From Spirochaetota bacterium (GTDB lineage Bacteria > Spirochaetota > Spirochaetia > Treponematales > UBA12059): DNA of 32,585 nucleotides. Both the position numbers and the translations under genes were made by a program. The stretch is taken from the NCBI GenBank assembly GCA_022703215.1, contig JAKLEE010000005.1, positions 1 through 32,585 on the forward strand, given 5' to 3'. Positions 1 to 32,585 of the stretch are shown here, piece after piece (the stretch's first letter is position 1; each line of letters opens with the position of its first letter). The notes beneath the pieces are model-generated. The model worked only from the letters and a program-made list of their open reading frames with translations, was not told where the DNA came from and made no database searches.

Positions 1-1697
1 CAGCGCGGGCGGGGGCCGGAACCAGGATCGCGCTCGATGGCGTAGGGGTTCGCCGCCACCCGTGATATCGGCAGCCAGTCCGCGCCAGCGAGCACCCCCC
101 CGAAGGCGGGCGCCACGCGGTCGTCGCCATAGCCGAGGGCGGCCAGATGGAAATAATCGCGGACGCCGTCCGGCTTGTTGCAACGCACGGACAGCTCGGC
201 GATGCTCGCGTCCACCACGCGCGCGAGGTATTCGGCCCGCGTACGGCCGGCCGAATACGCTACATCCATGGAGCCCGAACGGTCGAGCAGGAAGAGGACG
301 AGAGTGGGCCTGACCCGGCTGATGGCGGCCGAGTAGGCCGGTCGGACGCGCGGACCTGCGGCGGCCTCGGCGCGCGGCGGGGCCGGTGTCCAGGCGGCAG
401 GCCCGGGATCCCGCGGGGAGACTGGATCCGCCTGGACCGGAACGTAGAGCTCCTCTCGTGCGGCTCCGTTTCTCCGCGGTACGGCGAGGTCAGCCTCCTC
501 CACCGCATCCACGGCATCCACTGCGGCGTCCGCGGTGACCATCGGCGCTTCGACCGGGGCCGGCTCCTCGGCGACCGCCTGAGCGGGGACCTCGGGCGCG
601 TCGGCAACCTGCGGATCGGACACGGTGGGTGAAGGCGGCGCCGCCGAGACGTGCGGAGGAGTCGCGGGAATCGCGTCCATGCGGCCGGCGCGGCCGAGCG
701 ATTCGAGCCCTTCGCGTACGAGGGCGCTCATGTTGGCCGCCAGGGCCGCGAAGTCGAGCTGGGAACCCGTCCCCGCCACCTCCACCTCGAACTCGACGTC
801 GACGCGGTCGCGTTTCGGGTCGGCCAGCGCCGCCACGATTTCCTGCACCGCGTCGCCCCTGACCCGCGCCGAAACGAGGCGCGAAAGGAGGGCGTCGGAT
901 AGCACGTCGCGGCCAAAGCCGGAACTCCGGCCCTGCTGCAGCTCGGCCGAGAGGCGCTCGATCTCCGCGAGGCTCTCGCCGAGGCGGGCATCGACCGAGC
1001 CGATCTCGTCGACCAGGAAGGCGAGCGGTCCCAGGTTGTCGCGGAGCATGCCGTCGAACGAGAGGGCGAGGGCCGTCATCTCGGCGATCTCGCGCTCGAG
1101 CTTCGAAAGGTCGCGGTTGAATTCGTACACTTCGCGGTAGAGCGCCACGTCGCCGCGCAGCTTCTCGTGCACGAGGCGTTGCTTGTCGTCGTCGCTCGCG
1201 AGCGTCTCGAGCGCGTCGAGGGCGTGGCGGAGCTTGCGGACTATGAGGACGCTGGCGCGCGTCAGGTCCATGGCCAAGGCGCGCACGCGCTCGCGCCCCT
1301 CGTCCATGGCCGCGTCCGCCTCGGCCCGACCGAGGCCGGCAACCTTGGCCGCGAGCGCGAGCCTGCGCTCCTCAGCCTTCTCGAGTTCGGCGAGCCGCCT
1401 CGCGAATTCGCCCTGGACGCCCTCGCCGATCCGGCCGAACACCTCGCGGCACTGGTCGATGCGGCCCCGGAGCAGGGTGATGAGGGCGTCGTAATTGGCG
1501 ACGAGGCCCTCCATGAGCGCGAGCCGCTCTTCCGGCAGCAGCGCGGGCTTCCGCGCGATGGCGAAGATGCCGCGGGCCTTTCCCTCGGAGGCGATGCGCT
1601 CGCGCGCTTCGCGGATCTCGTCCTGCAGGCGTTCGAAGCGCTCATCCTTGATCCGGGGGAATTCGTACGCCGTGCCGAGCACCATGATCTCGTTCAT
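1..1697 (-). CDS. Coiled-coil protein with C-terminal VWA domain (partial, runs off the window)
   Basis: The reading frame is open from ATG at 1697 to the window edge (565 codons, no stop), so the C-terminus is missing. Residues about 1-330 are charged and helical (coiled-coil-like). A Pro/Ala-rich linker covers about 350-455. A VWA domain starts near residue 462 with a MIDAS motif, LLDRSGSM, close to residue 470. The following RDYFHLAALGYG and GGVLAG stretches resemble the bacterial subfamily of small regulatory VWA proteins with a conserved RDYFxxxxxGYG segment. VWA domains bind a divalent metal and usually mediate protein-protein contacts. The start overlaps the stop of the upstream transglutaminase-like gene as ATGA (1697-1694), which implies translational coupling and joint function. 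The partner is unknown. The VWA call is firm; the function is not. Confidence 0.8.
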   Translation of the reverse strand, partial: MNEIMVLGTAYEFPRIKDERFERLQDEIREARERIASEGKARGIFAIARKPALLPEERLALMEGLVANYDALITLLRGRIDQCREVFGRIGEGVQGEFARRLAELEKAEERRLALAAKVAGLGRAEADAAMDEGRERVRALAMDLTRASVLIVRKLRHALDALETLASDDDKQRLVHEKLRGDVALYREVYEFNRDLSKLEREIAEMTALALSFDGMLRDNLGPLAFLVDEIGSVDARLGESLAEIERLSAELQQGRSSGFGRDVLSDALLSRLVSARVRGDAVQEIVAALADPKRDRVDVEFEVEVAGTGSQLDFAALAANMSALVREGLESLGRAGRMDAIPATPPHVSAAPPSPTVSDPQVADAPEVPAQAVAEEPAPVEAPMVTADAAVDAVDAVEEADLAVPRRNGAAREELYVPVQADPVSPRDPGPAAWTPAPPRAEAAAGPRVRPAYSAAISRVRPTLVLFLLDRSGSMDVAYSAGRTRAEYLARVVDASIAELSVRCNKPDGVRDYFHLAALGYGDDRVAPAFGGVLAGADWLPISRVAANPYAIERDPGSGPRPR

Positions 1698-3118
1698 CGC
1701 CCGCTCTCCCACGCGACCTCGAGGCGGTCGCCGTCGAAACTGTAGCTGCCGAGTTCCCAATCGAGCACGAGCCAGCGCTCGCCCGTCGACCGGTCGAGCG
1801 TCGCGGCGAGCGACGGCGCGCGGCGGCCGGCGGCTCGGGCGACGCGTTCGAGCACCTCGTCGGCAATCGCGCCGTTTCCCACCCAGGCCTCCGCCCATGC
1901 GTGCCCGGAGCTTCCCTTGATGCCGTGGACGATGCGCGCCCGGCCGCCCACCGCCACGACGCAGGATGCGACGAGCGCGGCGAAGTCGTCGCAATCTCCG
2001 GCGAGGCCGAGCGCCAGGCTACGTCGCGCGGGGCTCGTGTAGTCGGTCCACGACACGGCCGGATCGGACACGTACTTCCACCCTGAGGCCACAGCCGCGT
2101 GCACGAGCACGAGTTGCCTCGCCCCCGCGGCGTTCGGGAGCCGCGAACCTTGGGGCTCGTCCCAGGCGCCGGGAGCCGCCGAGGCGGCCTTTACCGCGAA
2201 GTCGCGCACGACCGGATCGGCGGGCTGCACGGCCCTGTCGTAGCGCCCGCCCGCCACGAGGGGCAGGTCGCGTTCGAGCCGGCCTTCCATTTCGGCCAGG
2301 GCCGCGCGGGCTGCCGCGAGCTCGACCTCGAGCGCCGCCCCGCCTTCCGCCGCCCGGGCGAGCGCGGCCTTGTCGGCTTCCGCCCGTTCGAGGCGCTCGG
2401 AGAGCTCGGCGAGGGCCTTTTCCTTTTCCGCGAGCGTCGCGTCCTTCCCCTCGAGCGCACGCCGGACGGCGGCCTCCACCTCCGGGTTACGATACTCGGC
2501 GCCGAAGCTCGCGGCCACCGAGCGGAGCGCCGCTTCGACGCTGGAGGAATCGAGCTTCGTCGCGCTCTCGGGAAACGGGTCGAGGCCGGCGAGCACGATC
2601 AGTGCCGCGAGGCCGAGGGCCGGCGGCAGCAGCAGTCCCGGTCCGGCTCCGAGCCGCGCGATGCGGCCGGCCAGATTGCCCGAAACCACCGCGAGCGCGC
2701 CGGCGAAAAGCGCGGGTCCGACCTCGGCGAATGGCGCGAAGCGGAACAGCGAACGCCGCACGCCCTCGAGCCCCGGCAACTCGAACGCTCCCGCGAAGAG
2801 CAGCACGCCCGCGGCGAGTCCGGAGAGCACCGGGAGCGCCTTCCGCACCGTGCCGAAGAGGGCGGCGAGGAGGAAGCATGCGGCGAAGGCCAAAAGCAGG
2901 ATGCCGCTCTCGCCGAACGCGCCGAACGCGCTCCGGGCGAAACCCGCGGGTCCCGTCACGCCGAAGGCCGCGAGCGCGGGCGACGCGAGGAAGGCGAGGC
3001 CGAGAAGGGCGAGGAAATCGCCTGCGCGCTCGTGGCGCGAACGAGCGGCGGGAGCGGGTACCCCACCCGTGACGTCAAAGCCTGTTCCGCGTCGGGTTTC
3101 TGCCATGCGTTCATCCAT
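1694..3118 (-). CDS. Membrane protein with coiled coil and transglutaminase-like domain
   Basis: The N-terminus has about five hydrophobic segments within the first 210 residues. An Ala/Glu-rich coiled coil follows, then a C-terminal transglutaminase-like (papain-fold) domain. The catalytic triad is visible: Cys in AGDCDDFA, His in SSGHAWAE about 30 residues later, and Asp in LVLDWE near the C-terminus. Such domains act as cysteine proteases or cross-linkers, often in the envelope. The frame is open to an ATG at 3166, but that codon lies inside the -10 box at 3170-3165. The start is therefore more likely ATG 3118 (MDERMAE) or ATG 3106, which has a weak GGA upstream. The gene is coupled by ATGA to the VWA gene. 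The pairing recalls clusters in which transglutaminase and VWA proteins occur together, but no MoxR ATPase is visible here. Confidence 0.8.
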   Translation of the reverse strand: MDERMAETRRGTGFDVTGGVPAPAARSRHERAGDFLALLGLAFLASPALAAFGVTGPAGFARSAFGAFGESGILLLAFAACFLLAALFGTVRKALPVLSGLAAGVLLFAGAFELPGLEGVRRSLFRFAPFAEVGPALFAGALAVVSGNLAGRIARLGAGPGLLLPPALGLAALIVLAGLDPFPESATKLDSSSVEAALRSVAASFGAEYRNPEVEAAVRRALEGKDATLAEKEKALAELSERLERAEADKAALARAAEGGAALEVELAAARAALAEMEGRLERDLPLVAGGRYDRAVQPADPVVRDFAVKAASAAPGAWDEPQGSRLPNAAGARQLVLVHAAVASGWKYVSDPAVSWTDYTSPARRSLALGLAGDCDDFAALVASCVVAVGGRARIVHGIKGSSGHAWAEAWVGNGAIADEVLERVARAAGRRAPSLAATLDRSTGERWLVLDWELGSYSFDGDRLEVAWESGR

Positions 3119-3164
3119 CGGAAAGCGTTCGACCGCGCGCCGACGGCGCGCGCCCGGCCAGTCC

Positions 3165-3192
3165 ATTCTACGCCATCAGCGCGCGAAGGCAA
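3165..3192 (-). promoter_or_regulatory. Promoter of the transglutaminase-VWA operon
   Basis: On the minus strand TTGCCT (3192-3187), a 16-bp spacer and TAGAAT (3170-3165) resemble a housekeeping sigma-70 promoter. The start of transcription would fall near 3158, downstream of the first possible ATG at 3166. It lies only 25 bp past the stop of the upstream 136-aa gene, so read-through from the sigma-54 operon is also possible. Confidence 0.5.
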
Positions 3193-3216
3193 GCGGACGC
3201 GCCGTGCGCCGGGGCC

Positions 3217-3627
3217 TCAGCGGGGAACGAAGCGCAACACCTCGGGTCCGAGCGGAGGGAGGAAGGTCATGGTGGCGCCTCCCCGGAGCACGCAGTCTAT
3301 CCGCGCGTCGAGGAGGCAGGCGCGGGCTGCCGCGAGGCACACCTCGTGTTCGGTGGCGGCGTCGAGGAAATGACAGGAGTACACGGCGCGCCCGTCCTCC
3401 GCGACTGCCCTGAGGCCGGCCACCTCCCCGCGGCGAATCTTGTCGGTCAGCTCGCCGTGATCGAGTATGGAGAAGACGATCGCCAGCTCGTACAGCCAGC
3501 GCTCGGTCCGCGCGCGCGCCGCCCGGGGAGCCAGGCGCGAGCGCCGTTTCCTTTTCCGCGGCGGCGCCGGGACCCGTCCTTCACTCTCCGGGGCGCCCGG
3601 AACCGCCTCGATCACACAGGTATCCAT
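3217..3627 (-). CDS. Hypothetical protein, second gene of the PrsW operon
   Basis: I do not recognise this 136-aa protein. The first 40 residues are Pro/Arg/Lys-rich with a strongly basic cluster (RKRKRRSR). The rest looks like a compact mixed alpha/beta domain containing several Cys residues (YSCHF, EVCLAAARACLL, IDCVL). There is no signal peptide and no clear membrane segment. Two ATGs are possible. The one at 3627 (MDTCVIEA) has AGGAG at 7 nt, while the one at 3633 is too close to it. The gene begins 38 bp after the PrsW stop on the same strand, so it is probably co-transcribed from the sigma-54 promoter at 5034-5050. It could be a substrate, adaptor or regulator of the protease; that is inference from position only. 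Confidence 0.6.
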   Translation of the reverse strand: MDTCVIEAVPGAPESEGRVPAPPRKRKRRSRLAPRAARARTERWLYELAIVFSILDHGELTDKIRRGEVAGLRAVAEDGRAVYSCHFLDAATEHEVCLAAARACLLDARIDCVLRGGATMTFLPPLGPEVLRFVPR

Positions 3628-3665
3628 CTTCATGCTCCTCCAGCTCCATTCCCGAAGCGCCGCGC

Positions 3666-5012
3666 TCAGCTCCTGCGCGCGACGTTCCCGAAGCGCTTCC
3701 AGACCGCGTCCGGATTCCGGTAACGCGTCTCGGCGAGCGCGGTCCGCCGGGACGAATAGCGCTTCCCCCCGCTCCGCTCGGCTATCGCGTCGCGGACATC
3801 CGGGTCACGGTGCGTCTCGCCGGGCGCCCTCGGCCGCCGCCAGTCCCGCTCGCGCGACGCGGGCGCGGCATCGCGGAAATTCATTCCGAGCAGGGCCCAG
3901 GGCTCGCGCGGATGGGCGATCGGATCCGGGAGGGGAAATGCCGCCTTGCCGATGAGGGGTTCGAGGATTGCCAGGGCCGTCCGCTCGTCCTTGCCCGCCA
4001 TCGTCCGCACGGTCCGGACAAAAGCCTCGCGGCTTCCCTCCGGCATCCTCCGCCACGCGTCCTCGAGCTCCTCGCGCGCGTCAGCCTCGCCCGAGACGAG
4101 GCGCGCCGCCGCCCACAGGGCTTTCGAGTAATGCCCGCCGCCGGGTGCTAGATACGCGGCGCGGAACGACGCCGCGGAGCGCACCCAGTCGCCCCCCGCA
4201 GCGAGGTAGATTCCCTGCCTGAGCAGGAGGGTCCGGCTGCGGGGATCGAGGGCGAGCCCCCGCCCGATCGCCTCGAGCGCCTTTACGCGCTCGGCCACCG
4301 GATAGGCGCGGTAGGGAGAATGCCGCCCCGCCTCGCGCACGAGCCTGGCCAGGGCGAACGCGACCAGAGCGTCCCAGAGGAACGCCGTCATCCCCGCGTG
4401 GTACGCGATGGTGTTGTGGAGGCCGTGCGCCAGGCTCGCGGCCGCGACGCCCAGGACGGGCAGGCCACGCCACAGGCGCTCGGCGCGAACCTCGCCCCAG
4501 TAGAGCGTCCCGCCCCAGACCGCGCCCGACAGCGCGGTGTACGCCATGTGCCCGCCCAGTTCCGCAAGCGAGCGGATCGCAATGTTCGCCACCCCGAAAT
4601 CGAGCCCGTAGAAGAAGTTCTCGACGAGCGCGAAGCCGAGTCCGACCGTCGCGCCGTGCAGCGCCCCGTCCAGTGGCTCGCGGTACGCCTTCACCAGCCT
4701 GGTGGCGAGGTAGAAGGCGAGGAATTTCGCGAACTCTTCGGAGACCGCGACGAAGAGGGTGTAGTAGAGGAAGCTCGCGACGACGCCGTCGGTCGCGTCC
4801 GCGAACACCCAGAGGCCGTTGATGCCATAGGCGAACACCGAGAGCGGGGCGCTCGCCATGCCCGCCAGCACGAAGACCGGCAGCCACGCGACGCGGCGCT
4901 TCCTGGGCGCGTAGCGATCCCTGCGCGACAGCCAGGTCGACCACCCGACGAGCGCCGCAAGGTCGATGGCGAGTATCGCGATTACTCCGAGCGCGGCTTC
5001 CCAACCCGTCAT
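3666..5012 (-). CDS. PrsW-family intramembrane metalloprotease with C-terminal TPR-like tail
   Basis: This 448-aa protein has about eight hydrophobic segments and all the PrsW signatures: SEEFAK (residues ~91-96), GLGFALVENFFYG (~125-137), GGHMAY (~153-158) and AHGLHN (~195-200). The conserved Glu and His residues form the active centre in this family, whose Bacillus member cleaves the anti-sigma factor RsiW in the membrane. After the membrane domain, residues ~240-360 look like helical TPR-type repeats, followed by an Arg-rich tail. The start is ATG 5012 (MTGWEA), with AGGAGG at 5 nt. An upstream in-frame ATG at 5051 lies in the promoter and is rejected. The gene is divergent from an RtcR-like sigma-54 activator and carries a sigma-54 promoter. 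The substrate is unknown. Confidence 0.88.
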   Translation of the reverse strand: MTGWEAALGVIAILAIDLAALVGWSTWLSRRDRYAPRKRRVAWLPVFVLAGMASAPLSVFAYGINGLWVFADATDGVVASFLYYTLFVAVSEEFAKFLAFYLATRLVKAYREPLDGALHGATVGLGFALVENFFYGLDFGVANIAIRSLAELGGHMAYTALSGAVWGGTLYWGEVRAERLWRGLPVLGVAAASLAHGLHNTIAYHAGMTAFLWDALVAFALARLVREAGRHSPYRAYPVAERVKALEAIGRGLALDPRSRTLLLRQGIYLAAGGDWVRSAASFRAAYLAPGGGHYSKALWAAARLVSGEADAREELEDAWRRMPEGSREAFVRTVRTMAGKDERTALAILEPLIGKAAFPLPDPIAHPREPWALLGMNFRDAAPASRERDWRRPRAPGETHRDPDVRDAIAERSGGKRYSSRRTALAETRYRNPDAVWKRFGNVARRS

Positions 5013-5033
5013 CGCATCCTCCTGCCAGAGAAT

Positions 5034-5050
5034 AAGCAAGAACCTTGCCA
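5034..5050 (-). promoter_or_regulatory. Sigma-54 (-24/-12) promoter of the PrsW operon
   Basis: On the minus strand the sequence reads TGGCAAG (5050-5044), GTTC, TTGCTT (5039-5034). The consensus is TGGCACG-N4-TTGCW, so only one defined base differs and the spacing is exact. With C of TTGC at -12, transcription would start near 5024-5026. That is just upstream of the AGGAGG ribosome site and ATG 5012. A sigma-54 activator gene lies divergently 270 bp away, which strengthens the call. Confidence 0.75.
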
Positions 5051-5165
5051 CGGGATGTCAGTTTTGGGACTTAATCGCCACGAATGCTCTCGGACCATTA
5101 ATTCCAGTCAGGCCTTTGACTTGCCGGCCCGTACGCACACCCTCGCACGCCCCTCGGAGCGCGAA

Positions 5166-5245
5166 GGAACCGCGGGCCGAACCATGCCCGCCCGTCGCGT
5201 GGCGTCGAGACGCAACCGCGGTTCCGCCCGGGCAACGCGGGTTGC
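5166..5245. promoter_or_regulatory. Candidate upstream activating sites for the sigma-54 activator
   Basis: Two 14-bp dyads share the form GCAAC-N4-GTTNC: GCAACCGCGGTTCC (5212-5225) and GCAACGCGGGTTGC (5232-5245). Their starts are 20 bp apart, about two helical turns, so they would face the same side of the DNA. A third, half-conserved copy, GGAACCGCGG (5166-5175), is the exact inverse of 5216-5225. The full sites lie about 195-215 bp upstream of the PrsW transcription start, within the usual range for bacterial enhancer sites. They also sit ~75-110 bp before the activator gene, so autoregulation is possible. Nothing else is visible in the 5051-5300 gap. Confidence 0.5.
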
Positions 5246-5304
5246 GCGCATTACACAGATCACCGATGCCGCGACGAGCGCCTGTCGCGCCGTCCCCGTT
5301 TCCC

Positions 5305-5313
5305 TGTTATCAT
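5305..5313 (+). promoter_or_regulatory. Extended -10 element of the CARF/sigma-54 activator gene
   Basis: TGTTATCAT (5305-5313) is TGn plus TATCAT, 5/6 to the -10 consensus. It ends 7 nt before ATG 5321, and no Shine-Dalgarno is present, so the transcript is probably leaderless. No clear -35 box is seen. Confidence 0.45.
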
Positions 5314-5320
5314 CGCTGAC

Positions 5321-7006
5321 ATGGCACTCAGCGACGATTCCGGCGGGAACTACCGCGTCCTCCTCACCTTCGTGGGCAACCACGACCCGCGCGGGGCGGA
5401 CTCCGACGAATACGGCCCCGTCCTCTCGCTCCTCGAAGCGAAGCCCTTCGACCGGGTCGTCATTTACTGCACGGGACCCGAATACGTCGAGCGTGCCCGC
5501 GCGGTGCAGGCGGAGGCCGAGGCCTGGGGATTCGCAGGCGCCTTCTCGTTCGTGGACCTCGAACTCGAGTCGGTCATCGACTACGCGGAAATCTATCCCA
5601 AGCTCCGCGACCTGACCGGACGCGTCATCGAGTCACTCGAGGTGGACGATCCGGACCTGTCGATACTGCTCGACCCGGGGACGCCGCAGATGCAGACCTC
5701 GTGGTTCCTGCTCGCGCGCTCGGGCCTCGTGCGGGCCCGGCTGCTCCAGGGCGTGCCGCGGCGCTTCTCGGGCGGAGCCTACAAGGTCCGCGAAGTCGAC
5801 CTCGACGGCGCGGACCTGCCGCTGGTCACGATCACGGATCATTCGATCAAACCGGAATCGCCCGTCGTCCTCTTCCAGCCTGACTGGCATGGACCTTACA
5901 GGGGGAGCTTTTACAAGCTCGACGGCCTCGGGACGGCGGAGGATACGGGAAGCGCGGCGACGGAGCGCGGGCGCGCGGGCGCCGAATGGTTCGTCGCCGA
6001 CCTGCCCGCCTTCACCGTGCGCGACGGGGCCATGCTCGAGCTCTTCGGGCGCGCCGCGCGGGTGGCCGCCTATGACAACCCGATCCTCCTGCTCGGCGAG
6101 ACGGGGGTCGGGAAAGACGTGCTCGCCCGCTTCATCCAGGCGCGTTCGCGCCGCTCCGACGGCCCCTTCGTCATCCTGAACTGCGCGGCGATCCCCCGCG
6201 AGCTGGTCGAGAGCGAGCTCTTCGGCCACGCCCGCGGAGCCTTCACGGGGGCCGAGCGCGAACGGCTCGGGAAATTCCGCTCCGCCGACGGCGGCACCCT
6301 TTTCCTCGACGAGATCGGCGACCTTCCCCTCGAGGTGCAGCCCAAGCTGCTCCGCGCGCTCGAGCAGGGCAGCTTCGCGCCCGTGGGTTCGGATCGCGAG
6401 GTCCGCGCGGACGTCCGGCTCGTCGCAGCCACCAACCGCGACCTCGCCTCGATGGCGCGCTCCGGGACCTTCCGCGCCGACCTGCTCGGCCGCGTCGCGG
6501 GCATCGAGCTCCGCATCCCGCCGCTCCGCGAACGCCGCTCGGAGATAGTTCCTTTGGCGGAAGGTTTCCTGGAAGCCTGGAACGGGCGCTACGACGAGGA
6601 CAAGCGTTTCGCGCCCGACTTGCTCCGCGCCCTCGAGTCGCGCGACTGGCCGGGCAACATCCGGGAGCTCCGCAACGCGGTCGAGCGCATGGCCGCCATC
6701 GCGCTCGGCGACGAGCTGGGAGAGGAGTTGCTGGAGCAATCCGGCGCCGGCCTTCCCGCGCGCGGCTCCGGCGGCACCTGGTTCGCGCCGGAGGCATCTT
6801 CCGGTCGCGGCCGGATTCCCGAGGGCGGCATGGACCTCAGGGCCTGGTTCTACGCGGCCGAGCGCGAGTTCTTCCGCGAGGCGCTCGAACGCGCCGGCGG
6901 CAAGCGCGAGCGGGCGGCAGCCCTGCTCGGACTCAAGGCGCCCGCTTTCCGCAAGGCGCTCAGGGAGCGCTTTCCCGAGCTCTCGGATCCGATCATCGAC
7001 GAGTGA
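5321..7006 (+). CDS. RtcR-like sigma-54-dependent activator with N-terminal CARF domain
   Basis: This 561-aa protein has three parts. Residues ~10-170 resemble the CARF domain of RtcR: LLTFVGNHDPRG at the start, and LLDPGTPQMQTSWFLLARS (~116-134) followed by RARLLQG, corresponding to the ligand-site region of RtcR. Residues ~235-460 are an AAA+ sigma-54 activator domain with Walker A GETGVGKD (259-266), GAFTGA (306-311), Walker B TLFLDE (326-331), sensor AATNRD and WPGNIREL (443-450). Residues ~510-550 form a Fis-type helix-turn-helix. RtcR responds to RNA ends bearing a 2',3'-cyclic phosphate, and other CARF domains bind cyclic oligoadenylates. The ligand here is unknown. No rtcBA genes adjoin it; the divergent PrsW operon with a sigma-54 promoter is the likely target. 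The arginine-finger region reads FRADLLGR rather than the usual FRxDLYYR. Confidence 0.9.
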   Translation: MALSDDSGGNYRVLLTFVGNHDPRGADSDEYGPVLSLLEAKPFDRVVIYCTGPEYVERARAVQAEAEAWGFAGAFSFVDLELESVIDYAEIYPKLRDLTGRVIESLEVDDPDLSILLDPGTPQMQTSWFLLARSGLVRARLLQGVPRRFSGGAYKVREVDLDGADLPLVTITDHSIKPESPVVLFQPDWHGPYRGSFYKLDGLGTAEDTGSAATERGRAGAEWFVADLPAFTVRDGAMLELFGRAARVAAYDNPILLLGETGVGKDVLARFIQARSRRSDGPFVILNCAAIPRELVESELFGHARGAFTGAERERLGKFRSADGGTLFLDEIGDLPLEVQPKLLRALEQGSFAPVGSDREVRADVRLVAATNRDLASMARSGTFRADLLGRVAGIELRIPPLRERRSEIVPLAEGFLEAWNGRYDEDKRFAPDLLRALESRDWPGNIRELRNAVERMAAIALGDELGEELLEQSGAGLPARGSGGTWFAPEASSGRGRIPEGGMDLRAWFYAAEREFFREALERAGGKRERAAALLGLKAPAFRKALRERFPELSDPIIDE

Positions 7007-7075
7007 GCCGAGGGCGAAGCCGGCTATCGTGCCACCCCGCGAAACCTCCTCAAGAGAGGATGCCAGCCTGACGCT

Positions 7076-8065
7076 TCAACCCGACGCGACGGACTTCCCC
7101 CTCCGCTCCAACAGGAAGCGCATGAAATTCTCCTCGAAGGTGCGGACCGGTCCCGGTCCGGCGCCGTACTTCCGCCTGGCCGCGCATTTTCGCCGGTAAT
7201 TGTAGAAGCGGTAGAGCTCGAGCGGATCCTCGCCCCGGTCGCTCAGGTAGATCGATTCCTTGCCGAGCAGTCGCTTGATGTCCGCCTGTCCGATGCTCGC
7301 CGTTCCCGTGCTCTCGAGATGTTCCTTCACGCTCTCGAGCTCCTCGAAGGGCAGGCCGAAAAGGAATTCCTCGAGGGCAGCGGCCTCGTCCGGCACTCCC
7401 GCGGCGCGCTCGATGTAGTCCTGGCACGCGGCATCGACCGTCAGGTAGAGCGAGATGTATTCCTGCGTCCCGAGCAGGGTCCCGAAGACCGGTATCGAGT
7501 TACGCCGCATCAGCCACATGGTGGCCAGCTCCGGGATGAAAGGATGTCCCATCGCCTCGAGGCGCCGGTCCCAGATCCGCGCCAGCACGTGGGCGGCGCG
7601 CATCCTGAGCTCCCGTTCCCGGGTGTCACCGAGTATCTCGAGCAACACGTCCTCGGTCATCACGGCGAGGAGGCGCGCGAGCATCGCGGACTCAAGGTTC
7701 CGGCGCGACGGAAGTTCCGCTTCTTCCGAGCCGAGAAGGCGCCGGACCAGGGCGAGGAGGTTGATTCGGCTGAGCTCGAAGGTCCGACCGAGCAGGGCCT
7801 TTGTCGGCATGACGAAAATGTCGTCGTCATGATACCGCTCGCCGAGCGCGGCGACGAGGGTGTCGACGTTCCTGCCGGAGCCGGTGATCCGGCTCCATTC
7901 AGTGATGCCCGGGTAGAGCGCCAGGGCGTCCGCCTGAAGACACAAGGCATCCAAATTGTCGCCGAGGACCTTGAGGTCGTCGCCCCGCCCTTCCCGATCA
8001 AGCCGAAGCCTGACGGAATCGAGAAGCCCGCGCTCCTCCGCCGTCAGGAGACCACGCCGTTCCAT
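7076..8065 (-). CDS. Hypothetical helical protein
   Basis: I do not recognise a family for this 329-aa protein. It is soluble-looking, Leu/Glu/Arg-rich and mostly helical, with no signal peptide or membrane segment. Fairly specific stretches include YLSDRGEDPLELYRFYNYRRK and a C-terminal RTFEENFMRFLLERRGKS. The start at ATG 8065 has no Shine-Dalgarno. An extended -10 box, TGG plus TACACT (8077-8072), ends 6 nt before it, which points to a leaderless transcript. The gene is convergent with the sigma-54 activator (69 bp apart) and lies downstream of the tRNA-Pro repeat array on the same strand. Real coding is supported by the long frame with low-complexity-free protein composition. Confidence 0.7.
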   Translation of the reverse strand: MERRGLLTAEERGLLDSVRLRLDREGRGDDLKVLGDNLDALCLQADALALYPGITEWSRITGSGRNVDTLVAALGERYHDDDIFVMPTKALLGRTFELSRINLLALVRRLLGSEEAELPSRRNLESAMLARLLAVMTEDVLLEILGDTRERELRMRAAHVLARIWDRRLEAMGHPFIPELATMWLMRRNSIPVFGTLLGTQEYISLYLTVDAACQDYIERAAGVPDEAAALEEFLFGLPFEELESVKEHLESTGTASIGQADIKRLLGKESIYLSDRGEDPLELYRFYNYRRKCAARRKYGAGPGPVRTFEENFMRFLLERRGKSVASG

Positions 8066-8120
8066 GAGCCCAGTGTACCACGGCTTTTCCGCAGCGCCGC
8101 CACCCCGGAACCCGCGCCCA

Positions 8121-8687
8121 GTCGCCGAAGGCGACGCGATTCAATCCGTTTCCCTGCAAAGCCGCGATGCCCGACCCACCCAGAAAGCAAAAGCGCACCC
8201 CAAAGGATGCGGCTTCCACCTACAGATATATCGGTCGGGCATCGCGGACTTACAGTTCGCGCTCCGGCCGCAGGCCGATGCGCGAACCCTTACAATAAAT
8301 TCCCTTGAAAAGCCGCGATGCCCGACCCCACAAGACAGCTGAAGCCGCACCCCAAAGGATGCGGCCCTCGCTTGCGGTATTCTCGGTCGGGCATCGCGGA
8401 TTTACCCGTCGCCGAAGGCGACGCCTTACAATAAATTTCCTTGAAAAAACCGCGATGCCCGACCCACCCAGAAAGCAAAAGCGCACCCCAAAGGATGCGG
8501 CCCTCGCTTGCGGTATTCTCGGTCGGGCATCGCGGACTTACAGTTCGCGCTCCGGCCGAAGGCCGATGCGCGAACCCTTACAATAAATTTCCTTGAAAAG
8601 CCGCGATGCCCGACCCCGCCAGAAAGCAAAAGCCGCACCCCAAAGGATGCGGCCCTCGCTTGCGGTAATCTTGGTCGGGCATCGCGG
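8121..8687. repeat. Tandem hairpin repeat array built on the tRNA-Pro 3' end
   Basis: Four A elements each have perfect 15-bp arms, CCGCGATGCCCGACC and its complement: 8162-8247, 8313-8399, 8450-8535 and 8601-8687. Unit starts are 151, 137 and 151 bp apart. Each encloses a GCACCCCAAAGGATGC inner hairpin (8194-8209 in the first). The right arm of the fourth is the 3' end of the tRNA-Pro gene. B hairpins alternate with them: TTCGCGC...GCGCGAA at 8256-8286 and 8544-8574, and the simpler GTCGCC-GAA-GGCGAC type at 8121-8135 and 8407-8423. A conserved linker, CTTACAATAAATT, follows each complete B element. On the minus strand the first three units repeat the last 18 nt of the tRNA body, perfectly in two and with one change in one. 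Open frames across the array are repeat translations, not genes. Confidence 0.9.
8441..8535 (-). terminator. Terminator-like hairpin within the repeat array
   Basis: Read on the minus strand, the A element at 8535-8450 is a 15-bp perfect stem followed directly by TTTTTT (8449-8444). Sister elements end in CTTTTC or CTTTGC. Any of them could stop transcription coming out of the tRNA-Pro gene before it reaches the 329-aa gene at 8065. Confidence 0.5.
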
Positions 8688-8748
8688 ACTCGAACCGCGG
8701 ACCCCAAGTCCCCCAGACTTGTACGCTAACCACCTGCGCTAATGCCCG
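8672..8748 (-). tRNA. tRNA-Pro (anticodon GGG)
   Basis: The cloverleaf reads on the minus strand from 8748. The acceptor arms CGGGCAT and ATGCCCG pair fully, including the C1-G72 pair typical of bacterial tRNA-Pro. The D stem is GCGC/GCGT. The anticodon stem is CAAGT/ACTTG with loop CTGGGGG, giving anticodon GGG. The variable loop is GGGTC and the T arm is CGCGG-TTCGAGT-CCGCG. The discriminator A is followed by an encoded CCA (8674-8672), 77 nt in all. The CCA is not present in the repeat copies of the tRNA tail downstream, which read CCG. Confidence 0.95.
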
Positions 8749-8774
8749 TCGCGCGCCTTGCGGAACGCTCGGCG

Positions 8775-8804
8775 AACATAGCACGCGCGGTCCCGGAGGG
8801 TCAA
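8775..8804 (-). promoter_or_regulatory. Promoter of tRNA-Pro
   Basis: TTGACC (8804-8799), an 18-bp spacer ending in TGC, and TATGTT (8780-8775) form an extended -10 sigma-70 type promoter on the minus strand. The transcription start would lie near 8768, giving a leader of about 20 nt before the mature tRNA 5' end at 8748. Confidence 0.6.
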
Positions 8805-8826
8805 GCGCGGACACGGCGCGCCGTCG

Positions 8827-9276
8827 TCAGCGCTCCATGGGGAAACGGACGAAGTCGAGTGCGAAAGCGCCTCCGATCGGCACGGACATCGCCAGGTAGA
8901 TGGCCCCGACCATGTCGTCCCAGCCCGAGTCGTCCTTGAGCACGAGCCAGGCGCCGATGCCGAGGCTGGCGGCAAGGGCGAACCCGTCGATGCCCAGGTT
9001 CACCTTCCGCCAGAAGCGCGCGCCATCGGAGTCGCCACGGGCGACATTGATCCCGAGCGCGACATTGGGGACGGTCCAGAGGGCAAGTCCCGCCCCGACA
9101 TTCCAGTAGACATCCGGATCCGAGAGCGCCTCGGGTATCAGGGCGAAGGGCGCGGCGGCCTTGAGAGCGGACGGGACGAGCAGGAGCCAATCGCCTGCCG
9201 TGGGCGCGGTCTGCGCATGCAGCGCGGACGCCATCAGGGCGAATGCCAAAACCAACGCGACCAAGCCAGATTTCAT
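8827..9276 (-). CDS. Small exported or membrane protein of unknown function
   Basis: This 149-aa protein starts with a clear signal peptide, MKSGLVALVLAFALMASALHAQ. Two or three further hydrophobic stretches follow (VGAGLALWTVPNVALGINV, GFALAASLGIGAWLVL, IYLAMSVPIGGAFAL) separated by short Asp-rich turns. I do not recognise the family. ATG 9276 has GGGAGG at 4 nt, so the longer frame opening at 9357 is rejected. A Fur-like AT-rich dyad lies 25 bp upstream, which suggests metal- or stress-responsive control. The tRNA-Pro gene lies downstream on the same strand but has its own promoter. Confidence 0.7.
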   Translation of the reverse strand: MKSGLVALVLAFALMASALHAQTAPTAGDWLLLVPSALKAAAPFALIPEALSDPDVYWNVGAGLALWTVPNVALGINVARGDSDGARFWRKVNLGIDGFALAASLGIGAWLVLKDDSGWDDMVGAIYLAMSVPIGGAFALDFVRFPMER

Positions 9277-9300
9277 GGCGCCTCCCGCGTGTACTTGATC

Positions 9301-9319
9301 GATAATGTCAATTATTATG
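9301..9319. promoter_or_regulatory. Fur-like box upstream of the 149-aa protein
   Basis: GATAATGTCAATTATTATG matches the 19-bp Fur consensus GATAATGATAATCATTATC at 15 of 19 positions. It is a sharp AT-rich island in a G+C-rich region. On the minus strand it overlaps candidate -10 sequences (CATAAT, CATTAT) for the gene starting at 9276. Fur, PerR or another Fur-family regulator could bind here; no such gene is in the window. Confidence 0.4.
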
Positions 9320-9431
9320 GTAACGCCTTGTGTCCGCCGAGCCAATCCCCGGCGCACTTTTCTTCCAGCGGAGCGCGGATCCCGTCGGACCGGATGAGGT
9401 CATGGCACCTTTTCGGTGCTTCGAGGGACGA

Positions 9432-11474
9432 CTAGACCCCGTCGTCCGCCAGCAGATCCTCGAGGCGGACGCCGCGACGAGCGCGCCGGAAACGCTCCAC
9501 GTACCAATAGAGCGCGGGATCTTTCGGGAAGCGGCGGGCGCAATCCTTGAACGCCGCAAGGGCGCCGACGAGGTCACCGGACTCAAGCAGGAATACCGCA
9601 CGCTCGAAGACGCCCCGGTTATGGAGCTTCTCCGCGGCGAGCGGATCCACGTCCTCGCAGATGAGCTCGTAGGTCGGAACCGTGGCGGCCTTGCCCTTGA
9701 GGCGAATCTGCCCGAGGTAGCGGAGGGTGAACTTGGCCCGGGCGTCGGCGCAGCGTTCGAGGGCGGGGCCGGAAACGATGATCGGCACGCGGAAGCGCTT
9801 GGTCAGGTCCTGGAGCCGGCTCGTCACGTTCACCGCGTCCGAGATGACGGTGGTGTCCATGCGCTCGACCTCGCCGATGGTCCCGAGGATGAGGTCGCCC
9901 GCGTGGATTCCGATGCCCATTTCGACCGGCTTCTTGCCCCAGCCCAGGCGTTCCTGGTTGTACCGGACGACTATCCGCCTGATGTCCTGGGCGGCCGCGA
10001 GCGCGTCGGCCGAGCCGCCGGGGAAGATGGCCATCAGCGCGTCGCCCATGAACTTGTCGACCAGGCCGCCCTGGGCGCGCACCGCCGGCACGATGCGTCC
10101 GTAGAAGCCGTTCAGGAAGCGGAACACGTCGTCGGCGCCCATCTCCTCCGAGAGGCCGGTGAAGTCGCGGATGTCGGCGACGATCACCGCCATCTCGGCC
10201 AGGGCCTGGTCGCCCAGCTCCACCTCGTCCACGCCGTCGCGCCCGAGCAGCTCGATGAATTCCGAGGGGACGAAGCGCGAGAACGCCTCGTTGAGGGATT
10301 GCAGCTTGCGCGTGCGGTCCTCGATCTCGGCCCTGGATTCCTCGAGGTCGTCCTTGGACTTGAGCGAAAGCCGGCCGAGCGCCAGGAAGATGCCAAGGTC
10401 CAGGGCGAACAGGCCCGGTCCCGCCAGCCAGATCATCGGCCTCATTCCCGACAGGAACCAGGCGCCGTCCCAGAGCGAGCAGGCGATGCCGATCAGGAGG
10501 CCGATGGACACGGTCGCCGCGCCGGCGACCTTCCGGCGCCAAGCAAGCACGGCGATCAGGCCGGCATACAGGAAGGCGAGCAAGGATGGCGCCACGGCCA
10601 GGGACAGCGCGGCGTCGAGCTTCACGTCGTCACCCGCCGACCAGGCGACCCAGGCGGAGGCGGCCGCGAGGACCAGCGCCCAAGCCCAGCCCGAACGGAG
10701 CCGCTTCCGCTTCGAGTAAGAACGACCGGCGAACAGGAGGGTGAAGAGCGCGGCAAGCGGCAACGAGGCCTTCGCGGCGCCCCTGAGCGCGTGGTAGGGC
10801 ACCCAGAGCGAAGGCAGGCCGAATTCCGCGAAGAACACGGCGAAGGTCATGGAAGCGAGACCGAAGAGCAGGTAGCCCGCCTCGCGCAGGGCGTACCATT
10901 GCATGAACATGACCAAGGCGGCGAAGAGGCTGGCGGCGGTCATGAACACGTAGATCGTAGTGTTGAGGGGTCTGATCAGCTTCCGGACGAAGCCGGCCCT
11001 CGCCGCGTCCACCGCGTGCACTGCCGGGAAGGGAGCCGCGTCGCCTTCGTAGCGGCACGCGAGGACCAGCCGGTCGGTCCCGTCGAGCTTGAGGAGCCTG
11101 GTCGGAATTTCCAGGATGGGCGTAGCCTCGGCGTGGGCCCAGTACCCGTCGGGTCCGAGCGCGCCGTACGAGCCCACCGGAATGCCGTTTACCGTGGCGC
11201 GGAAGGGCACCTGGCTGCGGCCGATTTCGATGTAGACGGTGTCGCCCGAACGCAGGACCTCGCGCGGCAGGTCGCGGGCCAGCGAGAAGCGCTTGGACTC
11301 CCCGAGCGCGATGCCCGCGGGAAGGTCGATACGCTCGGAGCCCTGGCCGCGTTCCAGCAACCAGCCTTTCCCGAGATCGAGCGAGCCGGAGCCCGGTTCG
11401 TCGACGCAGGACGCGAGCAACGCGACGGCGAGCGCGATCGACGGCAACAGGACCTTGCGGCGGGCTCTCATCAT
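9432..11474 (-). CDS. Membrane adenylate cyclase with seven-helix (7TMR-DISM-like) sensor
   Basis: This 680-aa protein begins with a lipoprotein-type signal (MMRARRKVLLPSIALAVALL, then ASC). A periplasmic beta-rich sensor domain of ~160 residues follows, then about seven membrane helices (~165-370), a short coiled coil (LEESRAEIEDRTRKLQSLNE), a class III cyclase domain and a C-terminal TPR-like tail. Catalytic features are visible: metal-binding Asp residues in VADIRDFT and FMGDALMA, Lys in VDKFMGD and Asp in ISDAVNVTSR. The Lys/Asp pair specifies ATP, so the product is probably cAMP. ATG 11474 or 11471 fits the promoter at 11513-11485; the earlier TTG at 11513 is part of that promoter. It is the last gene of an operon running from 14666. 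Confidence 0.9.
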   Translation of the reverse strand: MMRARRKVLLPSIALAVALLASCVDEPGSGSLDLGKGWLLERGQGSERIDLPAGIALGESKRFSLARDLPREVLRSGDTVYIEIGRSQVPFRATVNGIPVGSYGALGPDGYWAHAEATPILEIPTRLLKLDGTDRLVLACRYEGDAAPFPAVHAVDAARAGFVRKLIRPLNTTIYVFMTAASLFAALVMFMQWYALREAGYLLFGLASMTFAVFFAEFGLPSLWVPYHALRGAAKASLPLAALFTLLFAGRSYSKRKRLRSGWAWALVLAAASAWVAWSAGDDVKLDAALSLAVAPSLLAFLYAGLIAVLAWRRKVAGAATVSIGLLIGIACSLWDGAWFLSGMRPMIWLAGPGLFALDLGIFLALGRLSLKSKDDLEESRAEIEDRTRKLQSLNEAFSRFVPSEFIELLGRDGVDEVELGDQALAEMAVIVADIRDFTGLSEEMGADDVFRFLNGFYGRIVPAVRAQGGLVDKFMGDALMAIFPGGSADALAAAQDIRRIVVRYNQERLGWGKKPVEMGIGIHAGDLILGTIGEVERMDTTVISDAVNVTSRLQDLTKRFRVPIIVSGPALERCADARAKFTLRYLGQIRLKGKAATVPTYELICEDVDPLAAEKLHNRGVFERAVFLLESGDLVGALAAFKDCARRFPKDPALYWYVERFRRARRGVRLEDLLADDGV

Positions 11475-11484
11475 TATGACAGGC

Positions 11485-11513
11485 AGACTATCCGGCCCCC
11501 GACACGGCGTCAA
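11485..11513 (-). promoter_or_regulatory. Internal promoter for the adenylate cyclase
   Basis: TTGACG (11513-11508), a 17-bp spacer and TAGTCT (11490-11485) lie at the 3' end of the TIGR02757 gene. The -35 box overlaps that gene's stop codon. The -10 box is only a 3/6 match. Transcription would begin near 11478, almost at the ATG, with no Shine-Dalgarno. Confidence 0.4.
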
Positions 11514-12382
11514 GCTCGAAGCCCGTCTCCGGGATAGGCGAGGCGCTCGTCAAGGCAGTCGAAGCAGGCCCCGGCGACCAGGTCGGGGTTGATGCCGGGC
11601 CGGGTCAGCGCGAAGTCCCAGCGCACCGGATCGCGCGCGTCGTAAAGCCTGAACGCCGCGGTAGCCTCCCGCGCGGCCTTGAGGTCGTCCGCCTTCCTGG
11701 ACACGAGGCCGAGCGCGCGGCAGGCCGCGCCCATGTGCGTGTCGAGGGGAACGACGAGACGCGCAGGATCGCAAAGGTCCCACCCGCCCGGATCGACTCC
11801 GTCGCGGCGCACCATCCAGCGGAGGTACATGAAGGTCCGTTTGGAAGCCGAGCCGCGCGCCGGATCGGGAAGCAGGTTCCCCGGCCAGGCGGGCTTCCCG
11901 TCAGGGCGCCGCGGGGCGCGGACGACCAGGGCGCGCACGAGGGCGGAGGCCCCCGTCGCGTAATCCGCCTCGGAGCGGTCGTCGCCGTCGACGAGGAAGC
12001 GCTCGAGTCCCCCGGCTTCCTTCCGGGCGTCGCGGACGGCGCCTAGCAGGCAGGCGAGGTCGCCCCCGTCGAAAAAGCGGTGCCGGAAGCCATCGAGCCG
12101 CGCCCTGAGGCGGGCATCGGATTGGCGGGCCAGGTTCCGCGCCGGCCTGTCGCCAAGCGCTTCCAGCACGATTCCGGCGGAGCGCAGGATGACGGCGACG
12201 CCGCCGAGGGCCAGGACCGCGCAGACCAGCCCCGCGACCTCGCGGTCCGCCGGATCCGCGTAGCGGCGCACCAGCTCGAGCGGATCGGGGTGGATCCATT
12301 CGCTTCTGGCGAAGCTCCGGTAGGCCCGGTCGAGGAAGGCGGCGAGGGCCGGATCGGGATGTGATCGAACTCGCCGGCTCAG
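11510..12382 (-). CDS. TIGR02757-family protein (DUF2400), probable CTG start
   Basis: The protein matches the TIGR02757 family of uncharacterised ~250-280-aa proteins, helical and related to DNA-repair-like folds. Recognisable segments are RTFMYLRWMVRRD, PLDTHMG and WDFALTR. The first ordinary start codon is GTG 12271, but the family's N-terminal part continues in frame before it: AAFLDRAYRSFARSEWIHPDPLELVRRYADP aligns with the usual opening, split here as AAFLDRAYRSF and ARSEWIHPDPLEL. No ATG, GTG or TTG exists in that stretch. A CTG at 12382 overlaps the stop of the preceding gene as CTGA and is the best candidate. A sequencing error in the overlap is the alternative. Function is unknown. 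It is the third gene of a four-gene operon. Confidence 0.8.
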   Translation of the reverse strand: MSRRVRSHPDPALAAFLDRAYRSFARSEWIHPDPLELVRRYADPADREVAGLVCAVLALGGVAVILRSAGIVLEALGDRPARNLARQSDARLRARLDGFRHRFFDGGDLACLLGAVRDARKEAGGLERFLVDGDDRSEADYATGASALVRALVVRAPRRPDGKPAWPGNLLPDPARGSASKRTFMYLRWMVRRDGVDPGGWDLCDPARLVVPLDTHMGAACRALGLVSRKADDLKAAREATAAFRLYDARDPVRWDFALTRPGINPDLVAGACFDCLDERLAYPGDGLRA

Positions 12383-14097
12383 GGAGTCGCGACCCCGCGC
12401 GCGGCCAGGTCCTCGCTGCGCTTCGCGAGTTCCGGATCGCCGGGCGCCAGCGAGAGGGCCTGCCTGAGGTAGAAGCGCGCCTTCTCCAGATCCGACCTCC
12501 GCGCATAGTAGTCGTAGAGCGCGGCCAGGGCCTCGACGTTGGATGCGTCCTCCACGAGGGCCGAACGCAGGGAGGAGAGGATGCTGTCGTCGGCGACCTG
12601 GGTGCGGCTCTGCAGGTAGAAGACCGTCGAACGGAAGCGCGCGGACCCTCCCGAGGCCAGGGCCTTGGCGGCCAAGTCGGCGGCCGCGGCCCGTTCGCCG
12701 CGCAGCACGCGGACACGAAGCAGGGCGAGTGTCGCGCTCTCGTTCCCCGGAGCCGAGGCGACCCAGGCATCCGCGATTCCGGCCGCCTCGGCCAGCCGTC
12801 CGGTGCGCAGGTACGCCTCGAAGGCCGAGGCGTCGTCGAGCAAGTCGAGACCTGCCCTCCGGATGGCATCGACGCGCGCGGCGGCGTCAGCCCAGTCCCC
12901 GAGCGCCGCGGACGCGGCCAGCAGGGTATGGAGCGCGCGGGAATCGCCGGGACTCGCGGCGAGCACCAGCGCCGCGAGGGTGCGGGACTCCGCGAGGTCC
13001 TCGCGGGTACCCGTGGCGAGCACTTCCGACGCGATCAGCGCGAGCTCGAGGTCGCCCGGGAAGGTCGCGAGCGCCTTGCGCGCCCAGCGCTCAGCGTCCT
13101 CGCGGTTCCTCGTGCCCTCGAGCGCGGATCGCACCCTGAGCAGGAGATAGGCGCGGTCGTTCGGCCTGAGCCCCCCGAGCGCGTCGAGCAGGGGCGCCGC
13201 CTGCCGCCACGCGCCGGAGTCCGCCAGCATGGACGCGCGCATGAGCAGGAAATCGGCGTCGAGCGGATCGGAGGTGAGCACCTTGGCTACGAGCGGTTCG
13301 GCCTCCGCCTTTCGCCCCGAGGCGAAGAGGGCGCGCGCGTAGAGCTTGTCGCGCTCGCGCGACGGGGGCAGGGAAGCGGATTCCACGACCCCGGCGGCCT
13401 CAGCGGGACGGCCGAGGGCGAGCAGCGCCCGGACCCGGCCGAGCAGGGCCGGAACATTGGCCGGATCGAGAGCGAGCGCGGCCTCCCAGGCGAGGAGCGC
13501 ATCGGCGTGCTCCGCCCGCGACTCGCGGGCGCGCGCCTCGGAAAGCGCGGCGAGCGTCGAATCAGCCGAGCGCGAGCGTACGCGGACGGCGGCTTCTATG
13601 GCTCCCCGCGCCAGTTCCTTCGAATCGGTCCTGAAAGCCGCGAGCAGCGCGAAGAAGTCCGCCAGCCGATCGGCCGGATCGCGAGGCGAGCGGCCCGCCT
13701 TCGCGTCGCTCAGGGCCGCGACCCATGGATGTCCGATCGGCGGGTCCACGGAGGCGGCGCCGCCCGGCGCCTGGCCGTACACGATAGACGCCGCCTCGAA
13801 GGCCAGGTACCGGTAGGCCTGGGCATCGACGGCGGGAATGTGCTGGGCGGAGAGCGCGAGGATGGCGGCCTCGGAGAACGAGGAGGGCGTACCACGGAAC
13901 AGGGCGGCCTCGATGGCGCCGCGTTCGGCCCGGACCGGGTCCGGCACCGCCCGGGTCTCGAGCGGCACGCCGCCCTCGGGAGCCGCCGGAGCGCCCGCGC
14001 ACGAGGCGAACGCCGCCGAGAGCAGCGTCAGGGCGAGCGCCGTACGCCATGTCCGCGAAGAGCCGGACCGGCCCGCGACGCCGGGGCGTCGACTCAT
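12379..14097 (-). CDS. TPR-repeat lipoprotein
   Basis: This 572-aa protein starts with a basic stretch and hydrophobic core ending in SAAFAS-C, a lipoprotein signal. The mature part is almost wholly helical and Ala/Leu-rich with degenerate TPR motifs, for example ADALLAWEAALALDPANVPALLGRVRALLALGRPAEA (split as repeats ~190-225) and LEKARFYLRQALSLAPGDPEL near the end. It is probably a periplasmic scaffold anchored to a membrane. ATG 14097 overlaps the stop of the LiaF-like gene as ATGA, so the two are translationally coupled. A much longer upstream frame is a shadow of that gene and of the divergent lipoprotein. The downstream TIGR02757 gene overlaps by CTGA. Confidence 0.85.
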   Translation of the reverse strand: MSRRPGVAGRSGSSRTWRTALALTLLSAAFASCAGAPAAPEGGVPLETRAVPDPVRAERGAIEAALFRGTPSSFSEAAILALSAQHIPAVDAQAYRYLAFEAASIVYGQAPGGAASVDPPIGHPWVAALSDAKAGRSPRDPADRLADFFALLAAFRTDSKELARGAIEAAVRVRSRSADSTLAALSEARARESRAEHADALLAWEAALALDPANVPALLGRVRALLALGRPAEAAGVVESASLPPSRERDKLYARALFASGRKAEAEPLVAKVLTSDPLDADFLLMRASMLADSGAWRQAAPLLDALGGLRPNDRAYLLLRVRSALEGTRNREDAERWARKALATFPGDLELALIASEVLATGTREDLAESRTLAALVLAASPGDSRALHTLLAASAALGDWADAAARVDAIRRAGLDLLDDASAFEAYLRTGRLAEAAGIADAWVASAPGNESATLALLRVRVLRGERAAAADLAAKALASGGSARFRSTVFYLQSRTQVADDSILSSLRSALVEDASNVEALAALYDYYARRSDLEKARFYLRQALSLAPGDPELAKRSEDLAARGVATP

Positions 14098-14666
14098 GCC
14101 TTCCCGTCCCGTCCCCGCCGTCGCCGCGGGGGTGCCAGCGGGCTCCTGCCGAGAGCCCAGGCCCCGAAGAGCCCGGCGCCGCCCACGACGAAGGCGAGCG
14201 GCCAGTAGGCCCGCATGAACTGCATGAACGAGATCGGCGTGGCGTCGAAGCTGAACGCCGCGAAGAACACGCCGAGTCCGATGAAGCACAGGGAGGGAAC
14301 GAGGTAGGAAGCGGTCAGGCTGCGCGACCTGCTGCCCCCCTTGGCCAGCAGGGACAGCCCCAGCACGATCATGAAGAGCGGCCAAATCTGGCCTGTGCGC
14401 CAGCCCAGGAATTCGGACAGGACGAGCAGGAGGCCGGAGAGCCCGAGCATGGTGCCGCCGAAAACCGCGCCGGAGATAAAACGCCGCGTAAGCGCCACGT
14501 AGAGCCAGATCGCGCCCGCGCCGACGAGCAGGAGCGGCCAGAGCCGGCCGGGGTGAGTAGCCGCGCCCGTGGTGACGGGGAGGAGCCAGATGCCGGCGAC
14601 GAGAAGCAGCACCGCGCCGACGAAGAGCATGTCGGCGCCTTTCCGTGAACGCGCGATGCGAGGCAT
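14094..14666 (-). CDS. LiaF-like multi-helix membrane protein
   Basis: This 190-aa protein has about six hydrophobic segments with repeated WPLLLVGAGAIWLY, WPLFMIVLGLSLLAKG and YWPLAFVVGGAGLFGAWAL motifs. These are typical of the transmembrane unit of LiaF/DUF5668-type proteins linked to envelope-stress sensing. The C-terminal beta domain of LiaF is absent, and the protein ends in a basic tail. Two starts are possible. ATG 14666 sits 6 nt after a -10 box and would be leaderless. ATG 14630 has GGAAAGG at 7 nt. It is the first gene of the operon with the TPR lipoprotein, TIGR02757 protein and adenylate cyclase. Confidence 0.75.
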   Translation of the reverse strand: MPRIARSRKGADMLFVGAVLLLVAGIWLLPVTTGAATHPGRLWPLLLVGAGAIWLYVALTRRFISGAVFGGTMLGLSGLLLVLSEFLGWRTGQIWPLFMIVLGLSLLAKGGSRSRSLTASYLVPSLCFIGLGVFFAAFSFDATPISFMQFMRAYWPLAFVVGGAGLFGAWALGRSPLAPPRRRRGRDGKA

Positions 14667-14672
14667 ACCTTG

Positions 14673-14701
14673 ATTGTATCGTCCCCGTCCATCCTTGCCA
14701 A
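14673..14701 (-). promoter_or_regulatory. Promoter of the LiaF-like/cyclase operon
   Basis: TTGGCA (14701-14696), a 17-bp spacer and TACAAT (14678-14673) make a good sigma-70 promoter on the minus strand. The -10 box ends 6 nt before ATG 14666. Its -35 box is the complement of the -35 box of the divergent promoter. Confidence 0.65.
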
Positions 14702-14724
14702 CAGCGCTTTTCGCGTGCTAGCAT
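14695..14724 (+). promoter_or_regulatory. Promoter of the lipoprotein/lytic transglycosylase operon
   Basis: TTGCCA (14695-14700), 18 bp, then TAGCAT (14719-14724) preceded by TGC form an extended -10 promoter. The -10 box ends 7 nt before ATG 14732 and no Shine-Dalgarno is present, so the mRNA is probably leaderless. Confidence 0.55.
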
Positions 14725-14731
14725 CGCGCGC

Positions 14732-15781
14732 ATGCGAGGCGGCCTTCCCCTGGTGCTCGCGCTGGCTGCAGGCGCCCTCACGGCCCTCTCCTGCACGTCG
14801 CCGCGCAGCTGGTACTTCCGTGACTCAGGTCGCGCCGAGCGCTCGGAGCTCGTCGACCTGTTCACCCTGCTTGACGACCCATCCATCGCCGGCGAGGAGC
14901 GCTTCGCCGTCATCCAGGCGGTCGCGGACTCCTTCAGGCGCCGCGGCGAGTGGACGCGCCTCGCCGACTTCCTCCAGGGCCTGGTGGAAGCGCGCCCGGA
15001 TGACGAGTACGCCGCCCACCACCTGATGGCCATCGGTCATGCCTACATCGAGCTCGACGACGCGCCGATAGCGGAACTATGGTTCGACCGCGCCGTCAAG
15101 AATCATCCCGACCTCCTCGTGAAGGGCGAATCCGTCCACCTGGCCTGCCTGCGCAAGCTCATCGAGCTCGCCGACGCCCCGGAACGGCGGCTCGACTACC
15201 GCCGCGCGGTGATCTCGCGCTTCGCCGACCGGGTCGACCTCGGGGCGGAGCTCTTCCTGCTCGGCAAGGACTACGAGGCGATCGGCGACTGGGCCGAGGC
15301 CCTCGACGCGTACAAGCGCTTCATTCCCAAGGGCGAAAGCGTGGTGCCCGGCTATCCCGACGCCCAGCGCTACGCCCGCAACCTGCTCGACTTCTCCGCC
15401 AGCCAGAAGGACTGGACCTTCGTGCGGCTCGACGACCTCGCCTCGCGCGTCCGGAAGGCGCTCGCGGACGGGGACCCCGCGACGCTGCGACGCCTCCGCG
15501 CGCGGGTCGGCTTCTTCGCCATGAGCTGGCACCAGAGCACGGAGCTCGGGAACGCCCAGAAGCTCTTCGAATTCGCGGAATTCATGCGCGGCGTCAAGGT
15601 CCAGGCGGCGCCCGACTGGGATCCGAGCTCGAACGCCCGGGAAGCATTCCTCCGCACGAGCGGCTGGTCCGACCGGATATCCACCTGGTACCTCTATTTC
15701 CGCAAGATAGACTTTCCGGCGGATCCGGACGTCCACGGCCAGTGGGAATGGGCCGGCATCTACTTCGGGGAGCGTCCTTGA
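14732..15781 (+). CDS. Lipoprotein with helical-repeat (TPR-like) domain
   Basis: The 349-aa protein opens with MRGGLPLVLALAAGALTALSC, a textbook lipoprotein signal with lipobox TALSC. The mature part is helical with TPR-like pairs, such as AAHHLMAIGHAYIELDDAPIAELWFDRAV and FLLGKDYEAIGDWAEALDAYKRF. It ends in an aromatic-rich region (WYLYFRKIDFPADPDVHGQWEWAGIYFG). I do not recognise a named family. Its stop overlaps the TTG start of the lytic transglycosylase gene, so it is probably a partner or scaffold in cell-wall remodelling. Starts upstream of 14732 lie within or before the promoter and are rejected. Confidence 0.8.
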   Translation: MRGGLPLVLALAAGALTALSCTSPRSWYFRDSGRAERSELVDLFTLLDDPSIAGEERFAVIQAVADSFRRRGEWTRLADFLQGLVEARPDDEYAAHHLMAIGHAYIELDDAPIAELWFDRAVKNHPDLLVKGESVHLACLRKLIELADAPERRLDYRRAVISRFADRVDLGAELFLLGKDYEAIGDWAEALDAYKRFIPKGESVVPGYPDAQRYARNLLDFSASQKDWTFVRLDDLASRVRKALADGDPATLRRLRARVGFFAMSWHQSTELGNAQKLFEFAEFMRGVKVQAAPDWDPSSNAREAFLRTSGWSDRISTWYLYFRKIDFPADPDVHGQWEWAGIYFGERP

Positions 15782-17187
15782 GCGCGCGCGCCGCCTTCCT
15801 CTTCGTCCTCGCGCTCGGCCTCGCCGCCGGGCCGGGCGCCCAGTCCGCGCCCCCCGGCGCGTCCGTGCCCGAATCCCCAGCCCTCGCCCTGCCCGAACCC
15901 GTCGCGCCCCCGGTGGACGGAAGCCCGGCCTCGATACTCCCGCGAGGCCTCGCGCCGCTCCGATCGCTTCGCCCGCCCCCCGACGCGCCGTCCGCCCCCG
16001 CAGGTCGCAACCACGCGGCGGAACTCCGCTTCGACATCGAGCCGCCCTGGGGCGAGGCGCGCTTCGAGCGCTTCCTGGCCTCGTACCGCAAGGCCGACGG
16101 GCTCAAGCGCCTCGAGCGGGCCTTGGACCGCGCGGAACCCTACCTCGACTGGATCCGGGAGCGCGTCGCCGCGCACGGCCTTCCCGCCGAGCTCGTCTGG
16201 CTACCGGTCGTCGAATCCGATTACCACCCTTGGGCCGTCTCGAGATCCGGCGCCGTCGGCCTCTGGCAATTCATGATGAACTCCATCGCGGGCTTCGACA
16301 TGCGCGTGGACGAATGGGTCGACGAGCGCCGCGACTTCATGAAGGCCACCGAAGGGGCGCTCCGCAAGCTGGCGTACAACCGCGAGCAGCTCGGCGACTG
16401 GTACCTCGCCCTGGCCGCCTACAACGCCGGCCTCGGCGCGGTGCAGCGCGCCATCGCCGCCGCCGGCACCCGCGACTACTTCGAGCTCTCGGAACGCGGC
16501 TTCCTCAAGGCCGAGACCGCGGACTACGTGCCGAAACTGATGGCTGCCTCCGTAATGCTCTCGTACCCCGCCCGCTTCGGCCTCGAGCCTCGCTGGACGC
16601 CGGTCCGCGAATGGGAGACCGTTCCCCTCGAAAAACCGGTCGACCTCGTCCTGTTGGCGGAGGCGGCCGGAGTGCCGCTCGCGCGCCTCCGCGAAGGCAA
16701 CGCCGAGCTCGCCTGGTCGGTCAGCCCCCCGGACCGGAGCTGGAACCTCAAGGTACCCGCGGAATTCGCGGACGCCGTTCGCGCCGCCCTTTCGCGCCCC
16801 GAGCTTCAGCTCATGCGCTTCCACCTTTACACCGTGCGGTCGGGGGACACGCTCTCGGCGCTCTCGCGCCACTACGACGTCTCGGTCGCGCTCATCCTCC
16901 GCTTCAACCCGGGCCTGAGGCCCGAGGCCATGCGCATCGGGACCAGGGTCGTCATACCGGCCCTCAAGGACGTGGCCCCCTACGTGCCGCCTGACGCCCC
17001 CCGCGACGACCGTCCCTTCGACGGAACGCACGTGGTTGCCAAGGGTGAAACCCTCTGGGCTCTCGCCCTCCGCTACGAAGTCCGCCCCGAAACCCTCGCG
17101 GAACGGAACGGGATGGCCCTCGACGCCGTCATCCGCGAAGGACAGGCGCTCAAGGTGCCGATACTGGTAAGCGGGACTCCCTTCTAG
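15778..17187 (+). CDS. MltD-like lytic murein transglycosylase with two LysM repeats
   Basis: This 469-aa protein has a signal peptide (AAFLFVLALGLAAGPGAQS), a Pro-rich linker, and an SLT domain with catalytic Glu146 in PVVESDYHP, then SGAVGLWQFM and AAYNAGLGAV. Two C-terminal LysM modules follow (YTVRSGDTLSALSRHY ~345-390 and HVVAKGETLWALALRY ~415-465). Family members cleave peptidoglycan glycan strands to 1,6-anhydro products, and LysM binds GlcNAc chains. The start is TTG 15778, overlapping the upstream stop as TTGA, with GGGGAG at 5 nt. No ATG exists between that point and the conserved region. The order lipoprotein, lytic enzyme, LPP20-like protein suggests one envelope operon. Confidence 0.9.
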   Translation: MSARAAFLFVLALGLAAGPGAQSAPPGASVPESPALALPEPVAPPVDGSPASILPRGLAPLRSLRPPPDAPSAPAGRNHAAELRFDIEPPWGEARFERFLASYRKADGLKRLERALDRAEPYLDWIRERVAAHGLPAELVWLPVVESDYHPWAVSRSGAVGLWQFMMNSIAGFDMRVDEWVDERRDFMKATEGALRKLAYNREQLGDWYLALAAYNAGLGAVQRAIAAAGTRDYFELSERGFLKAETADYVPKLMAASVMLSYPARFGLEPRWTPVREWETVPLEKPVDLVLLAEAAGVPLARLREGNAELAWSVSPPDRSWNLKVPAEFADAVRAALSRPELQLMRFHLYTVRSGDTLSALSRHYDVSVALILRFNPGLRPEAMRIGTRVVIPALKDVAPYVPPDAPRDDRPFDGTHVVAKGETLWALALRYEVRPETLAERNGMALDAVIREGQALKVPILVSGTPF

Positions 17188-17251
17188 GAGCTTGTCGAAG
17201 GACTCGATGCATCCGGCATCCTTCCAGCCCCAGGGTTCCCCGGGAGGGCTC

Positions 17252-18133
17252 ATGCGACGACACAAGGCACCCCATGTATTCGCCGCGACCCTGCTGGGCC
17301 TGCTCGCCCTCGCGGCCCCCGGAGCACGGGCTGCCTCGCCCGCGCTCTCCACGGCCGGCGCGGCCAGCCTCACCGGCTTCGTCGACTGGTCGGCGCGTAT
17401 CGTGCGCTTCACCGCCGCCATCGACGGCCGCGCCGCCGGGCTCCGCCTGCCATCCGCGCGCGTCGAGGCCGAGCGCGCCATCGAGGCCGCCCTGCCGACG
17501 CTCGCCAAGGACCTGCTCTTTTCCATTCCCGTCGACGCCCGTCGCAGCGTCCTCGACACGATAGCCGACGGGACGATCGACGTCGATTCGGTCCTGGGCG
17601 CGCTCGAATCGCGGCGGCGCGTCTCCGGCTCGTTCTCGACGGACTTCTCCACCTTCTCGGTGGCCTTCGAGCTGCCGCTTTCCGCGCTCGAAAGCCTCTA
17701 CGTCCGCCACACGCGGCCCTCGGACCGGCCGCCGAGCCTGGAGTGGGCGCCGACCGGCACCTATACGGGCATCGTCATCTACGCCGCCCTGCCCCTGCCC
17801 GTCCGCGGCGAACACGGGGAGGCAGCGGTCCGCCCCTGCCTCTTCCCGAGAGTGTGGGACGGCGACATGGGAAGCGTGCTCGAGTCCAACATGGTCGCGC
17901 CCGCGGCCATAGCCCGCTGGGGCGTCGTCGGCTACTCCTCGAGCGTCGATTCGGTGGGGCTCGAGGAACGCGTGGGCGACGCGCCGCTCCGCGCCAGCGC
18001 CCGCATGGTCTTCGGGAACGGCCGTACCGACCTGGTCATCTCGACAGAGGACGCCCGGAGGATATTCGGCTCTCCCGAGAATTCGGCGCTGGTCAAGGAA
18101 GGCCGCGTCGTCATCGTGGCGAGCGGCCTCTAG
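17252..18133 (+). CDS. Exported protein with LPP20/FlgT-like domain
   Basis: The 293-aa protein begins with a signal peptide (MRRHKAPHVFAATLLGLLAL...GARA) at ATG 17252, which has GGGAGG at 4 nt. The C-terminal half resembles LPP20/FlgT-type domains: TYTGIVIYA, LFPRVWDGDMGSVLES, a GVVGYSSS turn, GDAPLRASARMVFG, DLVISTEDARRI and the ending VKEGRVVIVASGL. The usual family line GLxxDARG is weak here (TYTGIVIYAAL), so this is a distant match. Proteins of this type occur near flagella or in the outer membrane of spirochaetes and epsilon-proteobacteria. It lies 64 bp after the lytic transglycosylase and is probably in the same operon. Confidence 0.65.
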   Translation: MRRHKAPHVFAATLLGLLALAAPGARAASPALSTAGAASLTGFVDWSARIVRFTAAIDGRAAGLRLPSARVEAERAIEAALPTLAKDLLFSIPVDARRSVLDTIADGTIDVDSVLGALESRRRVSGSFSTDFSTFSVAFELPLSALESLYVRHTRPSDRPPSLEWAPTGTYTGIVIYAALPLPVRGEHGEAAVRPCLFPRVWDGDMGSVLESNMVAPAAIARWGVVGYSSSVDSVGLEERVGDAPLRASARMVFGNGRTDLVISTEDARRIFGSPENSALVKEGRVVIVASGL

Positions 18134-18160
18134 GGGCGTGTCGGGACAGGCCCGATGCCC

Positions 18161-18188
18161 GGTCCCGGCTCCCGCCGGGAGCGGGGCC
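18161..18188. terminator. Hairpin between convergent genes
   Basis: GGTCCCGGCTCCC, GCC, GGGAGCGGGGCC folds into a strong G+C stem (six clean pairs GCTCCC/GGGAGC plus an outer arm with one bulge). It lies between the convergent stops at 18133 and 18194. It lacks a T tract on either strand, so it may act bidirectionally with Rho or only as an mRNA end protector. Confidence 0.4.
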
Positions 18189-18193
18189 GCCCG

Positions 18194-19261
18194 TCAGCCG
18201 GGCAGCGGCCCGAGGCTCTCCAGGGCGTATTCCCCGTCGATGCGGGCCTTGAGCGCTATGGCCTCGTCCACATGGGCGAGGAAGAGGTTCACGAGCTCCG
18301 GATCGAACTGCGATCCCGAGCTGTTCGAGATGAAGTCCACGGCATCGCCCACGGGAAGGGCCGGCTTGTAGGGCCGTTCGGTGATCAGCGCGTCGAACAC
18401 GTCGGCTATGGCGACGATGCGCGCCTCGAGCGGGATGCGCTCGCCCGCGAGGCCGCGCATGTAGCCGGAGCCGTCCCAGCGCTCGTGATGGAAGAGCGCG
18501 ATGTTCCTGACCATTTCGTCGATGTCGGCGCCCTTGAGCATGCGCTCCGCCACGAGCACGTGGCTCTTCATGATCTCGAATTCCTCGGGCGTGTAGCGCC
18601 CGGGCTTCACGAGGATCTCGCGCGGCACGCCCACCTTGCCGATGTCGTGCAGCGAGGCGTAGAGGCCGATGCGGCGGCAGAAGATCTCGTCCTTCCCGAC
18701 CTTCCGCGCCAGGAATTCCGAATAGGAACCCACCCGCTTGATGTGCAGGCCCGTGTTCTCGTCGTTGATGAGGTTGACGTTCTCGAGCGCGGTGACCATG
18801 GCCACGGTCAGGCGCTCGATCTGCTCCTGCTTCTCGATCACGAGTCGCGCCTGGATGTGCGCGTCGATGGCCTTGGCGACGGTGAGGGCGAAGTCCTCGG
18901 ACTCCCAGGGCTTCGGGATGTAGCGGTAGAGGTCGGCCTTGTTTACGGCGTTCTTGACCGCGTCGATATCCGCGTAGCCGGTCAGCAGGATGGTTCGGGC
19001 GCCCGGCACCAGCTTGTGCGCCTCCTCGAGGAAGCGGTCGCCGTGCATGCCGGGCATGCGCTGATCGGAGATGATCAGCGCCACGTCATCGCCCTCGTCG
19101 ACGCACTGGCGCAGGATGGCCAGGCCGTCCTCCCCGGAATCGGCGGTCTCGATGCGCGCGCGGTCCGAGAAACGGTCCTTGAGCTCCATCTTGAGGCTCA
19201 TGAGGATTATTCGCTCGTCATCGACGCAGAGGACGATGGGGAGATCGTCGGTCGCCGCCAT
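18194..19261 (-). CDS. Response regulator with HD-GYP domain (probable c-di-GMP phosphodiesterase)
   Basis: The 355-aa protein has an N-terminal receiver domain with the acidic pair in VLCVDDE, phospho-acceptor Asp in IISDQRMPG, Thr in LLTGYAD and Lys in IPKPWE. A linker helix leads to an HD-GYP domain: LHDIGKVGVP, HHERWDGSGY, LAGERIPLEARIVAIADVFDAL. HD-GYP proteins hydrolyse cyclic di-GMP, and this RpfG-like layout links that to phosphorylation by a kinase. No kinase adjoins it; the HisKA_2 kinase at 31516 is far away. ATG 19261 is preferred over ATG 19270, which is only 3 nt after the -10 box. No Shine-Dalgarno is evident. Confidence 0.9.
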   Translation of the reverse strand: MAATDDLPIVLCVDDERIILMSLKMELKDRFSDRARIETADSGEDGLAILRQCVDEGDDVALIISDQRMPGMHGDRFLEEAHKLVPGARTILLTGYADIDAVKNAVNKADLYRYIPKPWESEDFALTVAKAIDAHIQARLVIEKQEQIERLTVAMVTALENVNLINDENTGLHIKRVGSYSEFLARKVGKDEIFCRRIGLYASLHDIGKVGVPREILVKPGRYTPEEFEIMKSHVLVAERMLKGADIDEMVRNIALFHHERWDGSGYMRGLAGERIPLEARIVAIADVFDALITERPYKPALPVGDAVDFISNSSGSQFDPELVNLFLAHVDEAIALKARIDGEYALESLGPLPG

Positions 19262-19273
19262 AGCTACCATGAA

Positions 19274-19315
19274 AGCTTACGCGCGGGAGGTCCCGAGTCA
19301 AGGGAAGGGACCTCC
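19274..19315 (-). promoter_or_regulatory. HD-GYP gene promoter inside a perfect inverted repeat
   Basis: TTGACT (19301-19296), 16 bp, TAAGCT (19279-19274) is the likely promoter, with a poor -10 box. A perfect 9-bp inverted repeat, GGAGGTCCC (19286-19294) and GGGACCTCC (19307-19315), flanks the -35 box. It may be an operator, or the end hairpin of the tpx transcript, whose stop is at 19331. Confidence 0.4.
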
Positions 19316-19330
19316 GGCGCGGTTTCGCCT

Positions 19331-19852
19331 TCAGTAGGAGGACATGGCCGCCTTCCTGGCCGCCTCCAGGGCCGCGGCGTAGTCCGGCTCCTGGGCTATC
19401 TCCGGCACCTGCTGCGTGTACACCACGCGGTCGGCGGCGTCCAGGACGGCCACCGCGCGCGAAAGGAGGCCAGCCATCGGTCCGTCGACGATGGCGACGC
19501 CCCAGTCCTTCCCGAAGGCGAGGTCGCGCAGGGCCGAGAGCGTCACGACGTGCTCGATGCCCTCGGCCTTGCAGAAGCGGGCCTGGGCGAAGGGCAGGTC
19601 GCGGCTGACGGTCAGGACGACCGCGCCGGGCACCGAACCGGCCTTGATCTCGAAGGCGCGGGCGCTCGCGGCGCAGGTGCCCGTGTCGAGGCTCGGCACG
19701 ATGTTGAGGATCTTCACCTTTCCGGCGTAGTCCTTGAGGCCGACGTCGGAAAGGTCCGCCTTGGTGAGCCTGAAATCCGGCGCCTTCGTCCCCACGGCGG
19801 GCAAATCGCCCGAGGTATGGATCGGGTTTCCTTTCAGCGTGATGGTAGCCAC
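19331..19852 (-). CDS. tpx: Thiol peroxidase Tpx
   Basis: The 173-aa protein is full length for the Tpx peroxiredoxin subfamily. It has the opening MATITLKGNPIHTSG, the peroxidatic Cys60 in PSLDTGTCAASAR, and the resolving Cys94 in ARFCKAEGI. Tpx reduces hydroperoxides with thioredoxin in the cytoplasm. The usual family motif is DTPVC; here it is DTGTC. The start is GTG 19852 with GAGGAGG at 5 nt. It lies 16 bp after the fhs stop and is co-transcribed with it, an uncommon pairing of an antioxidant enzyme with one-carbon metabolism. Confidence 0.95.
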   Translation of the reverse strand: MATITLKGNPIHTSGDLPAVGTKAPDFRLTKADLSDVGLKDYAGKVKILNIVPSLDTGTCAASARAFEIKAGSVPGAVVLTVSRDLPFAQARFCKAEGIEHVVTLSALRDLAFGKDWGVAIVDGPMAGLLSRAVAVLDAADRVVYTQQVPEIAQEPDYAAALEAARKAAMSSY

Positions 19853-19868
19853 TTTTTCCTCCTCGTGA

Positions 19869-21632
19869 TCAGGACAGGCCGACGACGCGGCCCGTCTCGA
19901 CGTCGATGTCCATGCCCAGGTAGCCCGGTTTCGAGGGCAGGCCCGGCATGGTCGTGATCTCTCCGGAAAGCGGGTAGATGAAGCCGGCCCCGGCCGCCAG
20001 GCGGAGGTCGTTGACCGGGAAGACGAAGCCCTTCGGCGCGCCCTTGAGCGCCGGGTCGTGAGAGAGCGAGTACTGGGTCTTGGCCATGCACACGGGCAGC
20101 TTGTCGTAGCCGAGCGAGCTCCAGGCCTCGATGGCCTTCTCCGCCTCCGCCGAGTACTCGACGCGCGAGGCGCCGTAGACGCCCGTCGCGATGCGCTCGA
20201 TCTTTTCCTTGACGGAAAGTTCGAGGGGATAGAACGGCTGGACCTTGGAAGGAAGCTCGGCCGCCTTCGCGACCGCGCGGGCCAGGTCCGCGGCGCCCTC
20301 CCCGCCTTCGGCGAAGTTGTGCGTCACCACCGCGTCGACGGCGCCCGCCTTGGTCGCCGCCTCGCGGATCAGGTCCCATTCCGCCTGGCTGTCGGTCGGG
20401 AAGGCGTTGATGGCGACCACCGCCGGCACGCCGAACGAGCGCAGGATGCCCAGGTGGGCTTCGAGGTTGGAAAGGCCCTTGCGGAGCAGCTCGACATCCG
20501 GCGAGGTGTACGCTGCCGCGAGCGGTTTGCCGGGCGTCACCTTGGGGCCGCCGCCGTGCATCTTGAGGGCGCGCACCGTGGCCACCAGCACCGCGGCGTC
20601 CGGGTACATGCCCGAGGTGCGGCACTTGATGTCCACGAATTTCTCGAAGCCCATGTCGGCGCCGAAGCCGCTCTCGGTCACTACGTAATCCGCCACGCGA
20701 GAGGCCACCAGGTCGGCCAGCACCGACGAGTTGCCGTGCGCGATGTTGGCGAAAGGCCCCGCGTGCACGAAGGCCAGCTGCTCCTCGAGGGTCTGCAGGA
20801 TGTTCGGCTGTATGGCGTCCTTGAGCAGCACGGCCATGGCCCCGGCGACGCCGAGGTCCTCGGCGGTGACGGGCTTTCCGGAGGTGTCGCGCGCCATGAC
20901 GATGCGCCCGAGCCGCTCGCGCAGGTCCTTGAGCGAGGTGGCCAGCGCCAGGATGGCCATGACCTCGCTGGCCACCGCGATGTCGAAGCCGCTCTGGCGC
21001 AGGGGGCCGTCGTCCAGGTCGCCGAGGCCCACCATGACGTTGCGGAGCGCGCGGTCGTTCATGTCCATGACCCGGCGCCACTGGACCGCGTACGGGTCGA
21101 CGTGGAGCTTCCGGAGGTCGAGCTTCTCGAAGTAGGCGTCGGACCAGCGCGACTCGTGGTACATGCGCGCGTCGAGGGCCGCGGCCGCCAGGTTGTGGGC
21201 CGCCTGCACCGCGTGGTTGTCGCCGGTCAGGTGGAGGTTGAAGTCTTCCATGGGGACGATCTGGGAATAGCCGCCGCCGGCGGCGCCGCCCTTGATGCCG
21301 AAGGTAGGTCCCATCGAAGGCTGTCGTATGGCGCAGGCGGCCTTCTTGCCGATGGCGCCGAAGCCCTGCGCCAGCCCCACCGTGGTGGTGGTCTTGCCCT
21401 CGCCGAGGGGCGTCGGCGTGATGGCCGTGACGTCGACGTACTTGGCGCGCTTGGGCTTCGCGGCCGCCTCGTTCACGAACTCGAGGCGCACCTTGGCCTT
21501 GCCGCTGCCGAAGGTCTCGAGCGCGGAGGCGGGAATGCCGTACTCGCCCGCCACCTCGACGATGGGCCGGATTTTCGCGGCCTGGGCGATGGCGATGTCG
21601 CTCGGCACCGGTTTCTGCTTGATGACGGACAT
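19869..21632 (-). CDS. fhs: Formate-tetrahydrofolate ligase
   Basis: The 587-aa product matches Fhs along its length: P-loop TPLGEGKTTTTVGLAQG, RQPSMGPTFGIKGGAAGGGYSQ, NLHLTGDNHA, GADMGFEKFVDIKCR and the C-terminal GEITTMPGLP. It makes 10-formyl-tetrahydrofolate from formate, ATP and tetrahydrofolate. This supports purine synthesis or, in acetogenic spirochaetes, the methyl branch of the Wood-Ljungdahl pathway. ATG 21632 (MSVIKQK) is chosen because GGAGG lies 7 nt before it. The ATG at 21638 is only 1 nt from that site. It is the first gene of the fhs-tpx unit. Confidence 0.97.
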   Translation of the reverse strand: MSVIKQKPVPSDIAIAQAAKIRPIVEVAGEYGIPASALETFGSGKAKVRLEFVNEAAAKPKRAKYVDVTAITPTPLGEGKTTTTVGLAQGFGAIGKKAACAIRQPSMGPTFGIKGGAAGGGYSQIVPMEDFNLHLTGDNHAVQAAHNLAAAALDARMYHESRWSDAYFEKLDLRKLHVDPYAVQWRRVMDMNDRALRNVMVGLGDLDDGPLRQSGFDIAVASEVMAILALATSLKDLRERLGRIVMARDTSGKPVTAEDLGVAGAMAVLLKDAIQPNILQTLEEQLAFVHAGPFANIAHGNSSVLADLVASRVADYVVTESGFGADMGFEKFVDIKCRTSGMYPDAAVLVATVRALKMHGGGPKVTPGKPLAAAYTSPDVELLRKGLSNLEAHLGILRSFGVPAVVAINAFPTDSQAEWDLIREAATKAGAVDAVVTHNFAEGGEGAADLARAVAKAAELPSKVQPFYPLELSVKEKIERIATGVYGASRVEYSAEAEKAIEAWSSLGYDKLPVCMAKTQYSLSHDPALKGAPKGFVFPVNDLRLAAGAGFIYPLSGEITTMPGLPSKPGYLGMDIDVETGRVVGLS

Positions 21633-21662
21633 GGGCATTCCTCCCTAACGGATCATCTGTTG

Positions 21663-21691
21663 AAGGTAAGAAGAAGCGGCCGGAGGGTCAA
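21663..21691 (-). promoter_or_regulatory. Candidate promoter of fhs-tpx
   Basis: TTGACC (21691-21686), a 17-bp spacer and TACCTT (21668-21663) lie 31 bp before ATG 21632. The -35 box is good; the -10 box matches at only three positions. Confidence 0.4.
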
Positions 21692-21709
21692 CGTTTCCGA
21701 GCGTTCCCG

Positions 21710-22312
21710 TCAGGAATGAACGCCCGGCCCGCCGCCGGAGCCGCTTGCCCAACCCGCGAAGCGCCGACGGAGCGCCTTCGCCCCCAACGCCGCGAACAGG
21801 AGCACGACGCCCGCGAAACACGCGCCGACCGCGATCCATTTGGCCGGCGTCGCGAGGACCGCCGCGCGCGAGGCGAACGCCGCCGTGCCGTCACGGGCGG
21901 GCGCAAGGCTCACGAGGACGCTGGCCGCGGCGTTCTCGGCCAGGTCGAAAAGCGGCGCCGCCAGGGTCAGGAAGGGCGCGGCGCGCGAAGCCTTCGAGCC
22001 CGGGGCGAGCCGCTCGAGGGCGAACGCCCAGGCGCAGAGGAAGAAGGCGCCGTAGACGAGCGGGTACGCGAGGTCCCAGGTCCAGTGCGCGCGCACGAAG
22101 GCCGCCTTCTCCGCCCCCTCGAAAGCCGCGGCCCGCTCGAAGGCCTCCTCGACCGTGTAGGCAAAATCCAGGTCGAATGCCGAGCCGTCGCCCGCCACGA
22201 TGGCTCCCGAGAAATCCGGGAGCGGCAGGACGAAGGCCATGAACGCCGCGAGCGCCAAGCCCGTCGCGGCCAGCGCGAAGGGCGAGGAGACGAGGGCATG
22301 GAAACCGCGCAT
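21710..22312 (-). CDS. Four-helix membrane protein of unknown function
   Basis: The 200-aa protein has four hydrophobic segments: FALAATGLALAAFMAFVLPL, YPLVYGAFFLCAWAFALERL, AAPFLTLAAPLFDLAENAAAS, and KWIAVGACFAGVVLLFAALG. A periplasmic-looking loop of ~60 residues rich in acidic and aromatic residues lies between the first two. The motif FDLAENA with Asp and Glu inside a membrane segment is distinctive. I do not recognise the family. ATG 22312 has GGAGG at 4 nt. It lies 130 bp downstream of the short-chain dehydrogenase on the same strand, and the two may share a transcript. Confidence 0.7.
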   Translation of the reverse strand: MRGFHALVSSPFALAATGLALAAFMAFVLPLPDFSGAIVAGDGSAFDLDFAYTVEEAFERAAAFEGAEKAAFVRAHWTWDLAYPLVYGAFFLCAWAFALERLAPGSKASRAAPFLTLAAPLFDLAENAAASVLVSLAPARDGTAAFASRAAVLATPAKWIAVGACFAGVVLLFAALGAKALRRRFAGWASGSGGGPGVHS

Positions 22313-22442
22313 GGAACCTCCGAACGCTCGCCCATGGTTCGCCGCCGGACCCCGTTCCGCGTGCCGGCCCCGACCCCCGGCGCGGAGTCCGGCCGATCGC
22401 GCTTCCGGATCCGGACCCGCCCGGCGGAAGGGGCCCTTCGAC

Positions 22443-23255
22443 TTACGCGAGGAGCGAACGCATCTTAGTGTAGATCATCCGGGCCGCCTTCTCCGGTATG
22501 ACGCGCATGAGGAAGCACATCAGCTTGGCGTCAGCGCCGACGAAGACGTGGAAGGCGTTCCGCTCGATGCCGTCGACGATGAGCTTCGCGGCCACCTGGG
22601 GCGTGGTCATCTTGATGCCCTTGCCGCTCTCGGCCATGCGGGCCTGGTCCGCGGCGCTGGCCGCCCCGGAGTTGACGGCGATGTTCGTGGAGATGGCGCC
22701 CGGGAACACCGTCGTCACGCCGACCCTGGTGTCGAGCAGCTCGGAGCGGAGGCCCTCGGTCAGGAGCCGCACCGCCGCCTTGGTGGCGCCGTAGACCGTC
22801 TGGCCCGGCACCGGGGCGTAGGCGCCCATGCTCGACACGTTGAGGATGTGCGCCTCCGGCTGCGCCAGCAGCTTCGGGATGAAGGCCTTGGCCAGGTTGA
22901 ACGGTCCCCAGAGGTTCACGTTCACGACACGCTCGATCTCGGAAAAGTCGAGGTCGTTGACGCGCTTGAACTTGTGGATGATGCCCGCCACGTTCACGAG
23001 GCCGTCCACCCTGCCGTGCGCCTTCTCGACCGCCTCCGGCAAGTCCAGGACCGCGGCGCGGTCCGCGACGTTGAGCGCGTGGACCGACATGGATGCGCCC
23101 CGCTCGCCCGCGAGCGCAACGGTCTCCCTGAGCCCAGCCTCGTTGAGGTCGACGCCGGCCACGCTCGCGCCGCGCCGCAGCAGCTCGAGCGCGGTCTCGC
23201 GGCCGATGCCGCCGCCGGCTCCCGTCACCACCATCACCTTGCCCGCCACTAGCAT
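22443..23255 (-). CDS. Short-chain dehydrogenase/reductase
   Basis: The 270-aa protein is a classical SDR. It has Gly-rich cofactor motif TGAGGGIG (residues 11-18), NVAG (~88-91), Asn114 in NVNLWG, catalytic Ser141/142, Tyr155 and Lys159 in YGATK, and the PGAI segment. Asp36 after the second strand (AGVDLNEAG) favours NAD(H) over NADP(H). The C-terminal tail with FLMRVIPEKAARMIYTKM is like that of SDRs annotated as acting on lipids or ketones; the substrate is not predictable. ATG 23255 has GGGGAGGG at 4 nt. The gene has a strong promoter and a neighbouring AT-rich palindrome, so it is probably tightly regulated. Confidence 0.9.
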   Translation of the reverse strand: MLVAGKVMVVTGAGGGIGRETALELLRRGASVAGVDLNEAGLRETVALAGERGASMSVHALNVADRAAVLDLPEAVEKAHGRVDGLVNVAGIIHKFKRVNDLDFSEIERVVNVNLWGPFNLAKAFIPKLLAQPEAHILNVSSMGAYAPVPGQTVYGATKAAVRLLTEGLRSELLDTRVGVTTVFPGAISTNIAVNSGAASAADQARMAESGKGIKMTTPQVAAKLIVDGIERNAFHVFVGADAKLMCFLMRVIPEKAARMIYTKMRSLLA

Positions 23256-23285
23256 CGCACCCTCCCCGTCGTCCAGGATAGGATC

Positions 23286-23313
23286 AATGTATATAGCTTT
23301 TTCCATATGTCAA
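23286..23313 (-). promoter_or_regulatory. Promoter of the SDR gene
   Basis: A perfect TTGACA (23313-23308), a 16-bp spacer and TACATT (23291-23286) on the minus strand. Transcription would start near 23279, leaving a leader of about 24 nt with a good Shine-Dalgarno before ATG 23255. Confidence 0.6.
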
Positions 23314-23315
23314 CC

Positions 23316-23335
23316 TGTATTTATATATAGATACA
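23316..23335. promoter_or_regulatory. 20-bp palindromic operator candidate upstream of the SDR promoter
   Basis: TGTATTTATATATAGATACA is a palindrome in 9 of 10 base pairs. It sits 2 bp upstream of the TTGACA box, in an AT-only stretch that contrasts sharply with the surrounding G+C-rich DNA. Position and symmetry suggest a dimeric regulator, either an activator or a repressor. No regulator gene adjoins it. Confidence 0.5.
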
Positions 23336-23388
23336 ATTCAAACGCCGGTTGCCCGGGGAGCGCGACGGGATGAAGGATGAGGGGGCCC

Positions 23389-23456
23389 GGGGGAGAAGGG
23401 GCGCGGCATGGCGGCGGTCGCGCGGGCGCAGGCGGCCATCGCGCCCCTTTTCCCCC
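23389..23456. terminator. Long stem-loop after the aldo/keto reductase gene
   Basis: GGGGGAGAAGGGGCGCG (23389-23405) pairs with CGCGCCCCTTTTCCCCC (23440-23456) with one mismatch. ATGGC/GCCAT can extend the stem inward. It lies between the stop at 23487 and the SDR promoter on the minus strand, so it is probably the end of the reductase transcript. It has no T tract. Confidence 0.4.
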
Positions 23457-23486
23457 GGACAGTTTCCCGAAGCTTCGTGACACCGC

Positions 23487-24632
23487 TCAGGACATGAGCC
23501 ACCCGTGGGCTTCCGCGAGCTTGTCGGGGATGGGGATGCCCTGCGGGCACTTCGGCAGGCACTCGCCGCACTTGACGCAGGCGTCGCCGCCCTTGCCCTG
23601 GCCTTGGTACGCAAATTTGTACCACCCCGCGCGGTCGGCCTTCTTGTCGAAGGCATAGCCCGTGTTGTACGTGGCGAAGACGTCGGGTATCGCGACCCCG
23701 TGCGGGCAGGGCATGCAGTAGCCGCAGGTCGTGCAGGGCACCGGCATGCGTTCGCGGAAGAAGGCCGCCGCCCGCCCGATCAGATCGAGCTCGGCGCGCG
23801 TCATCGAGTTGGCCCGCGCCGCGGACGCCACACCCGCGTTCTCGCGTACCTGGTCGGCGGAGCCCATGCCCGAAAGCACCGTGCCGACTTCCTGACGTTC
23901 GAGCGCGAAGCGGAGCGCCCACTCGGCGGGGAGTCGCGGCTTCGGGTATTCGGCGAAGATGGCGCGCACTCCCGGCGGCACGTTGACGAGGCCGCCGCCC
24001 CGGAGCGGCTCCATGACGACGGTGCCGATTTCCCGCGCGGCCGCGTATTCGATGCCCTCCGCTCCGGCCTGGTACGCCGTATCGACGTAGTTGTACTGCA
24101 CCTGGCAGAATTCCCAGCCTTCCCACGCGTCGACGATGCGCTTGAACACGGGCAGCGAGTCGTGGAACGAAAAGCCGACGTGCCGTACGCGCCCGTCGCG
24201 CCGCGCCTTCTCGAGGAACTCGAGGCCGCGGTTTTTCAGCACCTTATCCCAGCGCTCGGCGCCGAGCGCGTGGAGGAGGTAGAAGTCGACGTGGTCGGTG
24301 CGGAGCCGCGCGAGCTGCTCGGAAAGGAGGCGTTCGAAATCCCCCGGCTCGTTCACCAGCCACACCGGGCTCTTCGTGACCACCAGCACCCTGTCGCGGA
24401 GGCCGTGGCGCTCGAGCGCCGCGCCGAGCCATTTCTCGCTCGCGCCCCCGTGGTAGGGATACGCCGTGTCGAGGTAGTTGACCCCCTCGTCCACCGCCGC
24501 GAGCAGGGCCGCGTCCGCGGCCGCCTCGTCGATGCGCGCGTTGTCGCCGTCGACGACCGGCAGGCGCATGAGCCCCATGCCGAGCGCGGACACCTCGAGG
24601 TCCTGAATCTTCGGGAAACGTCGGTACTGCAT
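23487..24632 (-). CDS. Aldo/keto reductase with C-terminal two-cluster ferredoxin domain
   Basis: The 381-aa protein joins an AKR barrel and an iron-sulfur tail. The barrel shows the Asp/Tyr/Lys/His tetrad: YLDTAYPYHGG, VVTKSP and FYLLHALG. The tail has two 4Fe-4S motifs, CTTCGYCMPCPHG and CVKCGECLPKCPQG. This ferredoxin-fused AKR group is widespread in anaerobes; its substrates are mostly unknown. The tail suggests electron exchange with ferredoxin rather than only NAD(P)H. ATG 24632 is chosen because a perfect extended -10 box (TGC TATAAT, 24648-24640) ends 7 nt before it and the conserved domain starts right after it. Confidence 0.92.
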   Translation of the reverse strand: MQYRRFPKIQDLEVSALGMGLMRLPVVDGDNARIDEAAADAALLAAVDEGVNYLDTAYPYHGGASEKWLGAALERHGLRDRVLVVTKSPVWLVNEPGDFERLLSEQLARLRTDHVDFYLLHALGAERWDKVLKNRGLEFLEKARRDGRVRHVGFSFHDSLPVFKRIVDAWEGWEFCQVQYNYVDTAYQAGAEGIEYAAAREIGTVVMEPLRGGGLVNVPPGVRAIFAEYPKPRLPAEWALRFALERQEVGTVLSGMGSADQVRENAGVASAARANSMTRAELDLIGRAAAFFRERMPVPCTTCGYCMPCPHGVAIPDVFATYNTGYAFDKKADRAGWYKFAYQGQGKGGDACVKCGECLPKCPQGIPIPDKLAEAHGWLMS

Positions 24633-24639
24633 GGCCCCG

Positions 24640-24648
24640 ATTATAGCA
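24640..24648 (-). promoter_or_regulatory. Extended -10 promoter of the aldo/keto reductase
   Basis: TGC plus a perfect TATAAT (24645-24640) lie exactly 7 nt before ATG 24632 on the minus strand, with no recognisable -35 box. Transcription should begin at or next to the start codon, giving a leaderless mRNA. Confidence 0.6.
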
Positions 24649-24690
24649 TCGCGGGAAACGGGGAAGCGAGCGAGGGGACCTGTATGAGGA

Positions 24691-24773
24691 AAAGGAAAGG
24701 GTCGCCGCGTCACAGCTCGCGCCACCCCTCCGATCGGGCGCCCCTTCCCTTCTCCTCGCGCTCCCTTTCCTTT
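24691..24773 (-). terminator. Large stem-loop downstream of the Ig-repeat lipoprotein
   Basis: AAAGGAAAGGG (24691-24701) and CCCTTTCCTTT (24763-24773) form a perfect 11-bp inverted repeat with a ~61-nt loop. On the minus strand it follows the stop at 24783 directly and is trailed by TCCTCAT. It probably ends the two-gene surface-protein operon. Confidence 0.4.
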
Positions 24774-24782
24774 GCGCCCCCC

Positions 24783-27266
24783 CTATTTGATGGTAGTGAA
24801 CGTCGCGCCGCTCGTGCTCGGCAGGTACGTCGTCACCGTGTGGTACAGCACCGCCACGCGCCACGTATAGGTCGTGCTGCCCGCAAGGGGAGTCGTTCCG
24901 GGCACCGTGAACGCCGAGCTCGTCGTGGTGGCGAGCGTGCTCCAGATCTTCCCGCTGTAGACCTGTATCGTATAGCTTGCGCCTAGGGTCGCCCGCCATG
25001 ACAGCGTCGGCGTCCTCGAGACTCCGGTCTGGCCGCTATAGGGGATGACGGGCGTGACCCGGATCGTCCGCGATCCATACGGCGAGTAATAGGACCAGGT
25101 TACGTCCTTCTGGCGCACGTAGAGCGTATGGAGTCCGTCCGACAAGGCGGTGGAAGGAGTCCAATCGAGAAGGTCGGTCGTCGACGTCCACGCGCCGCTC
25201 GTCGAATCCAGCTGGATCTGGAAATAGCGGACGCTGCCATCCGGATCGGTGTCGGTCCACTCCCAGGTGGGCGTTCGGTCGAGCGTCGGGCTTGCAGCCG
25301 AGACCGAGGTCGGGTCCGCGGTCGGACTCAGGTCGTATACGATCAAGCCGGAAGTATACGCACTCTCGTTCAGGGCGCGGTCGCGTACCTTCACGTAGGC
25401 TAACTTGTATCCTTGGTCGGTATTGCCCCCATAGGTGGCGCTCGTCAGGTTCCAGGCCGCCTTCGTGGCGGAGTAGGTTTCCCAACCCGACCAGGGCCCG
25501 GACGAGCTGTTCGAGAAGCACATCTGGTAGATGCCGCTCAAGGAGTCGCTCGGGGCGGAGCTCGCCGCGACGGAAACCGAGCTCGGGGTGGTCGTATAGG
25601 GCGCGTCGGACGAGATCAGCCACGAGCCCGCGGCCGGCGCGACGGTGTCGTAGCCGATATAGTCGCTTGTCGTCGTCGATATGTTTCCCGCTCCGTCCTT
25701 CGTCCGTATGTAGACGTACTTGCTGGACGTGTTCGTGGTCGTGCCGCCGTAGGTCGAGCTCGTCATCGACCACGACGATTTCGTCATCCCGCCCGAGTAC
25801 GCTTCCCAGGCCGACCAGGTGCTTCCATTGTTCGAGAAGGAAACGTACGCCACGCCGCTGTAGGTGTCCGAGGCAGTAACCGAGTTGTTGACGTTGACCG
25901 TGCCGTTGCTGGTCCAGGTCTCGCTCGAATTGATGGTCCAGGATCCCGCGCCCGGCGAACCTGTGTCGTAGACGATGGTGTCACTGGCGTTCGTTGAAGC
26001 ATTGCCGGCGGCGTCGCGCACCTGGACGTACACGCCCTTCGTGCCTTGGGTAGTCGTACCGCCGTAAGTTGCCGAGGTGAGGGTCCACGATTTCGACATG
26101 CCCGGCGAATAGGCCTCCCATGGGCTCCAGAGCGATCCGTTGTTGGAGAAGCGGACCAAGGCAAGACCGCTCGTTGCGTCGCTCGGAGCGGAGCTGGCCG
26201 AGATGGTCGCGGTGGCCGCGTTGGTATAGGCCGCGCCGGAAGCGATGACCCACGTGCCGACCGAAGGAGCGACGGTATCCCAGGTGACAGTCACGGTGTC
26301 GGTGCCGGCGTTTCCGGCATTGTCGAAGACCGTCAGCAAGGCCGTCTGCGCTCCCTGCGCGGTTCCGCTCACCGTCGTGGACGAAGCGGAAGCCGTTCCA
26401 AAACTGAGGTTGGCTCCACTCCATGCGAAAGTTTGCATGCCGCTCGAGTCGCTGGCGCTACCGGACAGGCTGGCCTGCGCGTTGATGGCGATGTCAGCCC
26501 CGGCATTGACGGTCGGCGGGTTGTTGTCGCGCAGCACCGTACCGGTGATCACACTGCTGTGGATCGACCCCTCGCCGGCCAGAAGCATAAAAACCGTCCG
26601 CTCGCCGCTCTCATCCGACTCGAGGTCCCAGGCCGCTACCTCGTCGCTATAGACGATCGGATTCCAGCCCGTCGTCGGGATACCTATTATCGGCTCATTC
26701 GAGAGATAATATGCTTCTGCTTCGTGATTGACCTCGATGGATACGCTGACGGTCGTGCTGTTGGTGTAGCCGTCCACCGCGCCGGGACCTCTGATCGTCA
26801 TCGCTCCGGCCGGAGCCGTTCCCGTCGTGAAGTCGAAGCTGACTGGATCGGCCAAAGCCGATCCGTCCAGGGCCCTGAGTCCGTCAAGCCTGAGTGAATA
26901 CTCGGTGGCATTATCGAAATATGGATCTTTCTGGACGCGGACGAGCGTGCCTTCGAAGCTGGCCGACAGGGCTACCTCGGTTGACCCGCTGGTGAGGCGC
27001 ATGCCGTCGATGGACGAAGGATCCACTTCACGGTCGAAACGCACTACGAGAGGCGCGCTCGGGCTTACGAGATTGGTACCCATGTACGTCGCGTCGATGG
27101 ACTCAAGCTCCAGATACCTGTCGTTCGCCAGCATCACCTCGCGCTGGACCTCGGAGACGATGTCGATGGGGTTGTCGCAGGTGGCCGCCAGGACGGACAG
27201 GACCGTTACGACGGCGAGGACGGCGGGCGCGGCCGGGCCACGGGGGGAACGCTTCATTCGGTCCAT
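24783..27266 (-). CDS. Surface lipoprotein with Big_5-like domain and three Ig-like repeats
   Basis: The 827-aa protein starts with a basic N-terminus and hydrophobic core ending VLSVLAAT-C, a spirochaete-type loose lipobox. A Big_5/SbsA-like domain follows (APLVVRFDREVDPSSIDG, LRLDGLRALDGSALADP), then a PKD-like region (PPTVNAGADI). Three tandem repeats of ~100-107 residues start near 26280, 25974 and 25653; each carries FSNxxxxWSxWExYS, TSxTYGG and DxxPxxGSW-type motifs. A C-terminal Fn3-like stretch ends the protein. The composition is rich in Ser, Thr, Gly and Tyr, and the DNA is less G+C-rich than its neighbours. ATG 27266 has a perfect AAGGAGGT at 6 nt. It overlaps the transglutaminase gene by 13 bp. 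Confidence 0.85.
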   Translation of the reverse strand: MDRMKRSPRGPAAPAVLAVVTVLSVLAATCDNPIDIVSEVQREVMLANDRYLELESIDATYMGTNLVSPSAPLVVRFDREVDPSSIDGMRLTSGSTEVALSASFEGTLVRVQKDPYFDNATEYSLRLDGLRALDGSALADPVSFDFTTGTAPAGAMTIRGPGAVDGYTNSTTVSVSIEVNHEAEAYYLSNEPIIGIPTTGWNPIVYSDEVAAWDLESDESGERTVFMLLAGEGSIHSSVITGTVLRDNNPPTVNAGADIAINAQASLSGSASDSSGMQTFAWSGANLSFGTASASSTTVSGTAQGAQTALLTVFDNAGNAGTDTVTVTWDTVAPSVGTWVIASGAAYTNAATATISASSAPSDATSGLALVRFSNNGSLWSPWEAYSPGMSKSWTLTSATYGGTTTQGTKGVYVQVRDAAGNASTNASDTIVYDTGSPGAGSWTINSSETWTSNGTVNVNNSVTASDTYSGVAYVSFSNNGSTWSAWEAYSGGMTKSSWSMTSSTYGGTTTNTSSKYVYIRTKDGAGNISTTTSDYIGYDTVAPAAGSWLISSDAPYTTTPSSVSVAASSAPSDSLSGIYQMCFSNSSSGPWSGWETYSATKAAWNLTSATYGGNTDQGYKLAYVKVRDRALNESAYTSGLIVYDLSPTADPTSVSAASPTLDRTPTWEWTDTDPDGSVRYFQIQLDSTSGAWTSTTDLLDWTPSTALSDGLHTLYVRQKDVTWSYYSPYGSRTIRVTPVIPYSGQTGVSRTPTLSWRATLGASYTIQVYSGKIWSTLATTTSSAFTVPGTTPLAGSTTYTWRVAVLYHTVTTYLPSTSGATFTTIK

Positions 27267-29326
27267 GTGTCGACCTCCTTCTCGCCGGCTTCCGAGGCGC
27301 GCGCGGTCGAGGCCGTGGCGCCAGGCAGCGAGAGCTTGGCGGCCAGGTCCGGGTTCACCGACCTGAGTTTCGCGACCGCGGATTCGAGGGAGGTAAAATC
27401 CTCGAGCTCGTAGAGGGCGCGCGCCAGCCCCAACAGGGCGACGCCGCTCTCGGGCTGGGCCTTGAGCGCGCGCTCGTACCACCCGACGGCCTCGCGGGCC
27501 TTGTCCTCGAGATAGGCGAGGTTGCCGAGGTTCACGAGGGCCGCCGGATTCTCGCGGCGCTTGAGCGCCTCGAGGAACTGGGCGCGCGCCTTGTCGAACT
27601 GCCCGAACTGCGCGTAGAGGATGCCGAGCCGGTTCAGGTCCGCCTCGGGGCTCTTGCCGGCCTTGATCGCAGTCGTCAGCTCGACGATGCGCCCGCTCGT
27701 CTGGTCGGCCACGAAGCGCGCGAGCTCGGATTCGTAGGCGGCCTGCACCTTGGCGGAATCCGGCAGCATCACCGCCACGCCCTCGTCGGCGATGCCGACG
27801 GGTTCGTACAGCTCCCAGGCCTTGCGGGTCTCGAAGAAGGCGAGCGAAGCGTCGCGCTCGGCCTCGCGCCATTCGCGCGCTCCCGTGCGCCACGACTTGA
27901 GGAAGCCGTCGGCCACCAGGGTCACCTCGACGGGGATCCACGCCGTTCCCTCGCGCTCGATCCATTCGGACGGATTGGCGAAGAGCCGGCGCGCCGCGTC
28001 GGGCGTGAGGCCCGAGTCGAAGGCCACATAAACGTGGCCGGGCACCAGCACGAAGGCCGAGCGGATGCCCGCGGCCTCGAGCAGGGCGGCGTAGAGTACG
28101 GACAGGTCGTCGCAGTCGCCGGCTTTGTAGGCCAGGGTCTGCTGCGGGAACTGGAGGAAGTCGACGGCGGTGTCGCTCTCGGCGAGCTTTTCGTAGGGCG
28201 TGGCGGGGTCGACCACGTAGCCGAGGCCGTGCACGCGCAGGGCCTCGAGCAGTCCGAGAGCGGTGCGGATCTCGGTGGTGGCGATGCCGGAGCCCGTGCG
28301 CCGCGCCGCCGAGGCGACGCTCTTCGAGAACGCCAGCACGAGCGGGTTCTTCGCCGCCACGAAGGCGGCCGCCTTGCGGTCGTCGTCCCAGGTCATGGCG
28401 TTGCGGTTGTTCACCGTCACCGTGACCGGATAGCGGGCCGTGCGCGCCGAGCCGAGGTAGAAATACTCCACGACGATCTCGCCGGCGCTCTTGGTGCCTT
28501 CGGTCACGCGGAAGATCTGGTCGTTGAACAGGGCGAAGACGGGCACCGAGGCCGAAGCGCCGGGCGCGAGGCGGGGCAGTTCGGCGCAGACTCGCGGCCC
28601 GTCCATGTACTGCTTCACCTCGAAGCTGACCTTGACCTTTTCGAGCGGCGACGACTCGTCGTTGCGGAGCACGAGCTCGCCCGCGGGATTGTCGTCGTAC
28701 CAAGTATAGAAGAGGGGGAAGATGGGACGCAGCGACGGCTCCATGCGGATTGAGCCGCCCTTCCGCGCGCCGGCCAGGTCGTAGCCGACGCCCGCGGCTA
28801 TCGACACGCCGCGGTAAAGGCTGCCAGAGGGAGTCAGGAAGTCGCGGTAACGGCCGCCGAGCGAGAGCTCGAGCGTCGGGCCGAGCCTGAGGCCGATGCC
28901 GGCGCCCGCTTCCCAATAGGGGTTGCGCACCGTTCCCGCCTCGACCATGCCCATGTAGATGCCGCCGCCGCCCCAGGCCTTGAGCGTGATGCGGGCGCCC
29001 GCGCGAAGCCTGGCCCCGAGACCGCCGCCCGCGGCGACGAGGGTCAGGCCTCCTTCGGACTGGTTGATCGGCAGCAGCTCGGCGTCGACGCCGAAGCGCA
29101 GCATGGCGAAGGGGAGGAAACCCGGCACGAGCTCGCCCTCGAGCCCGCCGCCGCCGCCGATGCCGTAGAAGGGCAGGCCGTCCCCAAGGGTCGGACCGAT
29201 CGGCACGGCCACGGTCGGAACCAGGGAGAGCTGCAGGTCGGAACTGGCCTGGGCCACGAGCGGAATGGCGGAAAGCAGGAACGCGCTGGCGAGAAACGCC
29301 GGTGCGAGGATGCGCGGTCGTGACAT
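27254..29326 (-). CDS. Exported protein with beta-rich N-terminus, transglutaminase-like domain and TPRs
   Basis: The 690-aa protein has a signal peptide (MSRPRILAPAFLASAFLLSAIPLVAQA). Residues ~30-190 are Gly-rich with alternating aromatic strands resembling an outer-membrane barrel (GIGGGGGLEGELVPGFLPFAMLRFGVD in part). A beta domain follows, then a transglutaminase-like domain with Cys in AGDCDDLSVLYAALLEAAGI and His in PGHVYVAF. TPR repeats such as NPAALVNLGNLAYLEDKAREAVGWYERALKAQPE end the protein. It probably works in the periplasm or outer membrane. ATG 29326 has GAGGAGGG at 5 nt. Its last 13 bp overlap the Ig-repeat lipoprotein, a likely client or partner. The AGDCDD motif is shared with the transglutaminase-like gene at 1694-3118. 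Confidence 0.85.
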   Translation of the reverse strand: MSRPRILAPAFLASAFLLSAIPLVAQASSDLQLSLVPTVAVPIGPTLGDGLPFYGIGGGGGLEGELVPGFLPFAMLRFGVDAELLPINQSEGGLTLVAAGGGLGARLRAGARITLKAWGGGGIYMGMVEAGTVRNPYWEAGAGIGLRLGPTLELSLGGRYRDFLTPSGSLYRGVSIAAGVGYDLAGARKGGSIRMEPSLRPIFPLFYTWYDDNPAGELVLRNDESSPLEKVKVSFEVKQYMDGPRVCAELPRLAPGASASVPVFALFNDQIFRVTEGTKSAGEIVVEYFYLGSARTARYPVTVTVNNRNAMTWDDDRKAAAFVAAKNPLVLAFSKSVASAARRTGSGIATTEIRTALGLLEALRVHGLGYVVDPATPYEKLAESDTAVDFLQFPQQTLAYKAGDCDDLSVLYAALLEAAGIRSAFVLVPGHVYVAFDSGLTPDAARRLFANPSEWIEREGTAWIPVEVTLVADGFLKSWRTGAREWREAERDASLAFFETRKAWELYEPVGIADEGVAVMLPDSAKVQAAYESELARFVADQTSGRIVELTTAIKAGKSPEADLNRLGILYAQFGQFDKARAQFLEALKRRENPAALVNLGNLAYLEDKAREAVGWYERALKAQPESGVALLGLARALYELEDFTSLESAVAKLRSVNPDLAAKLSLPGATASTARASEAGEKEVDTWTE

Positions 29327-29447
29327 GACGACCCTCCTCACTCAACTTGTCGGGATATACGACCAGTCTATACCGTGGAGGGCCGTTTTTCTATGGAAAG
29401 GAACAAACGGGACAAGAATTCCTAACGCCCCGGCGCCTGGAAATGAA

Positions 29448-29476
29448 GGCGCCGCCCGATAGCCGGGCGGCGCGCC
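29448..29476 (-). terminator. Intrinsic terminator of the 46-aa lipoprotein gene
   Basis: A perfect 9-bp stem, CGCCGCCCG (29450-29458) and CGGGCGGCG (29464-29472), with a 5-nt loop is followed on the minus strand by CCTTCATTTCC. The T content is moderate, so the call is good but not certain. Confidence 0.6.
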
Positions 29477-29511
29477 TGCGTTCCGTTCGAACGCGCGGAT
29501 CTCTATCGCCC

Positions 29512-29652
29512 TCAGCCCTCCCAGGGCTCGCTGGCCGCGGTTTCAGCGTCCGGCGCGGGCTCGGAGGCCGGCTCGGGCGCGGTCTTGCAGGAGAGGACGA
29601 AGACGAGGGAAAGGGCGACGAGGAAGGCGGGGAGGCTCTTGCGGATGGTCAT
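29512..29652 (-). CDS. 46-aa lipoprotein
   Basis: A short frame encodes a signal peptide MTIRKSLPAFLVALSLVFVL followed by the lipobox LSC and a 24-residue acidic, Pro/Glu/Ala-rich tail (KTAPEPASEPAPDAETAASE, then PWEG). ATG 29652 has AAGGAG at 6 nt and a TAAAAT -10-like box sits upstream near 29680. A terminator hairpin follows the stop. Together these signals make it a real small gene. It resembles the tiny entericidin-like or Pro-rich lipoproteins of many bacteria, but I cannot name a family. The tail may be a spacer or surface-exposed tether. Confidence 0.7.
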   Translation of the reverse strand: MTIRKSLPAFLVALSLVFVLSCKTAPEPASEPAPDAETAASEPWEG

Positions 29653-29721
29653 GGCACACTCCTTCGAGTTTGATCGCGCATATTTTATCCGATAAGCCCG
29701 CTCAGGAAAAGCCCCGAAGTC

Positions 29722-30126
29722 TCAGTCCCCGAAATCCTTCGAGGTCGGGACCCCCCCGGACGCAGCCTTGATCTCGAGCTTGATGACCGGACTGACCCAG
29801 CGCTCGCCGCCGTTCGTGATGATGCAGAGACGGTAGTACCAGACGCCGGGTTCGGGCTTTTCCTCGACCCAGCCCCGCGCCTCCCGGTCGCCGACGAAGA
29901 TGTAGCCGTCCTCGGGGTAGACGGGGTTCGGATTGGTCTTCGACTTGACCAGCTTGTAATACTTGAGGTCATCGCGAAGGTATTGCTTCCAGGCGAAAAT
30001 GACCTTGCCACCCTCGAGCTTCGCGCCGAAGCCCATCTCCTTGACCACGACGGGCGCCTTGTAGGACTCGGCCGCGAGCGTGAGCGCGAACAGGGCCAGG
30101 CAGGCGAGAGCCACGATTCTCTTCAT
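29722..30126 (-). CDS. Small secreted Fn3-like protein
   Basis: The 134-aa protein starts with MKRIVALACLALFALTLAAES, a clean signal peptide. ATG 30126 has GGAGG at 7 nt. The mature ~113 residues read as one fibronectin-III/Ig-like beta sandwich: VIFAWKQYLRDDLKYYKLVKSK, EDGYIFVGDREARGWVEE and GVWYYRLCIITNGGERWVSPVIKLEI. Such domains bind proteins or sugars in the periplasm or outside. It follows the alcohol dehydrogenase by 106 bp and precedes the 46-aa lipoprotein by 69 bp, all on the minus strand. Confidence 0.75.
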   Translation of the reverse strand: MKRIVALACLALFALTLAAESYKAPVVVKEMGFGAKLEGGKVIFAWKQYLRDDLKYYKLVKSKTNPNPVYPEDGYIFVGDREARGWVEEKPEPGVWYYRLCIITNGGERWVSPVIKLEIKAASGGVPTSKDFGD

Positions 30127-30232
30127 CGGAAAGCCTCCGTGGCGGCCGCGGTCGAGGCGGCGCCGTTTATCAATGTAGCGCGCCTGGTCGGCGCAATCCT
30201 GCGCTTCCCCCGGTCCGCGCGGATCGGATCTC

Positions 30233-31417
30233 TCACCATGCGGACTCGAGCAGGGCGTGGAGCTCCGCGTCCGTGAAGGCGCGCGGGCTCGCGGCGCGGT
30301 TGCGGTACGAGAGCGCGTCGGCCAGGATGGCCGGCAGGAGCTCGCGATCGACGCCCGCATCCCGGAGCCGGCGCGGTATGCCGAGCGCTTTCGAAAGCTC
30401 GCGCACGAAGGCGAGCGCGGCGCGGGCGTCGAGGTCCTCGTCTCCGGTCGGGGCGCTTCCGAAGGCGGTGGCCAGGCGGGCATAGGGTCCGGGCGCGACC
30501 TCGATGCAGGCTTCCATCACATACGGCAGCATGACCGCGTTGGCCAGCCCGTGGGCGGCGCCCGCGAGCGCCCCCACGGGGTGCGCGAAGCCGTGGACCA
30601 TGCCGAGTCCCGACTGGCTGAAGGCGATGCCCGCAATCGCCGCGCCGAGCGCCATGCCGGAGCGCGCCTCGCGGTCGGAGCCGTCGGCGAAGGCGCGCGC
30701 CAGGTTCGCGCCCACGAGGCGGGCCGACTCGAGGGCGATGGCCGCCGACAGGGCGTTGGCGTTCCGCGACGCGAGCGATTCGATGGCGTGCGTCAGAGCG
30801 TCCATGCCGGTCGCGGCGGTCAGGGCCGGCGGCATGCTGGCCTGGAGCCGCGGATCGACCAGGGCGAGCTTGGGGAAGAAGCGGTCGTCGGACATGCCGA
30901 TCTTGCGGCGCGCCACGAGGTCGGTGGTAACCGCGGCGGAGCTCGTCTCGGAACCGGAGCCCGCGGTGGTGGGAATGGCGACGAGGGGCGGTCCGGTCCG
31001 CTCCGCCTTCACCCTGCCGTGGACGTAGTCGCCCCACGAGGCATCCGGATGGGCGGCGCCCGGGAGCCGCGCGTCCGCGGCGTGCAATGCTGCGGCCTTG
31101 GCGCAGTCGATGGGGCTGCCGCCGCCATAGGCGACCACGGCATCGGCGCCGCTCGCGGCTATGGCCGAGGAGCAGGCTTCGATGATCGGCACGGGCGGAT
31201 CGGACGTGACGCCTGAGAACACCTCGACGGCGATGCCGGCCGCGGCCGCGGAGGCCCGCGCGCGCCGGAAGCCCTCGCTGCCTATGGTGTGCGAGGAACC
31301 GGTGACGAGCAGGACGCGCGTCGCGCCGAGCGCGCGCAGCTCCCCGCCGAGCGCGTCGACCGAGCCGTCCCCGAAAACGATCCTCGTGGGACCGCGGAAG
31401 GTGAACGAAGACTGCAT
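30233..31417 (-). CDS. Iron-containing alcohol dehydrogenase
   Basis: The 394-aa protein is full length for the group III Fe-ADH family. It has the NAD-binding GGGSPID (98-104), the IPTTAGSGSE segment (148-157), and metal ligands Asp206, His210 (GMDALTHAIES), His275 (MVHGFAHPVG) and His289 (AAHG). The Asp-His and His-His spacings equal those of FucO. It interconverts an alcohol and aldehyde with NAD(H), probably in fermentation; the substrate is not determined. ATG 31417 has AGGAGG at 9 nt. A perfect TATAAT (31467-31462) lies upstream on the minus strand without a clear -35 box. Confidence 0.93.
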   Translation of the reverse strand: MQSSFTFRGPTRIVFGDGSVDALGGELRALGATRVLLVTGSSHTIGSEGFRRARASAAAAGIAVEVFSGVTSDPPVPIIEACSSAIAASGADAVVAYGGGSPIDCAKAAALHAADARLPGAAHPDASWGDYVHGRVKAERTGPPLVAIPTTAGSGSETSSAAVTTDLVARRKIGMSDDRFFPKLALVDPRLQASMPPALTAATGMDALTHAIESLASRNANALSAAIALESARLVGANLARAFADGSDREARSGMALGAAIAGIAFSQSGLGMVHGFAHPVGALAGAAHGLANAVMLPYVMEACIEVAPGPYARLATAFGSAPTGDEDLDARAALAFVRELSKALGIPRRLRDAGVDRELLPAILADALSYRNRAASPRAFTDAELHALLESAW

Positions 31418-31461
31418 GGATCCTGGCCTCCTGGGCTCGTCCGTCGAAAGGGCACCTTTCG

Positions 31462-31467
31462 ATTATA
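31462..31467 (-). promoter_or_regulatory. -10 box of the alcohol dehydrogenase gene
   Basis: A perfect TATAAT on the minus strand would start transcription near 31455, giving a ~38-nt leader with a Shine-Dalgarno before ATG 31417. No good -35 box is seen, so an activator may be needed. Confidence 0.45.
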
Positions 31468-31478
31468 TGGGCTCCGGG

Positions 31479-31507
31479 TTGTGCGCGCGCCACCGGAACG
31501 CTACTAT
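31479..31507 (+). promoter_or_regulatory. Candidate promoter of the sensor kinase gene
   Basis: TTGTGC (31479-31484), a 17-bp spacer and TACTAT (31502-31507) precede ATG 31516 by 8 nt. There is no Shine-Dalgarno, so the mRNA would be leaderless or nearly so. Confidence 0.4.
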
Positions 31508-31515
31508 TCCGGCAA

Positions 31516-32565
31516 ATGCTTCGCCGGCGGACCGATTTCTCCACCCTCGACCGGGTGATGGGCGCCCTCCACTACTTCCTCTTCGTCCGGTATCCGGCAA
31601 TCTCGGTCGCGGCGACCACCGCCGCCTACGCCCTCATCGTCCTGCTGGCAGGCAGGCGGCTCGAGATATCCGCCAACTACTTCGTGCTCCTCCCGGTCAT
31701 CGCGGCCGCGGTCGCCTGGGGCTTCCGCGGAGGCCTCGTCGCAGGCGCCCTCGGCCTGCCCGCCAACCTCCTCCTCTTCCACCTCATCGGCCACCCGGAG
31801 TTCTCGCCCGCCTCCAAGGCGATCGCCGAAGCGTCGGGGCTGCTGGTCGGCTCGGCGCTCGGCTACCTGTCCGATTACTACCGCAAGCTGCACGCCGAGA
31901 TCGACCGCCGCCACGCCATCGAGGAAGACCTCCGCCGCACGCTCCGCGAGAAGGAGATGCTGGCGCGGGAGGTCCACCATAGGGTCAAGAACAATCTCGG
32001 CGTGGTCAAGAGCATCATCTCGCTCCAGAGCTCCCGCTCTGCCGACCCTGTCTTCCGCGAGGAGAGCGGCCGGCTGACCCGTCGCATCCAGGCCATATCG
32101 CTGGTGCACGAGCTGCTGTACAGGAACGAGAACCTTTCCGACATCGAGCCGGCGGAATACCTCAGGATCCTCGCGTCCGCCCTCGTCTCCGCCCAGATCG
32201 ATTCGGGTTCGGGACTCTCGCTCGAAATCCACGTGGACGTCGGCGACGACCGTTTCAGCGTGGACCTGGCCAGCCCGCTCGGGCTCGTCGCCACCGAGGC
32301 GATCACCAACGCCATCAAGTACGCTCTGCCCCGCTCGCGCCATCCGCGCCTCGAGGTCTCGCTCGAACGGCGCGGCGCGTCCTACGTCTTCTCGGTGCTG
32401 GACGACGGTCCGGGCTTCGATCCGGACGCGGTGCCGAGCGGCAGCCTCGGCGTCAAGCTGAGCAGGCTGCTGGCCAAGCAGCTCAAGGGCGAGGTCGCCT
32501 GGATACGCATGGAAAAGGGAATGCGCTTCGAGCTCGCGTTTCCCCGTCCGACGCGGGAGTCCTGA
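31516..32565 (+). CDS. Membrane sensor histidine kinase (HisKA_2 type)
   Basis: The 349-aa protein has three to four membrane helices in residues ~20-120, a short coiled coil (YYRKLHAEIDRRHAIEEDL), then a HisKA_2 dimerisation/phosphoacceptor segment with EVHHRVKNNL (candidate His154/155) and SLQSSR. The C-terminal ATPase domain shows the N box (TEAITNAIKYA), G1 (LDDGPGFDP) and G2 (GSLGVKL). It lacks a PAS or other extra sensor, so sensing is probably by the membrane part. A response regulator is not adjacent within the window; only 20 bases follow its stop. It is divergent from the iron alcohol dehydrogenase, with 98 bp between the two starts. Confidence 0.9.
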   Translation: MLRRRTDFSTLDRVMGALHYFLFVRYPAISVAATTAAYALIVLLAGRRLEISANYFVLLPVIAAAVAWGFRGGLVAGALGLPANLLLFHLIGHPEFSPASKAIAEASGLLVGSALGYLSDYYRKLHAEIDRRHAIEEDLRRTLREKEMLAREVHHRVKNNLGVVKSIISLQSSRSADPVFREESGRLTRRIQAISLVHELLYRNENLSDIEPAEYLRILASALVSAQIDSGSGLSLEIHVDVGDDRFSVDLASPLGLVATEAITNAIKYALPRSRHPRLEVSLERRGASYVFSVLDDGPGFDPDAVPSGSLGVKLSRLLAKQLKGEVAWIRMEKGMRFELAFPRPTRES

Positions 32566-32585
32566 GCGGACCGGTCCCCGGCCGT
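32566..32585. other. Window end, nothing recognisable
   Basis: Only 20 bases remain after the kinase stop; no feature can be supported. Confidence 0.5.

What the first reader, a model, noticed from the sequence alone, without database searches (positions are those of the whole stretch)
5034..5050. Near-perfect sigma-54 promoter in front of PrsW
TGGCAAG-GTTC-TTGCTT differs from the consensus at one defined base, with exact spacing. The predicted start falls just before the ribosome site. This also settles the PrsW start codon at 5012 rather than 5051.
Basis: partly seen in the sequence, partly recalled or inferred. Interest (0 to 1): 0.65.

Follow-up and report, generated by a model that had tools for sequence, protein, structure and literature searches.

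The report
CARF-sensor-controlled sigma-54 promoter of protease operon
The DNA switch spotted in front of a membrane-protease gene looks genuine, and the gene next door makes its probable operator: a protein with a sensor domain like those of CRISPR immunity, so a nucleotide alarm signal may turn on a protease operon in these spirochaetes.

Summary
Confirmed, and larger than reported. TGGCAAG-GTTC-TTGCTT (5050-5034, minus) matches 12 of 13 defined sigma-54 bases with exact spacing. By sequence alone it is unexceptional (about 4 one-mismatch sites expected genome-wide, 4 seen), but its position is not (4.5e-4 expected in this intergenic region), and it is a conserved island in three species (16/17, against 53/148 in the spacer). 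rpoN is present.

The missed part: the divergent gene 5321-7006 encodes a sigma-54 activator whose N-terminal CARF domain is closest to cyclic-oligoadenylate-binding Csm6. Between the genes lie two GNAAC-N4-GTTNC palindromes 20 bp apart; this tandem occurs once in the genome and recurs beside diverged CARF activators in Spirochaetota. Of 21 such loci, 12 have a divergent sigma-54 site (shuffles: mean 0.12). Targets differ: PrsW plus transglutaminase-like here; P13-like, beta-barrel, PEGA or WYL-transglutaminase proteins elsewhere. One relative is contiguous with a complete type III-B CRISPR locus.

Best reading: a CARF-sensing activator binds the tandem operator and switches on PrsW-P138-transglutaminase through sigma-54. 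The signal is open: this genus shows no Cas10 or RtcB, and its CARF has Gln where half the aligned relatives have Lys.

The parts
5034..5050 (-). sigma-54 promoter (-24/-12), TGGCAAGGTTCTTGCTT
   Evidence: one mismatch to consensus; 16/17 identical in three species
5018..5023 (-). ribosome-binding site AGGAGG, right at or just after the predicted transcript start (about 5024)
   Evidence: read directly; conserved in three species
3666..5012 (-). PrsW-family intramembrane protease, first gene of the operon
   Evidence: PF13367 E 3.1e-20; orthologues next to the activator in G001 and G002
3217..3633 (-). P138, 138-aa protein of unknown family
   Evidence: no Pfam match; conserved in order in G001 and G002
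1694..3166 (-). membrane protein with transglutaminase-like (papain-fold) domain, GDCDD and HAWAE present
   Evidence: PF01841 E 1e-7; motifs; homologues beside other CARF activators
3..1697 (-). fourth open frame of the operon, runs off the contig; VWA-like stretch by eye, no Pfam match
   Evidence: its G002 counterpart has only a sub-cutoff VWA match
5212..5225 (.). operator palindrome GCAACCGCGGTTCC
   Evidence: unique tandem in own genome; conserved
5232..5245 (.). operator palindrome GCAACGCGGGTTGC, 20 bp from the first
   Evidence: conserved
5321..7006 (+). CARF-AAA+-HTH sigma-54 activator, divergent from PrsW
   Evidence: PF00158 E 7.6e-62, PF06956 E 1.2e-5; PADLOC RtcR_PspF2--CARF_AAA_HTH E 2.7e-115; GAFTGA; CARF fold

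Best explanation
5034-5050 is the promoter of a PrsW-P138-transglutaminase-like operon, read by sigma-54 polymerase. The divergently encoded CARF-AAA+-HTH protein binds the tandem GNAAC-N4-GTTNC operator about 190-220 bp upstream of the predicted start. When its CARF domain detects a nucleotide ligand (a cyclic-oligoadenylate-like molecule or an RNA end), its AAA+ ring assembles, the DNA loops, and the GAFTGA loop remodels the closed complex. Shown by sequence: promoter, operator, domains, conservation, family-wide co-occurrence. Inferred: binding, activation, ligand and operon read-through. Also inferred: the output is envelope remodelling or self-sacrifice under attack or RNA stress, by an intramembrane protease and a papain-fold enzyme.
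For: rpoN present. Promoter and operator are conserved islands in the genus. The tandem operator occurs once in the own genome, at this place; 11 places in 8 of 16 genomes with a CARF activator, 0 of 4 without. 12 of 21 core loci have a divergent sigma-54 site, shuffle mean 0.12, max 2. Domains, GAFTGA, CARF fold nearest to Csm6. A relative lies in a complete type III-B locus.
Against: No expression or binding data. 9 of 21 core loci lack a divergent site at <=2 mismatches and 7 of 21 lack any AACN4GTT palindrome within 500 bp; 8 of 16 activator genomes lack the strict tandem. One-mismatch sites are as frequent genome-wide as chance predicts. This genus lacks detectable Cas10, so no source of the ligand is known. 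The leader would be very short.
Confidence: 0.75

Rival explanations
1. [quoted passage not shown]
For: The window's clade has Gln after GTPQM where the other clade has Lys; RtcR-family CARFs mostly lack the basic residue (PMC4012209, passages); [quoted passage not shown] No Cas10 in the genus. PF06956 RtcR matches.
Against: Fold and profile are nearest to cyclic-oligoadenylate-binding Csm6; no RtcB in 3 of 3 genomes of the genus; far below the RtcR equivalog cut-off.
Confidence: 0.35
2. A real sigma-54 promoter driven by another of the genome's activators, the CARF neighbour being incidental.
For: The genome has seven strong activator domains, this one included.
Against: The tandem operator is unique in the genome and tracks the CARF activator in other genomes; gene order is conserved in the genus.
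Confidence: 0.08
3. A chance match; PrsW is transcribed from an ordinary promoter.
For: One-mismatch sites are as frequent genome-wide as chance predicts; three of the other four best sites lie inside ORFs of 100 codons or more.
Against: Position, conservation island, adjacent activator, family-wide recurrence.
Confidence: 0.05

Closest known systems
RtcR and its rtcBA operon (E. coli, Salmonella)
   Same: CARF-AAA+-HTH activator, sigma-54 promoter, divergent target operon (PMC7790460, passages)
   Different: Target is PrsW-P138-transglutaminase-like, not RtcBA; no RtcB in the genus; below the RtcR equivalog cut-off; CARF nearer to Csm6
RtcR-like CARF-AAA-HTH proteins outside Rtc systems (PADLOC RtcR_PspF2; PMC4012209, PMC11090510)
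   Same: Same domain order; PADLOC model E 2.7e-115
   Different: Reported partners are restriction-modification genes and CoCoNuTs (passages); here PrsW, P13-like, beta-barrel, PEGA and transglutaminase-like genes, with a defined operator
CalpL-CalpT-CalpS
   Same: A nucleotide signal leads to a transcriptional response through a sigma factor, with a protease in the path (PMC11229360, passage)
   Different: There the protease is the sensor and frees a sigma factor; here, on my reading, the sensor activates sigma-54 and a protease is the product
Csa3
   Same: CARF-controlled transcription factor (PMC9704534, passages)
   Different: CARF-HTH without AAA+; not a sigma-54 activator

Membership tests
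sigma-54 promoter | GG and GC elements 10 bp apart within TGGCACG-N4-TTGCW | tested here: met
   12 of 13 defined bases, exact spacing
sigma-54 promoter | rpoN in the genome | tested here: met
   PF04552 E 3.2e-54
sigma-54 promoter | transcript start about 12 nt after the GC element | not testable with these tools
   no RNA data
sigma-54 activator (bEBP) | AAA+ domain with GAFTGA and an HTH | tested here: met
   PF00158 E 7.6e-62, PF02954 HTH_8 E 1.6e-4 at 21.8 bits, just under its 22-bit cut-off; GAFTGA
CARF superfamily | CARF Rossmann-like fold at the N-terminus | tested here: met
   profile match to Csm6 E 9.2e-6; Foldseek top hits Csm6, Csm6', Cam1, Cad1
CARF superfamily | binding of a cyclic oligonucleotide | not testable with these tools
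   basic residue after strand 4 is Gln in the window's clade
RtcR proper | NCBIfam RtcR equivalog cut-off | tested here: not met
   319.7 against 650 bits
RtcR proper | RtcB partner in the genome | tested here: not met
   0 of 3 genomes of the genus
type III CRISPR accessory | Cas10 in the genome | tested here: not met
   none over cut-off in 3 of 3 genomes of the genus; own genome is 87% complete; met in relatives G009, G036, G358
PrsW (glutamic-type intramembrane protease) | PF13367 domain over gathering score | tested here: met
   73 against 23.5 bits; below the narrower PrsW equivalog cut-off, 47.8 against 225 bits

The most novel reading that the evidence does not exclude
A second-messenger immune or alarm pathway of spirochaetes in which a CARF sensor acts through sigma-54: a CARF activator with its own dedicated tandem operator switches on envelope effectors. 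In some species it works inside type III CRISPR loci; in others, as here, it has been freed from CRISPR and rewired to an intramembrane protease plus papain-fold operon.
Probability: 0.35. Interest if true: 0.8.

Novelty: new variant of a known kind. Interest (0 to 1): 0.62.

Why it matters
It gives a testable wiring diagram (sensor, operator, promoter, targets) for a group of CARF activators whose targets were mostly unknown, names an operator that can be searched for in other genomes, and suggests that CRISPR-type nucleotide signals can reach the cell envelope through sigma-54 transcription rather than by direct activation of an effector.

Tried and rejected
Considered and rejected: (1) genome-wide rank of the site as proof: counts equal chance. 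(2) A third palindrome-like element at 5160-5175: not conserved in the genus. (3) RtcAB regulation: no RtcB in the genus. (4) Local type III CRISPR in this genus: no Cas10 over cut-off; the sub-cutoff hits align to one end of the models and the palm2 model also rings in E. coli, so I take them for GGDEF-type cyclases (inference). (5) A fixed target gene for the activator family: targets differ, and searches left several divergent genes without any family (for example L035:8388-9074, L036:2837-3421, L029:20-646). (6) Extra tandem operators at L030:8757 and L035:11934: the genes they serve are not settled; the one at L125:245 overlaps no long gene on its own strand and lies just outside the end of the 277-1470 frame opposite, so whether it serves that WYL-transglutaminase-like gene is also unsettled. 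(7) The first genus alignment used the wrong strand for two rows and was replaced; the first promoter filter had an index error and was replaced. Rows dropped before counts: L045 (near copy of L044), L050 (weak hit), L108-L112 (CARF score 35-50) and L039, L040 (weak hits) are not in the 21 core loci; L038 (truncated CARF) is in the 21 but not in the 20-row tree.

Literature: searches (PrsW and CARF together: two papers, both unrelated by title; PrsW with sigma54/RpoN terms: none of the 12 listed papers holds PrsW; 848 matched and were not all seen; listings) showed no description of this pairing. The 2020 CARF classification is not held, so a description there cannot be excluded.

Full report
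Observation. The minus-strand site 5050-5034 reads TGGCAAGGTTCTTGCTT, one mismatch from TGGCACGNNNNTTGCWT, with GG-N10-GC spacing. The genome has rpoN and seven strong sigma-54 activator domains. Scanning the own genome gave 1 exact, 4 one-mismatch and 34 two-mismatch sites; composition predicts 0.1, 4.2 and 81, and the reversed pattern gave 91 at <=2 mismatches. The site therefore shares ranks 2-5, but its match quality alone is what chance delivers in 3 Mb. What is not chance is the place: 4.5e-4 such sites are expected in this 308-bp intergenic region.

Conservation. Across the three, the 17-mer is identical at 16/17 positions, the operator region 5212-5245 at 27/34, the spacer 5064-5211 at only 53/148 and the leader 5013-5031 at 10/19. 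Promoter and operator are islands in drifted DNA.

The neighbour. The divergent gene 5321-7006 is a CARF-AAA+-HTH protein: PF00158 E 7.6e-62, PF06956 RtcR E 1.2e-5, PADLOC RtcR_PspF2--CARF_AAA_HTH E 2.7e-115, with GAFTGA, GETGVGKD and GTLFLDE. A profile of 19 relatives matches Csm6 in the PDB (E 9.2e-6); the AlphaFold model (mean pLDDT 82) is closest to Csm6 bound to a cyclic hexa-adenylate analogue (E 3.3e-8), then Csm6', Cam1 and Cad1. It is not RtcR proper: 319.7 bits against a 650-bit cut-off, and RtcB is absent from 3 of 3 genomes of the genus.

The family. A search with the CARF part found matches in 16 of 58 relatives, and with the alignment in 15 of 392 genomes of the phylum at E <= 1e-8, so it is rare. 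For 21 core loci (L045, L050, L108-L112, L039 and L040 left out, see Tried and rejected), 12 have a divergent sigma-54 site with <=2 mismatches within 500 bp upstream of the CARF start (200 shuffles: mean 0.12, max 2) and 6 have one facing the activator itself (mean 0.13, max 1). The window and its two genus mates have no such self-facing site.

The operator. Ten of the 21 core loci carry two AACN4GTT palindromes 20-22 bp apart upstream of the CARF start; L046 and L037 have one within the 500 bp searched; L029 has one farther up, between two exact sigma-54 sites, and L030 has the tandem upstream of a beta-barrel gene just ahead of the activator. Seven of the 21 (L043, L049, L028, L032, L033, L034, L038) showed none. 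The strict pattern GNAACNNNNGTTNC-N(5-9)-GNAACNNNNGTTNC was then searched in 20 genomes that I chose: exactly one place in the window's own genome, at 5212-5245; 11 places in 8 of the 16 genomes with a CARF activator; 0 of 4 genomes without one; the reversed control gave one place. Eight of the 11 lie upstream of the activator or of the gene just ahead of it. The other three are at L125:245 beside a WYL-transglutaminase-like gene, between Cas_APE2256 and Cas6 genes (L035:11934) and at L030:8757; what they serve is unsettled. This links operator and activator without knowledge of the HTH specificity; that the protein binds there is inference.

Targets. In this genus the promoter faces PrsW (PF13367), P138, a transglutaminase-like membrane protein (PF01841) and a long fourth frame that runs off the contig. 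Elsewhere the divergent gene is P13-like (PF05628: L032, L034, L037, L038), a beta-barrel (L044, L047; L030 ahead of the activator), PEGA (L107), WYL plus weak transglutaminase-like (L028) or a transglutaminase-like membrane protein (L048). Transglutaminase-like homologues also follow the activator in L043, L046 and L047. L031 shows an N-formylglutamate amidohydrolase some 400 bp beyond its site, which does not fit the envelope theme, and several divergent genes have no family. The theme is mostly, not wholly, envelope or secreted proteins. In L034 and L047 the divergent gene was assigned by position; no site with <=2 mismatches was found there.

CRISPR link. In G009 the activator and its P13 module are contiguous with an adenosine deaminase carrying a CARF-like N-terminus, Cas_APE2256, Cas6, Cmr1-6, a TM1812-type protein, Cas1 and a CRISPR array. 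In G039 the activator is followed by Cas_APE2256 and Cas6. Clear Cas10 matches were seen in 3 of 16 activator genomes (G009, G036, G358) and none over cut-off in the window's genus. The tree splits activators into two supported halves (100/100): one with the window, the transglutaminase-linked loci and L107; the other with the P13 and CRISPR-linked loci (midpoint root). The first half has Gln after the GTPQM/GTPQI motif, the second Lys. This leaves the ligand of the window's protein open: cyclic oligoadenylate by kinship, or an RtcR-type RNA end by the missing basic residue.

Known context. Makarova 2014 (PMC4012209; passages read) described RtcR-like CARF-AAA-HTH proteins outside Rtc systems, often near restriction-modification genes, and predicted sigma-54 activation. 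CoCoNuT loci carry RtcR homologues (PMC11090510; passages). CalpL and Csa3 are known routes from the signal to transcription (PMC11229360 and PMC9704534; passages). The 2025 CRISPR classification (PMC12669027; passages) does not hold the word RtcR. I found no held paper pairing CARF activators with PrsW (listings). The finding is a new variant of a known kind.

Start codon. With +1 near 5024, GTG 5051 cannot be on the sigma-54 transcript; ATG 5012 with AGGAGG is favoured. The very short leader (about 12 nt) is unusual and worth checking.

Noticed in passing
L113 (G009:C63:230000-248000): Complete type III-B CRISPR locus with Cmr1-6, Cas6, Cas1, a Cad1-like adenosine deaminase, a TM1812-type protein and an array of 36-nt repeats, contiguous with a CARF sigma-54 activator and a P13-like gene.
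   Followed up: partly
L029:595-803: Two exact sigma-54 consensus sites face apart around a single GTAAC-N4-GTTCC palindrome.
   Followed up: no
L006:805 (G000:C73:1230-1246, minus): Another one-mismatch sigma-54 site lies upstream of and facing away from a second activator gene of the same genome.
   Followed up: no
window 9432-11513, minus: Membrane protein with 7TMR-DISM and an adenylate/guanylate cyclase domain, 2.4 kb beyond the activator gene.
   Followed up: no
window 19869-21638, minus: Formate-tetrahydrofolate ligase.
   Followed up: no
L038 (G033:C6): CARF activator apparently truncated or frame-disrupted (CARF match only about 60 residues) beside a P13-like gene that still has a one-mismatch sigma-54 site.
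   Followed up: no

What the first reader, a model, noticed from the sequence alone, without database searches (positions are those of the whole stretch)
8121..8748. Tandem array that copies the tRNA-Pro 3' end
Each ~137-151-bp unit begins with AGTCCGCGATGCCCGACC (or a near copy), identical to the tRNA-Pro tail, and adds its complement ~70 bp on, so each forms a 15-bp hairpin. Conserved inner hairpins and linkers alternate with B hairpins. The copies lack the encoded CCA. This is neither a plain tandem duplication nor a known integrated element with genes. It may be a family of mobile palindromes that target or arose from the tRNA end, or a tRNA trailer processing device.
Basis: seen in the sequence. 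Interest (0 to 1): 0.78.

Follow-up and report, generated by a model that had tools for sequence, protein, structure and literature searches.

The report
Mobile palindromes at gene ends
Next to a proline tRNA gene of an uncultured spirochaete lies a tandem run of a small palindromic DNA element, one of a family that sits at the very ends of tRNA and essential protein genes in many related bacteria and usually comes with a spare copy of the gene end it sits in, so the gene stays whole.

Summary
Downstream of tRNA-Pro(GGG) (8672-8748, minus strand) are four X-E-X' blocks: X is the 15-nt tRNA tail, E a terminator hairpin, X' an exact inverted tail. They alternate with a 50-66-nt 'core' hairpin (three intact, one decayed). 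In the window's own genome this tail array is unique, but the core is not: a covariance model finds a second copy in uvrB and copies in 15 of 23 genomes of the family and 35 of 244 of the order. They lie at the ends of tRNA genes (Pro, Cys, Ala, Val, Gly, Lys, Met, Leu, Thr, Ser) and of conserved protein genes (tuf, uvrB, groEL, clpX, aspS). Of 67 cores tested, 44 lie in a direct duplication of flank, generally the gene's end. At uvrB, uninterrupted relatives show that the distal gene end is the original and the proximal, working copy came with the insert. Cores lie in either orientation to the gene, which argues for DNA, not a trailer RNA. Y1 (REP) transposase, reverse transcriptase and integron integrase are each missing from some core-rich genomes. 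Mobility is inferred; the enzyme and the insertion reaction are unknown. Closest in kind: REP/RPE palindromes and the E. coli tyrT/RtT repeat.

The parts
8672..8748 (-). tRNA-Pro (anticodon GGG); 8673-8687 of its tail is X of the first block
8601..8687 (-). block 1, X-E-X': tRNA tail, terminator-like hairpin (8632-8653), inverted tail X' (8601-8615)
8536..8600 (-). core 1 (long form): CTTTTCAAGGAAATTTATTGTA - GC hairpin - TGTAAGT
   Evidence: R1 hit 61.2 bits
8450..8535 (-). block 2, X (8521-8535) - E - X' (8450-8464)
8400..8449 (-). core 2 (short form), best match to the model
   Evidence: R1 hit 73.2 bits
8313..8399 (-). block 3, X (8385-8399) - E - X' (8313-8327)
8248..8312 (-). core 3 (long form)
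   Evidence: R1 hit 57.4 bits
8162..8247 (-). block 4, X (8233-8247) - E - X' (8162-8176)
8120..8161 (-). core 4, decayed; the array ends here without a further tail copy
   Evidence: partial R1 hit 8120-8153, 26.6 bits; sequence

Best explanation
The array is a tandem run of a small non-coding palindromic mobile element, here called the gene-end palindrome. SHOWN: its fixed part is a 50-66-nt core hairpin with an outer stem, a conserved largely unpaired AAGGAAATTTATTGTA on one side, and a GC-rich inner hairpin, with base changes compensated across loci. The core lies at the ends of genes and usually comes with a second copy of the gene's end; in the window's genus and some others it is bracketed by an inverted (X') and a direct (X) copy of the gene's boundary sequence, giving gene-X-E-X'-core-X-E. 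At uvrB the proximal, working gene end was brought by the insert and the distal end is the displaced original. INFERRED: the core moves or moved as a hairpin (single-stranded or extruded DNA). Insertions inside a conserved gene survive only where the unit re-supplies the gene end, as tRNA-targeting integrative elements do. X' would arise by fold-back copying of the boundary from the hairpin. Arrays then grow, shrink and stay homogeneous by recombination between the direct repeats. The enzyme is unknown.
For: Model R1 finds the core in 15 of 23 family genomes, incl. a second locus in the window's own genome at uvrB, in 35 of 244 genomes (20 of 82 genera) of the order, and in a phylum sample of 296 only in this order at E<=1e-4. 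Pairing: 86.7% of cells paired, covariation score 0.467 against <=0.10 for slid structures, 176 doubly changed cells against 64 in shuffles. 44 of 67 cores lie in a direct duplication of flank (21-160 nt aligned, mostly over 40; 75-100% identical) above all 30 shuffles; 15 have a significant inverted arm, as a rule touching the core. 23 of 60 loci have a tRNA within 400 nt, where my rough estimate for chance is 1-2%; most others are at protein gene ends. Uninterrupted uvrB of G001 and G010 match the distal flank of G000/G002 and G017; the proximal flank is different. At tRNA-Pro, X' follows the host tRNA: ATCGCGG in G000, ATCCCGG in G002, AACCCGG in G001. Blocks are 83-94% identical within G000, 85-97% within G002, 72-79% between them: concerted evolution. 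Both orientations to the gene occur, 11 same and 30 opposite by my tally.
Against: No movement was observed and no enzyme family was found that tracks the core. 23 of 67 cores show no significant flank duplication and most loci of genus g5 show no X' touching the core, so the full architecture is not universal. Copies at the same site of uvrB, the OAM-like gene and the CoA-ligase-like gene in different genera or families could be old inherited arrays rather than repeated insertions. The proximal flank at uvrB is not a copy of the original flank, so a plain target-site duplication does not explain it; spread of one allele by homologous recombination would.
Confidence: 0.62

Rival explanations
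1. Local tandem duplication only: polymerase slippage or template switching at the tRNA terminator hairpin duplicated the tRNA tail and its inverted copy, with no mobile element involved.
For: The array is tandem, homogeneous within each genome and differs between species; hairpins favour template switching.
Against: The core between the tail copies is the same structured sequence at about 60 fetched loci from many genera and beside unrelated genes; slippage at one tRNA cannot supply it. It remains a good explanation for growth of the array once one core is present.
Confidence: 0.1
2. A functional RNA: the trailer of tRNA-Pro is a structured transcript (processing, attenuation, or an sRNA like E. 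coli RtT) and the repeats are kept for that function.
For: Strong pairing with covariation; terminator-like hairpins in each unit; the E. coli tyrT repeat yields an annotated sRNA, rttR.
Against: Cores lie in either orientation relative to the gene and also at the 5' end of uvrB. In G024/G067 a core lies inside an RHS-like gene, apparently in frame. No Rfam family other than the tRNA matches above threshold.
Confidence: 0.12
3. A member of the REP/RAYT world: a REP-like palindrome moved by a Y1 (HUH) transposase acting on single-stranded hairpins.
For: Small imperfect palindrome, gene-end location and in-frame cases resemble REP/RPE; Y1 genes occur in 33 of 59 relatives including G000 and G002.
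Against: Y1 was not found in G006, G013, G020 and G017, which hold 7, 6, 5 and 2 cores. GTAG is in 11 of 70 and CGTC in 23 of 70 full-length cores, not a constant foot of the hairpin. REPs are not known to me to bring a copy of the gene end.
Confidence: 0.12
4. A target-primed, retrotransposon-like insertion: a staggered nick gives the long duplication and fold-back of the cDNA gives X'.
For: Formally produces gene-X-E-X'-core-X-E in one event.
Against: No reverse transcriptase (PF00078) in G000, G001, G002, G006, G013, G016 or G020; the proximal flank at uvrB is not a copy of the original flank.
Confidence: 0.04

Closest known systems
E. coli tyrT/tyrV tandem repeat (RtT sRNA, tpr)
   Same: 178-bp tandem units downstream of a tRNA, each with an exact 19-nt copy of the tRNA tail; each unit also holds a 10-nt inverted copy of the tail (GGGGAAGGAT) followed by a GC-rich palindromic stretch and the next tail copy. 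The number of places varies between genomes, 1 to 9, median 2.
   Different: The linker is unrelated in sequence (R1 finds nothing); the inverted copy is shorter (4 of 1000 shuffles do as well). Every E. coli row listed lies under the RtT feature, whereas the spirochaete core is at many genes.
REP / REPIN elements and RAYT (Y1) transposases (PMC3733652, PMC3116915)
   Same: Small dispersed imperfect palindromes, also reported inside DNA-repair genes; CGTC-type REPs were reported in Spirochaetes (PMC3733652).
   Different: No constant GTAG/CGTC tag, no consistent Y1 association; gene-end duplication and a host-matched inverted boundary copy.
Rickettsia palindromic elements (RPE)
   Same: Palindromes that can sit inside reading frames; a core lies inside an RHS-like gene, apparently in frame, in two genomes.
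   Different: Here gene ends are the preferred sites and the gene end is duplicated. I did not compare sequences with RPE.
tRNA-targeting integrative elements (phages, ICEs; own knowledge)
   Same: The inserted DNA carries a copy of the gene end that keeps the gene working; the displaced end lies distally.
   Different: The unit is only about 100-150 bp, carries no gene, occurs at many different genes and has the hairpin core and inverted copy.
Chromosomal integron cassette arrays (attC)
   Same: Structured sites with variable stems in arrays; integron integrases are over the cut-off in 23 of 59 relatives.
   Different: attC-like repeats next to the integrase in G024 are of the CTAACA...TGTTAG type; R1 finds no convincing core at four integrase loci.

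Membership tests
REP/RAYT elements | GTAG or CGTC tetranucleotide tag at the foot of the palindrome | tested here: not met
   GTAG in 11 of 70, CGTC in 23 of 70 full-length cores
REP/RAYT elements | A Y1 transposase encoded in genomes that carry the repeat | tested here: not met
   Not found in G006, G013, G017 and G020, though present in G000-G002
REP/RAYT elements | Small dispersed imperfect palindrome | tested here: met
Integron attC sites | attC consensus ends and location in a cassette array beside intI | tested here: not met
E. coli tyrT/RtT-type repeat | Tandem units with copies of the tRNA 3' end | tested here: met
   for the window; for E. coli
E. coli tyrT/RtT-type repeat | RtT RNA sequence family | tested here: not met
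   No Rfam hit other than the tRNA above threshold; R1 does not hit the E. coli array
Rickettsia palindromic elements | RPE consensus sequences and in-frame insertion in proteins | tested here: inconclusive
   In-frame RHS case read by eye in G024/G067; RPE consensus sequences were not compared
Retroelement (target-primed insertion) | A reverse transcriptase in the genome | tested here: not met
   PF00078 in only 3 of 23 family genomes, none in the window's genus
MITE | Terminal inverted repeats shared with a full-length transposon and short target duplication | tested here: inconclusive
   Duplications are long and end at functional gene limits; no longer parent element was seen, but no systematic search was made

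The most novel reading that the evidence does not exclude
A new class of mobile DNA: gene-less palindromes that settle in the ends of essential genes by bringing a replacement gene end with them, and rebuild their outer stem from the host gene at each new site. The E. coli tyrT repeat would be an independent case of the same process.
Probability: 0.35. Interest if true: 0.85.

Novelty: new variant of a known kind. Interest (0 to 1): 0.7.

Why it matters
It turns an odd tail array at one tRNA into a dispersed family with a rule: core at a gene end, gene end duplicated, and in part of the family the boundary copied in inverse. This offers a general reading of the long-known E. coli tyrT repeat, whose units also hold an inverted tail copy, and of why essential genes can be insertion sites. 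It gives many natural occupied/empty site pairs from which the reaction could be worked out, and it shows that small elements can swap the start or terminator of essential genes.

Tried and rejected
(1) Integron attC array: spirochaete integrases are common, but attC-like repeats beside the integrase in G024 are of the ordinary type and unlike the core. (2) Known RNA family: none above threshold; sub-threshold hits are implausible. (3) Plasmid-borne relatives: no match. (4) Y1 transposase as driver: not found in several core-rich genomes. (5) Reverse transcriptase: absent from most. (6) A 3-bp mini-hairpin in the conserved loop: 89% paired but no excess covariation over shuffles, so not claimed. 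(7) Sequence kinship of the E. coli tyrT linker with the second spirochaete element: not above shuffles. (8) The search with the formate-tetrahydrofolate ligase of the window served only to place the genome: the closest hits are Spirochaetota MAGs. (9) Literature searches found no description of this family in the open-access library; absence there is weak evidence.

Full report
Observation. The window comes from a draft genome of 2.97 Mb in 533 contigs; the ligase search places it near Spirochaetota MAGs. tRNA-Pro(GGG) lies at 8672-8748 on the minus strand. Reading that strand, the tRNA is followed by four blocks X-E-X': X is CCGCGATGCCCGACC (tRNA tail), E holds a terminator-like hairpin (GCCGCATCCTTTGGGGTGCGGC in the first and third blocks), X' is GGTCGGGCATCGCGG, the exact inverse. 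Blocks are separated by a linker, CTTTTCAAGGAAATTTATTGTA-hairpin-TGTAAGT, in a long and a short form that alternate, hence the 288-bp period. The 15-mer has no other exact occurrence in this genome.

The linker is the real element. A search of 59 relatives showed pieces of the linker far from tRNA-Pro. Reading those places showed the same hairpin beside tRNA-Cys, tRNA-Ala and tRNA-Val, at the end of tuf and at the end of a B12-binding OAM-type gene. I aligned 15 copies, built a covariance model R1 and searched. It hits 15 of 23 family genomes (E<=0.05), 35 of 244 order genomes (E<=0.001), and only members of this order in a phylum sample (E<=1e-4). In the window's genome it finds the array and one further locus, C489:3976-4024, at the 5' end of uvrB. 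The pairing is supported by covariation: 86.7% of cells paired, score 0.467 against at most 0.10 for slid structures.

Where it sits. Of 60 fetched loci 23 have a tRNA within 400 nt; the tRNAs include Pro, Cys, Ala, Val, Gly, Lys, Met, Leu, Thr and a Ser/Arg cluster. Protein genes include tuf, uvrB (5' end), groEL, aspS, clpX, a glutamate-synthase-like gene, a thiolase, a CoA-ligase-like gene and the OAM-type gene (some names are read from the C- or N-terminal sequence, others are backed by Pfam). The same sites recur: uvrB near codons 11-15 in genera g1, g5 and g9; the OAM-type gene in g5 and in family f4; the CoA-ligase-like gene in g5 and f4.

Architecture. In genus g1 and several f4 loci the order is gene-X-E-X'-core-X-E, where X-E is the end of the gene (with its terminator for tRNA and tuf, with the start codon for uvrB) and X' the inverse of the boundary. 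Of 67 cores 44 lie in a direct duplication above all 30 shuffles; 15 have a significant inverted arm, nearly always touching the core. In g5 the outer stem is often the fixed GCATCGCA/TGCGATA and other GC-rich hairpins lie next to the core. Cores occur on the gene's strand (11 loci) or the other (30 loci) (tally).

Occupied and empty sites. G001 has an uninterrupted uvrB start; its upstream flank GGGTGAGGATGTTCGCGCCGCGG matches the flank of the distal copy in G000 and G002 (GGGTCTGGATGTTCGCGCCGCGG, GGTTGAGGATGTTCGCGCCGCGG), whereas the proximal, working copy continues into a different flank with a good ribosome site. In g9 the empty G010 likewise matches the distal flank of G017. At tuf of G002 the duplication runs to the T-run of the terminator; G000 and G001 are empty there. 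So the inserted unit supplies a gene end and displaces the old one. The distal gene copy is still nearly identical in G000 while the flank differs, so a plain target duplication followed by drift does not fit; either the unit re-inserts as a piece carrying the gene end, or the allele spreads by homologous recombination.

Concerted evolution. Blocks of G000 resemble each other (83-94%), as do those of G002 (85-97%), more than between genomes (72-79%), at what appears to be the orthologous locus with the same neighbours. The tail and its inverse follow the host's own tRNA in each genome. Array turnover by recombination between direct repeats is the simplest reading.

How it likely works (inference). 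The core is a hairpin that can lie on either strand. Its position next to a gene boundary, with X' on the left and X on the right, is what fold-back copying from the hairpin would give. Insertions into a conserved gene are seen where the gene end is re-supplied, which selection explains. No step of the reaction is shown. I tested three enzyme types: Y1 transposase, integron integrase, reverse transcriptase. None is present in all core-rich genomes. Old copies left without their enzyme, or host recombination and repair as the main agent, remain possible.

Comparison. The E. coli K-12 tyrT-tyrV locus, fetched as a yardstick, has exact 19-nt tail copies every 178 bp, and each unit also holds a 10-nt inverted tail copy (4 of 1000 shuffles match as well) before a GC-rich palindromic stretch. 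Thus the architecture, not the sequence, is shared; that locus is annotated as RtT sRNA and its number of places varies between genomes. REP elements were reported in Spirochaetes and in repair genes (PMC3733652), but the tags and enzyme do not fit. Searches of the open literature found no account of this family.

Verdict. Dispersed, structured, gene-end palindromic repeat with gene-end duplication: shown, about 0.9. Mobile in recent or past time: about 0.75. Mechanism as described: about 0.35. The overall explanation is given 0.62.

Noticed in passing
L119 (G010), L120 (G015), L121 (G051), L123 (G016), L112 (G002): A complete tRNA-Pro follows the first ~25 nt of a second tRNA-Pro, and in L119, L120 and L123 the rest of that broken gene lies downstream; the acceptor stem is extended by an inverted repeat (e.g. 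AGATTTTTTGGT-tRNA-ACCGAAAAATCT), and in L119 there is an outer TCGTCACG/CGTGACGA repeat. It looks like an insertion that carries a full replacement tRNA.
   Followed up: partly
L119, L122, L124, L125 and most g5 loci (L160-L176, L183): A second, different GC-rich element sits near or in the core's place between inverted and direct tail copies; its hairpins often have CAGGATG loops (ACAGGATGT), which resemble the CsrA/RsmA binding consensus as I remember it.
   Followed up: no
L203, L207, L208 (T. denticola-like genomes G173, G067, G024): A core lies inside RHS-like repeat genes, apparently in frame in G067 and G024 (read by eye), directly after a small CAGCCC-GGGCTG hairpin.
   Followed up: partly
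reverse complement of L248 (E. coli K-12 tyrT-tyrV), repeat units: Each 178-bp unit of the known tyrT repeat contains a 10-nt inverted copy of the tRNA-Tyr tail in addition to the direct copy.
   Followed up: yes
23 of 59 relatives, e.g. G002:C13:6929-7870, G016:C4:1340-2281: Integron integrases above the curated cut-off are common in this spirochaete order.
   Followed up: partly
L246:2295-2391 (G024): TD-2 sRNA family hit near the integron region.
   Followed up: no
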